From Colwellia sp. MB3u-45 (GTDB taxonomy: Bacteria > Pseudomonadota > Gammaproteobacteria > Enterobacterales > Alteromonadaceae): a DNA stretch of 64,000 bases. Numbering within the stretch: the first letter of the stretch is position 1; every line of letters begins with the position of its first letter. Below the pieces are notes generated by a model. The model had not been told where the DNA came from. It searched no databases and was given only the letters and a program-made list of their open reading frames with translations. Shown here one piece after another: positions 1 through 64,000 of the stretch. The translations under genes were made by a program, and so were the position numbers. The DNA is taken from assembly GCF_014077005.1 (NCBI RefSeq), contig NZ_JACGVC010000044.1, positions 186,001 through 250,000 of the forward strand, in the 5' to 3' direction.

Positions 1-731
1 ACCAAGAATTTATGCCTTACTTTCAACCTATAGTACAACTTGTTGACGGTAAGATCGTTGGCTTTGAGGCTTTGGCGCGCTGGCAAAGTGATAAGCGTGG
101 CTTTGTGTTACCGGATGCTTTTATAGCACTAGCAGAAGAAACCAATTTAGTGATGGCGATTGATTTACAAATTCTAGAAAAATCATGCCAACAACTCAAA
201 CTGTGGCAGCAGAGTTCAGGCTCAGATCAACTTTATGTCAGTTGTAACTTATATTGTAATCATTTTTTCAGTTTACATTTACCGCAAGATATTCAAGCTA
301 TTATCGATAAAACCGGTGTGCAACCGCATCAAATTCGTGTCGAATTGACCGAGCGAGCTTTGTTAGACAATAGTGATGTTGTGCTCGAAAATATGCGGTT
401 ATTGAACAAAATGGGTGTGAAGATATTACTCGACGATTTTGGTACCGGCTATTCGAGTTTAAGCTATTTGCATCGTTTTCCAATGGATGTGATCAAGATA
501 GATCGTTCTTTTATTAATAGTGTGCACGAAAGAAGTAATCATCAAGCGATCATTAAAACCATTATTGATTTAGCCGCCAATTTAAATATGGAGACGGTGG
601 GTGAAGGTATTGAACATGAATCGGATGCGCAATTATTAAGAGCAATGGGCTGTGTTTATGGTCAAGGTTATTACTATTTTAAACCGTTACCAGCCGAAGA
701 AATAACTAGCCTTTTGTTCAGTCAAAGCTAA
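1..731 (+). CDS. EAL-domain c-di-GMP phosphodiesterase, 5' end outside window
   Basis: C-terminal part of a cyclic-di-GMP phosphodiesterase that would hydrolyse c-di-GMP to pGpG. The reading frame is open from base 3, upstream of the first ATG at 12, and the residues QEF before that Met fit the usual lead-in to an EAL domain, so the true N-terminus (possibly sensor or GGDEF domains) lies outside the window. Catalytic and metal-binding motifs seem intact: FEALARW (EAL signature), VELTER, LLDDFGTGYSSL, IKIDRSF, GEGIE and QGYYYFKPLP. That predicts an active enzyme rather than a degenerate receptor. It ends just ahead of a hairpin terminator. Family assignment is secure; the signal it senses cannot be inferred. 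Confidence 0.93.
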   Translation, partial: QEFMPYFQPIVQLVDGKIVGFEALARWQSDKRGFVLPDAFIALAEETNLVMAIDLQILEKSCQQLKLWQQSSGSDQLYVSCNLYCNHFFSLHLPQDIQAIIDKTGVQPHQIRVELTERALLDNSDVVLENMRLLNKMGVKILLDDFGTGYSSLSYLHRFPMDVIKIDRSFINSVHERSNHQAIIKTIIDLAANLNMETVGEGIEHESDAQLLRAMGCVYGQGYYYFKPLPAEEITSLLFSQS

Positions 732-765
732 ACCCTAGCATTTAGTACTGAAAGAAAAATGCGGT

Positions 766-803
766 AAAAATCCACTAATAACGATCTTATGTGTGGATTT
801 TTT
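766..803 (+). terminator. Rho-independent terminator after EAL gene
   Basis: A perfect 10-bp stem (AAAAATCCAC at 766-775 with GTGGATTTTT at 793-802) with a 17-base loop, ending in a T run. It sits 35 bases past the EAL stop codon. The loop is longer than usual. Confidence 0.6.
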
Positions 804-957
804 AGATCTAACCTTAGCCAAATAATTATTTTATCATCATAAGGGCTATTTTTGCTCTGCATTTAAATGAACTAAAATTTGAATGTGTTGGAGTTTTTTA
901 GCTGTTTGCGGTAATTTATGCTGTAAATAAAGTGATTAACCATAAAATTGACTGAAA

Positions 958-1437
958 ATGACAAGTAACAAACCTAAAACCTTAGACCGTATCGATTTAA
1001 CTATTTTAGATGCTTTACAAAAAAATGGTCGAATTTCAAATAGTACACTGGCACAACGAGTCAATTTAAGTGCTAGCCCGTGCTTAGAGCGGGTAAAACG
1101 TCTTGAACAAGAAGGCTATATCGAGCGCTACGGTGCTTTTTTAAATGCCAGTAAATTAAATTATGGCATGACAGCTTTTATTCAAGTGACCCTTGATCGT
1201 ACCACTGCGGATATATTTAATAAATTTCGTGCACAGGTTATTGAAATTAAAGAAGTAGCTGAATGCCACATGGTAGTTGGTGGCTTTGATTATTTATTAA
1301 AATTACGTTTTGAAAATATGGAAGCCTATCGGATACTATTAGGTAATATTGTTGAGTTGCCAGGAGTCTCTCAAACCCATACTTATGTGGTTATGGAGCA
1401 TGTAAAGCGCTACTCGGGCGTACCTATTTTCGACTAA
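958..1437 (+). CDS. Lrp/AsnC-family transcriptional regulator
   Basis: A 159-residue feast/famine regulator. The N-terminal winged helix-turn-helix (about residues 8-60, with LDRIDLTILDALQKNGRIS and ASPCLERVKRLE) closely follows E. coli Lrp, and the C-terminal RAM ligand/oligomerisation domain carries the typical AECHMVVGGFDYLLKLR and LPGVSQTHTYVVME segments. Such proteins form octamers or hexadecamers and respond to amino acids. The divergence from E. coli Lrp is too large for the Lrp orthologue of this order, which is normally highly conserved, so it is probably a paralogue of the BkdR/AsnC type (inference). It is a single gene with about 225 bases of promoter region in front. The next gene encodes a peptidase, which could be a target, but nothing in the sequence proves that. 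Confidence 0.9.
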   Translation: MTSNKPKTLDRIDLTILDALQKNGRISNSTLAQRVNLSASPCLERVKRLEQEGYIERYGAFLNASKLNYGMTAFIQVTLDRTTADIFNKFRAQVIEIKEVAECHMVVGGFDYLLKLRFENMEAYRILLGNIVELPGVSQTHTYVVMEHVKRYSGVPIFD

Positions 1438-1683
1438 CAAGCACAAGCGTGCAAAGTTATATTAACACTGCTTGGTTTAGCCAGCGTTTGCTTTTGCAAT
1501 GTGGAACTAGTTTTCTTACATGACAGTCGATATAGTGTCTTGAGATGTTTTTAGCCAATTTTAGTCAGGTATATTGCTAAATAGGCCAAATGTAATTATA
1601 AAATAATAAAACCAAATGACTGCATTAATTGCCCAATTAGCAAGTAATTTAAGTGTCCAATTGGTAGAGGTTAATGAAATACC

Positions 1684-3378
1684 ATGAATATATACCCATC
1701 AAAGATAATCAAAAAATCAAGCCTAGTTGCCCTGGCTATCATCGCTTTATTTGGCTGTAATAAGCCAACCTCTGCGCCCTTGCAAATTAACCTAAAAGAC
1801 TTATCTAGTGAGGTTAATGCTGACAATATCAAAGCCCATATAGAATTTCTGGCTGATGACACCTTACAGGGTAGAGATACCGGTAGTAGTGGCTACCAAA
1901 TTGCGGCCAACTATGTGAAATCTTATTTTAAGCAGCTGGGGTTAACTCCACAAGGGAGCAATATCACCAATGAGTCTCTCGGTTTTGAACAGCAAGTCCG
2001 ATTTCGTAAAAGTTATCTTATTGACGACTCTGCCCAAGCAACTATTCATGGCTTAGCGGGCGACATTGAACTGAATTTTTTGACCGATTTTTTAATGTCA
2101 GGCTCAAGCTTACAAAATGAAACGGCGATTACCGCCCCAACCGTGTTTGTTGGTTACGGGGTTATATCTGCAGAGTTTGGTTATAACGATTATGAAAACA
2201 TTGATGTTAATGGCAAAATTGTTGTTGCTTTAACCGGCCGACCTGATGATTTACCCTCTGAAGAAGGTGCACATATCGGCTCAAATGCCGAGAAGAGTCG
2301 ACATGCTGCAGAACATGGTGCTATCGGTTTTATTACGATACACAGTCCCAAGCGTGAAAAAGTGCGCAGTTTTGAAAAATCAGCGCAATATGCAAAAGCG
2401 CCGAGTGTCAGCTGGCTTACTCAAGATAATATGCCGTTTGGTAAACAAGAAAAAATTATAACAGGAGCTTATATAGCCCCAGAGGCAGCCGAGGCGTTAT
2501 TTGTAGGCGCAGCAAGCACACTAGCGGATATTTATGCTGCCGACACTAATGATATGGCCATTAAAGGTTTTGCTTTGCCTTATCAAGTTACCTTGAAAAA
2601 CCGCTCACGTCATGAACAGATCACTAGCCCTAATATTATCGCTGCCGTTACAGGTAGCGATGAAAAATTAAAAAACGAATATGTTGTCTTTAGTGCCCAC
2701 CTTGATCACATTGGCATAAGCGTTGATAGTGACAATGAAGACACTATCAATAATGGCGCCTTAGATAATGCTTCGGGTGTGGCCATTTTACTTGAAACCG
2801 CACGTTTATTAGCACAAATGCCAATTAAGCCAAAACGTTCAGTGTTGTTTGTTGTCGTGACCGGCGAAGAAAAAGGTTTGCTAGGTTCGAGTTATTTTGC
2901 CAATAATCCCACCCTACCTGTGTCGCAATTAGTCGCCAATGTGAATTTAGATATGCCGTTAATTTTATATCCTTTTGCTGATGTTATCGCTTTTGGCTCT
3001 ACTCATTCAACGATGGGGAAAATTGTCGCGACAGCAGCACAGAAAATCGATATAGAACTGAGTGAAGACCCAATGCCAGAACAGGCGCTTTTTACCCGTA
3101 GTGATCATTACAGCTTTGTTAAGGTTGGCATTCCATCGGTCTTTTTAATGACAGGTTTTAAATCAACAGATGCAAGTATTGATGGTGGTGCAGTATTTGG
3201 TGATTTCTTGAAAAATCATTACCACCAACACAGTGACGAAATCAGCTTACCCATAAATTACCAAGCGGCGGCTAACTTTGCATTGGTTAATATGATGATA
3301 GGTTTAGAAATTGCTAACCAAGTGGCACGACCAGAGTGGCATAGTGATGATTTTTTTGGTTCAACATTTGGGCAATAA
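1684..3378 (+). CDS. Lipoprotein M28-family zinc aminopeptidase with PA-type insert
   Basis: A 564-residue exported metallopeptidase. The N-terminus has a basic stretch, a hydrophobic segment and a lipobox ending LFGC (Cys25), so it should be a lipoprotein. Residues of about 150-270 resemble a protease-associated (PA) insert, and residues of about 310-530 form the M28 domain. Expected zinc ligands are visible: SAHLDH (His339, Asp341), GALDNASG (Asp361), the catalytic GEEKGLLGS (Glu395/396), NLDMP (Asp423), and a His cluster HYHQHSDE near residue 514. It probably releases N-terminal amino acids from peptides in the periplasm or at the cell surface. It stands alone, 70 bases before an HDOD gene. 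The substrate is unknown. Confidence 0.9.
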   Translation: MNIYPSKIIKKSSLVALAIIALFGCNKPTSAPLQINLKDLSSEVNADNIKAHIEFLADDTLQGRDTGSSGYQIAANYVKSYFKQLGLTPQGSNITNESLGFEQQVRFRKSYLIDDSAQATIHGLAGDIELNFLTDFLMSGSSLQNETAITAPTVFVGYGVISAEFGYNDYENIDVNGKIVVALTGRPDDLPSEEGAHIGSNAEKSRHAAEHGAIGFITIHSPKREKVRSFEKSAQYAKAPSVSWLTQDNMPFGKQEKIITGAYIAPEAAEALFVGAASTLADIYAADTNDMAIKGFALPYQVTLKNRSRHEQITSPNIIAAVTGSDEKLKNEYVVFSAHLDHIGISVDSDNEDTINNGALDNASGVAILLETARLLAQMPIKPKRSVLFVVVTGEEKGLLGSSYFANNPTLPVSQLVANVNLDMPLILYPFADVIAFGSTHSTMGKIVATAAQKIDIELSEDPMPEQALFTRSDHYSFVKVGIPSVFLMTGFKSTDASIDGGAVFGDFLKNHYHQHSDEISLPINYQAAANFALVNMMIGLEIANQVARPEWHSDDFFGSTFGQ

Positions 3379-3451
3379 ATAAACTGACAAGCTTTTAATT
3401 AGGGCGATTAAATTCAGTCGTGAAGCGCTTAAATAAGGAAATTATGAATTA

Positions 3452-4291
3452 ATGAATGCTCTTGAATATGCCCAGCAAGCCAATGGTTCTTTTGCCTTAC
3501 CCGACGCGTGTTTTAAAATAAAAGCCTTAATGGAAGATGAGAGTTCTACGCTAGAAGATTTCGCCAATGTCATCCGTGTGGATCCCTCGATGACATCGCG
3601 TTTATTACAAATGTCTAATAGTGCCATTTACAGCTTCCCGGGTGAGATCAGTACCATTTCACGTGCCATTACTATTATTGGTACGCAAGCCATCTACAAC
3701 CTGATGCTAGTCGACGTAGCCGCGACAGCCTTTAAGCACTTTTCAAATCAGTCGATCGATTTAAAGCGCTTTTGGCGTCTCAGTGTATTTTGTGGTTTAG
3801 TGACAAAGAACTTAGCCATTACCGCCGGAATTCGAGACATAGAACGGCTATTTGTTGCGGGCTTATTACAAAATTTTGGCGAGCTTATTGTGGCCAAAAT
3901 TTCGCCCGCGTTAGCAAAGCAATGCGAAGCTTATAATGCGGATGTATTACCGTGGCAATTACAGCAACAGGTATTGGGTTTTAGTTACGCTGAAGTCTCT
4001 GCTGAGTTACTTAAAATTTGGCAGTTACCAGAAAAAATAATTTTACCTATTCGCCACTATAATAATGCCCATAATATTGAACTCAATAAAGATGTTAACG
4101 TGCTGTATTTAGCCTCAAGATTGGCATTAGTCGCGTGTCATCCGGAGATTTTTAGTTACGATGATAGTATTGATGCAACACTATGTCAGGCCTTGAAAAT
4201 ATCAACAGATGATTTAGAAATTGCGGCAAATTTCGCGACAATAGAAACCGATAATATCTTCAATATTATGAACGTAAAGTTTTATGGTTAA
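3452..4291 (+). CDS. HDOD-domain signalling protein (paralogue 1)
   Basis: A 279-residue protein made almost entirely of one HDOD domain, a non-enzymatic relative of HD phosphohydrolases found in signal transduction proteins. The typical segment VIRVDPSMTSRLLQMSNSA is at residues of about 30-50, followed by PGEISTISRAITIIG. There is no attached EAL, GGDEF or receiver domain. It is paralogous to the gene at 12037-12885: the two N-termini align almost residue for residue. A Shine-Dalgarno-like AAGGAA lies 15-20 bases upstream. HDOD proteins in this group are linked to c-di-GMP, motility or stress signalling, but the specific role here is unknown. Confidence 0.88.
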   Translation: MNALEYAQQANGSFALPDACFKIKALMEDESSTLEDFANVIRVDPSMTSRLLQMSNSAIYSFPGEISTISRAITIIGTQAIYNLMLVDVAATAFKHFSNQSIDLKRFWRLSVFCGLVTKNLAITAGIRDIERLFVAGLLQNFGELIVAKISPALAKQCEAYNADVLPWQLQQQVLGFSYAEVSAELLKIWQLPEKIILPIRHYNNAHNIELNKDVNVLYLASRLALVACHPEIFSYDDSIDATLCQALKISTDDLEIAANFATIETDNIFNIMNVKFYG

Positions 4292-4476
4292 TGGGGCTTA
4301 ACAAGTGCAACAAATATTATACAGGCTACTCGATAAATGCTGCGGTTAAAAACAAGACTTTATTAAAGAAGCCTGCTAGCATCGATCAGTTAATAAAAGT
4401 TACCTCAATAAAAACGGGCGCTGTGAAGTAAAAAATTATAATTATTAGCCCTAAAAAAATACAACGAAGGATACTT

Positions 4477-5901
4477 ATGAGTACAGAAAGAGAGCATTTC
4501 AGTTCCCGCTTAGGGTTCATTTTAGCCGCTGCGGGTTCTGCAGTTGGTATTGGTAATTTGGTTGGCTTTCCAGTGAATGCGGCCAAAAACGGTGGTGGTG
4601 CATTTTTATTAATGTACGCTGTTTTTGTTTTACTTATATGCTTACCTGTGATGGTTGCTGAAATGGCCGTTGGTCGCAAAACCGCGAAAGAACCGGTGGG
4701 GGCTTACAAAGCGTTGAGTGGCGGTAGTAAAGCTTGGGGGGCGGCAGGTTTTCTTGGCGTGTTAACGCCCTTTATGATTGCTGTATTTTATATGGTGATA
4801 ACGGTATGGATTTTTGGCTATCTTGTGCTAACACTAAGCGGTAATTTAGATTATTTAGCCAGTAATAACGGCTTTAGTGAGTTTGTTAATAGCCCCTACT
4901 TATTTTTGGGTATGATTGTCGTGGCAGCCATTATTAACTTTATTCTTGTGGCGGGTGTTAAAGATGGCATTGAGCGCGCCTCAAAAATATTGATGCCAAC
5001 CTTGTTTATTATGCTACTGATTATGGTGGGTTATGTCCTAACACTAGAGAATGCGCTTTTAGGTGTTGAGTTCTTTTTAATTCCGGATGTTGCTAAAATT
5101 ACCCCATCGGTAATTAATGGCGCTTTGTCACAAGCATTTTTCTCCTTGTCTCTAGGTATGGGGATATTGATCACTTATGGCTCTTATATTGACCGTAAAA
5201 CGGATATTGTTGGCTCCGCAAAACTTGTTGCTCTGACCGATACGGCGGTAGCATTCATCGCTGGCTTAATGATTTTACCCGCGGTATTTTCATTTAATCC
5301 CAACGTTAATCCAGCTGAATTAAGTGATAGTTCAGTGTCATTAATTTTTACCTTTTTACCTAAAATATTTTTAGCATTACAAAGCTCAATCGGTTACATC
5401 GGCGCGAGTGCTGTTGCGGCATTTTTCTTCACTTTAGTATTCTTTGCTGCCATCACCTCACTAGTGTCAATTTTAGAAGTACCGGTTTCCTATCTAGTCA
5501 CAGAGAAAAAACACAGCCGTAAGAAAGCATTGTCAATATTATTGATGAGTGCTGGGCTACTCACTATTTTTGCTACCTTGTCGTTTGGTATGGTGTCATT
5601 CTTTACCGAGTTTACCTCATATGCCGGCGGCGTTCGGTCATTTTTTGATGTGGTATATGATGTTTTCTACGAGACTATTTTACCCTTGAATGGCTTTTTA
5701 TTATGTGTATTTGTTAGCTATCGTTGGAAGAAACTTAATTTATCTGAAGAGCTAGCGAGAGGTAATGCAAACTATATAGGGTCTTGGGCCGAAAAGTATA
5801 TTAACTTCTCTTTAGGTACTTTTATCCCTGTTATTGTTTTTGCTATCTTTATTAATACTGTGCTGCAAAAATTCTTTGGCTATAGCATCTTTGGCTTTTA
5901 A
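4477..5901 (+). CDS. Neurotransmitter:sodium symporter (NSS/SNF) family transporter
   Basis: A 474-residue inner-membrane Na+-coupled amino-acid or amine transporter of the LeuT fold, with about 11-12 hydrophobic segments. TM1 carries the signature GSAVGIGNLVGFP (residues 20-32), including Asn27, a sodium ligand in LeuT. At the place of LeuT Arg30 (outer gate) there is Gly30, and LeuT Asn21 is Ser here, so the gate and sodium-site details may differ. The start has a good ribosome site (AAGGA, 9 bases before ATG). A strong terminator follows at 5955. It is monocistronic. The substrate cannot be read from sequence; bacterial homologues carry aromatic or branched amino acids. Confidence 0.93.
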   Translation: MSTEREHFSSRLGFILAAAGSAVGIGNLVGFPVNAAKNGGGAFLLMYAVFVLLICLPVMVAEMAVGRKTAKEPVGAYKALSGGSKAWGAAGFLGVLTPFMIAVFYMVITVWIFGYLVLTLSGNLDYLASNNGFSEFVNSPYLFLGMIVVAAIINFILVAGVKDGIERASKILMPTLFIMLLIMVGYVLTLENALLGVEFFLIPDVAKITPSVINGALSQAFFSLSLGMGILITYGSYIDRKTDIVGSAKLVALTDTAVAFIAGLMILPAVFSFNPNVNPAELSDSSVSLIFTFLPKIFLALQSSIGYIGASAVAAFFFTLVFFAAITSLVSILEVPVSYLVTEKKHSRKKALSILLMSAGLLTIFATLSFGMVSFFTEFTSYAGGVRSFFDVVYDVFYETILPLNGFLLCVFVSYRWKKLNLSEELARGNANYIGSWAEKYINFSLGTFIPVIVFAIFINTVLQKFFGYSIFGF

Positions 5902-5954
5902 ACATTTGGTAAGCAAGCATAATTTAAGATGAATAAAACACGTTAAATAAGACT

Positions 5955-5993
5955 TAAGGCCGGATAATTTGTTATTATCCGGCCTTATTTTTT
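5955..5993 (+). terminator. Strong rho-independent terminator after NSS transporter gene
   Basis: A perfect 14-bp stem (TAAGGCCGGATAAT at 5955-5968 with its complement at 5974-5987), a 5-base loop TTGTT and a following T run. It lies 54 bases past the transporter stop and 20 bases before the next start codon. Confidence 0.92.
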
Positions 5994-6012
5994 CTAGCTA
6001 GAGCTGCTTATA

Positions 6013-6906
6013 ATGATTGAATTTATCTCCGTATCTGATTTTAGTGAAAGCCAGCGACTATTTCATGGCCGTGGCCATGCATACCCCGCATTGTCACATG
6101 TCAATGTTGATTGGTTTGAACCCGTCATTTTGATCAGTTTATATCAAGAAGTTGAAGCTCATTGGCTAGCAGAACAAGTAGCGGCTTTACAGACTTTGAG
6201 CGATAAGTGTCAATCAATTCAAGTGCAATACCGCTGCCGTAAATTTGCTCCATGTGAATTGCTCTGGGGGCAGGAAGTCACTGACTTGTGTGCTGTAGAG
6301 TATGGTTTGAAATACCATATTAGTTTAGGTAAAGCGCAAAATTCAGGTTTGTTTTTGGATATGCGTAATGGCCGAGACTGGGTTCAAAAGCATAGTGAAA
6401 ATAAGCAGGTATTAAATTTATTCTCTTATACTTGTGCTTTTTCTGTTGCGGCATTGGCTGGTAACGCCAGTAAAGTGGTGAACGTTGACATGAGCAAAAG
6501 CTCATTAACTAAAGGTCGAGAAAACCATAGATTAAACCAACAAGATCTCAGCAAAGTTATTTTTGAAGGTGTTGACATTTTTAAGTCTTATGGACGCCTG
6601 AAAAGGTATGGACCGTATCAGTTATTAGTGTGCGATCCGCCATCTTTTCAAAAAGGGAGTGTTGATATTGTCAGAGACTATAAGAAAATTATTCGTCGCT
6701 TGCCTGAGCTAATGTCAGATAATGGTGATGTATTGTTGTGCTTAAACTCTCCTGATCTTAATGTGGATTTTTTAATGGCTGAGGTTGCAAGAGAATGCCC
6801 TGAGTGCGTTTTTCAGTATCAACTTAAGACACCCGCAGTATTTAAAGAAGCGCATCAAGGTAAAGGGCTTAAATGTTTGTATTTTATATATAAACCGAGT
6901 GCATAA
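6013..6906 (+). CDS. Class I SAM-dependent methyltransferase, RlmI/RlmK-like (COG1092)
   Basis: A 297-residue protein with the Rossmann-fold methyltransferase domain of the family that includes 23S rRNA m5C1962 methyltransferase RlmI and the C-terminal half of RlmKL. SAM-binding motif I is around NLFSYTCAFSVAAL (residues 135-148), the acidic motif is VNVDMSKSSL, and the catalytic loop is CDPPSFQKG (residues 207-215). Unlike RlmI there is no recognisable PUA RNA-binding domain; the N-terminal 100 residues are different, so the substrate may not be the RlmI site. It starts just after the terminator of the previous gene and is convergent with the LysE gene. An RNA target is likely but unproven. 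Confidence 0.88.
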   Translation: MIEFISVSDFSESQRLFHGRGHAYPALSHVNVDWFEPVILISLYQEVEAHWLAEQVAALQTLSDKCQSIQVQYRCRKFAPCELLWGQEVTDLCAVEYGLKYHISLGKAQNSGLFLDMRNGRDWVQKHSENKQVLNLFSYTCAFSVAALAGNASKVVNVDMSKSSLTKGRENHRLNQQDLSKVIFEGVDIFKSYGRLKRYGPYQLLVCDPPSFQKGSVDIVRDYKKIIRRLPELMSDNGDVLLCLNSPDLNVDFLMAEVARECPECVFQYQLKTPAVFKEAHQGKGLKCLYFIYKPSA

Positions 6907-6927
6907 ATTTCAATTTTTTCCTGTCTA

Positions 6928-6969
6928 GTTTGCTTGTCTAGTTTAGGGTCAAGCAAACCTTATTATTAT
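6928..6969. terminator. Possible terminator between convergent genes
   Basis: A perfect 9-bp stem (GTTTGCTTG at 6928-6936, CAAGCAAAC at 6950-6958) with a 13-base loop, followed by a T-rich tract. It sits between the methyltransferase (plus) and LysE (minus) genes. Confidence 0.5.
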
Positions 6970-7008
6970 TTGTCTCAGCTAGTGAACATTTGTCCACTTT
7001 AGATAGTC

Positions 7009-7623
7009 TTAATTTAACACCACGCGTGCGGCCAATAAAATCAAAAAGCTACCGGTAACCTTGTCTACCAGATGACTATTAGCTTTTAATTTTTCTAAAA
7101 TAGGCCCGCGTGACATCATAAAAGCAATAATGACATACCACAGCATATCAATAATGCCGACAGTGGCGGTCATCACAGCTTTTTGCTGCCAACCTGCATT
7201 AGGATCAACAAACTGACTAAATAAAGCGAGAAAAAAAATCGCTAATTTAGGGTTCAAAAAAGCAATCAAAAAACCATCTCGCCAACCATTAATGGTTGGA
7301 TCTATTGTTTTACCTTGTTGGACAAACTGAATGTTTTGTTGTTTACTCATTAGCGCTTTAATACCCAAGTACAAAAGAAAAGCCGCACCAGCGTATTTTA
7401 TGGCTGAAAACAACACGGGTGATTGCACGATAAGCAGGCCGATACCTGTTGCGGTTATTGCCGCATATAACGCCACACCTAAGCCGTGACTGATGGCGGT
7501 GGCATAACCTTGGCCTGCACCACCATTTAAAGTGTTTTTAATCACTACGGCCAAGCTTGGGCCTGGTGAAAGAGCACCAAGAATACAAATAACCACGAGT
7601 GATAGCCATAAATGAAACTCCAT
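7009..7623 (-). CDS. LysE/RhtB-family amino-acid exporter
   Basis: A 204-residue inner-membrane protein with about six hydrophobic segments. The N-terminus contains the LysE-family signature LGALSPGPSLAVVIKNTLNGG, followed by GLGVALYAAITATG, and a later FLNPKLAIFFLALFSQFVDP block typical of RhtB-like homoserine/threonine/lysine effluxers. It would export amino acids using the proton motive force. An AAGGCG ribosome site lies upstream of the ATG. Its start is 40 bases after the stop of the DNA ligase gene on the same strand, so the two may be co-transcribed, with no evident functional link. The exact substrate is unknown. Confidence 0.93.
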   Translation of the reverse strand: MEFHLWLSLVVICILGALSPGPSLAVVIKNTLNGGAGQGYATAISHGLGVALYAAITATGIGLLIVQSPVLFSAIKYAGAAFLLYLGIKALMSKQQNIQFVQQGKTIDPTINGWRDGFLIAFLNPKLAIFFLALFSQFVDPNAGWQQKAVMTATVGIIDMLWYVIIAFMMSRGPILEKLKANSHLVDKVTGSFLILLAARVVLN

Positions 7624-7663
7624 AATTTAATGCGCCTTAAATTGGTTAAGTTGATTTGTGCGA

Positions 7664-8542
7664 CTAATGTTGATTTTTAATGCGAAGAAAGCTGGCAAAT
7701 TTTGGCACACCCCGTTGTGTTTTACCAATGTATTTATAGGTTATTATGCTGCCAATTTTAGGTGGTTGCTGGCGCTGCTGATCGGAAAAACCTGTGCCTA
7801 TTTTAAACGTGATACCTTCGGGGGTTTTTACTTTAACGGCGCCCAGTAAACCCTGGTATTTTCCTTTACCTAGCGTATGCGCAATGACTAGCGCTTCAGC
7901 GTCTTGATATATTTTTAGTTTTAATAAGCTCTTGCTACGGCCACTTTGATAATTTGCTGATGCTAGGTGCAGCATTAAGCCCTCGCCATTATGAGCAACA
8001 GTGTCATCCAACAGATCATACAAGGCCATATTACTGGCTAGCTTTTTTTGCTTAATCATCGCGAGGTAAGGCGAGCTATTACTGGCTATCAATTGCTTCA
8101 TGGTCACAATACGCTGAGTAAAATCAGCGCTGTGATTGGGTAAGTCGAAAAGCATTAATTTAAGCTTTTTCCAGCATTTTCCATCTGAGTGTTTACGTCG
8201 AACACAGGCGCTGATTTGGGCAAATTGTCCTCGGCCGCTCCAAAGTTCACCCCCCATAGGTATGTTAGGCCAATGTTCAATAAACCAACCCGGTGGTGAC
8301 AAGACATTACCATTGCGGGTTAATAGTTGTTGTCCAGTCCAGTATCCGCGAACACCGTCTAACTTCTCGCTTACCCAGTAATCTTCAATAACCGCGCTCT
8401 GCTGATATTTAGTAGCAAGCTGTAGCCGAGGCTTTTGTGGCTTTTTTATTTCTAGGTTTGCTTGCTGAGCAAGTACGCAGGGGAATACGAAGATTAAAAA
8501 GTTAAAGCAGAAAATTTTTTGATATGTGGTTGCTTGAAACAT
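7664..8542 (-). CDS. Exported ATP-dependent DNA ligase (Lig E type)
   Basis: A 292-residue minimal ATP-dependent DNA ligase with an N-terminal signal peptide (hydrophobic residues 9-24, likely cleavage after VLA at about 25). Nucleotidyltransferase motifs are in order: motif I EKLDGVRG with the adenylated Lys60, motif III-like MGGELWSGRG, motif IV GEGLMLH and motif V LLKLKIY; an OB-fold follows, with little else. This is the compact Lig E architecture known from proteobacteria such as Neisseria, Vibrio, Haemophilus and Psychromonas, where the ligase is periplasmic and has been linked to extracellular DNA or DNA uptake. A strong ribosome site (AAGGAACAAGG) precedes the ATG. The role in nick sealing is firm; the biological purpose is not. 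Confidence 0.93.
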   Translation of the reverse strand: MFQATTYQKIFCFNFLIFVFPCVLAQQANLEIKKPQKPRLQLATKYQQSAVIEDYWVSEKLDGVRGYWTGQQLLTRNGNVLSPPGWFIEHWPNIPMGGELWSGRGQFAQISACVRRKHSDGKCWKKLKLMLFDLPNHSADFTQRIVTMKQLIASNSSPYLAMIKQKKLASNMALYDLLDDTVAHNGEGLMLHLASANYQSGRSKSLLKLKIYQDAEALVIAHTLGKGKYQGLLGAVKVKTPEGITFKIGTGFSDQQRQQPPKIGSIITYKYIGKTQRGVPKFASFLRIKNQH

Positions 8543-8761
8543 CCTTGTTCCTTTTCAGTATCTGAGCCCAAATGATCAAAACGAATATCTTGGGCAGTTT
8601 TAAAGAAAGTATAGAAGCATTTCAGCATTTTGGGCTATTCGTTTGGTGACTTACTTAAAAAATACTTAAACAATACTTTAGGAAAACAACTATTTAAGGT
8701 CGAAATTTCTTCAATGTTGACTACACTTTTGCATAAAATAGAATTTAATGGATGATAGTCG

Positions 8762-9301
8762 ATGAAACGGATAATGCTTTGTAGCCTAATGTTGATGCTT
8801 TTATGCGCTTCATTTTCAACGACAGCGGGGAAAAAACACTGCCAAGACTATCGTCAAAAACTCGATAATATTCAAGCGCAACAACGCCAAGCCAGTACAC
8901 ATAAACGCAGTCATAGTTTGTCGAGCAAAGAAGCTAAAGCACGCGATAGATGGTGGCGCTGTGAAACCGGTAAACTTAAAGCTAAGTCTAAAGCTAAAGG
9001 TAAGTCCAAGTCCAAGCAAGAGAAGAAATCAAAGCAAAAGCTCGCTAGTAAGAAAGCACAAAATAAAAACCGTAGTCAATCCGCTGCCCTTAAGCTATAC
9101 AAAAATAGTAAAGCTTTAGTGCCTTTTGCTAGCAATAACCCTCTAGTGATGCGTTCAAAATATCAAGGTGAACAGTTACAGGCTTGGCTGGTATTTTATC
9201 AACCAGCGAAAAAGTGTGCTCGACCAAAATCTATACAAGATTTTGCTAAATGTGTTGAAGACAAGCGTAGCCAACAAACTGAATTTGAAAACAGCTATTA
9301 A
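8762..9301 (+). CDS. Secreted Lys/Ser-rich protein of unknown function
   Basis: A 179-residue protein I do not recognise. Residues 1-22 form a convincing signal peptide (MKR, then a Leu/Met-rich core, cleavage near TAG). The middle (about 71-105) is a low-complexity basic tract of KSK, KAK and KGK units with no hydrophobic core, probably disordered and able to bind DNA, RNA or anionic polymers (inference). Four cysteines remain after processing (27, 67, 152, 164), suggesting two disulfides holding N- and C-terminal globular parts together. It follows the divergent ligase gene with 219 bases between starts. It is adjacent to an exported DNA ligase, but no functional link is shown. Confidence 0.75.
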   Translation: MKRIMLCSLMLMLLCASFSTTAGKKHCQDYRQKLDNIQAQQRQASTHKRSHSLSSKEAKARDRWWRCETGKLKAKSKAKGKSKSKQEKKSKQKLASKKAQNKNRSQSAALKLYKNSKALVPFASNNPLVMRSKYQGEQLQAWLVFYQPAKKCARPKSIQDFAKCVEDKRSQQTEFENSY

Positions 9302-9491
9302 GCTTGTGTTTGTAATATTCACGAATTGATTGTCTTTTACACCACTTGAGTATCATGACTTCAAGGTGTTTTGAATTTAGTTGTTTGATAACTAATGATA
9401 ATTATTTTTGGAACGGCTTTTGCTCTTAACTTGTTAAGTAGGATTGTTAAATAGGCTTATAGACAAGTTAACAGTAAAGAGGGCGTAAAGT

Positions 9492-9746
9492 ATGCAAAAA
9501 AATAGACTATTAAAAATAAAGCGCATCGCAAGCATTATGCTAGGTTTTTTATGCTTATTGCTCGGTATGGTTTTTATCTTACTGCCTGGCCCTGCGATGA
9601 TTTTTATACCGCTGGGTTTAGCGATGTTAAGTTTGGAATACCCGTGGGCAAAAATAGGCTTAAAAAAAAGCCAAGGCTACTTTCGTCAAGCGGCAGTAAA
9701 AACAGATCAAGGTTTGTCTTGGTTGGGGAGAAAATTAGGTCGTTAA
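9492..9746 (+). CDS. Small PGPGW-type transmembrane protein
   Basis: An 84-residue membrane protein with a hydrophobic hairpin from about residues 11-47. It contains LLPGPAMIFIPLGLAMLSLEYPWAK (two pieces: PGPA at 32-35, then a second helix and YPWAK), matching the putative PGPGW transmembrane family, except that the last two motif residues are AM instead of GW. Function is unknown in the family. A GAGGG ribosome site lies 9 bases before ATG. It ends near a bidirectional terminator shared with the convergent DUF3581 gene. Confidence 0.8.
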   Translation: MQKNRLLKIKRIASIMLGFLCLLLGMVFILLPGPAMIFIPLGLAMLSLEYPWAKIGLKKSQGYFRQAAVKTDQGLSWLGRKLGR

Positions 9747-9801
9747 TAGCAGGTGAGATGTGATTGTAACGGCTTGCATAGTGCTTAATTTAAGCGCTAA
9801 T

Positions 9802-9841
9802 AAAAGTGAGTCATTAGCTTTAATCTCAATGACTCACTTTT
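9802..9841. terminator. Bidirectional rho-independent terminator
   Basis: A perfect 14-bp stem (AAAAGTGAGTCATT at 9802-9815; AATGACTCACTTTT at 9828-9841) flanked by A and T tracts on both sides. It serves the PGPGW gene (plus) and the DUF3581 gene (minus), which converge here. Confidence 0.9.
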
Positions 9842-9850
9842 ATTATATCG

Positions 9851-10567
9851 TTAACTTTTCTGGGCGATATACTGGGCTTTAGTATGATTATATTGCGTGA
9901 CAATACTATCAATGGTCTCTTGGCAGTAGTCTCGCAAGCCACTTAGTAGCATGAACTTTTTACCGTGGCCGATGATTTTTTCTTGTGAAACTAAATCAAA
10001 TGATAAACAGGCGTTACCGCGTTTGCCTTCTATCGCTAAAGTGGTTGAAGATAAACGTAAGGTGATATCTTGAAAATCAAGATTATCCAGTTTAATAGAC
10101 ATACTTTCATACATAACCATAGGGCGAGTTGGGTTGATCATCACCTTATTCTTTTGCATTAAGTCGACCAAAATATGTGGAAAAGTATGTCCTGAAAATT
10201 CAACATAAGCGCGCGTTAATGCTTCAATCGATTGGCTATTTTTTGTGTGATTACCGGCCACCGACATATTCAAATATTCTTTTTGTTTATCGTCAGTAAT
10301 ACGCGCGGTGCTGTTGATTTCTGTTGGAATATTTAAGGTAGTGGCGTCTGTGACCATACCAGAAAATCTAAAGCTCATTTCTTGGTGCAATCCTGCGCGC
10401 TCTAATATTAATGAAAACAGTAAGTCACCTGGAACACAAAAGCGTTTAGCGTTTATGTCATGTAGAGGATTAAAATCATCAGCAATTTGTTTAGCAAAAT
10501 CACTCGCCTGTTGACGTGTGAAACTAATTTTATCATCCGAAATTCGGCAATAATTCTCTAAAAACAT
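9851..10567 (-). CDS. DUF3581-family protein
   Basis: A 238-residue cytoplasmic protein, recognised as DUF3581, a family found in Vibrio, Shewanella and relatives. The opening YCRISDDKISFTRQQASDFAKQIA and the following DFNPLHDINAKRFCVPGDLLFSL are reminiscent of hot-dog-fold (MaoC-like) dehydratases, where DFNPLH would be the active-site region; whether it acts on acyl thioesters is inference only. No signal peptide or membrane segment. It reads away from YhbQ with a 116-base gap on the same strand, so it may be co-transcribed with it. Function unknown. Confidence 0.82.
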   Translation of the reverse strand: MFLENYCRISDDKISFTRQQASDFAKQIADDFNPLHDINAKRFCVPGDLLFSLILERAGLHQEMSFRFSGMVTDATTLNIPTEINSTARITDDKQKEYLNMSVAGNHTKNSQSIEALTRAYVEFSGHTFPHILVDLMQKNKVMINPTRPMVMYESMSIKLDNLDFQDITLRLSSTTLAIEGKRGNACLSFDLVSQEKIIGHGKKFMLLSGLRDYCQETIDSIVTQYNHTKAQYIAQKS

Positions 10568-10683
10568 GGAGTCTTGTCATCACTTTAAGCTATTGAAATC
10601 GGTGCTATTCTATCAGTATGCTTAGTCAAAATCGAAGCTTATTAATATTTAACTGACAAAGCAGACCAGTAAAACTAAGGCCT

Positions 10684-10950
10684 TTAAGCTAACAGCTGCA
10701 GCGAATAGTTATAAACGAGTTGTTCTTTATTATGTTTGCTAAGTTGCTTAAGTTGATACTCGCGACGACTTGCTTGCTGTCGATTTGGTTGAGATTCAGC
10801 GTAAGCTAAAGTTACCGGACGGCGAGCTCGGGTATATTTTGCCGCTTTTTTGTTACATTCGTTGTGCTCAAGTACCCGTCGTTCAAGTGAGGTGGTAATA
10901 CCCGCATAAAGGCTATTGTCGGCACAACGAAGAAAATAAACGTACCACAT
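10684..10950 (-). CDS. GIY-YIG nuclease-superfamily protein (YhbQ/UPF0213 type)
   Basis: An 88-residue single-domain GIY-YIG protein. The two halves of the motif are YVYFL (residues 3-7) and YAGIT (15-19), followed by the conserved Arg in LERRVLEHN and the KAAKYTRARRPV segment of the UPF0213 family. E. coli YhbQ has been reported to have DNase activity. It lies back to back with the DUF2797 gene, which also has a GIY-YIG-like block. No strong ribosome site is visible. Confidence 0.92.
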   Translation of the reverse strand: MWYVYFLRCADNSLYAGITTSLERRVLEHNECNKKAAKYTRARRPVTLAYAESQPNRQQASRREYQLKQLSKHNKEQLVYNYSLQLLA

Positions 10951-11089
10951 AGTAATAAAGTCTGATCAGAGAGCTAATGATGCATTTTCGCAATTTTTTT
11001 GTTGAGATTCGAGATAAAAATGAATTAATACTGGCTGCTAGTTGGTGATTTTTATACTATTGCCACCTGAAAAAATAATAGGTTGAGAT

Positions 11090-11923
11090 ATGTTGCAAAC
11101 AGAAACAGGTGCTTTACGCAAAATGCGTGCGGATTTAGCGGCAGATGGTACGGTAAATTACCGTATGGTGCTCGGTGAGCAAGAAGTTGAGTTAAATCCC
11201 CTAATAGGCAAGCACCTAACGCTGAATTTTAGTGGTCATATAGATTGTCAGCATTGTGGCAGAAAAGTCAAAAAAAGTTATGCTCAAGGTTATTGTTTTC
11301 CTTGTATGCAAAAACTTGCGCAATGTGACATGTGTATCATGAAACCAGAAACTTGCCACTTTGAACAAGGCACTTGTCGAGAGCCAGAATGGGGCGAAAG
11401 TAATTGTATGATCCCGCATTATGTCTATCTCGCCAATACCTCAGGTTTAAAGGTTGGCATTACCCGTCATACACAAATTCCAACGCGTTGGATTGACCAG
11501 GGTGCTACTCAGGCATTACCTATCTTTAAAGTCAGCACTCGCTTACAGTCAGGGTTAGTAGAAGTTGCTTTAGCTGAATTTATTGCGGATAAAACCAATT
11601 GGCGGGCAATGCTTAAAGGCAGTGCAGAAGCGATAGATTTAAAAGTTATTGCTGAAGAACTCAAGCCTAAAATCGCCGAAAAATTGGCAAGTGTTAGCTT
11701 AAAATATGGTGCTGATGCCGTGACTGAGTTGGATGAGGATGTGGTTAACTTGCATTTCCCCGTTAAGCAATATTTAACAAAAATATCATCTTTTAATTTT
11801 GATAAAACGCCCGAAGTTTCAGGTGTTTTACTCGGGATAAAAGGGCAATATTTGATTTTTGAAACCGGTGTGATTAATTTACGTAAATTTACGTCATATC
11901 ATGTTAGTTTGCAGGTAAGTTAA
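11090..11923 (+). CDS. DUF2797 protein with Cys-rich zinc-finger-like and GIY-YIG-like parts
   Basis: A 277-residue protein of the DUF2797 family. The first 110 residues contain nine cysteines, with pairs C53-x2-C56, C69-x2-C72 and C79-x2-C82 and further Cys at 89, 96 and 106, suggesting one or two zinc sites. It then has HYVYLANTSGLKVGIT (110-125) followed by PTRWIDQGA, which looks like the GIY-YIG fold core (YVY...KVGIT...R). The C-terminal third is not recognisable. A nucleic-acid-binding or nuclease role is plausible but unproven. AGGTTGAG upstream serves as ribosome site. Divergent from the YhbQ-type gene, 139 bases between starts. Confidence 0.82.
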   Translation: MLQTETGALRKMRADLAADGTVNYRMVLGEQEVELNPLIGKHLTLNFSGHIDCQHCGRKVKKSYAQGYCFPCMQKLAQCDMCIMKPETCHFEQGTCREPEWGESNCMIPHYVYLANTSGLKVGITRHTQIPTRWIDQGATQALPIFKVSTRLQSGLVEVALAEFIADKTNWRAMLKGSAEAIDLKVIAEELKPKIAEKLASVSLKYGADAVTELDEDVVNLHFPVKQYLTKISSFNFDKTPEVSGVLLGIKGQYLIFETGVINLRKFTSYHVSLQVS

Positions 11924-12036
11924 TTATTGCCAAGGATAATCAATTTACCTAGGATAGATTATATTTTAACTATTACGGGGCGGTTTAATTTTACCGCTAC
12001 GTGAGTTATAGCGATAAAAGAGATGTGAGGATCATT

Positions 12037-12885
12037 ATGAAGAATGTGAACGATTATGCAAAAGCAGCCGGTGAAATATTTGTACTTTCAGATTCTTTTG
12101 TCCGCATTAAAGAGTTGATTGATGATGAACAGTCAACGATTGACGATATTGCTGATGTTATTCTTTTGGACCCGGCATTAGTAGCAACCATTTTAAAACT
12201 TGCTAATAGCTCATTTTTTAATTATCCAGGAAAAATTGATACTATCTCTAAAGCCTTACTCGTGTTGGGCATTACTGAAGTTTATAATTTAGTGATAGCT
12301 TTTTTTACTAACCGTACCTTTAAAAGAGTGAATGTTGAACAGGACTATTTAGATGACTTTTGGTGTAAAAGTGTGGATTGTGCGCTCATTATCAAATATA
12401 TCGGTAGCAAACTTAATATCCCCAATGCTGAACGCTTGTTTATTATCGGGTTACTACATAACTTGGGTGAGCTTGTTGTTCAGCAAATATCGCCAGAAAA
12501 AATATTAGCGGCTAACAATTTTTCTTCACCACAGCTCCCTTGGGAAAAGCAACATCATGAACTTGGTTTTACTTACGGTGAATGCAGCGCTGAACTTTTA
12601 AAGCAATGGCAATTACCGTACAGCATTATCGAACCTATTCGTAATCAAGATAATAGCGATTTCTCTTACAGCACAGATGAAATTAAACTCTTGTATCTAG
12701 CAAAACGCATAATGTTGAGTCAGTTTGATTGTAGCTCACACCCTATTGAGTTGTTATTAAGCGAAGATGCCTTGCAGCAATTACCGATAGATGAAAACAC
12801 GATACAAGAGGCGATCAATTTTTGTGACTTTGAGCGCTTAAGTATTTTAGCCATTATCAATCCAGGCGCGGCAATGATTTTTTAA
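12037..12885 (+). CDS. HDOD-domain signalling protein (paralogue 2)
   Basis: A 282-residue HDOD protein. The frame is open back to a GTG at 12001, but ATG 12037 is preferred: GTGAGG lies 7 bases before it and the resulting N-terminus (MKNVNDYAKAAGEIF) aligns directly with the paralogue at 3452 (MNALEYAQQANGSF). The HDOD core is at about residues 25-200: VILLDPALVATILKLANSS, YPGKIDTISKALLVLG, NAERLFIIGLLHNLGELVV. No other domain is attached. The two copies are about 8 kb apart on the same strand, implying an old duplication. Role in signalling is inferred from the family only. Confidence 0.88.
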   Translation: MKNVNDYAKAAGEIFVLSDSFVRIKELIDDEQSTIDDIADVILLDPALVATILKLANSSFFNYPGKIDTISKALLVLGITEVYNLVIAFFTNRTFKRVNVEQDYLDDFWCKSVDCALIIKYIGSKLNIPNAERLFIIGLLHNLGELVVQQISPEKILAANNFSSPQLPWEKQHHELGFTYGECSAELLKQWQLPYSIIEPIRNQDNSDFSYSTDEIKLLYLAKRIMLSQFDCSSHPIELLLSEDALQQLPIDENTIQEAINFCDFERLSILAIINPGAAMIF

Positions 12886-12925
12886 TGGTTATGCCATTTC
12901 ATTGTTTATAGCGACATTAACCACA

Positions 12926-12960
12926 ACTTATATTGATACTTTACATGCATCAATATAAGT
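12926..12960. terminator. Terminator-like hairpin after HDOD gene
   Basis: A perfect 12-bp stem (ACTTATATTGAT at 12926-12937 with its complement at 12949-12960), 11-base loop. It is AT-rich and lacks a T run, so termination is uncertain. Confidence 0.4.
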
Positions 12961-13113
12961 CTTAATACCAGTCTCTAGTCATTAATAAAGCGCTAGCGGT
13001 GATGTTTTTTTAATGATCTTTTGGTTTTAAAAAACCTCAACGGCTGCTTGAGTATCAGCTTTTAATCCCTCACTGAAAACTTCAACAATTCTGCTTAATA
13101 TCAGCCTTTAATG

Positions 13114-13161
13114 CCTCATTGAATACCTCATTGAATACCTCATTGAATACCTCATTGAAAC
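13114..13161. repeat. 12-bp tandem repeat, four copies
   Basis: Three exact copies of CCTCATTGAATA (13114-13149) plus a fourth with a changed end (CCTCATTGAAAC). It lies about 300 bases upstream of glnK; no function is known. Confidence 0.9.
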
Positions 13162-13335
13162 CTCCCCCTTTAGCTTAATGCCATTAGGTCTTTAGTTTTT
13201 ACATTAATGCCTGACATATCAGTTTGTACAAAAATATAGCTATTAAGCCTTACTCATTTAGCTCTGTTTTAATGGAGAGGGGCTAATTTTTCTTGCTGAA
13301 AATATTGCACCAGTAGCTGACAAATAAATTTCATA

Positions 13336-13352
13336 CGCACTATCCTGGTGCG
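13336..13352. promoter_or_regulatory. NtrC-binding site upstream of glnK-amtB
   Basis: CGCACTATCCTGGTGCG is a 17-bp near-palindrome that differs from the enterobacterial NtrC consensus (TGCAC-N7-GTGCA) only at its two outermost bases. A second, half-conserved site starts 30 bases upstream (TTGCACCAG, 13305-13313), a spacing close to three helical turns, as in NtrC enhancers. It is about 70 bases upstream of the sigma-54 promoter. Confidence 0.75.
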
Positions 13353-13404
13353 GCAGCATCAAGCTGTAAATTCCTATCTAATTGTTTTTATACAGTATTT
13401 TAAT

Positions 13405-13420
13405 TGGCATGAAGATTGAT
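13405..13420 (+). promoter_or_regulatory. Sigma-54 (RpoN) promoter of glnK-amtB
   Basis: TGGCATGAAGATTGAT matches the TGGCACG-N4-TTGCW pattern: the -24 GG is at 13406-13407 and the -12 element reads TTGAT in place of TTGCA, with correct spacing. Position 35 bases before the glnK start and the upstream NtrC site support it. The -12 C-to-A change is a weakness. Confidence 0.65.
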
Positions 13421-13439
13421 AAGTATTAGTTAATAATAA

Positions 13440-13793
<354 letters not shown>

Positions 13794-13803
13794 GAGCAAA
13801 ATT

Positions 13804-15069
13804 ATGGAACAAAATATTTTTCAACTTCAGTACGCAATGGATACCTTTTATTTCCTCATTTGTGGCGCCTTGGTAATGTGGATGGCGGCAGGCTTCTCAA
13901 TGTTAGAAGCCGGTTTAGTTCGAGCCAAAAATACCACAGAAATTTTGACTAAAAATGTCGCGCTCTATGCGATTTCTTGCATGATGTACTTATTTGTTGG
14001 TTACGACATTATGTATGGCGGCGGCATGTTCTTATCCGGTATTGAAACGGTAGATCCCGCCAAGGTATTAGAAGACTTTTCAGCACGAGAAGATGGCTTT
14101 ACCGGTGCAGCAATATATTCGGCGGCATCTGATTTCTTTTTCCAAGTAGTTTTTGTTGCCACTGCTATGTCAATTGTCTCTGGTGCAGTAGCTGAGCGCA
14201 TGAAACTATGGGCCTTTTTAGCCTTTGCGGTCGTGTTAACCGGCGTTATATACCCAATGGAAGGTAGCTGGACTTGGGGCGGTAATGCTGTTTTTGGTTT
14301 ATATACTCTCTCTGAACTGGGTTTTTCTGACTTTGCTGGCTCGGGTATCGTACATATGGCAGGTGCAGCCGCGGCATTAGCGGGTGTTTTACTGTTAGGA
14401 GCACGTAAAGGTAAATACGGTAAAAATGGCCAAATAAACGCTATACCAGGCTCAAACCTGCCAATGGCAACGTTAGGAACCTTTATTTTATGGATGGGTT
14501 GGTTTGGCTTTAACGGTGGTTCAGTATTAAAACTTGGCGATATTGCGAGTTCACACTCAGTCGCTATGGTATTTCTAAATACCAATGCAGCAGCAGCGGC
14601 AGGTGCAATCTCGGCGTTAGTTCTAGCTAAATTGCTCTTTAAAAAAGCAGATTTAACTATGGCGTTAAATGGTGCTTTGGCAGGGCTAGTGGTTATTACG
14701 GCAGAGCCATCAACACCAACACCTATTCAGGCCACCTTGTTTGGCGCTATTGCAGGTATTGTGGTGGTGTTATCCATTATCAGCTTAGATAAAATAAAAA
14801 TTGATGATCCGGTGGGTGCTATCTCAGTACACGGCGTGGTTGGTTTACTGGGCTTATTATTAGTGCCATTAACCAATAGTGCATCAAGCTTTAGCGGGCA
14901 ATTAATTGGTGCTGCAACCATTTTTGTTTGGGTGTTTTCTACTAGTTTTGTGGTCTGGTTTGTGCTGAAAAAAATTATCGGTATCAGAGTCAGCGAAGAC
15001 GAAGAATATGAAGGTTGTGATCAATCTGATTGTGGTATGGAAGCCTATCCAGAGTTTACTCGTGGCTAA
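13804..15069 (+). CDS. amtB: Ammonium transporter
   Basis: A 421-residue inner-membrane Amt-family ammonium channel with about 11 hydrophobic segments, active as a trimer gated by the P-II protein encoded just upstream. The pore histidine pair is visible in GIVHMAGAAAALAG and ISVHGVVGLLG, and the family block GAVAERMKLWAF is intact. The N-terminal segment is not a cleaved signal as in E. coli AmtB; it reads straight into TM1. The cytosolic tail after the last helix is short and Asp/Glu/Cys-rich (EDEEYEGCDQSDCGM). A strong ribosome site AGGAG lies upstream, and a terminator follows at 15103. Confidence 0.97.
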   Translation: MEQNIFQLQYAMDTFYFLICGALVMWMAAGFSMLEAGLVRAKNTTEILTKNVALYAISCMMYLFVGYDIMYGGGMFLSGIETVDPAKVLEDFSAREDGFTGAAIYSAASDFFFQVVFVATAMSIVSGAVAERMKLWAFLAFAVVLTGVIYPMEGSWTWGGNAVFGLYTLSELGFSDFAGSGIVHMAGAAAALAGVLLLGARKGKYGKNGQINAIPGSNLPMATLGTFILWMGWFGFNGGSVLKLGDIASSHSVAMVFLNTNAAAAAGAISALVLAKLLFKKADLTMALNGALAGLVVITAEPSTPTPIQATLFGAIAGIVVVLSIISLDKIKIDDPVGAISVHGVVGLLGLLLVPLTNSASSFSGQLIGAATIFVWVFSTSFVVWFVLKKIIGIRVSEDEEYEGCDQSDCGMEAYPEFTRG

Positions 15070-15102
15070 ATAACTTAGGTTAATAAAGCGATTAAAACAT
15101 TA

Positions 15103-15138
15103 AAAAGCCTGTGTCTTAACTTACACAGGCTTTTATTA
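15103..15138 (+). terminator. Rho-independent terminator of glnK-amtB
   Basis: A 12-bp stem (AAAAGCCTGTGT at 15103-15114; ACACAGGCTTTT at 15123-15134), 8-base loop, then T/A-rich sequence; 34 bases past the amtB stop. Confidence 0.9.
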
Positions 15139-15275
15139 TTTTAATGGCTCAACACTCAGTTTGATTATTTATAACAGAGCAAGAGTTTGAAATATTTATC
15201 AAAGTTCTACTACCATTAGTCATAAAGTGTGTAAGATTAAGTTATTAACCGATATGTTTATGAGTGGATTGTTAG

Positions 15276-16199
15276 ATGGCAAGAGAGCAGTTTGGTGTTT
15301 GTGCAGAGCCCAGCCTTCACGGATATTATTTATTATTTAATGCGTTAGATGATAAAAATTTATTTTTACGTAAAGCACTATCGCGTTTACCCGCCTTATT
15401 TGATAAATATGCTGACCGTTTTTCAGAAGCCAATTTAGCGGGCGTTATTGCGATTGGCACAAACTTTTGGGATGAACTTTACCCGCAAGGACGGCCTAAG
15501 CATTTACGTCAATTTCCAGAAATGGCGATAGAAGACCGCACCGCTCCAGCAAATAACTATGATCTTTATATCGAAATTCGTGGTGACCGAGCTGACGTAA
15601 ATCATATTGTTGCGACAAAAGTTTGTCAGTTATTAGCAGATAGTGTTGAATTGGTTGAGCAAGTTCGAGCGTTTCGCTTTTTAGATGGCCGAGACTTAAC
15701 CGGCTTTGTTGATGGCACTGAAAATCCACAAGGCCATCACCGTCGTCGTGTTGCGCTGATCACCGACGCACAAGATGCCGAATTTTCTGCCGGTAGTTAC
15801 CTGCATATCCAGCGTTATCGCCATAACTTAAATTTGTGGAACTCATTGGAAGTTAAAGAACAAGAAGACGTTTTCTCACGTACTAAAGTGAACAATGAAG
15901 AGTATTCAGAAGAAAATAAAGCGCCATCTTCGCATATTAAGCGGGTTAATTTAAAAGACAGTGCAGGCAATAGCCTTGAAATATTACGCCAAAGTATGCC
16001 GTACGGTGATATGAAGCTCCAAGGCTTGTTCTTCGTCGCTTATTGTCACTCGCCTGAGCCTTTTGAATTAATGCTAAAAAGTATGATTGCTGGTGATGCT
16101 CATGGCCATAGTGATCATCTACTCAAGTATACACAAGCGGAAACGGGGGCTGCATTTTTTGTACCTAGCTTAAATGTTTTGGCACAGCTTGGTCACTAA
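15276..16199 (+). CDS. yfeX: Dyp-type haem peroxidase (YfeX-like)
   Basis: A 307-residue cytoplasmic dye-decolorising peroxidase of the YfeX class. The distal motif GFVDGTENP (residues 143-151, with Asp146) is complete; His220 in PSSHIKRVN is the expected proximal haem ligand and Arg238 in GNSLEILRQ the distal arginine, all at positions close to E. coli YfeX. No signal peptide and no encapsulin-targeting tail or encapsulin gene nearby, so it is probably cytosolic. It oxidises organic substrates with H2O2; the natural substrate is unclear. Single gene, convergent with argR. Confidence 0.93.
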   Translation: MAREQFGVCAEPSLHGYYLLFNALDDKNLFLRKALSRLPALFDKYADRFSEANLAGVIAIGTNFWDELYPQGRPKHLRQFPEMAIEDRTAPANNYDLYIEIRGDRADVNHIVATKVCQLLADSVELVEQVRAFRFLDGRDLTGFVDGTENPQGHHRRRVALITDAQDAEFSAGSYLHIQRYRHNLNLWNSLEVKEQEDVFSRTKVNNEEYSEENKAPSSHIKRVNLKDSAGNSLEILRQSMPYGDMKLQGLFFVAYCHSPEPFELMLKSMIAGDAHGHSDHLLKYTQAETGAAFFVPSLNVLAQLGH

Positions 16200-16217
16200 T
16201 ACTGGGCATTTTAGTGC

Positions 16218-16253
16218 CAACGCTATATTGTTTGGCAGATAAATATAGCGTTG
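16218..16253. terminator. Long hairpin between convergent yfeX and argR
   Basis: A perfect 12-bp stem (CAACGCTATATT at 16218-16229; AATATAGCGTTG at 16242-16253) with a 12-base loop, starting 18 bases past the yfeX stop. There is no T run on either side, so it may act as an mRNA 3'-end stabiliser rather than a terminator. Confidence 0.45.
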
Positions 16254-16303
16254 AGCGACACCTAATTAAACCTAATAAGTAAACCCCATCCTGAATTAAA
16301 GAC

Positions 16304-16777
16304 TTAAGTTAAGTTTTTCAAAAATAATGCTTCAAGCCTAACAATGGTTTGTTTTATTGCTTTAACGTCAGTCGGGGCAATAAAAATAGTATCATCACCA
16401 GCAATAGTACCAAGTACACCATCACTTTTACTTAAACTGTCGAGCAAGCGCGCGATTAATTGCGCCGCACCAGGACTCGTTCGAATAATCACCATAACGT
16501 CATTGTGCTCAATATCGAGTACTAATTGTTTGAGTGGGCTTTTAGCCGTAGGCATACCCAATTCTGCCGGCAAGCAATAAACCATTTCTTGCCGGGCATT
16601 ACGGGTTCGTACCGCACCAAACTTGCTTAGCATACGCGATACTTTCGACTGACTAATATTTTCAAAGCCTTGAGATTTTAAGGCTTCGGCAATATCAGCT
16701 TGTGAACTAAATTGTTCTTGCTTTAATAAATCTTTGAATGCTTGTACTAAAGCTTCTTGTTTTTGTTGTCCGCTCAT
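16304..16777 (-). CDS. argR: Arginine repressor
   Basis: A 157-residue hexameric repressor of arginine biosynthesis. The N-terminal winged helix contains [20 protein letters not shown], and the C-terminal oligomerisation/arginine-binding domain contains [13 protein letters not shown], whose two Asp residues contact arginine. Length equals that of E. coli ArgR (156). It is divergent from mdh with a 620-base gap, the same neighbourhood as in E. coli and Shewanella/Vibrio. ArgR autoregulation is common, but I could not point to a convincing ARG box in the AT-rich gap. Confidence 0.96.
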
Positions 16778-17397
16778 ATAGGTCCACTACTTGATAAAAA
16801 TTAGGGTCGACTATTATTGATATATAATACCTACTTAAGACCTAAGTATTATTTCATAATTTTTATTATACGTTATCCTTATAAGGCAATACAGGTTAAT
16901 AATTCTCAGTCTACCAACTCTATTAAGTCTGTTAAGTTTACTAAGTTAATTTAAGTCTGAGCCGGCTAAGTTAAGTCGTGCAGAAAACAAATTTAACCGT
17001 ATAGGGTTATAGCCATTTTGCTAAGTTATTGAGCATGAAAGGTTAGCGGCACAGGTTTATAGTTCAAGATGGAAGCTGTGTGTGGGGATCTTTATTAAAA
17101 TTAATAATACCGAACATAAGTCTTATAAACTCGCCATTTGGGTATTTAGTTGTAAACTTATAAGCTTGAAAATAAATCTAATATATCGCTGAATGAATAC
17201 CCTAGGTCAGGCGACTCAGAGGGTAAATACAAGCATAATTATCTATAAAATATTTTGCTTGAGCTAAATTCATTCAGAGGCGCTAAGTTGTACAATAAGT
17301 TAATCTGTTTGGTAAAATCATTGTTTTTTGGCCATTTTTACTATATCTTTTGGCCGACAAATTATTACGTAATTACTCAAATTTCTGGAGACATCGA
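16778..17397. other. argR-mdh divergent intergenic region
   Basis: 620 bases, strongly AT-rich, with no gene of support. Contains a perfect 10-bp inverted repeat (CTGAATGAAT at 17189-17198 and ATTCATTCAG at 17268-17277) 69 bases apart. Its half contains TGAAT/ATTCA, as in ARG-box halves, but the spacing is wrong for one ArgR site. Promoters for argR and mdh must lie here; none is clear enough to mark. Confidence 0.6.
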
Positions 17398-18333
17398 ATG
17401 AAAGTTGCTGTGCTAGGCGCTGCTGGTGGTATTGGCCAAGCGTTATCTTTACTATTAAAAACTCAATTACCTGCGGGTTCTGAGTTATCTTTATATGACG
17501 TTGCACCAGTTGTTCCAGGTGTTGCCGTAGACTTATCACACATCCCAACAGCAGTAAAAGTTGCTGGTTTTGGTGCTGATGATCTAGCTGGTGCCCTTAC
17601 TGGAGCTGATATTGTTATTATTCCAGCCGGCATGCCACGTAAACCTGGTATGGACCGTGCAGACTTATTTGCTGTTAATGCCGGTATTATTAAAACCTTA
17701 GCAGAAGGCATTGTTGCAAATTGCCCTAAAGCGCTAGTCGGTATTATTACTAATCCAGTAAACGGTACTGTGCCAATTGTTGCTGAAGTTTTCAAAAAAG
17801 CCGGTACTTACGATAAAAACCGCGTTTTTGGTGTTACAACGCTTGACGTTATTCGCTCTGAAGCTTTCATTGCTGAATTAAAAGGCTTGAACGTAAGTGA
17901 AGTTAAAATTCCAGTAATTGGTGGCCATTCAGGTACCACAATTTTACCATTGCTTTCACAAGTTCAAGGTGTGACTTTCTCTGATGAAGAAGTTGCGGCT
18001 TTAACACCTCGCATTCAAAATGCCGGTACTGAAGTAGTCAATGCTAAAGCGGGTGGTGGTTCTGCTACACTTTCAATGGGCGCTGCTGCTGCTCGTTTTT
18101 GTTTATCTTTAGTTAAAGGTTTACAAGGTGAAGATGTTGTTGATTACGCTTACGTAGACGTTGAAGGCGGCGATGCGGCATATTTTGCTCACCCAATTCG
18201 TTTAGGTGTTAATGGTATTGCTGAAATATTACCTTACGGCGAGCTAAGTGCATTTGAACAAAAAGCAAAAGATGACATGCTTGCAACATTAAAAGCTGAT
18301 ATCAAAGAAGGTGTTGATTATATCAACGGCTAA
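17398..18333 (+). CDS. mdh: Malate dehydrogenase
   Basis: A 311-residue NAD-dependent malate dehydrogenase (malate to oxaloacetate, TCA cycle). Start ATG 17398 is chosen although the frame is open to 17350: CTGGAG lies 8 bases upstream, and [20 protein letters not shown] begins exactly as E. coli Mdh (312 residues). The NAD-binding GAAGGIGQ, the substrate-binding arginines in [12 protein letters not shown], the TNPVN segment and the catalytic histidine in [10 protein letters not shown] are all present. Monocistronic, with a clear terminator at 18354; codon choice (GCT, GTT, GGT) suggests high expression. Confidence 0.98.
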
Positions 18334-18672
18334 TTTGTTATAAATTTTGCTTTAAAAACCGCGTTTAACGCGGTTTTTTGTTGCCTAAATTTTGTTCAGG
18401 GCTGCTATTATGCTAACAAAGTTATGTTGATAAAGCGGATGATATATCAACAGCTTTAGTCGTGATTTTATTAATCACCCTTTAAGCTGATTTCCTAGCC
18501 TAACTTCGACACTGGCTCCTGAAGTAGAGCAGGGATAAACGCCAGATTAGAAATAAAGTGAACCGCTTTAGTTTATTTTTCCTGCGCACAACAAAATCAG
18601 CAACTTAATGGCATTGGTATAATGCCAAAATATTGGTAAAATGCGGATAACTTCATTAAACATAACTGTAAT
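18334..18672. other. Intergenic region downstream of mdh
   Basis: 339 bases. Apart from the mdh terminator at 18354-18379 no gene, repeat or site was recognised. Confidence 0.6.
18354..18379 (+). terminator. Rho-independent terminator of mdh
   Basis: Stem AAAAACCGCG (18354-18363) with CGCGGTTTTT (18369-18378), loop TTTAA, followed by T; 21 bases past the mdh stop. Confidence 0.92.
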
Positions 18673-19152
18673 ATGACTCAGCCCTTTAGTTACCAAACAA
18701 CATTTATATTAGACAAATCTCATTTTAGTGAATGCTATGATGAATCGGTACCCGCGCCAACTTTCGTTGTGCTATATCGTAAAGGCGCATTTTTGCTACT
18801 GATAGGTGCATTGTTGGTGATGTTTTCTGAACTTAATCCGTATGCCGCTTGGTTTATTTTCTCTTTAGGCTTGTTAGAGGTTGTCAGCAGTCGCTATAAA
18901 AAAGCCTGGTGGGTGGCACGTCAGATGTTAAGTAAAGTGGCGAAAGCTGAGGTGAGCTTAAAAATTGATGCAGACAGTGTGCATATATCGTCATTTTATA
19001 ACGACAACAAGATGAAATTTAGCGATATAGAGCGAATAACACACACAGATCAGGGTTGGTTAATTAGTCATAATTCATTTAGACACTATATTTCTAATCG
19101 TTGCCTCAATGCATCAGCTCAGGATTTTTTGCAGGCTAAAGTTAGCCAATAA
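18673..19152 (+). CDS. YcxB-like small membrane protein
   Basis: A 159-residue protein with two adjacent hydrophobic segments (about residues 36-54 and 58-75, LLLIGALLVMFSE and AWFIFSLGLLEVV) and a C-terminal cytosolic part containing KIDADSVHISSFYNDNKMKFSDIERI and GWLISHNSFRHYISNR. This layout (two TM, then a small beta-rich domain with a HIS..F..S.IE.I pattern) is that of YcxB-like proteins, whose function is unknown. No signal peptide. Separate transcription unit, 196 bases before the iron transporter. Family match is by pattern only. Confidence 0.7.
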   Translation: MTQPFSYQTTFILDKSHFSECYDESVPAPTFVVLYRKGAFLLLIGALLVMFSELNPYAAWFIFSLGLLEVVSSRYKKAWWVARQMLSKVAKAEVSLKIDADSVHISSFYNDNKMKFSDIERITHTDQGWLISHNSFRHYISNRCLNASAQDFLQAKVSQ

Positions 19153-19247
19153 CCAATAGATAAGCGGTCATGCTGATGAGTTTTCCTAAACAACTTTTTA
19201 TCTTTCTGATTTAGTAAGATTTTAGGAAAAATCGCATGAAAGCTGAA

Positions 19248-19262
19248 TGAGAATAATTCTCA
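19248..19262. promoter_or_regulatory. Fur box upstream of Fe(III) ABC transporter operon
   Basis: TGAGAATAATTCTCA is a perfect 7-1-7 inverted repeat matching the Fur core (TGATAAT-N-ATTATCA) in 13 of 15 positions. It sits directly upstream of a TTGACA -35 element and 87 bases before the transporter start, so Fe2+-Fur repression is expected. Confidence 0.8.
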
Positions 19263-19268
19263 AAAACC

Positions 19269-19297
19269 TTGACAGTGATCAGTATCTTGATTAGTCT
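19269..19297 (+). promoter_or_regulatory. Putative sigma-70 promoter of the iron transporter operon
   Basis: TTGACA at 19269-19274, 17-base spacer, then TAGTCT at 19292-19297. The -35 is perfect, the -10 is weak (3 of 6). The adjacent Fur box supports it. Confidence 0.5.
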
Positions 19298-19348
19298 GAC
19301 AGAAAATATAAATTCATCAAATTTTTGATTATTTAGGCGGGCTTCACG

Positions 19349-20359
19349 TTGAATAAAATCTGGTTTTCTCCTTTGGTATTAGTTGCACTTTTAGCGGCAA
19401 GTTTTAATGTAGCAGCAACTGACGAGGTTAATGTTTACTCTTACCGTCAACCGTTTCTGGTTGAACCTCTATTTAATGAATTCACTAAAGCAAGCGGTAT
19501 TAAGGTTAATGTGGTTTTTGCCAAAAAAGGTATGGCCGAACGCCTAACACGTGAAGGTGAATACAGTCCGGCAGATATCTTATTAACCACAGACATTAGC
19601 CGTTTAATTGAATTACAAGATAATGGCTTATTACAACCGGCTCAATCTGCTGAATTAAGTGCGGCAATTCCTGCGCAATTTAAAGCGGCTGACAATACTT
19701 GGTATGCGTTAACTACACGGGTACGAAATATTTACTCAGCAAAAAGATTAGGTAAAATTGACTTCAATTATGAAGATCTTGCTGATGAAAAATACCAAGG
19801 TCGAATTTGTACACGCAGTGGTAAGCACCCTTACAATGTTGCTTTAGTGGCATCTATGATTGCAGAACACGGTGAAGCAGATACGCTGACTTGGTTACAA
19901 AAATTTAAAGCCAATTTAGCGCGTAAACCACAAGGCAGTGATCGTGCACAAGTGCAAGCCATTCATCAAAACTTATGTGACATCTCGTTAGGTAATAGTT
20001 ATTACTTTGGTAATATGCTCAAAGATGAAAAACAAAAGCTTTGGGCTGAGGCGGTTTATATTAACTTCCCGAATCAAAATAATCGTGGTGCCCATGTTAA
20101 TATTTCCGGCATGGCGATGGCAAAATATGCGCCAAATAAAGCCAATGCATTAGCATTAATGAATTTTTTAGTATCAGCGCCGGCGCAAAAAATGTATGCG
20201 GAAACTAACATGGAATATCCTGTACGCCCAGGGGTAAAACCGTCTAAATTAGTCGCTGCTTGGGGAGAGTTCAAAGCCGACAGTTTACCGCTAGAAACTA
20301 TGGCTAAACACCGTAAAGCCGCTTTGATTTTACTGGATAAAGCAAAATTTGATTTATAG
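19349..20359 (+). CDS. fbpA: Fe(III) ABC transporter, periplasmic substrate-binding protein
   Basis: A 336-residue ferric-iron-binding protein of the FbpA/FutA/AfuA class. It starts with TTG: no ATG fits, and the N-terminus gives a good signal peptide (NKIWF, hydrophobic core, cleavage near NVAA, residue 23). The mature protein begins DEVNVYSYRQPFLVEPLF, typical of the family, and has the Tyr pair in GNSYYFG (Tyr218/219) that binds iron in homologues. First gene of a three-gene operon with permease and ATPase, preceded by a Fur box and promoter. It binds Fe(III), possibly with a synergistic anion. Confidence 0.93.
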   Translation: MNKIWFSPLVLVALLAASFNVAATDEVNVYSYRQPFLVEPLFNEFTKASGIKVNVVFAKKGMAERLTREGEYSPADILLTTDISRLIELQDNGLLQPAQSAELSAAIPAQFKAADNTWYALTTRVRNIYSAKRLGKIDFNYEDLADEKYQGRICTRSGKHPYNVALVASMIAEHGEADTLTWLQKFKANLARKPQGSDRAQVQAIHQNLCDISLGNSYYFGNMLKDEKQKLWAEAVYINFPNQNNRGAHVNISGMAMAKYAPNKANALALMNFLVSAPAQKMYAETNMEYPVRPGVKPSKLVAAWGEFKADSLPLETMAKHRKAALILLDKAKFDL

Positions 20360-20383
20360 CGCTTATCATTAAGTTCTCGCCTC

Positions 20384-22012
20384 GTGCTCACCGGTAATAA
20401 AAACACCAGTTGGAAATTCTTCAGCTGGTTTTTTGCTTTAGCCTTAATGTCGCCAATTGTGGTGATGTTATTGGGCAGCATTAATGCGTCCAGCGATCTT
20501 TTTAGCCATTTATGGGCGACGGTATTACCTGAATATATCCGTAATACCTTGGTACTTGGAGCGTTGGTGGCCTTGTTATCATTTTGCTTTGGTGTGCCGG
20601 CAGCCGCGCTTATTAGCCAAACTAATATTGTTATGGGCAAGCAGTTAAGATGGTTGCTGATGTTACCGCTCGCAATGCCTGCGTATTTAGTCGCTTATTT
20701 ATATACTGATTTATTTGATTATGCTGGCCCTGTGCAACGGTTATTGCGCGCGTGGTTTGATTGGCAATCACCCAATGATTATTACTTTTTTGATATTAGA
20801 ACCCTAGGTGGTGCAGCTGTTGTTATTGCCTTGGTCATGTTTCCTTATGTGTACATGTTGACACGCACCGCTTTTGAGCAACAAGACCGTAACTTGTTAA
20901 GAGCAAGTCGGTTATTGGGTTGTACCGAGCGACAAAGTTTTTTTCAGATGACTTTACCTTTAGCTCGTCCGGCTATTGCCGTGTCATTAGCGCTAGTCAC
21001 TATGGAAACATTAGCCGACTTTGCCACTGTGCAATATTTTGCTGTCAGTACATTAACCACAGCTATTTATGATACTTGGCTTGGCTACAATGATTTTGCT
21101 GCCGCTAACGCATTAGCCAGTGTGTTGATGTTATTTATTTTATTTATTGTTGTTGCAGAGCAACGCGCTAGAGCGGGGCAGCGACATCAATCAAGCCGGC
21201 CAAATACCCAACACCAGCGTAAGCAGCTTAGTATTGCTCAGCAAATCATTGGCAGTATATTCTGTTGGTTTTTAGTCTTTGCTGGTTTTTTATTGCCGGT
21301 TATTTTATTGCTAGTAATGGTGATAGATTATGCCGATTATCAACAGCTTGTTGCATTAATTGCTACCGGTAAAAACAGTATTGAAATTGCGACTTATACA
21401 GCGACCATCGCCACGTTCATTGCCTTGATACTGGCTTTATTTCAACGTTTACATCAAAGCCGGTTTCGGATGTTGCCAGTGCAAATTTCTGGTTTTGGTT
21501 ATGCTATTCCAGGTACTGTGCTTGCAATGGCCATGCTCGCCACTTTTGGCCCATTAGATCATGCTATTAACGACGTGGCTAAGGCGTTAGGTTTTGCCGC
21601 GCCTGGATTAATATTGTCAGGTACGGTTTTTGCTATTGTCTTTGCTTATATCGTCAGGTTTTCAGCTATTGCCAACGGCACTATTAGCGCGGGTATAGAG
21701 CAAATTCCAAAATCACTTGATTTAGCACCAGCGAGCTTAGGTGTAACTACCTTGTCAGCTATTTTTCGTGTTCATCTGCCGTTATTAAAATCATCTATTT
21801 TGGTGGCTTGGTTGTTAGTTTTTGTTGAAGCCATGAAAGAGCTACCTGCGGTACTGTTATTGCGACCCTTTAACTTTGAAACCTTGAGTACGCAGATATA
21901 TCAGCTTATCTCAGATGAACGTTTAGAGCAGGGCGCGTTAGGCGCTATCTTAATTGTCTTGTTTGGCTTATTGCCGATTATTATTCTCAACCGCCAGAAG
22001 GACACCCAGTGA
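20384..22012 (+). CDS. fbpB: Fe(III) ABC transporter, two-domain permease
   Basis: A 542-residue inner-membrane permease with two fused BPD_transp_1 domains and about 12 hydrophobic segments, the FbpB/SfuB architecture. The two EAA-like loops are around ASRLLGCTERQSFFQMTLP (about 186) and APASLGVTTLSAIFRVHLPLL (about 455), which contact the ATPase. Start is GTG at 20384, 24 bases after fbpA stops; no ATG is near. The last four bases overlap the GTG start of the ATPase gene, indicating translational coupling. It carries iron across the inner membrane. Confidence 0.94.
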   Translation: MLTGNKNTSWKFFSWFFALALMSPIVVMLLGSINASSDLFSHLWATVLPEYIRNTLVLGALVALLSFCFGVPAAALISQTNIVMGKQLRWLLMLPLAMPAYLVAYLYTDLFDYAGPVQRLLRAWFDWQSPNDYYFFDIRTLGGAAVVIALVMFPYVYMLTRTAFEQQDRNLLRASRLLGCTERQSFFQMTLPLARPAIAVSLALVTMETLADFATVQYFAVSTLTTAIYDTWLGYNDFAAANALASVLMLFILFIVVAEQRARAGQRHQSSRPNTQHQRKQLSIAQQIIGSIFCWFLVFAGFLLPVILLLVMVIDYADYQQLVALIATGKNSIEIATYTATIATFIALILALFQRLHQSRFRMLPVQISGFGYAIPGTVLAMAMLATFGPLDHAINDVAKALGFAAPGLILSGTVFAIVFAYIVRFSAIANGTISAGIEQIPKSLDLAPASLGVTTLSAIFRVHLPLLKSSILVAWLLVFVEAMKELPAVLLLRPFNFETLSTQIYQLISDERLEQGALGAILIVLFGLLPIIILNRQKDTQ

Positions 22013-23109
22013 AACCACTGATTAATATTGAAAATTTAGCCGTTGAATTACAAACAAAAGTGATTTTAACGCAAGTTGATTTATCATTGGCTAAAGGTGA
22101 AATATTAGGACTGGTTGGCCCCAGTGGTTGTGGCAAAACAACCTTACTAAACACCTTAGCGGGTTTTGTCGCACAAAGTGCCGGCACCATTGAAATTAAC
22201 ACCAGCAATAATCAGCAAATAAAAATCAGTACTGCAGCCATGTTGCCGGCAGAACAGCGTAATATCGGGATGATATTTCAAGACTATGCTTTGTTCCCTC
22301 ACCTTAGCGTTAATGAAAATATTTGCTTTGGCCTGAAAAAATTAACAAAAACAGAGCAAGCAAAACGCTGTAAAGAGTTACTGACTTTACTTGAATTAAC
22401 TGAGTTTGGACAAGGTTACCCGCATCAACTATCTGGTGGGCAGCAGCAAAGAGTCGCTATCGCCCGTGCTTTAGCTCCACAACCTAGCTTATTATTACTT
22501 GATGAACCTTTTTCAAATATTGATGCTAGGTTACGTAATGAATTAATGATTGAAATCAGGCAGTTATTAAAGCGTTTGGGTATGACCGCTATTTTTGTTA
22601 CTCATAATAAAGATGAAGTGTTCACCTTTGCGGATAAAATTGCCGTTATGCATCAAGGTAAGGTGCTACAAATTGGCCCTCCTGCTCAGGTTTGCCAGCA
22701 GCCTAATAGTTGGCAAGTAGCTGACTTTTTACAACTGGGTAGTTGGCTGCCGGTAGCACTACTGGCGGATTATAATCACGCGCAAGTAACAAGCCTAATT
22801 GGCCAATTAGCGCCTAGTGCTATCGTTAATGCACCAGTAGACAACAAGAAAGACTCGACACTTAGTTACCAATTATTGGTTAAACCCAATAATATCGAGT
22901 TATGCGAACAACAGGGCAGTAATGTCATCGTTGAACATATCGGCGTAACTGAACAAGGCTATCACTATTTACTCAGTAGTATTGAGCAAAATAGCGCACT
23001 AGTCTTCTCACAATTGAGCTTTTATAGCCCAGAACTATTTGCCTTAGGTGATAAACTAGCGATAAAGTTAAAGGGCGAAAACTTTAATTTATATACCCGC
23101 GCCACTTGA
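22009..23109 (+). CDS. fbpC: Fe(III) ABC transporter, ATP-binding subunit
   Basis: A 366-residue ATPase of the iron(III)/CUT family. Walker A GPSGCGKT (37-44), the signature LSGGQQQRVAIARAL, Walker B LLLLDEPFSNID and the H-loop TAIFVTHN are all present, followed by a C-terminal regulatory TOBE-like domain of about 120 residues. GTG start, overlapping the permease stop by four bases. It energises the transporter of this operon. The related ions (thiamine, putrescine) are less likely given the partner proteins and Fur box. Confidence 0.94.
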   Translation: MKPLINIENLAVELQTKVILTQVDLSLAKGEILGLVGPSGCGKTTLLNTLAGFVAQSAGTIEINTSNNQQIKISTAAMLPAEQRNIGMIFQDYALFPHLSVNENICFGLKKLTKTEQAKRCKELLTLLELTEFGQGYPHQLSGGQQQRVAIARALAPQPSLLLLDEPFSNIDARLRNELMIEIRQLLKRLGMTAIFVTHNKDEVFTFADKIAVMHQGKVLQIGPPAQVCQQPNSWQVADFLQLGSWLPVALLADYNHAQVTSLIGQLAPSAIVNAPVDNKKDSTLSYQLLVKPNNIELCEQQGSNVIVEHIGVTEQGYHYLLSSIEQNSALVFSQLSFYSPELFALGDKLAIKLKGENFNLYTRAT

Positions 23110-23306
23110 ATAGGCAGATTTTTGCCAGATGAAAAAAGTGGGTTTATTGTCACTAATTGTTGACACTAGAATGACTTTTTTAGTTACAAAAAATTAATTT
23201 TCAGTCTACATTGGGCGTCAGATCCACAAAAGTGCACAATTTCATTCACTTCCCTCAAAGCCTTTATTTACAGGCATTCAGCGCTATGGATTTGCAAAAA
23301 CTTTAC

Positions 23307-23336
23307 TTGACATAAGTTTACTTTACTCACTAAACT
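23307..23336 (+). promoter_or_regulatory. Putative mraZ promoter (Pmra)
   Basis: TTGACA at 23307-23312, 18-base spacer, TAAACT at 23331-23336 (4 of 6 match to TATAAT). Transcription would start near 23343, just before the MraZ repeats, which is the arrangement of Pmra in E. coli. Confidence 0.65.
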
Positions 23337-23344
23337 GTAACAAT

Positions 23345-23380
23345 GTGGTAAAAAGTGGGAATTAGTGGATCGTAGGTGAT
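23345..23380 (+). promoter_or_regulatory. MraZ operator: 10-bp-spaced GTGG repeats
   Basis: GTGG occurs at 23345, 23355 and 23365, with a shifted GGTGA at 23375, an exact 10-bp period. MraZ is known to bind such direct repeats (TGGGN, one per helical turn) in front of its own gene and to repress the cluster. It lies 35-70 bases before the mraZ start. Confidence 0.85.
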
Positions 23381-23414
23381 CCCAAAACAATCAAAGTGGA
23401 TAATAAAGTAGATT

Positions 23415-23873
23415 ATGTTCAGAGGCACTAGTGCAATAACACTCGACAGCAAAAATAGGATCACTATACCTACGCGGTATCGCGAGGAGCTATTTGCTGA
23501 TTGCCAAGGAAAAATGGTCTGCACTGTAGATATTCAACATCCGTGTTTATTGTTATATCCACTACCCGAATGGGAAGAAATAGAATTAAAGCTTTGTGAA
23601 TTGTCGAGTATGAATCCACAAGAGCGTTTATTACAACAAGTGTTATTAGGTAATGCCTCAGATTGCGAAATCGATAAAAGTGGCCGTTTATTAATTAATG
23701 GCCCACTGCGCCAACATGCAGGCTTGAAAAAAAACTTGATGTTGGTAGGTCAGTTGAGAAAGTTTGAAATCTGGAATGATAGCGCTTGGCAAAACCAAAT
23801 GCAGCAAGGCATTGCACAGATTCAGTCAGGTGAAACAGAGCTCACTGACCGATTACTTGATTTATCTTTATGA
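23415..23873 (+). CDS. mraZ: Transcriptional regulator MraZ
   Basis: A 152-residue DNA-binding protein with two SpoVT/AbrB-like domains, each holding a DxxxR motif: LDSKNRITIPTRYR near the N-terminus and IDKSGRLLINGPLR near residue 85. It is the first gene of the division and cell wall cluster, and represses it by binding the GTGG repeats upstream. Length equals E. coli MraZ. The ribosome site is weak. Confidence 0.97.
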   Translation: MFRGTSAITLDSKNRITIPTRYREELFADCQGKMVCTVDIQHPCLLLYPLPEWEEIELKLCELSSMNPQERLLQQVLLGNASDCEIDKSGRLLINGPLRQHAGLKKNLMLVGQLRKFEIWNDSAWQNQMQQGIAQIQSGETELTDRLLDLSL

Positions 23874-23924
23874 TAAATCGTTCAATGAAAATTATGATAA
23901 CTAGATGGCGTTGATAAATTTATA

Positions 23925-24866
23925 ATGCAACATGATAATGCACATATTTCAGTTTTACTGGCCGAGTCAATCTCTGGATTGGCGATAAAACCAGAGGGGA
24001 CTTATATCGACTGTACCTTCGGTCGTGGCGGACATTCAGGTTTAATTCTTGATAATTTAGGTCCTAACGGACGCTTGATCGCGATAGACAGAGATCTAAC
24101 CGCGATAGAAGCGGCAAAAAAATATGCCGCCGATAAGCGTTTTATTATCGAACATCACGGTTTTGCTGACTTACAGATGATTGTTGAGAAGCATGAGTTA
24201 ACTGAAAAAATAGACGGCATTTTACTTGATCTTGGCGTGTCTTCTCCGCAACTTGATGAAGCAGAACGTGGTTTTAGTTTTATGAAAGACGGCCCACTCG
24301 ATATGCGAATGGATACCACACGTGGCCAAACAGCTGCCGAGTGGATAGCAGTGGCCGACGTTGAAGATATTACTTGGGTGCTAAGAACTTTTGGTGAAGA
24401 AAAACATGCTTGGCGAATTGCTAATGCCATTGTTGACGAGCGTGAAGAAACGGCACTGACACGTACCGGACAATTAGCACAGTTAATTAAGAAAACAGCA
24501 CCACAAAGAGAAATGAAAAAGCATCCTGCAACACGTAGTTTTCAAGCGATTCGCATTTATATTAATAGTGAGTTAGAGCAAATTGAAAAAGTACTGTCTG
24601 CGTCTTTGTCGGTATTGGCGACCGATGGTCGTTTGGTGGTGATTAGTTTTCACTCGCTCGAAGATCGGTTAGTGAAACAGTTTATGAAAAAGCATTCGCA
24701 AGGCAGAAAAGTGCCACGGGGCCTACCCATTAGCGAAGAAGAATTGAACAAGGGTAAAAACTTGAGCTTAATTGGTCGCAGATTAAAGCCCAGTAAAGAT
24801 GAAGTGGAAGAGAATGTTCGCTCTCGCAGCTCAGTATTAAGGGTTGCACAGAGACTGGCGCGCTAA
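23925..24866 (+). CDS. rsmH: 16S rRNA m4C1402 methyltransferase
   Basis: A 313-residue SAM-dependent methyltransferase modifying N4 of C1402 in the ribosomal P site. Motif I is [15 protein letters not shown] (residues of about 28-42), the substrate block is [23 protein letters not shown], and the C-terminal HSLEDRLVK is conserved. Starts 51 bases past mraZ, as in all gammaproteobacteria, second gene of the cluster. Confidence 0.98.
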
Positions 24867-24881
24867 TCATGGTGCGTTAGT

Positions 24882-25196
24882 ATGGCAACCAAGAAAGTAG
24901 TGTTGTTTTTTGATATCTGGTATGACATTCAACGTCATTTAGCCACTTATGGCGTTTTATTATTGGTGTTGATATCAGCGTTTTCAGTGGTTTATTTTAC
25001 CCACTTAAATCGACAAACAACCAGTAAAATTGAAATTTTATTAACTGAACGTGACGCCTTAGAAATTGAATGGCGCAACTTATTACTAGAACAAAACAGC
25101 TTAGCCGAACACAGCGCGATAGAAAGCAGTGCAGCAAAGCAACTTAATATGACAAGGCCAGATGCAAGCTCGGAAGTTATTATTAAATTACCATGA
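24882..25196 (+). CDS. ftsL: Cell division protein FtsL
   Basis: A 104-residue bitopic protein: short cytosolic tail, one membrane segment (about residues 22-41), then a periplasmic coiled coil (LNRQTTSKIEILLTERDALE onward, leucine heptads) ending in a short tail. It would form the FtsQLB complex at the septum and activate FtsWI. Its place between rsmH and ftsI supports the name, since sequence conservation in FtsL is low. FtsB is not in this window. Confidence 0.95.
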   Translation: MATKKVVLFFDIWYDIQRHLATYGVLLLVLISAFSVVYFTHLNRQTTSKIEILLTERDALEIEWRNLLLEQNSLAEHSAIESSAAKQLNMTRPDASSEVIIKLP

Positions 25197-25211
25197 TTTA
25201 TTACCACGGGT

Positions 25212-26975
25212 ATGGCAATGAAAAAACCAGCACAACATAATCCAAACACGGTAGCATGGCGTTTTTACGTTGTGCTAGCTGCTGTTGTGCTTATTTATGC
25301 TGGCTTGATGGCCCGTACCGCATACATTCAAGTGTTTGAACCTGACATGTTGAAAAAACAGGGCGACAATCGCTCGTTGCGTACCAATACTAAAACGGTG
25401 CAACGAGGCTCGATTGTTGACCGTAATGGTCATGAGTTAGCCATTAGTGTGCCAGTAGAAACCGTTTGGGCTGATCCTAAAATTATTTTTGATACTAATG
25501 CCTTGTCTATGACAAAACATTGGCAGGCTTTGGCTGATGTCTTGGGCCAAGACGTTAGTGAATTAAAAGCAAGGGTAACTGAAAACCCAAGTAAACGTTT
25601 TGTTTATATTGAACGTAAAGTTGCCCCCGCTATGGCGGTTTACATTCAAGAATTGAAAATTCCTGGCATTCATTTGCGAAAAGAATCTAAACGCTTTTAT
25701 CCGGCGGGTGAAATAAGTGCTCATCTCGTTGGCTTCACCAATGTTGATGATAAAGGCATTGAGGGAGTTGAGCGCGTTTATGATCAATTGCTGACGGGCG
25801 AAAATGGCGAGAAACAATATCGTAAAGACGCCAAAGGTCGAAAAATAGAAATATTGTCGGTCAAAGCGGCCACGCCACCAGAAAAAATCACCTTGAGTAT
25901 AGATCAACGTATTCAAGCACTCGCTTATCGTGAATTAAAGGGCGCAGTGAAGGCGTTTAAAGCTACATCAGGTTCGGCAGTGGTCACCAATGTCAATACC
26001 GGTGAAGTTTTAGCGCTAGTAAACAGCCCGTCATATAACCCAAATAATCGCTCTGGTGTTGCCATTCATCGTTTTCGTAACCGCGCTATTACCGATATTT
26101 ATGAGCCGGGTTCAACCATGAAGCCACTAACGGTATTAACCGCCTTGGAATTTGGCAGTATAAAAAAAGATAGCATTATTGACACTTATCCCGGTTGGAT
26201 GCGCTTAGGTGGCAGTCGTGTCTCTGATCCACGTTACCTTGGCAAAATTACCCTTTCAGAATTATTAGTACACTCTTCTAACATGGGCACCACTAAGTTG
26301 GCGTTATCTGTACCAAAAAATTACCTTATCGACAAATTTTTTGACGCGGGCTTTTCTGAAGACACAGGTACAGGTCTGGTCGGTGAAAGTTCGGGCATGA
26401 TGCACGATAGGCCGCGTTGGTCAAAATTTGAGTTAGCAACTTTGTCTTGGGGCCACGGCGTAGCCATTACCCCTATTCAGTTGGCGCGTTTTTACACCAC
26501 ATTAGCCAATGGCGGTATTAAAATGCCCTTAACGATTTTAAAGCAAGATGCAGCATCGCTAGCGAAGCAAAAACAGGAGCGTATTTTCTCAGCTGAAAAT
26601 AGTCAAAATGTTGTCGAGTTGTTGGAAAATGTGGTTAATCAACACTATACCGTTGCAAAAGTAGATGGTTATCGCGTGGGCGGTAAAAGTGGCACAGCGA
26701 TTAAAGCCTTTGCCGGTGGTTATGGTGATGATTATGTTGGCCTGTTTGCCGGTATAGCACCGATCTCAGATCCCGAAATTGCCGTGGTAGTGGTGATTAA
26801 TGATCCCGGTGGTGATTTATACCATGGCGGTGAAGTGGCTGCGCCAGTTTTTTCACGAATTATGAAGGGCACACTACGACTACTTAATGTGCCGCCTGAT
26901 GACAACACGCGAGTATCTTCGGTGCAAGCAGAGCAAAAAGCGAAAAGTTCAACTAAGGAGCATGATCATGTCTGA
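25212..26975 (+). CDS. ftsI: Septal peptidoglycan transpeptidase (PBP3)
   Basis: A 587-residue class B penicillin-binding protein. One membrane anchor (residues 17-36), a pedestal domain, then the transpeptidase domain with S301-x-x-K304 (GSTMKP), SSNMG and KSGTA motifs. E. coli FtsI has its active Ser at 307. It cross-links septal peptidoglycan with FtsW as partner glycosyltransferase. It overlaps murE by 8 bases. A second Met two codons on is an alternative start. Confidence 0.98.
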   Translation: MAMKKPAQHNPNTVAWRFYVVLAAVVLIYAGLMARTAYIQVFEPDMLKKQGDNRSLRTNTKTVQRGSIVDRNGHELAISVPVETVWADPKIIFDTNALSMTKHWQALADVLGQDVSELKARVTENPSKRFVYIERKVAPAMAVYIQELKIPGIHLRKESKRFYPAGEISAHLVGFTNVDDKGIEGVERVYDQLLTGENGEKQYRKDAKGRKIEILSVKAATPPEKITLSIDQRIQALAYRELKGAVKAFKATSGSAVVTNVNTGEVLALVNSPSYNPNNRSGVAIHRFRNRAITDIYEPGSTMKPLTVLTALEFGSIKKDSIIDTYPGWMRLGGSRVSDPRYLGKITLSELLVHSSNMGTTKLALSVPKNYLIDKFFDAGFSEDTGTGLVGESSGMMHDRPRWSKFELATLSWGHGVAITPIQLARFYTTLANGGIKMPLTILKQDAASLAKQKQERIFSAENSQNVVELLENVVNQHYTVAKVDGYRVGGKSGTAIKAFAGGYGDDYVGLFAGIAPISDPEIAVVVVINDPGGDLYHGGEVAAPVFSRIMKGTLRLLNVPPDDNTRVSSVQAEQKAKSSTKEHDHV

Positions 26976-28581
26976 TCACGCTTTAACGGTTTCAAATCAA
27001 GCCATAAACTTTGCTGCTAAAAACCTTGCTGCTATCGAAGCAGTATTAAGCTTGGGTGAAATATCGCTAACAGCAAATGATTTGACTCAACTTAAAGCGA
27101 CTTTTAATCAGCAAGCTAGTGCTACTAAGGCTAATTTAGTCAACGATACACGAGCACTTATTGCCGGTGATGTATTCTGTGCAGTTATTGGCAGCTTACG
27201 CGATGGCCGCGAATATATTGCTCAGGCGCTGGCCACAAATTGTGCGATGATATTGCAAGAAACTACCGAGTCATCAGAGCATGGTCAACTCACTTGGTGT
27301 CAACAGGCATCAGGTAATGCGATACCCGTGTTAAGTTACTATCAACTTAACCATGAGTTATTCGAGCTAGCAAAAGCGTTTTATAACGCGCCCCAGCAAT
27401 ATTTAAATATCATTGGTATTACCGGCACTAATGGCAAAACCAGTACCAGCCAAATTATTGCCAACTTATTAGATGCTTGTCAGAAAAATTGTGCGGTTAT
27501 CGGCACTAATGGTGCTGGCAAGCTTGCGCACTTAACAACTATTGAAAACACGACGCCGAGTGCGACAGAGCTACATCAACTACTGGCGTTATTTGCGGAA
27601 GAAAAAATTACCGATGTAGCAATGGAAGTATCATCCCACGCCCTAGCGCAAAAACGCGTCAGTGCAAGCCTATTTAACACCGCAGTTTTCACTAATTTAA
27701 GCCGTGATCATTTAGATTATCATCAAACCATGACCGAATATGCGGCGGCTAAGCGAGCAATATTTAGCTGTGATGGTAAGCAAGTTGCCGTTATTAATGG
27801 TGATGACCCCCAAGCGCAAAGTTGGTTAGCCCATTGGCCAAAATTACAGCCTGTTGTGGTTTATGGTCGAGGCGAAAATATCGCTAACTTTCCGCGCTTT
27901 GCCCAAGCACTTAATGTTGAGCACCACACTAAGGGTGTCAGTTTCACGCTCAACACTGAGCAAGGCCAAGCTGAAATTCGAAGTCAGTTGTTAGGTGATT
28001 TTAATGTTGAAAATCTATTAGCGGCGATTGCCGTATTGATGGTCGAAAATATAGCACTAACCACTATTACTAGCGCGATTAGCCAACTAGTGCCGATTAT
28101 GGGCCGTATGGAAGCCTTTTCGTCTGCGGGTAAACCAACCACTGTGGTTGATTATGCTCATAGCCCCGACGCATTATCTAGTGCGTTAGATGCCTGTCGC
28201 TTACACTGTCATGGCAAGTTATGGCTAGTGTTTGGCTGTGGTGGTGATCGTGATGTGGGTAAGCGGGCTTTGATGGCGAAGGTGGCAGAAAGTAAAGCCG
28301 ATCACATCATCATTACCAACGACAATCCACGCAGCGAAAACCCTGAGGCTATTGCCGCTGATATTATTGCTGGCTTAGGCAAAACTGCTCACTTTGAAAA
28401 AATATTAGACAGAAAAACCGCGGTATTAATGGCATTAAAACAAGCCGATGCTGATGATGTCATTCTTTGTGCTGGTAAAGGCCATGAAGACTACATTATT
28501 TTTGGCAATGAAAAACGTCATTATGATGAGCGCGCCATTGTCAAAGCATTCTACTCACTAGAAAAAGAGCTAACGTTATGA
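26968..28581 (+). CDS. murE: UDP-MurNAc-L-Ala-D-Glu:meso-DAP ligase
   Basis: A 537-residue Mur ligase adding meso-diaminopimelate to UDP-MurNAc-dipeptide. ATG 26968 is chosen because AAGGAG ends 7 bases upstream; in-frame starts further up (26887, 26962) lie inside ftsI or too close to the ribosome site. P-loop ITGTNGKTSTSQ, the DHLDYH block and NDNPRSENP, whose Asp-Asn-Pro-Arg motif specifies meso-DAP rather than lysine, are present. Slightly longer than E. coli MurE (495) because of insertions near residue 100. Confidence 0.97.
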   Translation: MSDHALTVSNQAINFAAKNLAAIEAVLSLGEISLTANDLTQLKATFNQQASATKANLVNDTRALIAGDVFCAVIGSLRDGREYIAQALATNCAMILQETTESSEHGQLTWCQQASGNAIPVLSYYQLNHELFELAKAFYNAPQQYLNIIGITGTNGKTSTSQIIANLLDACQKNCAVIGTNGAGKLAHLTTIENTTPSATELHQLLALFAEEKITDVAMEVSSHALAQKRVSASLFNTAVFTNLSRDHLDYHQTMTEYAAAKRAIFSCDGKQVAVINGDDPQAQSWLAHWPKLQPVVVYGRGENIANFPRFAQALNVEHHTKGVSFTLNTEQGQAEIRSQLLGDFNVENLLAAIAVLMVENIALTTITSAISQLVPIMGRMEAFSSAGKPTTVVDYAHSPDALSSALDACRLHCHGKLWLVFGCGGDRDVGKRALMAKVAESKADHIIITNDNPRSENPEAIAADIIAGLGKTAHFEKILDRKTAVLMALKQADADDVILCAGKGHEDYIIFGNEKRHYDERAIVKAFYSLEKELTL

Positions 28582-29978
28582 TCTCTTTATCCTTAACTGA
28601 GTTATCGCAAGCTGTTAATGGCCAATTAATCGGTGAAAACCTCACCATTAATGCCATTAGTACCGACAGTCGAGCATTAAAGGCCGGTGATGTTTTCTTA
28701 GCCTTGCACGGACCAAATTTTGATGGTCACAAATTTTTAACTCAAGCCAGCGAACTTGGCTGTAGCGCTGTTATTGTTGAGCAAGCTCAAGACAAGCTTA
28801 ATATTGCGCAAATCGTGGTGAAAGACAGCCATCAAGCACTAGGCGACATTGCGGCTTATGTTAAAGCAAAAGTGGCGCCAAAAACCGTGGCGATCACCGG
28901 CAGTAGCGGTAAAACCACGGTAAAAGAAATGGTGGCGGCGATTTTAAATCGTTTAGGCAATGTTTTAGCCACAAAAGGAAATTTTAATAACGATATCGGT
29001 GTGCCGTTGACGTTATTACGACTAGAGCAAAAACATGACTTTGCGGTGGTCGAATTAGGCGCTAATCATATTGGCGAAATTGCTTATACTGCTGCGCTAG
29101 TCAAGCCAGATGTTGCCATGATTAATAATATCGCCGCGGCTCATTTAGAGGGCTTTGGCGATTTATGTGGAGTCGCCCGAGCGAAAGGTGAAATTTTTTC
29201 TGGCTTAAACGCCGGTGGTGTGGCGATTTATAACCAAAACACCCCGTGGGCGGATAAGTGGCAATGGCGTTTAACTGACAAGCAAGTACGGCGTTTTTCC
29301 TGTCAAGGCAGTGCAGATTGTTATAGTCATCAAGAAGTCTTAGATGATAACGGCTGTGCGAGTTTTCAGTTAATAACGCCAATCGGTAATACTTATATTG
29401 AACTCACTGTGCCAGGCCACCATAACGTCTGCAATGCAGTTGCGGCTGCAACGATAGCGTTAGAGTTTGGTGCCAGTTTAGATGATATTCGCTTGGGTTT
29501 AGCCGCTATGGCTGCGGTGAAAGGGCGTTTGAATCTACATCAACTGAGTAGTAAAATTAAGCTAATCGACGATAGTTACAACGCCAATGTTGAATCAATC
29601 AATGCAGCGTCAGATTTATTGGCGAGCTACTCAGGGCGCCGGATACTCATTCTCGGTGATATGGGGGAATTAGGTGGTGAAGCTCGTCGTTACCATCAAG
29701 AAGTCGGTGAGCATGCAAAAAGTAAAGAGATTGATGATTTGTTGACCTTAGGTGTATTAAGTCAAAATGCCACTGATGCTTTTTATCGAGGGCGCAATAC
29801 ACAGGCACAACATTTTAGTAGCAAAGAAAAACTCATGTCACGTTTACAACAGTTACTTCAAGATGAAGAACAGCAAGTGACATTATTAGTTAAAGGTTCG
29901 CGCAGTGCTCATATGGAATACGTAGTGGCTGATATTATTAAATGGCATAACAGTCAGACTATGCAGGAGCAGGCATAA
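28578..29978 (+). CDS. murF: UDP-MurNAc-tripeptide:D-Ala-D-Ala ligase
   Basis: A 466-residue Mur ligase that attaches D-Ala-D-Ala. The ATP site [14 protein letters not shown], the [13 protein letters not shown] block and the later [14 protein letters not shown] segment are standard for MurF. Overlaps murE by 4 bases and mraY by 1, indicating coupled translation. Confidence 0.98.
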
Positions 29979-31060
29979 TGTTACTTTGGTTAGGTGAGTA
30001 TCTCACCCCGTATTATTCATTCTTTAATGTTTTTTCTTATTTAACTTTTAGAGCGATCATATCAACGCTTACCGCCTTGATTATCTCGTTATATTTTGGT
30101 CCTAAATTGATCCGCGCTCTGCAAAATATGCAGATTGGCCAAACGATTCGTGACGATGGTCCAGAAAGTCATTTAGTAAAATCGGGTACGCCAACCATGG
30201 GCGGGCTGCTAATCTTAGCGTCAATTGTGGTCAGCGTTTTATTGTGGGCTGACTTAACCAATACCTATGTTTGGGTGGTGTTGTTTGTGTTGGTCAGCTT
30301 TGGCTTGATTGGTTTTGTTGATGATTACCGTAAAGTTATTCGCAAAGACTCCAATGGGTTAATTGCCCGTTGGAAGTATTTTTGGCAAACCGTAGTCGGC
30401 TTAGCAACCGCTATATTTTTATACCAGTTTGCTCAAGGCCCTGAAGAAACCACGTTATTAATTCCCTTCGTTAAAGATGTGTTGCCGCAGTTAGGCTTGC
30501 TCTATATCGGCTTAGTCTATTTCGTGATTGTTGGTACCAGTAATGCCGTTAACTTAACAGACGGTCTTGATGGTTTAGCGATTGTGCCAACTATTATGGT
30601 GGCAGGTGCGTTTGCGATATTTGCTTATATGACAGGTAATGCCAATTTTTCTGAGTATTTACATATTCCACACATTGCTTTAGCGAGTGAACTTGTGGTG
30701 GTTTGTACCGCTATTGTTGGTGCAGGTTTAGGTTTTTTATGGTTTAACACTTACCCTGCGCAAGTTTTTATGGGTGATGTTGGCTCGCTTGCTTTAGGCG
30801 CTGCGCTAGGCGTTATTGCTGTCTTAGTTAGGCAAGAGTTAGTGCTATTTATTATGGGCGGCGTTTTTGTGATAGAAACGCTCTCGGTTATTTTGCAGGT
30901 AGGCTCATACAAGTTGCGCGGGCAACGAATTTTTCGTATGGCGCCCATTCATCATCATTATGAGTTAAAAGGTTGGCCCGAGCCAAGAGTGATTGTGCGC
31001 TTTTGGATAATTTCTTTAGTCTTAGTCTTGGTTGGATTAGCAACCTTGAAATTAAGGTAA
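29978..31060 (+). CDS. mraY: Phospho-MurNAc-pentapeptide transferase
   Basis: A 360-residue inner-membrane enzyme with 10 hydrophobic segments that transfers phospho-MurNAc-pentapeptide to undecaprenyl phosphate, making lipid I. Signature residues include [28 protein letters not shown] and the PIHHHYE loop. Length is equal to E. coli MraY. A GGAG ribosome site precedes ATG, whose A is the last base of the murF stop. Confidence 0.98.
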
Positions 31061-31070
31061 AAATAAACGC

Positions 31071-32465
31071 GTGAATAAACAATTGCACCAGTCGGTAACG
31101 ACGCAATTAGCCAATAAGCGAATCGTGATCTTAGGAATTGGGATCACGGGCTTGTCGTGCGCGCGCTTTTTACATCGCCATCAAATTTCTTTTGCTGTAA
31201 ACGACAGCCGAGCAATGCCTATTTCTCCCGGTGATTTTAAACAGCAATTTGCTGATAATACCTTAGTGCTTGGCCATTGGGAGCAAGCATTAATAGCCCA
31301 AGCCGATATTTTGATTGTTAGCCCTGGCATTAATATGGCTGAGCCGGCTATTCGTAACGCCATGGCTGAAAATTGTGATGTTATTGGTGATATTGAATTG
31401 TTTTGCCGATTAAGTGATACGCCGATCTTAGCGGTGACTGGCTCCAATGGTAAATCTACCGTTGTTTCCATGTTAAATTATATTGGTAATGCCTTAGGTT
31501 ACCGCGTGCAGTTAGGTGGCAATATTGGTTTGCCCGTACTGGATCAAATAGATCAAGAAGTTGCCGATTTTATTGTGTTAGAGCTATCAAGTTTTCAGCT
31601 TGAAACAGTAAGAAGTATGAAGGCATTGGCCGCCACCGTATTGAACTTAAGTGACGATCATTTAGATCGTCACAAAACCCTTGAAAATTATGGCGCAATC
31701 AAACAAAGCATTTATCAACACTGTACCTATGCGCTTTATAATCGTGATGACAAGGCTACTCTGCCTAAAGCCTGCTATGGCGATAGTCAGCGGTTAAGTT
31801 TTGGTAGCGACCCCGCACAAAATGGTGATTTTGGTCTTGCAGAGCATCAGGGTATCAGCCACTTAATGTTAGGTGAGCAGCCATTATGTTCTTTAGCTGA
31901 ATTGCCATTACAAGGTCTTCATAATGCGTTAAATTATTTAGCCGTATTGGCGTTAGGAAAATGTGCCGGTTGGGATTTAAAAGCTATGTTGGCCAGTTTA
32001 ATGACCTTTAAAGGCTTAGCACATCGTTGTGAAGTGATTGAAACAAACGATGGTATTCGTTGGATTAATGACTCAAAAGCCACCAATGTTGGCGCAACAC
32101 TGGCCGCCATTGAAGGATTAGCGCCCACCTTATCCGCGAATAAACTGATTTTAATTGCCGGCGGTGATGGTAAAGGTGCTGATTTCTCTCCATTATCTCA
32201 AGCCTTAACTCAACACGTAGATTACTTGATCACGCTCGGCAAAGACGGACCTGCTATTACTGCGTTACGCTTACCAAGCCAAGCCGATAAAACCTCGCAC
32301 GTTGATTCGCTAGCCGCAGCAGTAACACTGGCCAGAACACAGGCAAAGGCCGGCGATATGGTTTTACTCTCCCCCGCCTGTGCCAGTTTAGATATGTTTG
32401 CTAACTACGTTGAACGGGGCGTGGTATTTATCACCTCAGTATTAACGCATCAGGAGCAAAGGTAA
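31071..32465 (+). CDS. murD: UDP-MurNAc-L-Ala:D-Glu ligase
   Basis: A 464-residue Mur ligase that adds D-glutamate. GTG start at 31071, 10 bases past mraY. Visible are the ATP loop [22 protein letters not shown] and the [13 protein letters not shown] segment. The stop overlaps the ftsW start by one base. Slightly longer than E. coli MurD (438). Confidence 0.97.
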
Positions 32466-33727
32466 TGTCGCTATCCTTTGCTAATTTATCACAATGGGCC
32501 TTACCGCCATGGTTGCAAACCGATGAAAGAAGGGTAGAGACCTTTGACCGTAGCTACATAATACTTGCATTTAGTATGTATATCATAGGGTTAATTATGG
32601 TAGCAAGTTCATCAATGCCGATTGCTGAACGTTTATTTGACAACCCGTTTCATTTTATTGTCCGTCATATGATTTATATCATACTCAGTCTGGGTGTCGC
32701 CGCCTTTACTTTGCAAATACCTATGCATCGTTGGCATGAATACAGCAGTAAGTTGCTGCTAATCGCTGTTATTTTACTTGTGGTTGTTTTAGTTGTTGGC
32801 CGAAATGTGAATGGTGCTACCCGTTGGATTAGCGTTGGACCGATAACGGTACAAGCTGCAGAGCCGGCTAAACTTTTTTTCTTTTGTTATTTGTCTGCTT
32901 ACTTAGTTAGGCGCCGTAATGAGGTAATGGAAAATATTAAAGGCTTTGCCAAGCCTTTAATGGTTTTTGGTCTATTAAGTGCCTTGTTATTAATGCAGCC
33001 TGATTTAGGCACCATTATTGTGATGTTTGTTACCACGTTTGGTTTGTTGTTTTTAGCCGGTGCAAAATTATGGCAGTTTATTGCTATCTCAGGTGTGGGT
33101 ATTACTTTATTGACGATGTTAGCGTATTTCTCGCCTTATCGTTGGGCACGGGTAACCGGCTTTCTCGACCCATGGAAAGACCCTTTTGGTAGTGGTTATC
33201 AGTTAACTCAATCACTGATGGCTTATGGTCGCGGTGAAACATTTGGTCAAGGCCTAGGTAATAGCGTACAAAAATTAGAATACTTGCCTGAGGCACATAC
33301 TGATTTTGTTATGGCTGTATTGGCAGAAGAGTTTGGTTTTATCGGTATTAGTGTTATTTTACTGTTAAGTATGACCTTGGTTTTTAAAGCTTTACTGCTA
33401 GGTCGAAAAGCGGTTAATCAAGAAAAGTATTTTGAAGGTTTTTTTGCCTATGCCATTGGTATCTGGTTTTGCTTTCAAGCAGCGGTTAATATCGGCGCGA
33501 GTGCAGGCGTAGTACCAACCAAAGGCTTAACAATGCCGCTGATTAGTTATGGTGGTAGTTCAATGATTATTATGACTCTTGCTGTAGTGATTTTGATTCG
33601 CATAGACCACGAAATTCGCTTGCAAAGTATTCAAGCCACTAGTCGCACGACTGGTGATCATAAAGACAGCAATAAGAAACCCAGAAAAGTGCATCAAACA
33701 AAAATTATTGAGAGCGAAAATGACTGA
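32465..33727 (+). CDS. ftsW: Septal peptidoglycan glycosyltransferase FtsW
   Basis: A 420-residue SEDS-family protein with 10 predicted membrane helices, the glycan polymerase partner of FtsI. Typical loops [41 protein letters not shown] and [16 protein letters not shown] are all present. The C-terminal 40 residues are polar and Lys-rich. It overlaps murG by 8 bases. Confidence 0.97.
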
Positions 33728-34826
33728 ACAGACAAGTCATGAAGTAAAGCGCCCAACCCTGCTAGTGATGGCAGGTGGAACCGGTGGTCATATATTTCCA
33801 GGTATTGCGGTTGCACAAGCCCTAGTAAAACAAGGCTGGAACATCCATTGGCTTGGTACCGCTGAGCGTATGGAAGCGGAATTGGTACCAAAAAATGGTT
33901 TTCCCATTTCATTTATCAATATGTCTGGCGTACGTAATAAAAACTGGCAAACGTGGTTGAAAACACCGTTTAAAATTTTGCAATCTGTACTGCAGTCAAT
34001 TCAAATACTGCGCAAGGTTAAGCCTGATGCGGTGCTTGGGATGGGCGGCTATGCCAGTGCACCGGGTGGTGTGGCAGCATGGTTATTAGGTATTCCCTTG
34101 GTATTACATGAACAAAATGCCGTTGCGGGCATGAGTAATCGCTTTCTGTCGTATCTAGCCACCAGAACGTTAAGTGCGTTTCCGGGCGCATTTAGCAATC
34201 GCGTCACCTCAAAGGTGGTTGGCAACCCATTGCGTAGCGAGATTATCGCTATTGAAACCGTGATGCCTGAAAAACCAGCCACCAGCAAAAAAGTATTAGT
34301 TGTGGGTGGCAGTTTAGGCGCGAAAATACTCAATGATGTTGTGCCACAAGCGATGAAGCAAATTAAAGTACAAAGTATTGATGTGTGGCATCAAACCGGT
34401 GGCGGCAATGAACAGTCAGTGTTAAAAAGTTATCAAGATTACGGTTTACCAGAAGAGAAGGTTAAGGTAACAGAGTTTATTGATGATATGGCAGCAGCCT
34501 ATAAATGGGCTGACGTAGTGATTTGCCGAGCGGGCGCACTCACTGTGTCTGAATTAGCGATGGCAGCAAAACCCGCTATATTCGTACCTTTGCCGCATGC
34601 GGTTGATGATCATCAAACCAAGAACGCTATGTATTTGGTTAACTGTGGCGCGGCAAAGTTAATTGTTCAAAAAGAATTTAACGGCACCACACTAGGGCAA
34701 ATGCTTAATAGTTTGTTTATATCCGACAAAGTGCTGCAGCAGATGTCTAAAGCTGCACACAACGCTGCCCATGCTGATGCCACTAACCTGGTAGCAACAG
34801 CTTGTATTGAGGTGGCAAAAACATGA
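33720..34826 (+). CDS. murG: Lipid II synthase MurG (GlcNAc transferase)
   Basis: A 368-residue peripheral membrane glycosyltransferase adding GlcNAc to lipid I. ATG 33720 is chosen because the family N-terminus ([12 protein letters not shown] after a short lead) then lies at residue 17; the open frame upstream to 33654 lies inside ftsW. Conserved [24 protein letters not shown] and the C-domain [14 protein letters not shown] are present. Overlaps murC by 4 bases. Confidence 0.97.
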
Positions 34827-36307
34827 GTAAAGCAATGACAACAGCAAGTAACAGCGATGCAAGATTACACAATACAACATCAAATAATGCCAGTAATAGG
34901 ATGCCGGAAATGCGTCGGGTTAAAACCATCCACTTTGTTGGTATTGGTGGTGCGGGTATGGGTGGTATCGCTGAAGTTTTGCTAAATGAAGGCTATCAAA
35001 TTACCGGTTCTGACATTGGTGAAAACCAAGTCGTTAAACGGCTAACATCCTTGGGTGCAAAAATCACCTTAGGTCATCATCAAGATAACGTAAACGATGC
35101 GAGTGTTATTGTGGTGTCAACAGCGATTAATGCTGAAAATCCAGAGCTACTTGCTGCACATCAACAACGTATTCCTGTAGTGCGTCGCGCTGAAATGTTG
35201 GCAGAGCTGATGCGTTTTCGCCACGGTATTGCCATTGCGGGAACACATGGTAAAACCACCACTACAAGTTTAATTGCCAGTATTTTTGCTCAGGCAAATT
35301 TAGACCCCACTTTTGTGATTGGTGGCTTACTTAATAGCGCGGGCACCAATGCGCGTTTAGGCAGTAGCCGTTATTTGATCGCAGAAGCGGATGAAAGCGA
35401 TGCGTCTTTCTTACATCTACAACCTATGGTTTCTGTGATCACCAATATCGACGAAGACCATATGGAGACTTATCAAGGTGATTTTGAGAAACTTAAAGAC
35501 ACCTACATCGAGTTTCTCCACAACTTACCTTTTTATGGTTTAGCCGTGGTGTGTTTAGATAATCCAGCGGTGCGAGAAATATTACCACGTATTAGTCGTC
35601 AGGTTATTACCTATGGTTTTTGTCAAGATGCTGATGTAAGAGCCACGCAATATCAACAATCAGCCGGCGTTAGTTCATTTGTTGTTGAGCGCAAAGACCA
35701 CGCACCCTTAGCCATTAGCGTTAATTTGCCAGGTGAGCACAATGTGTTAAACGCCTTAGCAGGTGTGGCCGTTGCTATTGATGAAGGTGTTGCCGATAAC
35801 GCTATTCAGCAAGCTTTACAAAACTTTGCTGGTATTGGTCGACGCTTTGAACAATTAGCAACTTTACGCACTGAGCAAGGCGAAATGATGTTCATAGATG
35901 ATTATGGTCATCACCCAACAGAAGTTAAAGCCACTATAGCGGCCATGCGAAATGGCTGGCCTGAAAAACGCCTGGTGATGGTATTTCAACCCCATCGCTA
36001 TTCGCGTACTCGTGATCTTTATGAAGACTTTGTCGAAGTGTTATCTGAGGTAGATTGCTTATTTTTACTTGATGTTTATGGTGCGGGTGAAACGCCCATT
36101 GCCAATGCCGACAGTAAAAGTTTAGCGCGCAGTATTCGTCAACGCGGCCAAATTGAACCGATTTATGTCAGCGACAGTGACAAGTTAGCTGAATTATTGG
36201 CAGCGCAGTTACGTGACAACGACATGGTTATTACGCAAGGTGCTGGAAATATCGGTACTATTGCCAGTAATTTAGCGACAGATAAAAAATTAACGGTGGC
36301 ACTATGA
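34823..36307 (+). CDS. murC: UDP-MurNAc:L-Ala ligase
   Basis: A 494-residue Mur ligase adding L-alanine to UDP-MurNAc. The N-terminal [14 protein letters not shown] binds [14 protein letters not shown] binds ATP, and [10 protein letters not shown] is conserved. The first 28 residues before [14 protein letters not shown] are Ser/Asn/Ala-rich and variable, as in other gammaproteobacteria. Overlaps ddl by 4 bases. Confidence 0.97.
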
Positions 36308-37242
36308 TGAAGCCTTTAATCGAGCAAAAATTAGCCGTCTTATATGGTGGTACATCAGCAGAAAGAGCGATATCACTAAATTCTGGTAAAGCGGTTGCAA
36401 AAGGCTTAACCGAAGCCGGTTTTAATGTGCAATTAATTGATACCCAAAATTATTGCTTAAGTGATTTAGCAACACTGGATATTGACCGTGTTTTTATTGC
36501 CTTACATGGTCGTGGTGGCGAAGACGGTTGTGTGCAAGGTGCGCTGCAATATATGAATATACCTTACACCGGCTCTGATGTGCTTGGCTCTGCACTATCA
36601 ATGGACAAAATTCGTAGTAAGCAAGTATTTCAAGCGATGAACTTACCTACGCCTGCCTTTGCCATTGTCAGTAAAACTGACTATCAAATGGGCGACGCGG
36701 CAAAAATTTCACAGCAGTTAGGCGCTGTTGTTATGGTTAAACCTGCCAATGAAGGCTCAAGTATTGGCATGTCAAAGGCAAATAATAGCGAAGAATTGCA
36801 TCAAGCACTTATGGCCGCGTTTAACTACGACCAACAAGTATTAGTAGAAGCTTGGGTGCAAGGCCCTGAGTATACTGTCGCCATTCTGGGCCAAACACCT
36901 TTGCCAGTGATTCATATGGAAACGCCGCACGATTTTTATGACTACGATGCGAAATATAAATCAACTAGTACGCAATATCATTGTCCGTGTTCATTATCAG
37001 CAGATGATGAGGCAGAGGTACAAAATATCGCCTTGCGAGCTTTTAATGCCACCGGAGCAAAAGGTTGGGGCCGGGTAGATATTATGCGCAATGGCCAAAA
37101 TCAATGGCAGATATTGGAAGTTAACACAGTACCTGGTATGACAGAAACGTCATTAGTACCCAAAGCCGCTAAAGTTCACGGCTTAAGCTTTAGTGAATTA
37201 GTGACAGAAATTGTCGCTATAAGCGCACAAGGGGCTTTGTAA
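36304..37242 (+). CDS. ddl: D-alanine:D-alanine ligase
   Basis: A 312-residue ATP-grasp enzyme making D-Ala-D-Ala for MurF. It has [22 protein letters not shown] and [12 protein letters not shown], the standard Ddl landmarks; its length and location between murC and ftsQ match DdlB. It begins ATGATG; the first overlaps the murC stop, and the second one codon later is also possible. Confidence 0.97.
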
Positions 37243-37245
37243 AAT

Positions 37246-38025
37246 ATGGTTGCGGCAATAGACAAACAACTGCCTTTAAAGGAAGAAGTAGCAAACTTAC
37301 ACTGGTCATTTTGGCTAGGTGTTGCGTTTTTCGTTGCTGTTATTGTCGCTATATTATCCTTCGGTATTTTTCTGAACAAAAATTTAAGTTCAGAAGAGTC
37401 AGCGCCGGTTACCTCAATTGCGATTGCCGGTGAAATGCCATATACCACGCGTTTAGATATTGAACGTGCGATAGAACAAGTTAATTTAGGCAATTTTTTC
37501 AACTTAGATGTTAATGATGTTCAGCAAAAAGTGGCTAAGTTGCCATGGGTTTATTCCGTTTCAGTACGGAAAAAATGGCCTGATGAATTGAAAATTTATG
37601 TTGTTGACCAAAAACCTATTGCCCACTGGAATGGTGATTTTCTCCTTAACGCTAATGGCAAAGCGTTTCAGGCTGATGTGCAGCGTCTGGTCAAACAGTT
37701 ACCAGCATTTTTTGGTCCAGAGGGCAGTGAACAAATAGCCTTAGAGAACTTTAGAAACTTGAACAAGCTATTAGATTTTAGCCAATTAGCCATTGATGAA
37801 TTAGTACTAACTGAGCGTTTTGCTTGGCAGTTAATCTTAAATGATGGTGTCACCATTAATTTAGGACGTGATAATCGTGTAGAACGCATACAGCGTTTTA
37901 TGGACATTTATCCAGAAATTAAATTGAATAAAAAGCAGGATCAACAAGTCGATTATGTTGATCTGAGATACGATACTGGTCTAGCCGTTGGTTGGAAAGC
38001 CGCGAATAATAAAGAAAGAGTTTAG
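37246..38025 (+). CDS. ftsQ: Cell division protein FtsQ
   Basis: A 259-residue bitopic membrane protein. One membrane helix (about residues 24-45) is followed by a POTRA domain (ITIAGEMPYTTRLDIERAI region, about 57-130), then the FtsQ domain with LPAFFGPEGSE and the C-terminal YVDLRYDTGLAVGWK strand that binds FtsB. Three bases after ddl. Part of FtsQLB. Confidence 0.96.
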   Translation: MVAAIDKQLPLKEEVANLHWSFWLGVAFFVAVIVAILSFGIFLNKNLSSEESAPVTSIAIAGEMPYTTRLDIERAIEQVNLGNFFNLDVNDVQQKVAKLPWVYSVSVRKKWPDELKIYVVDQKPIAHWNGDFLLNANGKAFQADVQRLVKQLPAFFGPEGSEQIALENFRNLNKLLDFSQLAIDELVLTERFAWQLILNDGVTINLGRDNRVERIQRFMDIYPEIKLNKKQDQQVDYVDLRYDTGLAVGWKAANNKERV

Positions 38026-38030
38026 CCTTA

Positions 38031-39266
38031 ATGCCAAAAATAACTGAAAGAAATTTAGTGGTTGGATTAGATATTGGAACGTCAAAAATTTCAGTAGCCG
38101 TTGGTGAAATCACGCTTGACAACCAGCTGAGTATTGTTGGTGTTGGTAATCAACCGGCACGTGGTATGGATAAAGGTGGCGTTAATGATTTAAACCTAGT
38201 TATTCAGTCAATTCAACGGGCTATCAATGAAGCAGAATTGATGGCTGACTGCCATATTACCTCGGTATATTTGGGTATTTCTGGTAAGCATATTAGTTGT
38301 CAAAATGAGAACGGTATGGTGCCTATTAACGACAAAGAAGTTATGCAAGATGACGTTGATAACGTTATTCATACCGCCCGTTCAGTCCCTATTTCTGCAG
38401 AGCGTCGCATGCTACATGTTTTGCCACAAGAATATAGCATTGACTGTCAAGACGGCATTAAAAGCCCGATTGGTATGTCAGGTGTACGAATGGAAGCGAA
38501 AGTTCATATCGTGACTTGTGCCAATGACATGGCAAAAAATATTGTTAAATGTGTTGAACGTTGCGATTTAAAAGCGGATCAACTGATTTTTTCGGCGCTA
38601 GCTTCTAGTTATGCAATATTAACAGATGATGAAAAAGAGCTGGGTATTTGTATTGTTGACATGGGCGCCGGCACCATGGATATCGCGGTTTTTACCGGCG
38701 GAGCTTTACGCCATACCGCGGTAATTCCCGTAGCGGGCAACCAAGTGACTAGCGACATTGCAAAAATTTTCCGCACGCCATTAAGCCACGCGGAAGACAT
38801 TAAAGTTCAGTATGCTTGCGCATTACGCCAAATGGTTAGTATGGAAGAAAACATTGAAGTCCCTAGTGTCGGTGGACGTCCTGCGCGGTCTATGTCACGT
38901 CATACATTAGCAGAAGTTGTTGAGCCTAGGTATCAGGAATTATTTGAACTGATCCAAGAAGAATTACGTGAATCTGGTTTAGAAGATCAAATTGCTGCAG
39001 GTTACGTGTTAACCGGTGGTACAGCCAAAATGGAAGGTGTGGTTGAATTTGCAGAAGAAGTGTTTCAAATGCCAGCACGCGTTGCCAAGCCTTTTGATGT
39101 TTGTGGATTGAAAGAGTATGTCAACGACCCCACATATTCAACGGTAGTTGGCTTGCTGCATTATGGTATGCAGGCGCATCAGCAAAAAAATAAAGAGCAA
39201 AAGAAAAGTGAATCAGTCAGGAGCATCGGCTCGAAAGTACTTGCTTGGTTTAAAGGTGAATTTTAA
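38031..39266 (+). CDS. ftsA: Cell division protein FtsA
   Basis: A 411-residue actin-like ATPase tethering FtsZ to the membrane. The phosphate-binding VVGLDIGTSKISV is at residues 9-21, GICIVDMGAGTMDIAVF is the second phosphate loop, and the C-terminal amphipathic helix (VRSIGSKVLAWFKGEF) is the membrane-targeting sequence. Length is near E. coli FtsA (420). Confidence 0.98.
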   Translation: MPKITERNLVVGLDIGTSKISVAVGEITLDNQLSIVGVGNQPARGMDKGGVNDLNLVIQSIQRAINEAELMADCHITSVYLGISGKHISCQNENGMVPINDKEVMQDDVDNVIHTARSVPISAERRMLHVLPQEYSIDCQDGIKSPIGMSGVRMEAKVHIVTCANDMAKNIVKCVERCDLKADQLIFSALASSYAILTDDEKELGICIVDMGAGTMDIAVFTGGALRHTAVIPVAGNQVTSDIAKIFRTPLSHAEDIKVQYACALRQMVSMEENIEVPSVGGRPARSMSRHTLAEVVEPRYQELFELIQEELRESGLEDQIAAGYVLTGGTAKMEGVVEFAEEVFQMPARVAKPFDVCGLKEYVNDPTYSTVVGLLHYGMQAHQQKNKEQKKSESVRSIGSKVLAWFKGEF

Positions 39267-39289
39267 TTAGCTGCTTTGGCGGCTAGTTA

Positions 39290-39320
39290 GACCCATGCCA
39301 ATCATTTAATGGCATGGGTC
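39290..39320 (+). other. Hairpin in ftsA-ftsZ leader
   Basis: A perfect 11-bp stem (GACCCATGCCA at 39290-39300; TGGCATGGGTC at 39310-39320) with a 9-base loop, 24 bases past the ftsA stop and 58 before the ftsZ start. No T run follows, so it is more likely an RNA-processing or stabilising element than a terminator. Confidence 0.6.
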
Positions 39321-39378
39321 TTAGAAAGTAAAAAGAGTTTTGGTGGAACAAAACGTAACAAAAATTGGAGATAATAAA

Positions 39379-40542
39379 ATGTTTGAATTAATGGAAGATC
39401 ATAACGAAGAAGCAATCATCAAAGTCATCGGTGTTGGTGGTGGTGGTGGCAATGCGGTAGAACATATGGTGTTACAAACCATAGAAGGTGTTGAATTTAT
39501 CACCGCAAATACCGATTCACAAGCACTACGCAATTCGGGCGCTGATGTGACTTTGCAGCTAGGCCATAATGTTACTAAAGGTCTAGGCGCTGGCGCTAAC
39601 CCTGAAATTGGTCGTCTTAGTGCAGAAGAAGACAGAGAAACTATCAAAGAAGCACTTAAAGGTGCAGATATGGTGTTTATCGCCGCAGGTATGGGCGGAG
39701 GTACAGGCACAGGCGCCGCGCCTGTGGTTGCTGAAATAGCGAAAGAAATGGGTATTTTGACCGTCGCGGTAGTGACTAAGCCATTTCCATTTGAAGGCAA
39801 AAAACGGATGAATTATGCCGATCAAGGCATTGAGTTTTTATCAAAAAGTGTTGATTCACTGATCACTATTCCTAATGAGAAACTATTAAAAGTATTAGGG
39901 CCTGGTACCAGTTTGTTAGATGCTTTTAAAGCAGCCAATGATGTTTTATTAGGCGCAGTTCAAGGTATTGCTGAACTTATTACTCGTCCGGGACTCATAA
40001 ACGTTGATTTTGCCGATGTTAGAACCGTGATGTCTGAAATGGGCACAGCGATGATGGGCTCAGGTACAGCATCAGGTCCGGATCGTGCAGAAGAGGCAGC
40101 AGAAGCTGCAATTTCAAGTCCATTACTTGAAGACGTTGATTTGGCAGGAGCTCGCGGCATATTGGTTAATATTACAGCCGGTATGGATATTAGTATTGAT
40201 GAGTTTGAAACTGTTGGTAATGCCGTTAAAGCCTTTTCTTCTGAAAACGCCACTGTGGTTGTTGGTGCAGTTATTGACCCGGAAATGACAGATGAACTAC
40301 GAGTCACGGTTGTTGCCACGGGTATTGGTGCTGATCGCAAGCCTGATATTACGCTAGTTAACCCAACACCGATAGCAGAGCCACAAGTGGTTGGTGGTGA
40401 TTATACACCAAGCGCGCAGCCAGAGTTATCGTCAAATCCGGTCACTATGCCAGAAGCAAATGCTCAAGCGCAAAGAGTAACAGCAACAGAGCTTGATGAT
40501 TATTTAGATATTCCAGCATTTTTACGCAAACAAGCAGATTAA
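39379..40542 (+). CDS. ftsZ: Cell division GTPase FtsZ
   Basis: A 387-residue tubulin-like GTPase forming the Z ring. ATG 39379 is chosen: TTGGAG lies 8 bases upstream and [25 protein letters not shown] begins as other FtsZ proteins; the frame is open to 39340 without support. The tubulin signature [15 protein letters not shown] and the T7 loop are intact. The disordered linker is short (about 45 residues) and the C-terminal peptide [16 protein letters not shown], which binds FtsA and ZipA, is complete. Confidence 0.98.
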
Positions 40543-40678
40543 TACGTGTTAGTGAAGCTAATTGAATACTGCTAAAAATTTGGAATTTTGATTTTGTTAG
40601 GCTTTTTTGATATATTACGTCTCCGCATATTCAGTGGCGGCTAATTGATACAAAAATATAGGCTTAAGAAGGCTATTT

Positions 40679-41596
40679 ATGATTAAACAACGTACGTTAA
40701 AAGAAAGTGTCTCTGCTATTGGTGTAGGGCTACATAAAGGTGAAAAGGTGCAGATTACTCTCCGTCCTGCACCCGCTAACACCGGTATTATTTTTCGCCG
40801 AGTTGATTTAGATCCCGTTGTCGATATCCCCGCGACACCGGAAGCTGTGGGCGAAACTACCTTATGTACGTGTTTAGTGAATGAGCAAGGTGTTCAGATT
40901 TCCACCGTCGAACACTTGCTTTCTGCTGTTGCAGGCTTAGGTATTGACAACCTTATTGTTGAGGTTGACTCATCTGAAATTCCAATTATGGATGGCAGTG
41001 CTTTACCCTTTGTTTACTTAATTCAGTCGGTTGGCATTGAAACGTTAAATGTTGCTAAACGTTTTTTACGTATTACAAAAGCAATACGTGTTGAAGAAGG
41101 CGATAAATGGGCAGAACTAAAGCCTTATGAAGGCTTTCGAGTCAATTTTGCGATTGAATTTGAACACCCTGTGATTGTAAATACTTGTCAATCGATGAGT
41201 ATGGACCTTTCAAGCTGTTCATTTATCAAAGAAATTAGTCGTGCGCGTACTTTTGGCTTTATGAAAGATATTGAGTTTTTACGCTCTCATAATTTAGCCT
41301 TGGGTGGCAGCTTAGAAAATGCCATCGTGCTAGACGAATACCGTATGCTTAATAAAGATGACCTGCGCTATGACGACGAATTTGTAAAACATAAAATTCT
41401 TGATGCCATTGGCGACTTGTATATGGGTGGTGTGAGTATTTTAGGTGAACTTAATGCCTTTAAATCTGGCCATGCTCTCAATAACATGTTGTTACGCGAA
41501 GTATTTAAACAAGTTGATTGTTTTGAATGGGTTACGTACGAAGATACGATTGAATCACCTATTGAATTTCAAGAGATTAATGCGGCTGCTTTTTAA
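40679..41596 (+). CDS. lpxC: UDP-3-O-acyl-GlcNAc deacetylase
   Basis: A 305-residue zinc enzyme for the committed step of lipid A synthesis. Zinc ligands lie in [14 protein letters not shown] (His near 79) and [16 protein letters not shown] (His near 238, Asp near 242); a later His in [11 protein letters not shown] is the general acid. Usual end of the cluster. A terminator follows at 41628. Confidence 0.98.
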
Positions 41597-41627
41597 TACT
41601 GCCGTTTAATCGCAAAGTCCCATAAAT

Positions 41628-41654
41628 TAAACCAGTCAATGTACTGGTTTTTTT
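41628..41654 (+). terminator. Terminator after lpxC
   Basis: Stem AAACCAGT (41629-41636) with ACTGGTTT (41643-41650), 6-base loop, followed by a T run; 32 bases past the lpxC stop. Confidence 0.85.
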
Positions 41655-41806
41655 ATGTTCAGATGTTCATAGCCATCTCGGTAATTACTTCTGCATCACT
41701 CTACTGACTTACATCCGTGTAAGAACCTAGCTCCACAACGTTAGTGCCGCCATTCACGTCGATGAAGGGTATGTCGCGTTGACATATCTGTGAAGGAGGC
41801 ATAGAT

Positions 41807-41851
41807 ATGGCTAAATTTTACCAGTCTGACGACATAAATGCTGAGCTATAA
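41807..41851 (+). CDS. Possible 14-residue mini-ORF with strong Shine-Dalgarno
   Basis: ATG at 41807 is preceded by AAGGAGG (41793-41799), one of the best ribosome sites in the window, with 7 bases between. It encodes MAKFYQSDDINAEL and then stops at TAA. No similarity to a known peptide was recognised. It could be a leader peptide or simply part of a decayed intergenic repeat. Confidence 0.25.
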   Translation: MAKFYQSDDINAEL

Positions 41852-41967
41852 ATAGCTTTGATTTTTTAGCTGACAATGGCAACTAAAAGAAAGCTGCTTT
41901 TACTTTACTGCTTTTACTTTAATGCTTTGTTGGATTTTTGAACATTAGGTTATGTGTTCGCTGAACG

Positions 41968-41992
41968 GTTGACGGACTAAAGTCTGACCTAC
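41968..41992 (-). repeat. GTAG-type REP element, copy A
   Basis: On the minus strand the sequence reads GTAGGTCAGACTTTAGTCCG followed by TCAAC: a GTAG head plus an imperfect palindrome, the typical REP layout. It matches the plus-strand copy at 46755 in 23 of 25 bases. Confidence 0.7.
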
Positions 41993-42257
41993 AAAACCTC
42001 ACTCAAGACTACAATATCACCTACAAGATTCAAAATACCGAGTAGTCGTTCGTAGTCTCAATCTAGGCTGGACGTTAATCCCTCGGCTTGATGTCTTAAC
42101 GGTGGCAGTTGAACAGCCAATATTAATGAATATTGCACAAAGAAATATAACCTTTATTGCTTTTATCAGTGTAACTGCTGCAATAAGCTATGGCTAAAGT
42201 ACATTCCTAAAAGTGATGGATAAGCCTAAGAGTGATGAGTAAGTTGCGTATATCAAA

Positions 42258-42719
42258 CTATTTATTAGCGTGTGCAGCCAGTTTTTCGAGTTTTTTACGT
42301 AAACTCTCGGGCGCAGTTGCCGCTATTTTTAATAAATCTGCGGCAGTAGCAGCTGAAATTGTTGAGTTAATAGCGTTGGGGATAACCGTTTTTTCGAGCA
42401 CTTTATGTCGAAAAGGCGTGATCTTTATCTCTATTTGATTAAACTCATTGTTGGTCACTTGGGCTAATTCACGACAAATATTCATTCTTTCAAATTGTAA
42501 ACGTTGGCTCCAAACAGCTGATTTTACCTCAATAATAATAGCATTGGCTTTGAAATTGGCTATTTTGAAGACATCGGCTGGTAGGTCGGGGCAAATTTGG
42601 CGTACAATGTCCGACAATAAGGTTAAAGAGTTGGTTTTTGCGGCTATTTGTGCCAAAGTGCCTGACGTTGAATTAAACAGCGCTGACATGTCTGTGGGGA
42701 TTCTAGATTTTCGTGCCAT
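42258..42719 (-). CDS. dciA: DUF721 helicase-loader protein DciA
   Basis: A 153-residue protein with an N-terminal DUF721 domain (about residues 15-110, LTLLSDIVRQICPDLPADVFKIANF, then IEVKSAVWSQRLQFERMNI), followed by an Ala-rich C-terminal tail. DciA is the ancestral loader or operator of replicative helicase DnaB in bacteria lacking DnaC, as in Vibrio. It is on the strand opposite to its neighbours, as usual next to secA in this group. Confidence 0.9.
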   Translation of the reverse strand: MARKSRIPTDMSALFNSTSGTLAQIAAKTNSLTLLSDIVRQICPDLPADVFKIANFKANAIIIEVKSAVWSQRLQFERMNICRELAQVTNNEFNQIEIKITPFRHKVLEKTVIPNAINSTISAATAADLLKIAATAPESLRKKLEKLAAHANK

Positions 42720-42757
42720 AAGTCAGCTCTGAACAAACGATAAATGATAAATGATAT

Positions 42758-43651
42758 ATGAGTTTAACATTACTATACCGTGGAAAGAACGTTAGATTTT
42801 CAATGAAGCTAAATAAGCTGCATTGGTTATCTGCTCTCGTTGTCTTTGCCTTGGTTTCTGGCCTCATTGTGCATTTAATTGCTTCAGCAGATGACGTACC
42901 ACAAAATCCGGCTTATCTCCTGTCAAGTTTACCCACTATTGATAACCTTAAAGTCAACAGCCAAGTAACCGCAGTAACCATGAAATTGGCCGAATTACAA
43001 AGCCAAGTGTTGAGGTTAAATGCTTTAGGCGATCGCTTAGCAGAAGAAGCTAGCATTCCAGACAATGAGTTTAATTTTCAACAAGCGCCGCCTAGCGGTG
43101 GCCCAATGTATCAGGCCGATAGTGTTAAGCAAAAAAGTTTAGCCGAATTGAGCCAAGGTATAGATACATTGGCAGAAACACTCGAACATGAAGAAAAACA
43201 ATTAAAAATGCTTGAATCTGTTAGTTTTGGACACCATATAGAGAATACTCGGTATTTATCTGGTCGACCAATTACTAAGGGTTGGTTGTCATCGTATTTC
43301 GGATTACGTAAAGACCCTTTTAATGGTAAACCTGCCATGCATAAAGGTGTTGATTTTGCGGGCAGTGAAAATGATGACATTATTGCCACGGCATCAGGTG
43401 TGGTAAGTTGGGCGAGTTCTCGTTACGGTTATGGTAATTTAATTGAGATTAATCATGGTGATGGTTTAAAAACTCGCTACGGTCATAATAAAACCATAGC
43501 AGTATCAGTTGGTGATGTAGTTAACAAAGGTCAAGTTATTGCGAAAATGGGCAGTACAGGGCGCTCGACAGGGCCGCACGTACACTACGAAATTTTACGT
43601 AATAACCGACAAATAGATCCAAGAAAATATGTTTATCGCAAAGCAAAATAA
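42758..43651 (+). CDS. M23-family peptidoglycan endopeptidase, membrane-anchored
   Basis: A 297-residue zinc endopeptidase (LytM/NlpD-like). One membrane helix at about residues 26-44, then a periplasmic coiled-coil-like stretch (about 70-155, AVTMKLAELQSQVLRLNALG), then the M23 domain. Zinc ligands appear intact: MHKGVDFAG (His-x3-Asp), and PHVHYE (His-x-His). Catalysis is therefore likely, cleaving peptide cross-links. It lies between dciA and secA, where enterobacteria have secM; no SecM-type arrest sequence is present. An alternative start is Met16 (42803). Confidence 0.9.
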   Translation: MSLTLLYRGKNVRFSMKLNKLHWLSALVVFALVSGLIVHLIASADDVPQNPAYLLSSLPTIDNLKVNSQVTAVTMKLAELQSQVLRLNALGDRLAEEASIPDNEFNFQQAPPSGGPMYQADSVKQKSLAELSQGIDTLAETLEHEEKQLKMLESVSFGHHIENTRYLSGRPITKGWLSSYFGLRKDPFNGKPAMHKGVDFAGSENDDIIATASGVVSWASSRYGYGNLIEINHGDGLKTRYGHNKTIAVSVGDVVNKGQVIAKMGSTGRSTGPHVHYEILRNNRQIDPRKYVYRKAK

Positions 43652-43726
43652 TGCAAAATAATAACTTTTGCTCTAATTTCAGTTGTTTAAAATAGAACTG
43701 GCATTACAATACTAAGCAAGTTTATG

Positions 43727-43754
43727 TGATCGGCTCAACCGATCATTTTATTTT
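43727..43754 (+). terminator. Terminator-like hairpin before secA
   Basis: Stem TGATCGG (43727-43733) with CCGATCA (43739-43745), loop CTCAA, then TTTTATTTT. It would stop transcription from the M23 gene 76 bases past its stop and 37 before secA, or act as an attenuator for secA. Confidence 0.75.
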
Positions 43755-43790
43755 CAGTTGAAGATATTCTTCTCAATATGGTTTAACACG

Positions 43791-46469
43791 ATGTTTGTAA
43801 ATATAATGACAAAACTGTTTGGTAGTCGAAATGATCGATTGCTTAAACAAATGCAGAAAGAAGTAAGTAAGATTAATGCCCTAGAGCCGGTTTTTGAGGC
43901 ACTCAGTGATGAAGAACTAAAAGCAAAAACACCTGAGTTTAAAGAACGTATTGCACAAGGCGAAGAGCTTGACGCTCTTCTTCCTGAAGCTTTTGCGGTA
44001 GTACGCGAAGCGAGTAAACGGGTATTTGGTATGCGTCATTTTGACGTGCAAATGATCGGCGGCATGGTGCTCAATTCTGGTAAAATAGCGGAAATGCGTA
44101 CCGGTGAAGGTAAAACACTTACCGCCACCTTACCGTCTTATTTAAATGCACTAACCGGTAAAGGTGTGCATGTAATTACGGTCAATGACTATCTTGCTAA
44201 GCGAGATGGCGATTGGAATCGGGCATTATTTGAATTTTTAGGTATGACTGTTGGTTGTAATGTCGCCGGTATGGCACCAGAAGATAAGCAAGCCGCTTAT
44301 AATTCGGATGTTACTTACGGTACTAACAACGAATTCGGCTTTGATTATCTGCGTGATAACATGGCTTTTTCGCCAGAAGAGCGGACACAAAAACCGTTAA
44401 ACTTTGCGGTTATCGATGAAGTTGACTCGATATTAATTGATGAAGCACGTACACCGCTCATTATTTCTGGCCAAGCAGAAGACAGCTCAGCGCTTTATCG
44501 TAATATCAACCTCGTTGTACCCACACTAGTACAACAGGAAGAAGAAGATAAAGAAGGTGAAGAAAGCACCGGTGACTTCACTATCGATGAAAAAGCCAAG
44601 CAAATTTATTTAACCGAGCTTGGTCAAATTCATATCGAAGAAATCATGCTCGAAAAAGGTTTGATGCAGCAAGGAGACTCACTTTTCTCAGCAGCAAACA
44701 TTACCTTATTACATCATGTTATGGCCGCGTTACGCGCACATAAGCTATTTCAAAAAGACGTAGATTACATCGTAAAAGACGGCGAAATTGTTATTGTTGA
44801 CGAGCATACCGGACGTACAATGGAAGGTCGTCGTTGGTCAGAAGGTTTACATCAAGCTGTTGAAGCAAAAGAAGGTGTAGATATTCAAAACGAAAATCAA
44901 ACACTGGCGTCAATTACCTTCCAAAACTTTTTCCGCATTTACAATAAACTGTCAGGAATGACAGGTACTGCCGACACTGAAGCGTTTGAGTTTAATCATA
45001 TTTATGCTTTAGAAACCGTAGTTATCCCAACAAACCAGCCAATGGTACGTAAAGATTTACCTGATTTAATTTACTTAACAGGTGAAGAAAAGTTTGAAGC
45101 CATTTTAGAAGATATTAAAGATTGTGTTAAGCGTGGCCAACCAGTGTTGGTGGGTACCATCAGTATTGAAACTTCAGAGTTTTTGTCGTCATTCTTAAAG
45201 AAAGAAAAAATTAAGCACAAAGTACTTAACGCTAAGTTTCATCAACAAGAAGCTGAAATTGTTGCTGATGCCGGGAAAATTTCCGCCGTGACTATTGCCA
45301 CTAACATGGCGGGTCGTGGTACCGATATAGTACTAGGTGGTAACTTAACCACTACGCTTGAAAAGCTAAATAATCCCAGTGAAGAGAAAATTGCTGAAGT
45401 TAAAGCGGCTTGGCAAGTAGAGCATGACAAAGTATTAGCCGCCGGTGGTTTACACATTGTTGCGACAGAACGTCATGAATCTCGTCGTATTGATAACCAA
45501 TTGCGTGGTCGTTCGGGTCGCCAAGGTGATGCGGGTTCAACACGTTTTTACCTGTCAATGGAAGATAGTTTGATGCGAATTTTTGCTTCAGAGCGTATCG
45601 GCAACATGATGCGTAAACTTGGCATGGAGCACGGCGAAGCTATTGAACACCCTTGGGTAACTAAGAGCATTGAAAACGCACAGCGTAAAGTTGAAGGTCG
45701 TAACTTTGACATTCGTAAGCAATTACTTGAATTTGATGATGTTTCAAATGATCAACGTAAAGTTATTTACGAACAACGTAATGAATTAATGGATGAAGCG
45801 GATATTGCTGACGTGATTACCGCTATCCGTGCTGACGTGGTTAATGGCCTAATTGGCCAACATATTCCGCCACAATCGTTAGAAGAAATGTGGGATATTA
45901 CTGGCTTAGAAGAGCGCTTTAAAGGCGAACTTACGCTTGAACTACCTATTGCAAAATGGCTAGAAGAAGACAGTAATTTGCATGAAGACACTTTACGTGA
46001 AAAAATCTTAGATACAGTTGATGCCAGTTATGCAGCCAAAGAAGAAATGGTGGGTGCTGAGGTTTTACGTCAATTTGAAAAAGCTGTTATGTTACAAAGC
46101 TTAGACTCGCATTGGAAAGAGCACCTAGCGGCGATGGATCATTTACGTCAAGGTATTCATTTACGTGGTTACGCGCAAAAGAACCCGAAACAAGAATTTA
46201 AACGTGAGTCGTTTGAATTGTTTGCTGAGTTGCTTGATAACTTAAAATACGACGTTATTGGTATCTTAAGTAAGGTACAAATCAGAGCAGAATCTGATGT
46301 TGAAGCCGTTGAAGAGCAACATAGAAAAGCCGATGAATTGCCCAAAGAGTTTAAGCATGAATCAGCTTCAGCGCCAGAACAAGCAACCTTGCCACGTGTG
46401 GGTCGAAATGAACCTTGCCCATGTAACTCAGGTAAGAAATATAAGCAGTGCCATGGTAAATTAACCTAA
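43791..46469 (+). CDS. secA: Preprotein translocase ATPase SecA
   Basis: An 892-residue motor of the Sec pathway. ATG 43791 gives [21 protein letters not shown], close to E. coli SecA's N-terminus; the frame extends upstream to 43758 without support, and MTKLFG (43806) is an alternative. Walker [26 protein letters not shown] and [11 protein letters not shown] are all there. The C-terminal zinc site [14 protein letters not shown], which binds SecB and lipids, is complete. The linker before it is short and Glu-rich. Terminator at 46494. Confidence 0.98.
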
Positions 46470-46493
46470 GCACTCAACAAGTAAATTGTTGAT

Positions 46494-46525
46494 AAATGCC
46501 AGTCACTTGACTGGCATTTTTATTT
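46494..46525 (+). terminator. Rho-independent terminator of secA
   Basis: AAATGCCAGTCA (46494-46505) pairs with TGACTGGCATTT (46508-46519), followed by T-rich sequence; 25 bases past the secA stop. Confidence 0.88.
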
Positions 46526-46754
46526 TCAGGATCAGGGTGTGTCACAATCACATGGCCGTTACTACCGATCCATAGCTGCACGGCATTAGTGTATGCTTGC
46601 ACGCCAGGTGAAAGAGTGACAATGTGCAGACATGCTAATTTTTGAGGCATGGTTGTTTTGTGTTTCAATGCAGTTGAAATAGCCTGTAGTTTAATGGACT
46701 AAAGTGCAGCTGATAGGATCTACGGGTAGTATGCGGTGTAGGGCCGTTTTTTTG

Positions 46755-46779
46755 TAGGTCGGACTTCAGTCCGTCAACT
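46755..46779 (+). repeat. GTAG-type REP element, copy B
   Basis: Reads GTAGGTCGGACTTCAGTCCG followed by TCAAC. Inverted orientation relative to copy A at 41968, 23 of 25 bases identical. CGGACT/AGTCCG forms a hairpin. Confidence 0.7.
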
Positions 46780-46911
46780 ATTAAGCTGGCGATCAACATG
46801 ATTTGCTAGCAAGTATCTGCAGCGGGTATAATCTTTTATACACGTTTGATTAATTAAATGAGCTAGTTTTTACTTCAGCGCATTAAAAATGCGCAGATAA
46901 TAAATTAACCT

Positions 46912-46955
46912 AGTATTAGATAAGTATTAGATAAGTACTAGATAGGTATTTAGGA
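46912..46955. repeat. 11-bp tandem repeat before mutT
   Basis: Degenerate 11-base units around TAAGTATTAGA (TAGTATTAGA, TAAGTATTAGA, TAAGTACTAGA, TAGGTATTTAGGA), ending seven bases before the mutT ATG. Confidence 0.75.
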
Positions 46956-46961
46956 TAAATA

Positions 46962-47357
46962 ATGACAAAAATTGTGCATGTGGCGGTTGGGGTGATCAAG
47001 CAAGACCATAAGTTTTTTCTCACTAAACGATTAGCTGATAGTCATCAGGGTGGCAAGTGGGAATTTCCTGGTGGCAAAGTCGAAGAAAATGAAACTGTTC
47101 ATCAAGCGCTTCACAGAGAGCTAAAAGAAGAAGTCGCCATTGAAACCCTGACGTGTACACCATTAATGCAAATCAGCCATGATTACGGCGATAAAAAAGT
47201 GTTACTAGACGTATTTGTTGTTGATAACTTTAACGGCCAAGCAAAAGCTTTAGAAGGGCAGCAATCAGGTTGGTTTAGTTTAGCCGAGTTCGCTACTTTA
47301 AACTTTCCGGCGGCTAATCAAGCCATTATTGAAAAGCTGATAAAAAATTATCAATAA
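46962..47357 (+). CDS. mutT: Nudix hydrolase MutT (8-oxo-dGTPase)
   Basis: A 131-residue Nudix enzyme, close to E. coli MutT (129), removing 8-oxo-dGTP from the pool to prevent A:T to C:G transversions. The Nudix box is GGKVEENETVHQALHRELKEEV, but the Gly expected two residues after the last Glu (EEVG) is Ala here (EEVAI); catalytic Glu residues remain. The location after secA is the standard one. Its start abuts an 11-bp repeat. Confidence 0.95.
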   Translation: MTKIVHVAVGVIKQDHKFFLTKRLADSHQGGKWEFPGGKVEENETVHQALHRELKEEVAIETLTCTPLMQISHDYGDKKVLLDVFVVDNFNGQAKALEGQQSGWFSLAEFATLNFPAANQAIIEKLIKNYQ

Positions 47358-47598
47358 TATTTTATCGCTGATCCACTCTAACAATAGCGGCACTATTAGC
47401 ATTAACATTAACTCCGCTTATGTTAAGTAGGCCATATATACTAAGTTGATTAATGACCTGTGCATTATTAATAGTTAAAATGCAAAGCTACGGCGTTATA
47501 AATTTTATAAGGTGAATAACGCCTTATTAAATTTTATGCCTGGTATCTATCCATTTTTCCAGATAAAAAAGGGGATCACTTAATTAATCAAATGGCTA

Positions 47599-47835
47599 TT
47601 ACTCAGGTTCAACAAAGAATTTGTTATGTTGTAAAAATTCGGCTTCTAAAGCATCGAGCATCTCTTCATTTAACTCAACAGCACCTTGCACGGGTTGGCT
47701 AATTTTATGATTCTCGTCAGCCCAATCACCAATATCAATTAACTGGCAACGTTTACAACAAAATGGGCGATATTGACTTTCTTCTTGCCAAATTACTTCT
47801 TTTTTACAAGTGGGACAAGCTACTTTTAGTGTCAT
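47599..47835 (-). CDS. yacG: DNA gyrase inhibitor YacG
   Basis: A 78-residue zinc protein with C7-x2-C10 and C26-x3-C30 (CPTCKKEV and [18 protein letters not shown]). E. coli YacG binds GyrB and inhibits gyrase. Conserved order coaE-zapD-yacG on this strand. The extra Cys27 is a small deviation. C-terminal 25 residues are acidic. Confidence 0.95.
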
Positions 47836-47908
47836 AAGAATTACTACTAACTTAAAATTGTTATGTCATTATAAGAGAATTTTACTTAAGCGGCTAGGGG
47901 AAGCGATA

Positions 47909-47992
47909 AGCTTTCAGTTTTAAGCTGTCAGTTAAAAGCTAGCAGCTTAAAACTAACAACTATGTCGATACTGATAGCTGACAGCTTAAAAC
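47909..47992. repeat. AGCTGTCAGCT-type hairpin element, copy 1
   Basis: Contains a perfect 15-bp inverted repeat, GTTTTAAGCTGTCAG (47917-47931) and CTGACAGCTTAAAAC (47978-47992), with more AGCTTTCAG/AGCTAGCAGCT words inside. It lies between yacG and zapD. MITE-like: short, with inverted ends and no gene. Confidence 0.8.
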
Positions 47993-48020
47993 TATTAACT
48001 AATCACTCTATTAACTCTGT

Positions 48021-48770
48021 TTATTTACACCGAGCCAACTGAAAGTGGGTTGTTTGCTTGGCGTATTTACGGCCGCTTTCATTGCAGGGCATCATAAAGC
48101 GTATTGAGTAGCGAAAACGGTTACCACTAATGATGGGATAAAAAGGTAGATGATCCGCAATCTTGATACGTAATAATATTAACCCTTCGCCATTGTCTTG
48201 GTAAAAGCCACTATCGGTTGTTACTTCCTTGAACTGCGTCCGTTGACGAACAAACTTTAGCACCAGTGATAAAGCAGAACTAATTTGTGCCAGTAACGAC
48301 AGCCAATGGCGGCATTGTGCTTCAACTTCAGCGCTTGGTTGGCTTAACCAAAACTGTAATTGTGGTAGATCAAAGCGCGAACTGCCGCCCTGAATCGCGA
48401 AACGCTGCTTTAACGCCATCAAAAATTTATCATCTTTGAATTGCAGCCACTTAGGGCTAGGGACTTTTAGTTGGCTGGAGAGGGCAACCGTTTGTTTTAA
48501 GTTATCTTCGAGCGCGGCGCTATTAATATCTGGAATTTGTGACCAAAGCACTAAATTTTGTTCTAGTTTTTCTAAGTCTTTAATCAAGTCACCACGTATA
48601 TCATTACGATCAACGGTATCTAAAATGGCAAATAAAGCATTAAAAAACACACTGTGACTAGTGGCCATATTGTATTGTAAGCAGTCAGAAGCTTGGACAA
48701 ATAATTGCTCAAGTTTTAAATAATTACGAATACGCTCATTGAGCGGATGTTCATACAGTATAGCGGTCAT
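48021..48770 (-). CDS. zapD: Cell division protein ZapD
   Basis: A 249-residue protein (formerly DUF1342/YacF) that bundles FtsZ filaments. The N-terminal YEHPLNERIRNYLKLEQLF is the strongest family block; HFNA-type helices and the C-terminal FRYSIRFMMPC follow. Length is near E. coli ZapD (247). Between coaE and yacG, as in E. coli. Confidence 0.96.
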   Translation of the reverse strand: MTAILYEHPLNERIRNYLKLEQLFVQASDCLQYNMATSHSVFFNALFAILDTVDRNDIRGDLIKDLEKLEQNLVLWSQIPDINSAALEDNLKQTVALSSQLKVPSPKWLQFKDDKFLMALKQRFAIQGGSSRFDLPQLQFWLSQPSAEVEAQCRHWLSLLAQISSALSLVLKFVRQRTQFKEVTTDSGFYQDNGEGLILLRIKIADHLPFYPIISGNRFRYSIRFMMPCNESGRKYAKQTTHFQLARCK

Positions 48771-48870
48771 TAATTAGAAACTTTTTTTGAAAATGAGTGA
48801 GTGATGTCTTTATAGTACGCACAGCTTGGTAAAATGGCGAATTTTTTTATCAAAAACACTGCCCAAAGGC

Positions 48871-49500
48871 TTACTTATCAAGGCTAGAGTGGAAAGTGCT
48901 AGCAGATAATAACCGGTATTTTTTATCTAAAACTATCACCTGTTGGCGAATATCTTCAAGACTTTTATGCTGATTATTGATGATGTCATCAGCAAAGCTT
49001 AGGCGTTGTTCACTTGGCATTTGGCTCGCTATAATACGCTTGATTTCTGCCGCTGAACTTGGATCACGCGCTAAGGTGCGTTCAACTTGGCTTGCTTCGT
49101 CAACATTAACCACTAAAACGCGGTTGACCATTTTATGTAAATTATTTTCTAGTAGTAAAGGCGCCACTAGTAGGCAATAGCTGCTTTTGGCCTGCGCTAT
49201 TTGGCTGACTATTTCTGCTCGAATTAACGGGTGTAATAAATTATTTAACCAAACTTTATCTTGAGGCTGACTAAAAATGCGGCTGCGCAGTTTAGCTCGG
49301 TTAAGTTCGCCATTATCAGCAATATAGTCAGTGCCGAAATACGCTTTAATCGCTAATAGTGCTTTACTGCCAGGCTGTACAACAATACGGGCGGCAATAT
49401 CTGCATCGATAATGTCAATGTTTAACTCGGCGAAAATATCACTGACGGTGGTTTTGCCACTGCCAATACCACCGGTTAAGCCTACAATAAATTCAGACAT
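48871..49500 (-). CDS. coaE: Dephospho-CoA kinase
   Basis: A 209-residue P-loop kinase for the last step of CoA synthesis. Walker A GLTGGIGSGKTTVSD is at residues 7-21, with DADIAARIV, LNRAKLRSRIF and VAPLLLEN as the remaining family blocks. Upstream on the strand is pilD, downstream zapD and yacG. Confidence 0.97.
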   Translation of the reverse strand: MSEFIVGLTGGIGSGKTTVSDIFAELNIDIIDADIAARIVVQPGSKALLAIKAYFGTDYIADNGELNRAKLRSRIFSQPQDKVWLNNLLHPLIRAEIVSQIAQAKSSYCLLVAPLLLENNLHKMVNRVLVVNVDEASQVERTLARDPSSAAEIKRIIASQMPSEQRLSFADDIINNQHKSLEDIRQQVIVLDKKYRLLSASTFHSSLDK

Positions 49501-49529
49501 AAATAATTCCTGTTTAAGCTTTAAGTTTG

Positions 49530-49612
49530 AAGCTGTCAGCTATCAGTGTCACCTAACCGTCTAGAGGCGATTGTTTTTACTGAAAGCTTCTTTTACTGAC
49601 AGCTGACAGCTT
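49530..49612. repeat. AGCTGTCAGCT-type hairpin element, copy 2
   Basis: Inverted ends AAGCTGTCAGCTATCAGT (49530-49547) and ACTGACAGCTGACAGCTT (49595-49612) match in 17 of 18 positions, separated by 47 bases; the end is followed by a T run on the plus strand. Lies between coaE and pilD. Same family as the element at 47909. Confidence 0.8.
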
Positions 49613-49633
49613 TTTTCTGTCTTCGAACGCTTG

Positions 49634-50515
49634 TTAAGTCAATGTACTTAAATACCACAACCAAATGCCATTACCCCATAGTAGCGTTATCCAACCTGCA
49701 ACCGCTAAATAGGGGCCAAAGGGAATCACTTGCTCTCGCTGGTGATTTTTAAATACCATTAGGCTAATGCCAATAACAGCGCCAACAGCTGAGGCCATTA
49801 AAATCAGTAAGGGTAATAACTGCCAGCCTAACCAAGCACCAAAAAGCGCCACCAGTTTAAAATCGCCATGGCCCATGCCTTCTCTGCCGGTCATTAACTT
49901 AAATAACCAAAATATACTAAACAAGCTCAAGTAACCGGCCACTGCGCCAATAACCGCTTCGTTTAATGGCACAATACTGCCATTAATGTTAACCAATAGC
50001 CCTAGCCATATTAATGGTAGCGTTATTTGATCAGGTAATAGCATGTGATCAAAATCAATTAAGGTTAAACAAATTAAGCCCCAAGTTAATATTAATAGCA
50101 TGAGTGTGGTGAAGGTAACGCCATAATTTGCGGCAATAACCACACTTAATAGCGCAGTTGTTAATTCAACTAACGGATAACGCAGCGCTATTTTTTTCTG
50201 ACATTGACTGCATTTACCGCGTAAAAGTAACCAACTTATGACAGGAATGTTTTCGTAAAAACGAATTTTATGTTGGCAAGAAGGGCAGCTAGAGCTTGGC
50301 GTTGACAGGGTAATAGTCGCTTCTACAGGCTTGACGGGTTTAGCAAGTTCATCAGCTAAAAACTCACGACATTCTCTTTTCCAACCTTGTTCTAGTATTT
50401 GAGGTAAGCGATAAATAACCACATTTAAAAAGCTCCCTATCAGTAATGAAAAAACGATGACAACACCATAGAAAAATGCGGGTGAGTTGGTCATTAGTGT
50501 AATAAAGTCAGTCAA
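49634..50515 (-). CDS. pilD: Prepilin peptidase / N-methyltransferase
   Basis: An inner-membrane aspartyl protease (about 293 residues) that cleaves and N-methylates type IV pilins and pseudopilins. Two CxxC pairs lie in CPSCQHKIRF and CSQCQKK; the catalytic Asp residues are in LTLIDFDHMLLPD and GMGHGDFKL. The start is uncertain: TTG 50515 is preferred because GAGG lies 9 bases upstream and the N-terminus then has the same length as Pseudomonas PilD, but TTG 50530 and ATG 50494 are possible. Confidence 0.94.
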   Translation of the reverse strand: MTDFITLMTNSPAFFYGVVIVFSLLIGSFLNVVIYRLPQILEQGWKRECREFLADELAKPVKPVEATITLSTPSSSCPSCQHKIRFYENIPVISWLLLRGKCSQCQKKIALRYPLVELTTALLSVVIAANYGVTFTTLMLLILTWGLICLTLIDFDHMLLPDQITLPLIWLGLLVNINGSIVPLNEAVIGAVAGYLSLFSIFWLFKLMTGREGMGHGDFKLVALFGAWLGWQLLPLLILMASAVGAVIGISLMVFKNHQREQVIPFGPYLAVAGWITLLWGNGIWLWYLSTLT

Positions 50516-50654
50516 AAGAATAAGCCTCAAAATGTAGGTGATTCATGTTAGTGGGTTCGATTAAATAATGCCAAGTGAACAAAAAAACGATGACAAGCAT
50601 GGCTTTAATTTTATCGAGTTAAGTCAAGGTATATAGCTAGTGTTTTAAGATAAC

Positions 50655-51911
50655 TTATACCACCATACCAATTTGAAAAATAGGCAAATACATGGCAATA
50701 ATTAAGCCCCCGATAACCACACCTAGCACCGCCATAATCATAGGTTCAAGCAGTGTGGTTAAATTGTCCACCGCATTGTCAACTTCTTGCTCATAAACCG
50801 TAGCCACTTTCGCCAGCATATCGTCAACTGAGCCAGACTCTTCACCAATGGCGACCATTTGCACCACCATATCAGGAAAAATAGCACAATTGCGCATGGC
50901 TAAGTTCATTTGCATACCTGAGGTTACTTCAGCGCGAATTTCTAAAATAGCCTCACGAAATACCGCATTACCTGAGGCGCCAGCAGCAGACTCTAACGCA
51001 TCGGGTAAAGGTACACCAGCGGCAAAGGTGGTTGATAAGGTTCTGGCATAACGAGCAACAGCTGCTTTTTTTAGCACACTACCAATAACAGGAATTTTTA
51101 ATATTTTTCTATCAACGCTATCGCGAAATGTCAGGCTATTGGTATGGGCTTTTTTAAAGAAGTAACTACCAATAAATAGTCCGGCAAGACCAAAATACCA
51201 ATAGGCTTGCATAAATTCTGATATCGCAATAACTAGTAACGTAAAGCCGGGTAGTTCTGCACCAAAACTAGCGAAAATGTCTTGGAATACCGGCACCACA
51301 AAAATTAATAAAACTGAGGTAACAATAAAGGCGATAACTAAAACAGAAATAGGATAAGTCATGGCTTTTTTGATTTTTGCTTTTAGTGCTTCTGCCTTTT
51401 CTTTATAGGTCGCAATACGTTCATAGATAGTTTCAAGTGAACCAGATTGTTCGCCTGAGTTAACTAAATCACAATATAAGTCATCAAAATATTTTGGGTG
51501 CTCACGCAAGCACTCAGACAGTGGGATACCCGACTGTAATTTGTGACCTATAGTGGCGAGTAATTTTTGCATATTGCCATTGTTGTGGCCAGAGCCGATC
51601 ATTTCAATGGTTTGCACTAAGGGTACGCCAGCCGATAACATGGTGGCAATTTGGCGAGTAAGCACCGCAATATCAACCGGCATGATTTTTTTATCGCCGC
51701 CCATACCAAATAAAGGTTTAGCTTTTTTGCTGATTTTACCTGGGGTTATACCTTGTTTACGGAGCTGGGCTTTAAGCTCTAAGATACTGGTGGCATTAAG
51801 CTCACCATTGATTTTTTTACCTTTGCGGTTTAGCCCTTGCCATTTATAAACATCAAGCGCTTTAACTTTAGTTTTTTTGTTTTTTACTTTTACTGTTGAA
51901 GAAACAGCCAT
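50655..51911 (-). CDS. pilC: Type IV pilus inner-membrane platform protein
   Basis: A 418-residue GspF/PilC protein with two T2SSF domains (about residues 85-205 and 290-410) and three hydrophobic segments. Each domain opens with a similar LTRQIATMLSAGVPLVQTIEM and YARTLSTTFAAGVPLPDALES pattern. It anchors the pilus motor PilB at the inner membrane. Between pilB and pilD in the standard pilBCD order. Confidence 0.97.
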   Translation of the reverse strand: MAVSSTVKVKNKKTKVKALDVYKWQGLNRKGKKINGELNATSILELKAQLRKQGITPGKISKKAKPLFGMGGDKKIMPVDIAVLTRQIATMLSAGVPLVQTIEMIGSGHNNGNMQKLLATIGHKLQSGIPLSECLREHPKYFDDLYCDLVNSGEQSGSLETIYERIATYKEKAEALKAKIKKAMTYPISVLVIAFIVTSVLLIFVVPVFQDIFASFGAELPGFTLLVIAISEFMQAYWYFGLAGLFIGSYFFKKAHTNSLTFRDSVDRKILKIPVIGSVLKKAAVARYARTLSTTFAAGVPLPDALESAAGASGNAVFREAILEIRAEVTSGMQMNLAMRNCAIFPDMVVQMVAIGEESGSVDDMLAKVATVYEQEVDNAVDNLTTLLEPMIMAVLGVVIGGLIIAMYLPIFQIGMVV

Positions 51912-51937
51912 GGGCTTAACCTAATTTTTTTATTGTT

Positions 51938-51981
51938 TAGTTATGGTCTAGTTATGGTCTAGTTATTACCTAGCTATGGTT
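51938..51981. repeat. 11-bp tandem repeat between pilB and pilC
   Basis: Units TAGTTATGGTC at 51938-51948 and 51949-51959, then degraded TAGTTATTACC and TAGCTATGGTT. Same unit length as the repeat before mutT, different sequence. Confidence 0.75.
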
Positions 51982-52195
51982 AAGCTTATTGCTAGCCATA
52001 GCGCTAGGTTAATTTTTATGATTGTTATAGTTATAGTCACATTGAGCTTATCGCTATTGGCTACACTTGGCAATTTTTAGCTAGGGATCGCAGGTTAGCG
52101 AACAGCATCTATTGGCTAAGGGGGTAATAAATAACGCTAAGCGTTTTCAAACAACGAGTAATATTATAATGTTAAGTGGCGTAGCAGTAAAATGC

Positions 52196-53902
52196 TTAGG
52201 CGTTGGTTACCCGATTAACTTCTTCTAAACTGGTTACCCCTAAAGCGGCTTTTTCTAACCCTGACTGGCGTAAATTATTGTAGCCTTCACGTTGGCATTG
52301 GGCGGCAATATCTAAGGAGTTAGCGCCGTTCATAATTAAGTTCGCGGTAATGTCACTAATTTTTATCACTTCATAGATACCCACACGACCTTTATAGCCG
52401 CCGGTACAAAAATCGCAACCCATGGGTTTAAATAATTTTATCTCGCTAACTTGCTCAGGTAAAAAACCTTGAGCGAGCAGTTCACTTTCAGGTATGTGCT
52501 CTTCTGTTTTGCATTGGGTACATAATCGTCGAGCCAATCGCTGAGCGATAATAATGGTGACTGAACTGGCAACGTTGTATGACGGTACACCCATATTTAA
52601 TAAACGGGTTAAGGTTTCTGCTGCTGAGTTAGTATGTAATGTTGATAAGACTAAGTGGCCGGTTTGCGCGGCTTTAATGGCAATTTCTGCGGTTTCTAAA
52701 TCACGAATCTCACCGACCATAACAATGTCGGGATCTTGGCGTAAAAATGAGCGTAATGCGCTGGGAAAGGTTAAACCGGCGCGGGTATTAATTTGTACTT
52801 GGTTAACGCCTTCAAGGTTAATTTCAACGGGATCTTCGGCGGTAGAGATATTTCGCTCTTCGGTATTTAAAATATTTAAGCCGGTATAAAGTGAAACCGT
52901 TTTACCTGAGCCGGTTGGCCCAGTGACTAAAATCATACCCTGTGGTTGTGCTAAGGCGTCCATATAAATTTGCTTTTGCTTGGGCGCATAGCCCAGCATG
53001 TCGATGCCTAACATGGCACTTGACGAGTCAAGAATACGCATAACCACTTTCTCGCCCCACATGGTGGGCAGGGTACTGACACGAAAATCAATCGACTTCT
53101 TTTTAGATAAGGCTAATTTAATACGGCCATCTTGTGGCACACGACGTTCAGCAATATCTAACTTTGACATCACCTTTAAACGTGCAGCCATTCGCGCAGC
53201 TAGTGATACTGGAGGCCTAGCCACCTCGTTTAAAATACCGTCAATACGAAAACGAATGCGGTAAGATTTTTCATAAGGTTCAAAATGTAAATCTGACGCA
53301 CCTTTGCGAATGGCGTCGAGTAGTATTTTATTGATATAGACCACAATGGGCGCATCTTCTTTATCGCCAAGACCAATGTTTTCTTCTTCTTTTCGCTCTT
53401 CTTGAACACCCATGCCAGCTAGTTCTTTCGCGTCGATATCAGAAATATCTAGCGCATCACTGTCGGCTTCTAATAGTTTTTCAATGCAATTGCTTAAAGC
53501 GGTTTCGTTGGCAATTACTAACTCGGTCGCATAGCCGGTATTAAACTGAATTTCTTCTAGGGCATCAAGGTTAGTGGGATCAGACATGGCAACAAATAAC
53601 ACTTTGCCACGTAAATATAACGGCAGGGCGTTGTGTTTACGGATCAGTTTTTCGTTACGTATCCCCTCAGGAATTATCGAGGTATCAAAATGGTCTAAGT
53701 CGATTAATGGACAACCAAAACTACGCGATAAGGTGCTAGCAATGTCTTTAGCGTTAATCTCTTTGTCTTCAACTAAATAGCGCAAAAAAGGCTTGTTCTG
53801 CCGAATAAAGTCAGCACTAATTTTCCCTGCTTTTTCAGTAGGAACAACGTTATGCTTAGATAGCGCAGATAGTAGGCTAGATTGTTGATGTAGTCCTTTC
53901 AT
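52196..53902 (-). CDS. pilB: Type IV pilus assembly ATPase
   Basis: A 568-residue hexameric ATPase powering pilus extension. N-terminal MshEN-type domains (about residues 1-160), then the GspE ATPase domain: [12 protein letters not shown] (Walker A), [29 protein letters not shown] (Walker B) and STLHTNSA (His box). The zinc site CTQC...CDFC is present. The first gene after the pilins on this strand, 114 bases further on. Confidence 0.97.
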
Positions 53903-54016
53903 AGGTTTCTTAATAAAACTCAGTTAATACATGTAGTTAGTCGTATAAGGTATATGTACGTTACACGGCTAACTATAAATATGGTATGTATGAAATAACA
54001 GTAAAATTATTTAATG

Positions 54017-54448
54017 TTAACAGTAACTTTTGATTAAACATGTTCCACCTTGTTCCCACTTGACAGGGCTTGTTATTCCGTTTGCCTTTAAAGTATAGGT
54101 AGTACCCTGAAGAGAAGAACCATCGCTTTTCCAAGTAATTGTAATTATGGCGTTACTGACTGTTGAACCATGCTTATTTGCAGTAGCCATAACATCTACC
54201 GGTATACCAAAAGCTCCGCCCTTAAGTGCGGCTGTATTCATAGGGCTTTTTGTTTGAACCGCGACTTCAACAGCTGATTTAATTGAAGTTGTTGCTAATA
54301 TGGCTTCTGAAAATTTTGAACGATCGAAATAAGTTTGATATGCGGGCAATGCTACTGCAGCCAGTATTCCAACAATAGCCACCACAATCATCAACTCTAT
54401 GAGCGTGAAGCCTGATGAACTACTAAATTTTTCATGTTTATTATTCAT
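54017..54448 (-). CDS. Type IV pilin, second copy
   Basis: A 143-residue prepilin. ATG 54448 is preferred over the upstream TTG at 54478, giving a short leader [13 protein letters not shown] followed by [19 protein letters not shown], with the Gly-Phe cleavage site and Glu5 intact. The C-terminus has the disulfide pair in [10 protein letters not shown]. It is paralogous to the pilin at 54557 (same [11 protein letters not shown] and [13 protein letters not shown] blocks). A terminator stands between the two, so it may be a minor or alternative pilin expressed at lower level. Confidence 0.93.
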
Positions 54449-54490
54449 TAATTTGCCACAGTAGCGTAATTTTAACAAAATCTTAAAATA

Positions 54491-54518
54491 AAAAAAGAGC
54501 TCTAATGAGCTCTTTTTT
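54491..54518 (-). terminator. Terminator between tandem pilins
   Basis: A perfect stem AAAAAAGAGCTC (54491-54502) with GAGCTCTTTTTT (54507-54518), loop TAAT; on the minus strand it also ends in a T tract. It lies 39 bases past the first pilin and 43 before the second. Confidence 0.9.
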
Positions 54519-54556
54519 TAATATACTGAGCATTGTAGATTAAAATACTTTCGCTC

Positions 54557-54985
54557 TTAACAGTACCCATTCTCTAAGCAAGAACCGCCTTGCGTCCAAA
54601 CTACCGGCGCAGTAACACCATTTGGTGTTAATGAGTAAGTAATGCCATCAAGCTTAGTACCGTCATCCTTCCATGTGATAGTGATTACACCAGCGATTAC
54701 CTTTGAGCCATGAACTGCTGTAGTGGCAGTTATATCCGTTGGAATACCAAGTTTTCCGCCTACTAATTTTGATAATTCTTCAGGGCTTTTAGTTTGTATT
54801 GCCACTTCAAGTGCTGATTTTAGAGGTGTTGCAGCCAGTACAGCTTCAGAAAATTTGGCTCTATCTGTATATGTTTGATAAGCCGGCAAAGCCACTGCGG
54901 CTAAAATACCTATGATCGCAACAACGATCATTAATTCAATTAGGGTAAAACCTTGTGCTTTTTTGATTGTATTTAGTTTTTTCAT
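54557..54985 (-). CDS. pilA: Type IV pilin, major-type copy
   Basis: A 142-residue prepilin. ATG 54985 is preferred (GGAA seven bases upstream; an in-frame start four codons earlier is less likely). Leader [12 protein letters not shown], then [30 protein letters not shown]: cleavage site and Glu5 intact. C-terminal disulfide pair [10 protein letters not shown]. First gene of the pil unit, directly followed by a strong terminator, as expected for a highly expressed major pilin (inference). Confidence 0.94.
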
Positions 54986-55702
54986 TATTAATTCCATATC
55001 TGATTATATTCGCTAAATTTATATTGCGGTAAAAAAGACTAAATGTAAATTACTTGTGAAATTTTTTTTAAAATACTTGTCTTTTTAAGGCTAGATGACT
55101 AATTTATACGCTATTTAATAACTTATAAATATATTTTTAAGCTATCAGCTATCAGCTATCAGCTATCAGTTTTGAGCTTTCAGTAAGACATTAAGCCAAG
55201 TTCGTGTTTGCTTTACTCTAGGTGTGGTTTTATAGCGTGTGCACTGTCTGAAAAAGACTATGTATAAGAAGAGGTTATGAGGGCGCTGTGCTTTATAGGT
55301 GTAATAGAAGATATGCTAATGCTTTTTCATTAACTTTTCATTTAGCCTTATTTATTTCTTATGGTGACAATGGGTTTTAATTAAAGTCATCATCAATAGG
55401 CTCTGGGCTTTAGAGGGCATTAATTGCTTTCGGTTTGATAAAGATATTGTGCTAACAAGTGTAGAAAAGCTTTTTTTTAGCCTCGGCACTATTAATTTAT
55501 TTCTATTTGTCATTAATATAATTTAAGCTGTTCATGCTAACCACCTTGAAAAACAGTGTTAATAACGTTTGCCTATTCAAAGTGTAGTAAATACTCACAT
55601 TAGTAGTGAGTGAATAATGGATTGATGTTGTGTTAATGCCGCACTAATGACGCATTTATGTCGCATTGACAATCACTAAAATAAAAGAGTTAACACGGAT
55701 TT
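54986..55702. other. Divergent intergenic region between pilA and the YjbH gene
   Basis: 717 bases, strongly AT-rich, no supported gene. Contains the heptamer repeat at 55140, an inverted repeat ACTCAC (55593-55598)/GTGAGT (55606-55611) that could be an operator, and the promoters of both flanking genes, which could not be placed with confidence. Confidence 0.6.
55140..55184. repeat. Heptamer tandem repeat (GCTATCA)x4, AGCTGTCAGCT family
   Basis: Four exact copies of the 7-base unit GCTATCA (55141-55168), followed by TTTTGAGCTTTCAGT. Shares its words with the hairpin elements at 47909 and 49530, but lacks a clear second arm. Confidence 0.8.
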
Positions 55703-57958
55703 ATGACTATCACTATGACTAAATTAAATACAGTATTTTTGGGCGGTTTAGTTGCTTTAAGCGCGCCTATTATGGCGGCAGATAAGTTAAATAGCTTTCA
55801 ATCGTTAAACGGCTATACCGGGCTAATAAATACGCCCTCAGCACAGGCGCAGGCTAAAGGCACGGTTGATATTGGCTATAATAACCAGCTTGATTTTCGT
55901 GGTAATAAATATATAGATGGTCATAACTTTATATTTAGTGCTGGGTTATTTAAGGGCTTTGAGGTTAGCGGGCAAATTGCTGCTAATTCAATGAACGATA
56001 ATTTTTTTTATAGCGAGGGAAAAGGTCAGACGAGGGACTTGTCGTTTAATGCGAAGTATCAACTTCCGTTTATTCCTAATGATTGGTTTAGTTTAGCATT
56101 AGGGGGTAAAGATATTGGTGGCGCTGCGAATAATTACGCAACTTATTATGCGGTGGCCTCTAAACAAATATGGGATTTTAGATTTTCTGCGGGTATTGCA
56201 ACCAGCGAGCGTTTAACTGGGCAAATGGATGGGGTATTTGCCGGTGTTGAGTGGCAATTATTTGATTGGTTTAGCCTACAGGTAGAGCATGATGGTGAGG
56301 CAGAAAATGCCGCGGCTCGCATTACCTTACCCAAAAAATGGCTGTTTGATGTAGGTACATTGACCTTAACCAGTCGCTTTTATAGTAATAGCGCTTATGA
56401 TGAACAGGGCACCTATTGGGGCCTTAACCTTACCATACCCTTGTTTGATGACTATGATCAGCCAACAGTTAACAGCAAAAGCGCAGCACAAGTACAGCGA
56501 AATCACGCGGCGCCAACATATGGTGTAAAACAAAATAAACCGCCAGGGTTTTCTTCTTTTGCTCCCAGGGCTGCTGCACCTGTACCTTTAGTGGCTCCTG
56601 CACCTGTAACAACTACTGCGGCATCAAAGAACACGCCTAGCCGCAATACCATGAAAGTTGCAGCACAGGCTACGGCTCTCCAGATAACGGCAGCTGATAC
56701 CGCTTTAAATACTCTTACCTTAAATAAATTGACCTTAAATAAACTGACCTTAAATACCCAAGCATTCTCGCTAAAAGCGGCACTGGCTGCCGATGGCTTT
56801 GAAAACATACTGGTAGGTTATAACCAACAAAAGCAGTTGATTATTCAGTTTGAAAATCCGGTGTTTAACCGTAACGATATTGATGCTTTTGGTTTAGTCC
56901 TTGGCCGTATCGCTGAACATGTAACTGAGCCGGGTGTTGAGTTTAATGTTCAGCTGGCAAAATACGATACGCCATTAATGAGTATACTTGGGCAAGTTGA
57001 TAATTACCGCGCCTTTATTAACGGCCAGCAAAACCCAGACTTAGCTATACACCAAGGTGTAACGGCTATCCCTAAAGGGGTAACTTGGGTTGGGCTTACA
57101 CGAGCAAACTCGCCTTACTTTAAACCCCGGGTGACCATTAGCCCAGCACTAACAAACACTTATGCTACCGAGTTGGGTGTTATTGATTTTTCGTTAGCGC
57201 TTCGCGCTGATATTGATTTACCCTTATGGCAAGGGGGCGGTGTAAGTGTTAGCGGCCAAGTACATGTTGCTAACTCTGACGACTTTGAAAAAACCGCCCC
57301 ATTTAAACGTTATCGTGAGCATACCGGGGTTGACCGTGCGGTGTTTTATCAAACATTTGCTTTACCTTTTGGTTTATACAACCAAACTCAAGTAGGTTAC
57401 TTTCAAGAAACTTACGATTACAGCGGTATTATTAATGAAACCGCTTGGTTAAGCCCTGCAGGGCGCCACAAGGTAAGTGCTAATGTAGGCTACTTTGTAT
57501 ATCAAAACTATAATGGTAACCGCGACTATAAAACGATGTCGTATCAATATAACTGGGTAGAGCAGAATATTACTTTTCATGCCACGGCCGGTGAGTTTTG
57601 GAGTACCGATACCGGCGCTAAACTAGAAAGCCGTTTTTGGTTTGGTGATAGTTACATTGGCCTGTTTTACGAAAATACCAGCGCGCAAAAAGCCGGGGTG
57701 TCTATCAGTATTCCGCTAACCTCACGTAAAGATATGGCCGTTACCCGATATGGTCAAATAAAGGGTAAAGAAGCATGGCGCCATACGGCGAGTACGCAAA
57801 TAGGCAAGTCGCATAACCGCTTGGTATTTAACCAGGGCTACACCCCAGGCACTGCCATTAGCTTAGATCGTAGTTTTTTCAATCAAGGCCGCATGTCGAG
57901 CGATTATATTTATGCTAATTTAGCCCGATTGAAAAATGCTTATATGGAGTATAAGTAA
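55703..57958 (+). CDS. YjbH-type outer-membrane protein
   Basis: A 751-residue exported protein of the YjbH family (exopolysaccharide-associated beta-barrel). Signal peptide of about 26 residues ending APIMA. The conserved block NGYTGLINTPSAQAQAKGTVDIGYNNQ starts the mature protein. Many aromatic beta-strand segments continue to residue 250, then a Pro/Ala/Thr-rich spacer (about 265-345) with a repeated LTLNKLTLNK unit, then the C-terminal half ending in RYGQIKGKEAWRHTASTQ and a final barrel-like strand. In E. coli yjbH belongs to yjbEFGH; here it stands alone. A second ATG four codons later is possible. Confidence 0.88.
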   Translation: MTITMTKLNTVFLGGLVALSAPIMAADKLNSFQSLNGYTGLINTPSAQAQAKGTVDIGYNNQLDFRGNKYIDGHNFIFSAGLFKGFEVSGQIAANSMNDNFFYSEGKGQTRDLSFNAKYQLPFIPNDWFSLALGGKDIGGAANNYATYYAVASKQIWDFRFSAGIATSERLTGQMDGVFAGVEWQLFDWFSLQVEHDGEAENAAARITLPKKWLFDVGTLTLTSRFYSNSAYDEQGTYWGLNLTIPLFDDYDQPTVNSKSAAQVQRNHAAPTYGVKQNKPPGFSSFAPRAAAPVPLVAPAPVTTTAASKNTPSRNTMKVAAQATALQITAADTALNTLTLNKLTLNKLTLNTQAFSLKAALAADGFENILVGYNQQKQLIIQFENPVFNRNDIDAFGLVLGRIAEHVTEPGVEFNVQLAKYDTPLMSILGQVDNYRAFINGQQNPDLAIHQGVTAIPKGVTWVGLTRANSPYFKPRVTISPALTNTYATELGVIDFSLALRADIDLPLWQGGGVSVSGQVHVANSDDFEKTAPFKRYREHTGVDRAVFYQTFALPFGLYNQTQVGYFQETYDYSGIINETAWLSPAGRHKVSANVGYFVYQNYNGNRDYKTMSYQYNWVEQNITFHATAGEFWSTDTGAKLESRFWFGDSYIGLFYENTSAQKAGVSISIPLTSRKDMAVTRYGQIKGKEAWRHTASTQIGKSHNRLVFNQGYTPGTAISLDRSFFNQGRMSSDYIYANLARLKNAYMEYK

Positions 57959-57992
57959 AAGAAGGGCAGAGATCTTTTGGTTGAAGTTTACC

Positions 57993-58607
57993 GTAGGGGC
58001 GAATTTATTCGCCTTGGTACCAACCAAATATAAAACACAGGTGATTGGCAAATTGTTCGGCCAATAAAGGCGACTAAAGTCGCCCCTACGTTTTTAAAGA
58101 CATTTTTTGGTTGCGGCCTGCTGTAGGGGCGAATTCATTCGCCGTGGCACCAACCTCAATATAAAACACAGGTATTGGCCAGTTGTTCAGCCAATAAAGG
58201 CGACTAAAGTCGCCCCTACGTTTTTTAACGACATTTTTGGTTGCGGCCACCTGTAGGGGCGAATTCATTCGCCGTGGCACCAACCTAAATATAAAACACA
58301 GGTGTTGGCCAGTTGTTCAGCCAATAAAGGCGACTAAAGTCGCCCCTACGTTTTTAAAGACGTTTTTTGGTTGTGGCACCTGTAGGGGCGAATTTATTCG
58401 CCTTGGCACTAACCTCAATATAAAACACAGGTATTGGCCAGTTGTTCAGCCAATAAAGGCGACTGAAGTCGCCCCTACGTTTTTAAATGCGTTTTTTGGT
58501 TGCGGCCACTTGTAGGGGCGAATTTATTCGCCTTGGAACAAAGTTAAATATAAACACTGGTATTGGTAAATTGTTCAGCTGATAAAGGCGACTGAAGTCG
58601 CCCCTAC
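57993..58607. repeat. Tandem array of five REPIN-like elements
   Basis: Five units at 57993-58089, 58123-58219, 58253-58349, 58382-58478 and 58512-58607, 96-97 bases each, at 129-130-base periods. Each opens with GTAGGGGCGAATT(T/C)ATTCGCC-like sequence and ends with its inverted partner GGCGACTAAAGTCGCCCCTAC-like sequence; the outer 10 bases are perfect inverted repeats, each arm also has its own hairpin, and a central ATTGGC/GCCAAT pair forms a third. The joins (about 33 bases, T-rich then TTTTTTGGTTGCGGC) are also repeated. No transposase (RAYT) gene is nearby. Confidence 0.93.
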
Positions 58608-58719
58608 GTTTTTTAAAGCAGTTTAAAGACAGTTTAAAGCTATAATCTTTTAGCTTTTAGCAAAAAATTAACAAGCTCTATGTTTAACCACGGGATACAA
58701 CAAGGTACAATTAAGCAGC

Positions 58720-58764
58720 ATTAAAAATCAACACAATGACGCAGTATTAAAAACAACACAATGA
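58720..58764. repeat. Imperfect direct repeat upstream of lipoprotein gene
   Basis: ATTAAAAATCAACACAATGA (58720-58739) and ATTAAAAACAACACAATGA (58746-58764), two near-identical 19-20-base units, 25 bases apart, just before the ribosome site. Confidence 0.65.
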
Positions 58765-58785
58765 TGGAATCAAAAAGGACTCTCT

Positions 58786-60375
58786 ATGTTTACTAACAAA
58801 AAATCACTATTAGCTTTATCAGTAGCATCTGCTATTGCATTATCAGGTTGCTTTAGCGACAAAAAAGGTGCTGATGCGCCACCACCGGTTGAGCCGCCAC
58901 CAGCAGTCATCGTTCAGCCAGAAGCGCCAGTGGCATTAGCTCCTGTTGCAAATGTTAACGTTATTGATGCCGAAAGTGCTGACCTTGTTGCTGCTAATAT
59001 TTCATTTTTCGAAAATGGTACAGCGTCAACAAACGTAGTTGATATTGATGGTAATGTTACTGCTACTATTGACTCTACCGATGGTAGCTTTACTTTTCAG
59101 CTGAAAAGTGGTGCTAGTGTTTCAGAAGTAACGGCTATTGTTACCGCTGATACTTATATTACTAAAAGCTATGTTATTGAGCTTGAAGACTTAAGCGAAG
59201 GTAACTTAGATCTGCAATTGAAGCTGATCTCAAAAGACACAGCGGGTGTTGCAACTACTGAAGTAACTGCGTCTGTAGCAGGTGGAGCTACTCCAGATGA
59301 AATTACTGGCGGTGTAGCCGATGGTAAAGCAGCAGCAAATGTAACGGTTGCTGCGGGCACTATATTACAAGATGCCGATGGCAATGCAATTCCTGGTGAC
59401 TCTGTCTCATTAGCGATAGTTACTGCAGATACTAGTACATCTTCTGGTACAGCAATTACGCCAGAAGGCTTAAATGCTGCTGAGTCAGCTACAACGCTTA
59501 CACCTGTAAGTGTTGCAAGCATAGTAATGGTTGATAATACTGGCGTTAAGATTAAGAAATTTTCTCAGCCAATTACTATTGAAATGGCACTACCTGAAGA
59601 TAAAGGTTTTACTACAGGTGATGAGCTAACATTGCTTTCGCAAAACGAAGATACGGGTGTGTGGACAACTGAAACTCAAAAATTAGTTGTGGGTGACCTA
59701 GTTACAGCAGAAAACTATTACAATGCTAGTTTTGCAACTGATCACTTAACTACTTTTGCGGGTGTTACAGTAAGCGATACTTGTTCTGTACCAGTGCGTA
59801 TTTTAACTACGGGTGATGCAATACCTGCTGATGGTTTGTATGTTGATATTTCATCAGCTAGCGTTAATTTTTCTAAAAAGCTTAAAGCGAATAATCCAAT
59901 ACTAGTAAAACTAAACAAGTTATCTAAAAGAGGTATTGCTACAGATACTACAGCGAATTTAGTGATTACTGATAGCAGTGACACAGTATGGTTTGAAACA
60001 ACGTCAGAAGTTGCCTTATGTGGTGATATTCCGGTAGTATTAGATGGCCCAGCTGTTGTTAATGAAACTCTTTCGTTAGTAGCGCAGTGTAGTAACGATA
60101 CCAGCTTAACTGTAGGTGCTTCTGGCGCGTTAGTTAAATATAGCTTAGGTAATAAGTCTAAAAAAGTGGCTAAAGACGAGGGTGAGGGTACTTACGCTCT
60201 AAGAAACCTTCTTGACGGTTCAACTTATAACGTAAGCGTTACCTATAAAGGTAGCCTTGCAGACTTAGGTACTAAAACGTATACAATTACTGCAGATGGC
60301 ACTGACGAAACACAAACAGAGTCTATTGTTTGTGATACTGCAACAGGTGGTACAGGTGCTACAGGTGGTTCATAG
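58786..60375 (+). CDS. Large outer-membrane lipoprotein of unknown function
   Basis: A 529-residue protein with a lipobox LSGC (Cys22), followed by FSDKK; Phe at +2 favours outer-membrane sorting. A Pro-rich linker (residues of about 30-55, DAPPPVEPPPAVIVQPEAP) leads into a Thr/Ala/Val/Asp-rich beta-type body with no recognised domain; blocks such as GNVTATIDSTDGSFTFQLKSG look like Ig-like or carboxypeptidase-regulatory-like folds (inference). Four Cys residues lie in the last 200 residues (in TCSV, LCGD, QCSN, VCDT). Tail GGTGATGGS. AAGGA ribosome site; terminator at 60450. I do not recognise the family. Confidence 0.8.
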   Translation: MFTNKKSLLALSVASAIALSGCFSDKKGADAPPPVEPPPAVIVQPEAPVALAPVANVNVIDAESADLVAANISFFENGTASTNVVDIDGNVTATIDSTDGSFTFQLKSGASVSEVTAIVTADTYITKSYVIELEDLSEGNLDLQLKLISKDTAGVATTEVTASVAGGATPDEITGGVADGKAAANVTVAAGTILQDADGNAIPGDSVSLAIVTADTSTSSGTAITPEGLNAAESATTLTPVSVASIVMVDNTGVKIKKFSQPITIEMALPEDKGFTTGDELTLLSQNEDTGVWTTETQKLVVGDLVTAENYYNASFATDHLTTFAGVTVSDTCSVPVRILTTGDAIPADGLYVDISSASVNFSKKLKANNPILVKLNKLSKRGIATDTTANLVITDSSDTVWFETTSEVALCGDIPVVLDGPAVVNETLSLVAQCSNDTSLTVGASGALVKYSLGNKSKKVAKDEGEGTYALRNLLDGSTYNVSVTYKGSLADLGTKTYTITADGTDETQTESIVCDTATGGTGATGGS

Positions 60376-60695
60376 TAGACTTTACTGCTAACTAGTAAGT
60401 ACTGTAGGGTGTATGACCCGTCCTAGTATGGGACAGTAACCCTAAATAAAAAAGCCGCAGCAATGCGGCTTTTTTTTATTAGATTTTTACCCAAGTAACT
60501 GCCCATGCACGCAATACCACGAGTAGATGATTTTGAAAGTGTGGTACTGTTTCTGTGGTACTGTTTCAGAGTAAGGCGTTTGGTTATAGCAGCGTCTAAA
60601 AAAATCTCAATAACAGCGAGTTTTACACACTATATTGACGAGTAAACTAAACAATTGCTGAGACTTAATGCTTTGGGGTTTTTGATAATAAGATA
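60376..60695. other. Intergenic region between lipoprotein and Lrp genes
   Basis: 320 bases between convergent genes. Contains the terminator at 60450 and a 14-base tandem duplication (TGTGGTACTGTTTC at 60540-60553 and 60554-60567). Nothing else recognised. Confidence 0.6.
60450..60478 (+). terminator. Rho-independent terminator of lipoprotein gene
   Basis: AAAAGCCGCA (60450-60459), loop GCAA, TGCGGCTTTT (60464-60473), then T run; 75 bases past the stop. Confidence 0.9.
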
Positions 60696-61166
60696 TTACT
60701 CATCATCAAAAATGGGTAATACGCCACTGCGACTATGCTCAAAAATAAGTGAAGTTTCTACTGTGGTGACTTCTTCGCGAGAAGTAATGGCATTGAAGAC
60801 AAATTGACGTAAGTGTTCACTATCTTTTACAGACATGTGAATAAAGTAATCATAGCTTCCACCCATGTGATATAAGCTGACAATTTCAGGTAGCTTAAGT
60901 AGATCATCTCTCAGTTTATTCACAATTAACTCTGAATACGGTTGTAACTTTATTGCCGCTATCGCTTCAATGTTGCCGCCAATACTCTTGAAGTTGATAT
61001 CAATAAAAGCGTTATTGATTACGCCATTATTTTTCATGCGTTTAACACGCTCTAAACAAGTTGAGGGCGCTATACCTATCTGTGATGCTAACTCTTTGTT
61101 AGTAATATCAGCGTCTTTATAAAGCAAGGTGAGAATACGTAAATCTATATCATCAAGTTTTTTCAT
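60696..61166 (-). CDS. Lrp/AsnC-family transcriptional regulator (second)
   Basis: A 156-residue feast/famine regulator. wHTH at about residues 4-60 (IDLRILTLLYKDADITNKELASQIGIAPSTCLERVKRM), RAM domain after it with VSLYHMGGSYDYFIHMSV and VETSLIFEHSRSGVLPIFDD. Shares the GVPIFD/GVLPIFD end with the regulator at 958, so both may belong to one subgroup. Divergent from nhaA with a 258-base gap containing a 15-base palindrome, possibly its operator (inference). Confidence 0.9.
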   Translation of the reverse strand: MKKLDDIDLRILTLLYKDADITNKELASQIGIAPSTCLERVKRMKNNGVINNAFIDINFKSIGGNIEAIAAIKLQPYSELIVNKLRDDLLKLPEIVSLYHMGGSYDYFIHMSVKDSEHLRQFVFNAITSREEVTTVETSLIFEHSRSGVLPIFDDE

Positions 61167-61383
61167 TTATACAATTAGCCTTTGGGAGAACATTTACTGG
61201 ATTTTATTTTTATCAATTTACATATTACACTTATTAAATCCAATATTACCAGCGAACTGACTATAAAGATGAATTATTTTCGATATTTTTGCATCTTTCC
61301 GAATTATTGTCATTAATTTCTACCGATGTAAATTAAAACTATTACAAATTAACACCTTAACAAATTTGTAAAAATCCGCCATG

Positions 61384-61398
61384 TGACATATTATGTCA
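61384..61398. promoter_or_regulatory. Palindromic putative operator upstream of nhaA
   Basis: TGACATATTATGTCA, a perfect 7-1-7 palindrome, 27 bases before the nhaA start. Does not fit CRP or Fur. Could be a site for the divergent Lrp/AsnC protein or another regulator. Confidence 0.4.
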
Positions 61399-61424
61399 TG
61401 TCGACAATTAATTGATGAGAACAA

Positions 61425-62630
61425 ATGATTATTAAAAGTGTTAATGATTTCTTAAAGCTTGAAGCTGCCAGTGGCATTATATTAATGTTAGCTGCAGTTG
61501 CGGCGATGATTATCGCCAATTCGCCGTTTATGGTCTACTACGACATGCTGTTGAGCATTCCCGTTCAAGTGGCTGTTGGCAGTTTTGAAATAGCTAAGCC
61601 ACTATTATTGTGGATAAATGACGGCCTAATGGCGTTGTTCTTCTTTCTTGTGGGTTTAGAGCTTAAACGAGAATTTATAGAAGGAGATTTATCACAACCA
61701 GGACAAGTGACATTGCCGGCCATAGGTGCTTTAGGCGGAATGTTGATACCCGCTTTATGCTATGTCGCCTTTAATTATAATGATCCAGATGCGATTAATG
61801 GTTGGGCAATTCCAACCGCTACTGATATTGCTTTTGCCTTAGGAATTTTGTCAATTATCGGTAGTAAGGTACCGTTACAACTCAAAGTGTTTTTAACCTC
61901 GTTAGCCATATTTGACGATTTAGGCGCGATTATCGTTATAGCTTTATTCTATACTGATCAACTTTCATTATTATCCTTAGTTGTTGCCGCCAGTATTATT
62001 GCTATTTTATTTACGATGAATAAACGTGGCGTCACCAATACCGCACCTTATATTTTCTTAGGTGTTGTACTTTGGATAGCGGTATTAAAGTCAGGTGTAC
62101 ATGCGACATTAGCCGGTGTTGTGTTAGCCTTTTTTATTCCTATTAAAGGTAAAGAAAATGAGCCATCGCCGCTTAAGTCTTTAGAGTATAATTTGCATTC
62201 GCTAGTTGCCTTTATTATCTTACCGGTATTTGCTTTTGCCAATGCGGGAATAAGCTTTGCGGGTGTTGGTATTGAGCAAGTGATGGCACCTGTACCCTTA
62301 GGCATTATTGTCGGCTTGGTTGTTGGCAAGCAACTTGGGGTATTTGGTTTTTGTTTTATTGCTATAAAGTTGGGTTGGGCAAAAATGCCCGCTAAGGTTA
62401 ATTGGCGTTTGCTTTATGGCGCGGCAATATTATGTGGTGTGGGCTTTACCATGAGCTTATTTATTGGCTCTTTAGCTTTCGAGCAAGGTAATGGCGTTAA
62501 CCTTATGTTTCAAGATAGGTTAGGTATTGTGATTGGTTCATTGATATCAGGTATTTTTGGTTACATCATTATTAAAGGTGGTGTTGACCGTGCTGAAGAA
62601 AGTGAAGAAAGTGACGATATAAAAGAATAA
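61425..62630 (+). CDS. nhaA: Na+/H+ antiporter NhaA
   Basis: A 401-residue inner-membrane antiporter (2 H+ in, 1 Na+ out) with about 12 helices. Asp164-Asp165 in AIFDDLGAIIVIALFYT are the ion-binding pair; Asp134 in PTATDIAFALG is conserved; His in SGVHATLAGV corresponds to the E. coli pH-sensing His225. C-terminus is acidic (EESEESDD). Consistent with a marine organism. It ends just before an SPFH gene. Confidence 0.97.
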   Translation: MIIKSVNDFLKLEAASGIILMLAAVAAMIIANSPFMVYYDMLLSIPVQVAVGSFEIAKPLLLWINDGLMALFFFLVGLELKREFIEGDLSQPGQVTLPAIGALGGMLIPALCYVAFNYNDPDAINGWAIPTATDIAFALGILSIIGSKVPLQLKVFLTSLAIFDDLGAIIVIALFYTDQLSLLSLVVAASIIAILFTMNKRGVTNTAPYIFLGVVLWIAVLKSGVHATLAGVVLAFFIPIKGKENEPSPLKSLEYNLHSLVAFIILPVFAFANAGISFAGVGIEQVMAPVPLGIIVGLVVGKQLGVFGFCFIAIKLGWAKMPAKVNWRLLYGAAILCGVGFTMSLFIGSLAFEQGNGVNLMFQDRLGIVIGSLISGIFGYIIIKGGVDRAEESEESDDIKE

Positions 62631-62672
62631 ATGCAGATAATAAATTCTATACAAAATAAAAAAGGTTTACTC

Positions 62673-63542
62673 ATGAAAATAGAACAATTTAATATCCCAG
62701 TAAAATCGCTTGTCGTTGTTGCCGCCGTTGTTGTTGCTGGCATTGGATCTGTGTATACGGTTAACGAAGGTCATATCGGCATTGTAAAACGCTTTAGTGA
62801 AGCAAAAGAGCAGGTAAATCCGGGTCTACATTTTAAAGTACCTTTTATTGATAGCGTTGAAGAAATAGAAGTGCGAACCCGTAAAAATGAAGAAAAAATG
62901 GCCTCAAGTACCAAAGAGCAAATGCCGGTAACTATTAGTGTATCAGTGAACTGGACCGTTGATAAAGCCGCGGCATTGGAGTTATTTAGACAATATGGCG
63001 GCTTGTCACAATTTGAAAACCGAATTTTAGATCCCCGTTTTAGATCAGCGACAAAAGATGTTATTCCACAATATGACGCAGAAAAGCTTATTCAAGACAG
63101 AGCGGGTGCGATTCAAGCGATTGAAGCTAACTTCATTGAAGAAATGAAAGAATTTCCGGTTACTGTCGACAATATTCAAATTGAAAATATTCAACTTCCG
63201 GCGAAGTATTTAACCTCAATTGAAACTAAACAAACCGAGAAAAATTTAGCTGACGCAGAAAAGCACAAGTTAGCCAGACAGAACCTTGAAGCACAGCGTG
63301 ATGTAAATACGGCGAAAGCGAAAGCGGATGGTATTAAATTAGTCGCGATTGCCGAAGCTGAGTCTATTCGAATTAAAGGTTTGGCAGAAGCCGAGGCTAT
63401 CACGGCTAAAGCGAAAGCATTGGGTAATAATCCGTTAATTGTGAAACTGACTGAAGCGCAAAATTGGGATGGTAAATTACCTGCAACTATTTTAGGTAGC
63501 AGTAATATGCCGATTTTAGATATGAGAAGCACTAAAGATTAG
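62673..63542 (+). CDS. SPFH/prohibitin-family membrane protein (HflC-like)
   Basis: A 289-residue protein with one N-terminal membrane helix (KSLVVVAAVVVAGIGSVYTV) and an SPFH domain (GHIGIVKRFSEAKEQVNPGLHFKVPFIDSVEEIEVRT), then an Ala/Lys/Glu-rich coiled coil (about 195-265). ATG 62673 is preferred: AAGGT lies 8 bases upstream; ATG 62631 directly abuts the nhaA stop. SPFH proteins form ring scaffolds in membranes and often regulate proteases such as FtsH. It seems co-transcribed with nhaA. Prohibitin-like rather than a true HflC, since no HflK partner is next to it. Terminator at 63608. Confidence 0.9.
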   Translation: MKIEQFNIPVKSLVVVAAVVVAGIGSVYTVNEGHIGIVKRFSEAKEQVNPGLHFKVPFIDSVEEIEVRTRKNEEKMASSTKEQMPVTISVSVNWTVDKAAALELFRQYGGLSQFENRILDPRFRSATKDVIPQYDAEKLIQDRAGAIQAIEANFIEEMKEFPVTVDNIQIENIQLPAKYLTSIETKQTEKNLADAEKHKLARQNLEAQRDVNTAKAKADGIKLVAIAEAESIRIKGLAEAEAITAKAKALGNNPLIVKLTEAQNWDGKLPATILGSSNMPILDMRSTKD

Positions 63543-63607
63543 GCTAAGCCAGTGTAGACTTTAGCTTAAGCCCGATTAGGTACTTAACGGCTGGAGTGAT
63601 TTTTTTT

Positions 63608-63636
63608 AAAACGGCGATGTAATAATCGTCGTTTTT
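63608..63636 (+). terminator. Rho-independent terminator of nhaA-SPFH unit
   Basis: AAAACGGCGAT (63608-63618) with ATCGTCGTTTT (63625-63635), one G-T pair, 6-base loop, then T; 66 bases past the stop. Confidence 0.8.
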
Positions 63637-63720
63637 AGTTAGAATAAGCTTAACTTTAAAATGCCATAGCGGTTAGCACTCGCTAGGTATTTCAGTATAT
63701 TTACCTAAACAAGTTCTTTC

Positions 63721-64000
63721 ATGTCAGAGCCTATGTCCAAGCCTATGTCAATACTGTCCGCTGATGAAGTCGCTATCAAAAAAAATTCACATCACTATCA
63801 AGATTTGATCCAGTTATTCGATACCAGTTTCTATAATTTGTATAATACGCGATTAGTTAAAGGTGGCGATGAGCCTATTTATATGCCGAATAATGAGCAA
63901 TGTGATTTTAATCAGATTATTTTTGCTCATGGCTATTACGCTAGCGCCTTACATGAGATTTCTCATTGGTGCTTGGCAGGGGCTTCGCGGCGATTATTAG
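63721..64000 (+). CDS. epmC: Elongation factor P hydroxylase EpmC, 3' end outside window
   Basis: The first 93 residues of YfcM/EpmC, the enzyme that hydroxylates the beta-lysylated Lys of EF-P. The start is MSEPMSKPMSILSADEV, and the strongest block is FAHGYYASALHEISHWCLAG, with HEISHW giving the metal-binding His/Glu residues. Three in-frame Met codons open the gene (63721, 63733, 63748), so the exact start is uncertain. Cut by the window end. Confidence 0.9.
   Translation, partial: MSEPMSKPMSILSADEVAIKKNSHHYQDLIQLFDTSFYNLYNTRLVKGGDEPIYMPNNEQCDFNQIIFAHGYYASALHEISHWCLAGASRRLL

Follow-up and report, generated by a model that had tools for sequence, protein, structure and literature searches.

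A tandem array of five REPINs was found between a yjbH-type gene and a lipoprotein gene in the window, the whole 64,000-nucleotide stretch of Colwellia sp. MB3u-45 DNA that was analyzed. We interpret it, with a probability of about 0.85, as a BIME-2-like array whose REPs belong to a GTAG-type family present in some Colwellia genomes; on this reading, it arose from a single ancestral insertion followed by tandem duplication and is now a passive residue. The array is thus most likely inert mobile-element residue that is able to form strong RNA hairpins. Growth of the array can here be distinguished from transposition because the joins between units resemble the array's own flanks, the same site in a congeneric genome taken to be that of Colwellia sp. 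MB02u-6 (G012) holds a different number of copies, and no intact cognate transposase was found in the genome of the window (G000), which makes the locus a tidy case for separating REPIN array growth from REPIN transposition.

Array anatomy

The array (positions 57993 to 58607) consisted of five head-to-tail REPIN units of 97, 97, 97, 97, and 96 bp on the plus strand, with unit-to-unit periods of 130, 130, 129, and 130 bp, and was detected by Tandem Repeats Finder at 57993 to 58618 (score, 966). The units were located at 57993 to 58089, 58123 to 58219, 58253 to 58349, 58382 to 58478, and 58512 to 58607 and were joined by linkers at 58090 to 58122, 58220 to 58252, 58350 to 58381, and 58479 to 58511, all on the plus strand. 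Upstream of the array lay the yjbH-type gene (55703 to 57958, plus strand; 751 amino acids [aa]; PF06082, 86.8 bits). Downstream, a leader that was also recognizable in G012 (58608 to 58785, plus strand) preceded the lipoprotein gene (58786 to 60375, plus strand; 529 aa).

Each unit was an inverted pair of GTAG-tagged REPs that started with GTAGGGGCGA and ended with TCGCCCCTAC; all 10 ends were exact, and no other copy of either 10-mer was found in the window outside the array. The initial annotation, which described five 96- to 97-bp units with inverted ends at a period of 129 to 130 bp and repeated joins, was borne out in these respects, the linkers resembling one another as well. The repetition of both units and joins, with no unique spacers, led to rejection of a CRISPR as a candidate.

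The window REP resembles the GTAG superfamily as characterized by Di Nocera et al. in 2013 (PMC3733652), in which a GTAG tag, an unpaired dinucleotide, a 6-bp stem, and a TY loop are described. The tag was present at one end of the palindrome in all 10 arms as an exact GTAGGGGCGA, and the arms had the short stem, 2-base TY loop (TT or TC, read from the tag inward), and unpaired dinucleotide of the GTAG-1/2 layout. The two arms of one unit differed from each other, with stems of GCGAAT/ATTCGC on the left and GCGACT/AGTCGC on the right (from the tag inward).

Predicted folding

In the predicted folds, the two inverted REPs of a unit formed one hairpin unit, as expected of REPINs. All five units folded far better as plus-strand RNA than shuffled sequences did (z scores of -4.7 to -6.5; 0 of 200 shuffles as good), and DNA folding of units 1 and 5, the two tested, gave z scores of -5.5 to -6.8 over both strands. 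The left and right arm stems were unbroken in all 14 units (5 in the window and 9 in the array at the same site in G012), in agreement with the hairpin per arm that had been annotated initially. The smaller central hairpin (ATTGGC/GCCAAT) that had also been proposed was upheld in part: pairing was possible in every one of the 14 units when G-U pairs were allowed (84/84 cells), and of the five window units, only unit 1 had the hairpin in its predicted minimum-energy RNA fold. Its 13 variant cells all formed G-U pairs on the plus strand and would form A-C mismatches on the other strand, a pattern that weakly suggests a structure that matters on the plus strand, as RNA or as single-stranded DNA. 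Four of the central pairs varied, none of them on both sides and with no excess over shuffles, so that covariation provides no proof of the structure.

A T-run directly followed the closing stem in all 5 window units and all 9 G012 units. Between positions 57900 and 58900, terminator-like matches numbered five on the plus strand and two on the minus strand, with 1.1 expected in all, the five plus-strand sites being near copies of one another and therefore amounting to one observation repeated. Promoter-like matches in the same interval were not above chance (1 found versus 1.6 expected), and an Rfam search of positions 57500 to 59000 gave no match up to an E value of 1.

The same site and an intact RAYT in a congener

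In the congeneric genome G012, this site held an array of nine full units plus three extra left arms, compared to five units in the window, and the spacer between yjbH and the lipoprotein gene was 1,500 bp in G012 versus 827 bp in the window. Elsewhere in G012 (contig C27), an intact RAYT gene was found (P0001; 155 aa; NF047646, 149.8 bits with a cutoff of 80). It was flanked by the same REP arms in tandem repeats, with 7.2 copies before and 4.2 copies after the gene, and its stop codon fell inside the first downstream REP. Such a layout of a RAYT flanked by REPs is termed a REPtron in PMC3733652. A RAYT flanked by the same REPs was therefore found in the congener and not in the window's own genome, and the view of the initial annotation that the units are REPINs gains its support by way of the congener. 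The RAYT and its REPIN arrays (L069, positions 3993 to 5877) were situated between two flagellin-like genes, of which the downstream one was scanned.

REP arms and RAYTs in the genome, genus, and class

The exact 21-bp left arm had six copies in G000. Five belonged to the array, and the sixth was part of a solo REPIN of 70 bp in the rfb region (C47, positions 122426 to 122495). At up to two mismatches, 12 REP arms were counted, 10 in the array and 2 in the solo REPIN, and two further matches to GTAGGGGCGA had no palindrome. The high copy number associated with GTAG REPs was therefore not seen in G000 (12 arms, versus 89 in genome G003). None of the 14 exact 10-mer matches in G000 was at a contig end. 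The sole Y1_Tnp match in G000 was a gene disrupted by three stops that shared 25% identity with the G012 RAYT, and no REP arms were found within 1.5 kb of it. An intact cognate RAYT was not found in G000, an assembly of 59 contigs, so that a copy could have been missed. According to the initial annotation, a lack of other copies in the genome together with the lack of a RAYT gene would point to a local satellite. With one solo copy besides the array, no dispersed population, and no intact cognate RAYT found, the outcome is borderline within G000, and only the congener decides the matter. Another short dispersed repeat adjoined the solo REPIN (L014, positions 6536 to 6626; G000, contig C47), with copies elsewhere in G000 and none found in the window; in genome G008 (C103; L213), this other repeat formed tandem arrays of ~118 to 125 bp.

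Across the genus, the REP pattern was found in 5 of 17 genomes and some Y1_Tnp match in 13 of 17. REP arms per genome at up to two mismatches numbered 89 in G003, 44 in G012, 12 in G000, 2 in G006, and 1 in G004. Among the 28 Y1_Tnp loci of the genus, each searched with 1.5 kb on either side, the G012 locus was the only one with these arms; the link between RAYT and REP rests on this one locus. G003 had many arm sites, but its nearest RAYT relative was 42% identical to P0001 and had no REP arms within 1.5 kb, and a RAYT serving the arms of G003 was not found. Convergent neighboring arm pairs in four genomes joined one arm of each type in 26 of 27 cases (exact arms, ≤120 bp apart), a count in which tandem copies are scored singly and which therefore represents fewer independent cases.

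The solo REPIN in the rfb region was shared with G006, in which a REPIN occupied the matching place. In G004, the two segments matching this site enclosed one arm, which carried one mismatch, and in G012, the two matching rfb genes adjoined each other with no REP between them. Of the 369 genomes covered by a class-wide pattern search, 3 had the left arm, G000 being one of them. Another of the three was G068, a member of another family of the same class, in which the left arm was part of a 114-bp tandem repeat with about four copies (C44; L206, positions 832 to 1272).

Neighboring genes and array-free spacers

The lipoprotein gene was adjoined by a yjbH homologue in 13 of 17 related loci. Seven of the 17 came from named records (six from Pseudoalteromonas and one from G012), and the other ten were further loci of the family. 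In all seven named-record loci, yjbH was directly upstream of the lipoprotein gene. Among the ten others, three had yjbH upstream, and in another three, a weaker yjbH match lay on the opposite side of the lipoprotein gene; the remaining four had none within the fetched flank, which was short at L191. The lipoprotein gene is therefore no orphan, contrary to the initial annotation.

The six Pseudoalteromonas spacers were free of REP arms when up to one mismatch was allowed, and the longest of them showed no tandem repeat. After subtraction of the array, the spacer measured 212 bp in the window and 232 bp in G012, and five of the six Pseudoalteromonas spacers measured about 209 to 247 bp, the remaining one being 677 bp long. 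The array is best read as an addition to a spacer of normal length, since the length without it is like that of most relatives. The suggestion that the array acts as a structured spacer in front of the lipoprotein gene is not required, because in the six Pseudoalteromonas loci, the two genes are still paired with no REP arm between them.

Growth of the array

The four window linkers were 32 to 33 bp long, and each resembled the right flank of the array (58608 to 58621, plus strand, containing the T-run) followed by the left flank (57974 to 57992, plus strand). For the linker starts compared to the right flank, 0, 1, 3, and 3 of 2,000 random window segments scored as well, and for the linker ends compared to the left flank, 1, 11, 32, and 28 of 2,000 scored as well. 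The joins of the G012 array likewise resembled the G012 flanks (four of eight joins covered; 2, 0, 0, and 0 of 2,000 random segments scored as well for the linker starts and 0 for all four linker ends). The 5' half of each linker was likely derived from the right flank and the 3' half from the left flank, and a segment consisting of flank, REPIN, and flank was probably duplicated in tandem. Local amplification, as the initial annotation had suggested, is supported as the most likely mode of growth.

Unit 5 was the most diverged, again as initially annotated, with 16 to 20 differences from units 1 to 4, which differed among themselves at 2 to 9 positions. Pairs of units showed a mean of 11.0 differences within the window array, 7.1 within the G012 array, and 12.6 when one unit was taken from each. 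Window unit w1 was equally far from w2 and from G012 unit g2 (9 differences each), and w5 was closer to g1 than to any window unit. In a tree of the 14 units, w1 to w4 grouped together (support, 0.90), as did the edge units w5 and g1 (0.83) and units g2, g5, and g7 (0.96); most other nodes were weak. Given the position of w1 as near g2 as w2 and of w5 nearest g1, homogenization within a species can be seen only for the inner units.

We propose that, before divergence from G012, a single REPIN inserted 34 bp downstream of the yjbH stop codon. The REPIN, together with ~19 bp on its left and ~14 bp on its right, would then have been duplicated in tandem, and unequal recombination would have changed the copy number to 5 in the window and 9 in G012. 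As no intact cognate transposase was found in G000, the array is expected to have lost its mobility as a REPIN, and any effect it has is probably passive. Should transcription continue from yjbH across the array, the transcript would contain a chain of very stable hairpins with a T-run after each, which may protect the end of the yjbH mRNA and reduce read-through into the lipoprotein gene.

Constraint on the arms and alternative explanations

Among the window units, 2 of 42 arm columns varied, both in loops, versus 20 of 57 other columns (hypergeometric test, P = 2e-4; columns not fully independent, here and below), although no intact cognate RAYT was found in the genome. Such constraint on the arms is not predicted by pure decay, and arms that stay intact while spacers drift make the array a place to test for host benefit from REPINs, for which retention by host benefit has been proposed in a published model of REPIN populations in general (PMC8049555). 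The host might use the array as a repeated terminator or mRNA-stabilizing structure between yjbH and the lipoprotein gene, with selection keeping the arms. We consider this unlikely, and slightly more so the proposal that a transposase-less REPIN array is kept by the host for its structure, as a transcribed multiterminator or mRNA-protecting element whose copy number tunes the effect. Besides the arm constraint, use by the host is favored by the T-run behind every closing stem in the 5 window and 9 G012 units, by the 13 central-hairpin variants that all remain paired as G-U on the plus strand and not on the other, and by the keeping of the array in both species. Several points speak against it. 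The T-run is present in the right flank too and may come from the landing site; only four central pairs vary, none on both sides, so that the 13 cells represent few events; and the six Pseudoalteromonas loci hold the gene pair without the array. The contrast between arms and spacers is not unique to an array lacking a RAYT, as it was similar and weaker in the array before the intact G012 RAYT (5 of 42 arm columns versus 13 of 44 others, P = 0.04); in the G012 array at the same site, it was 4 of 42 versus 16 of 57 (P = 0.02). Repair templated by the palindromes could also keep the arms intact.

A local satellite that merely resembles REPINs would be consistent with the single other copy in the genome and with the failure to find an intact cognate RAYT. 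This explanation is very improbable and is largely refuted by the G012 RAYT locus, since the same arms flank an intact RAYT there, number 89 in G003, and form a solo REPIN in G006; a satellite without relatives elsewhere would not share its arms with G003, G006, and G012. Scarcely credible, and the least probable of the explanations considered, is that every unit stems from its own REPIN insertion, beside or within the unit that preceded it. REPINs inserted into or beside others have been described (PMC3116915), and the G012 array has three extra single arms, but the 32- to 33-bp linkers resemble each other and both flanks, which insertion would not copy. A single insertion followed by tandem duplication thus remains the preferred reading.

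Comparison with described arrays

Tandem arrays of REPINs or BIME-2 elements have already been described (PMC3116915, PMC3733652, and PMC2817692). In Pseudomonas fluorescens SBW25, Bertels and Rainey reported in 2011 16 ordered REPIN clusters that include flanking sequence, the largest with four REPINs and a REP over more than 700 bp (PMC3116915). Tandem arrays are not unusual in light of these clusters, although the initial annotation contrasted the array with REPINs that mostly occur as single dispersed copies. Like the window array, the SBW25 clusters consist of near-identical REPINs repeated in tandem with flanking sequence. In contrast, SBW25 has a large dispersed REPIN population and RAYTs, and in the genome of the window, the five units are accompanied by one solo copy, and an intact cognate RAYT was not found. 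What sets this case somewhat apart is that the same genome has almost no other copies and yielded no intact cognate RAYT.

Dimers reiterated in tandem with flanking DNA are likewise described for the GTAG REP superfamily (PMC3733652). In Escherichia coli, BIME-2 consists of several tandem BIME-1-like units and binds gyrase, the rayt gene is bounded by two REP types (Y and Z2) with BIME-2 on both sides, and REPs are cited as aiding Rho-dependent termination (PMC2817692). The tandem inverted REP pairs with repeated joins that characterize BIME-2 were present in the window array; the two REP types of E. coli parallel the two arm types found here, and the rayt gene flanked by BIME-2 parallels the array-flanked RAYT of G012. 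The REP sequence of BIME-2 differs from that of the window, and binding of gyrase and IHF is a feature of the E. coli BIME-2.

A literature search combining "Colwellia" with "repetitive extragenic palindromic" returned a single match, unrelated by its title and the start of its abstract; matches to the letters GTAGGGGCGA were unrelated by title, and the name "Colwellia" does not occur in the main text of PMC3733652, PMC2817692, or PMC12306157. In G003, one end of an insertion sequence with DDE_Tnp_1 (C28; L224, positions 1936 to 3293) was joined to a truncated REP in several places, mostly at contig ends; REPs are known as targets of insertion sequences in other bacteria (PMC1525189).
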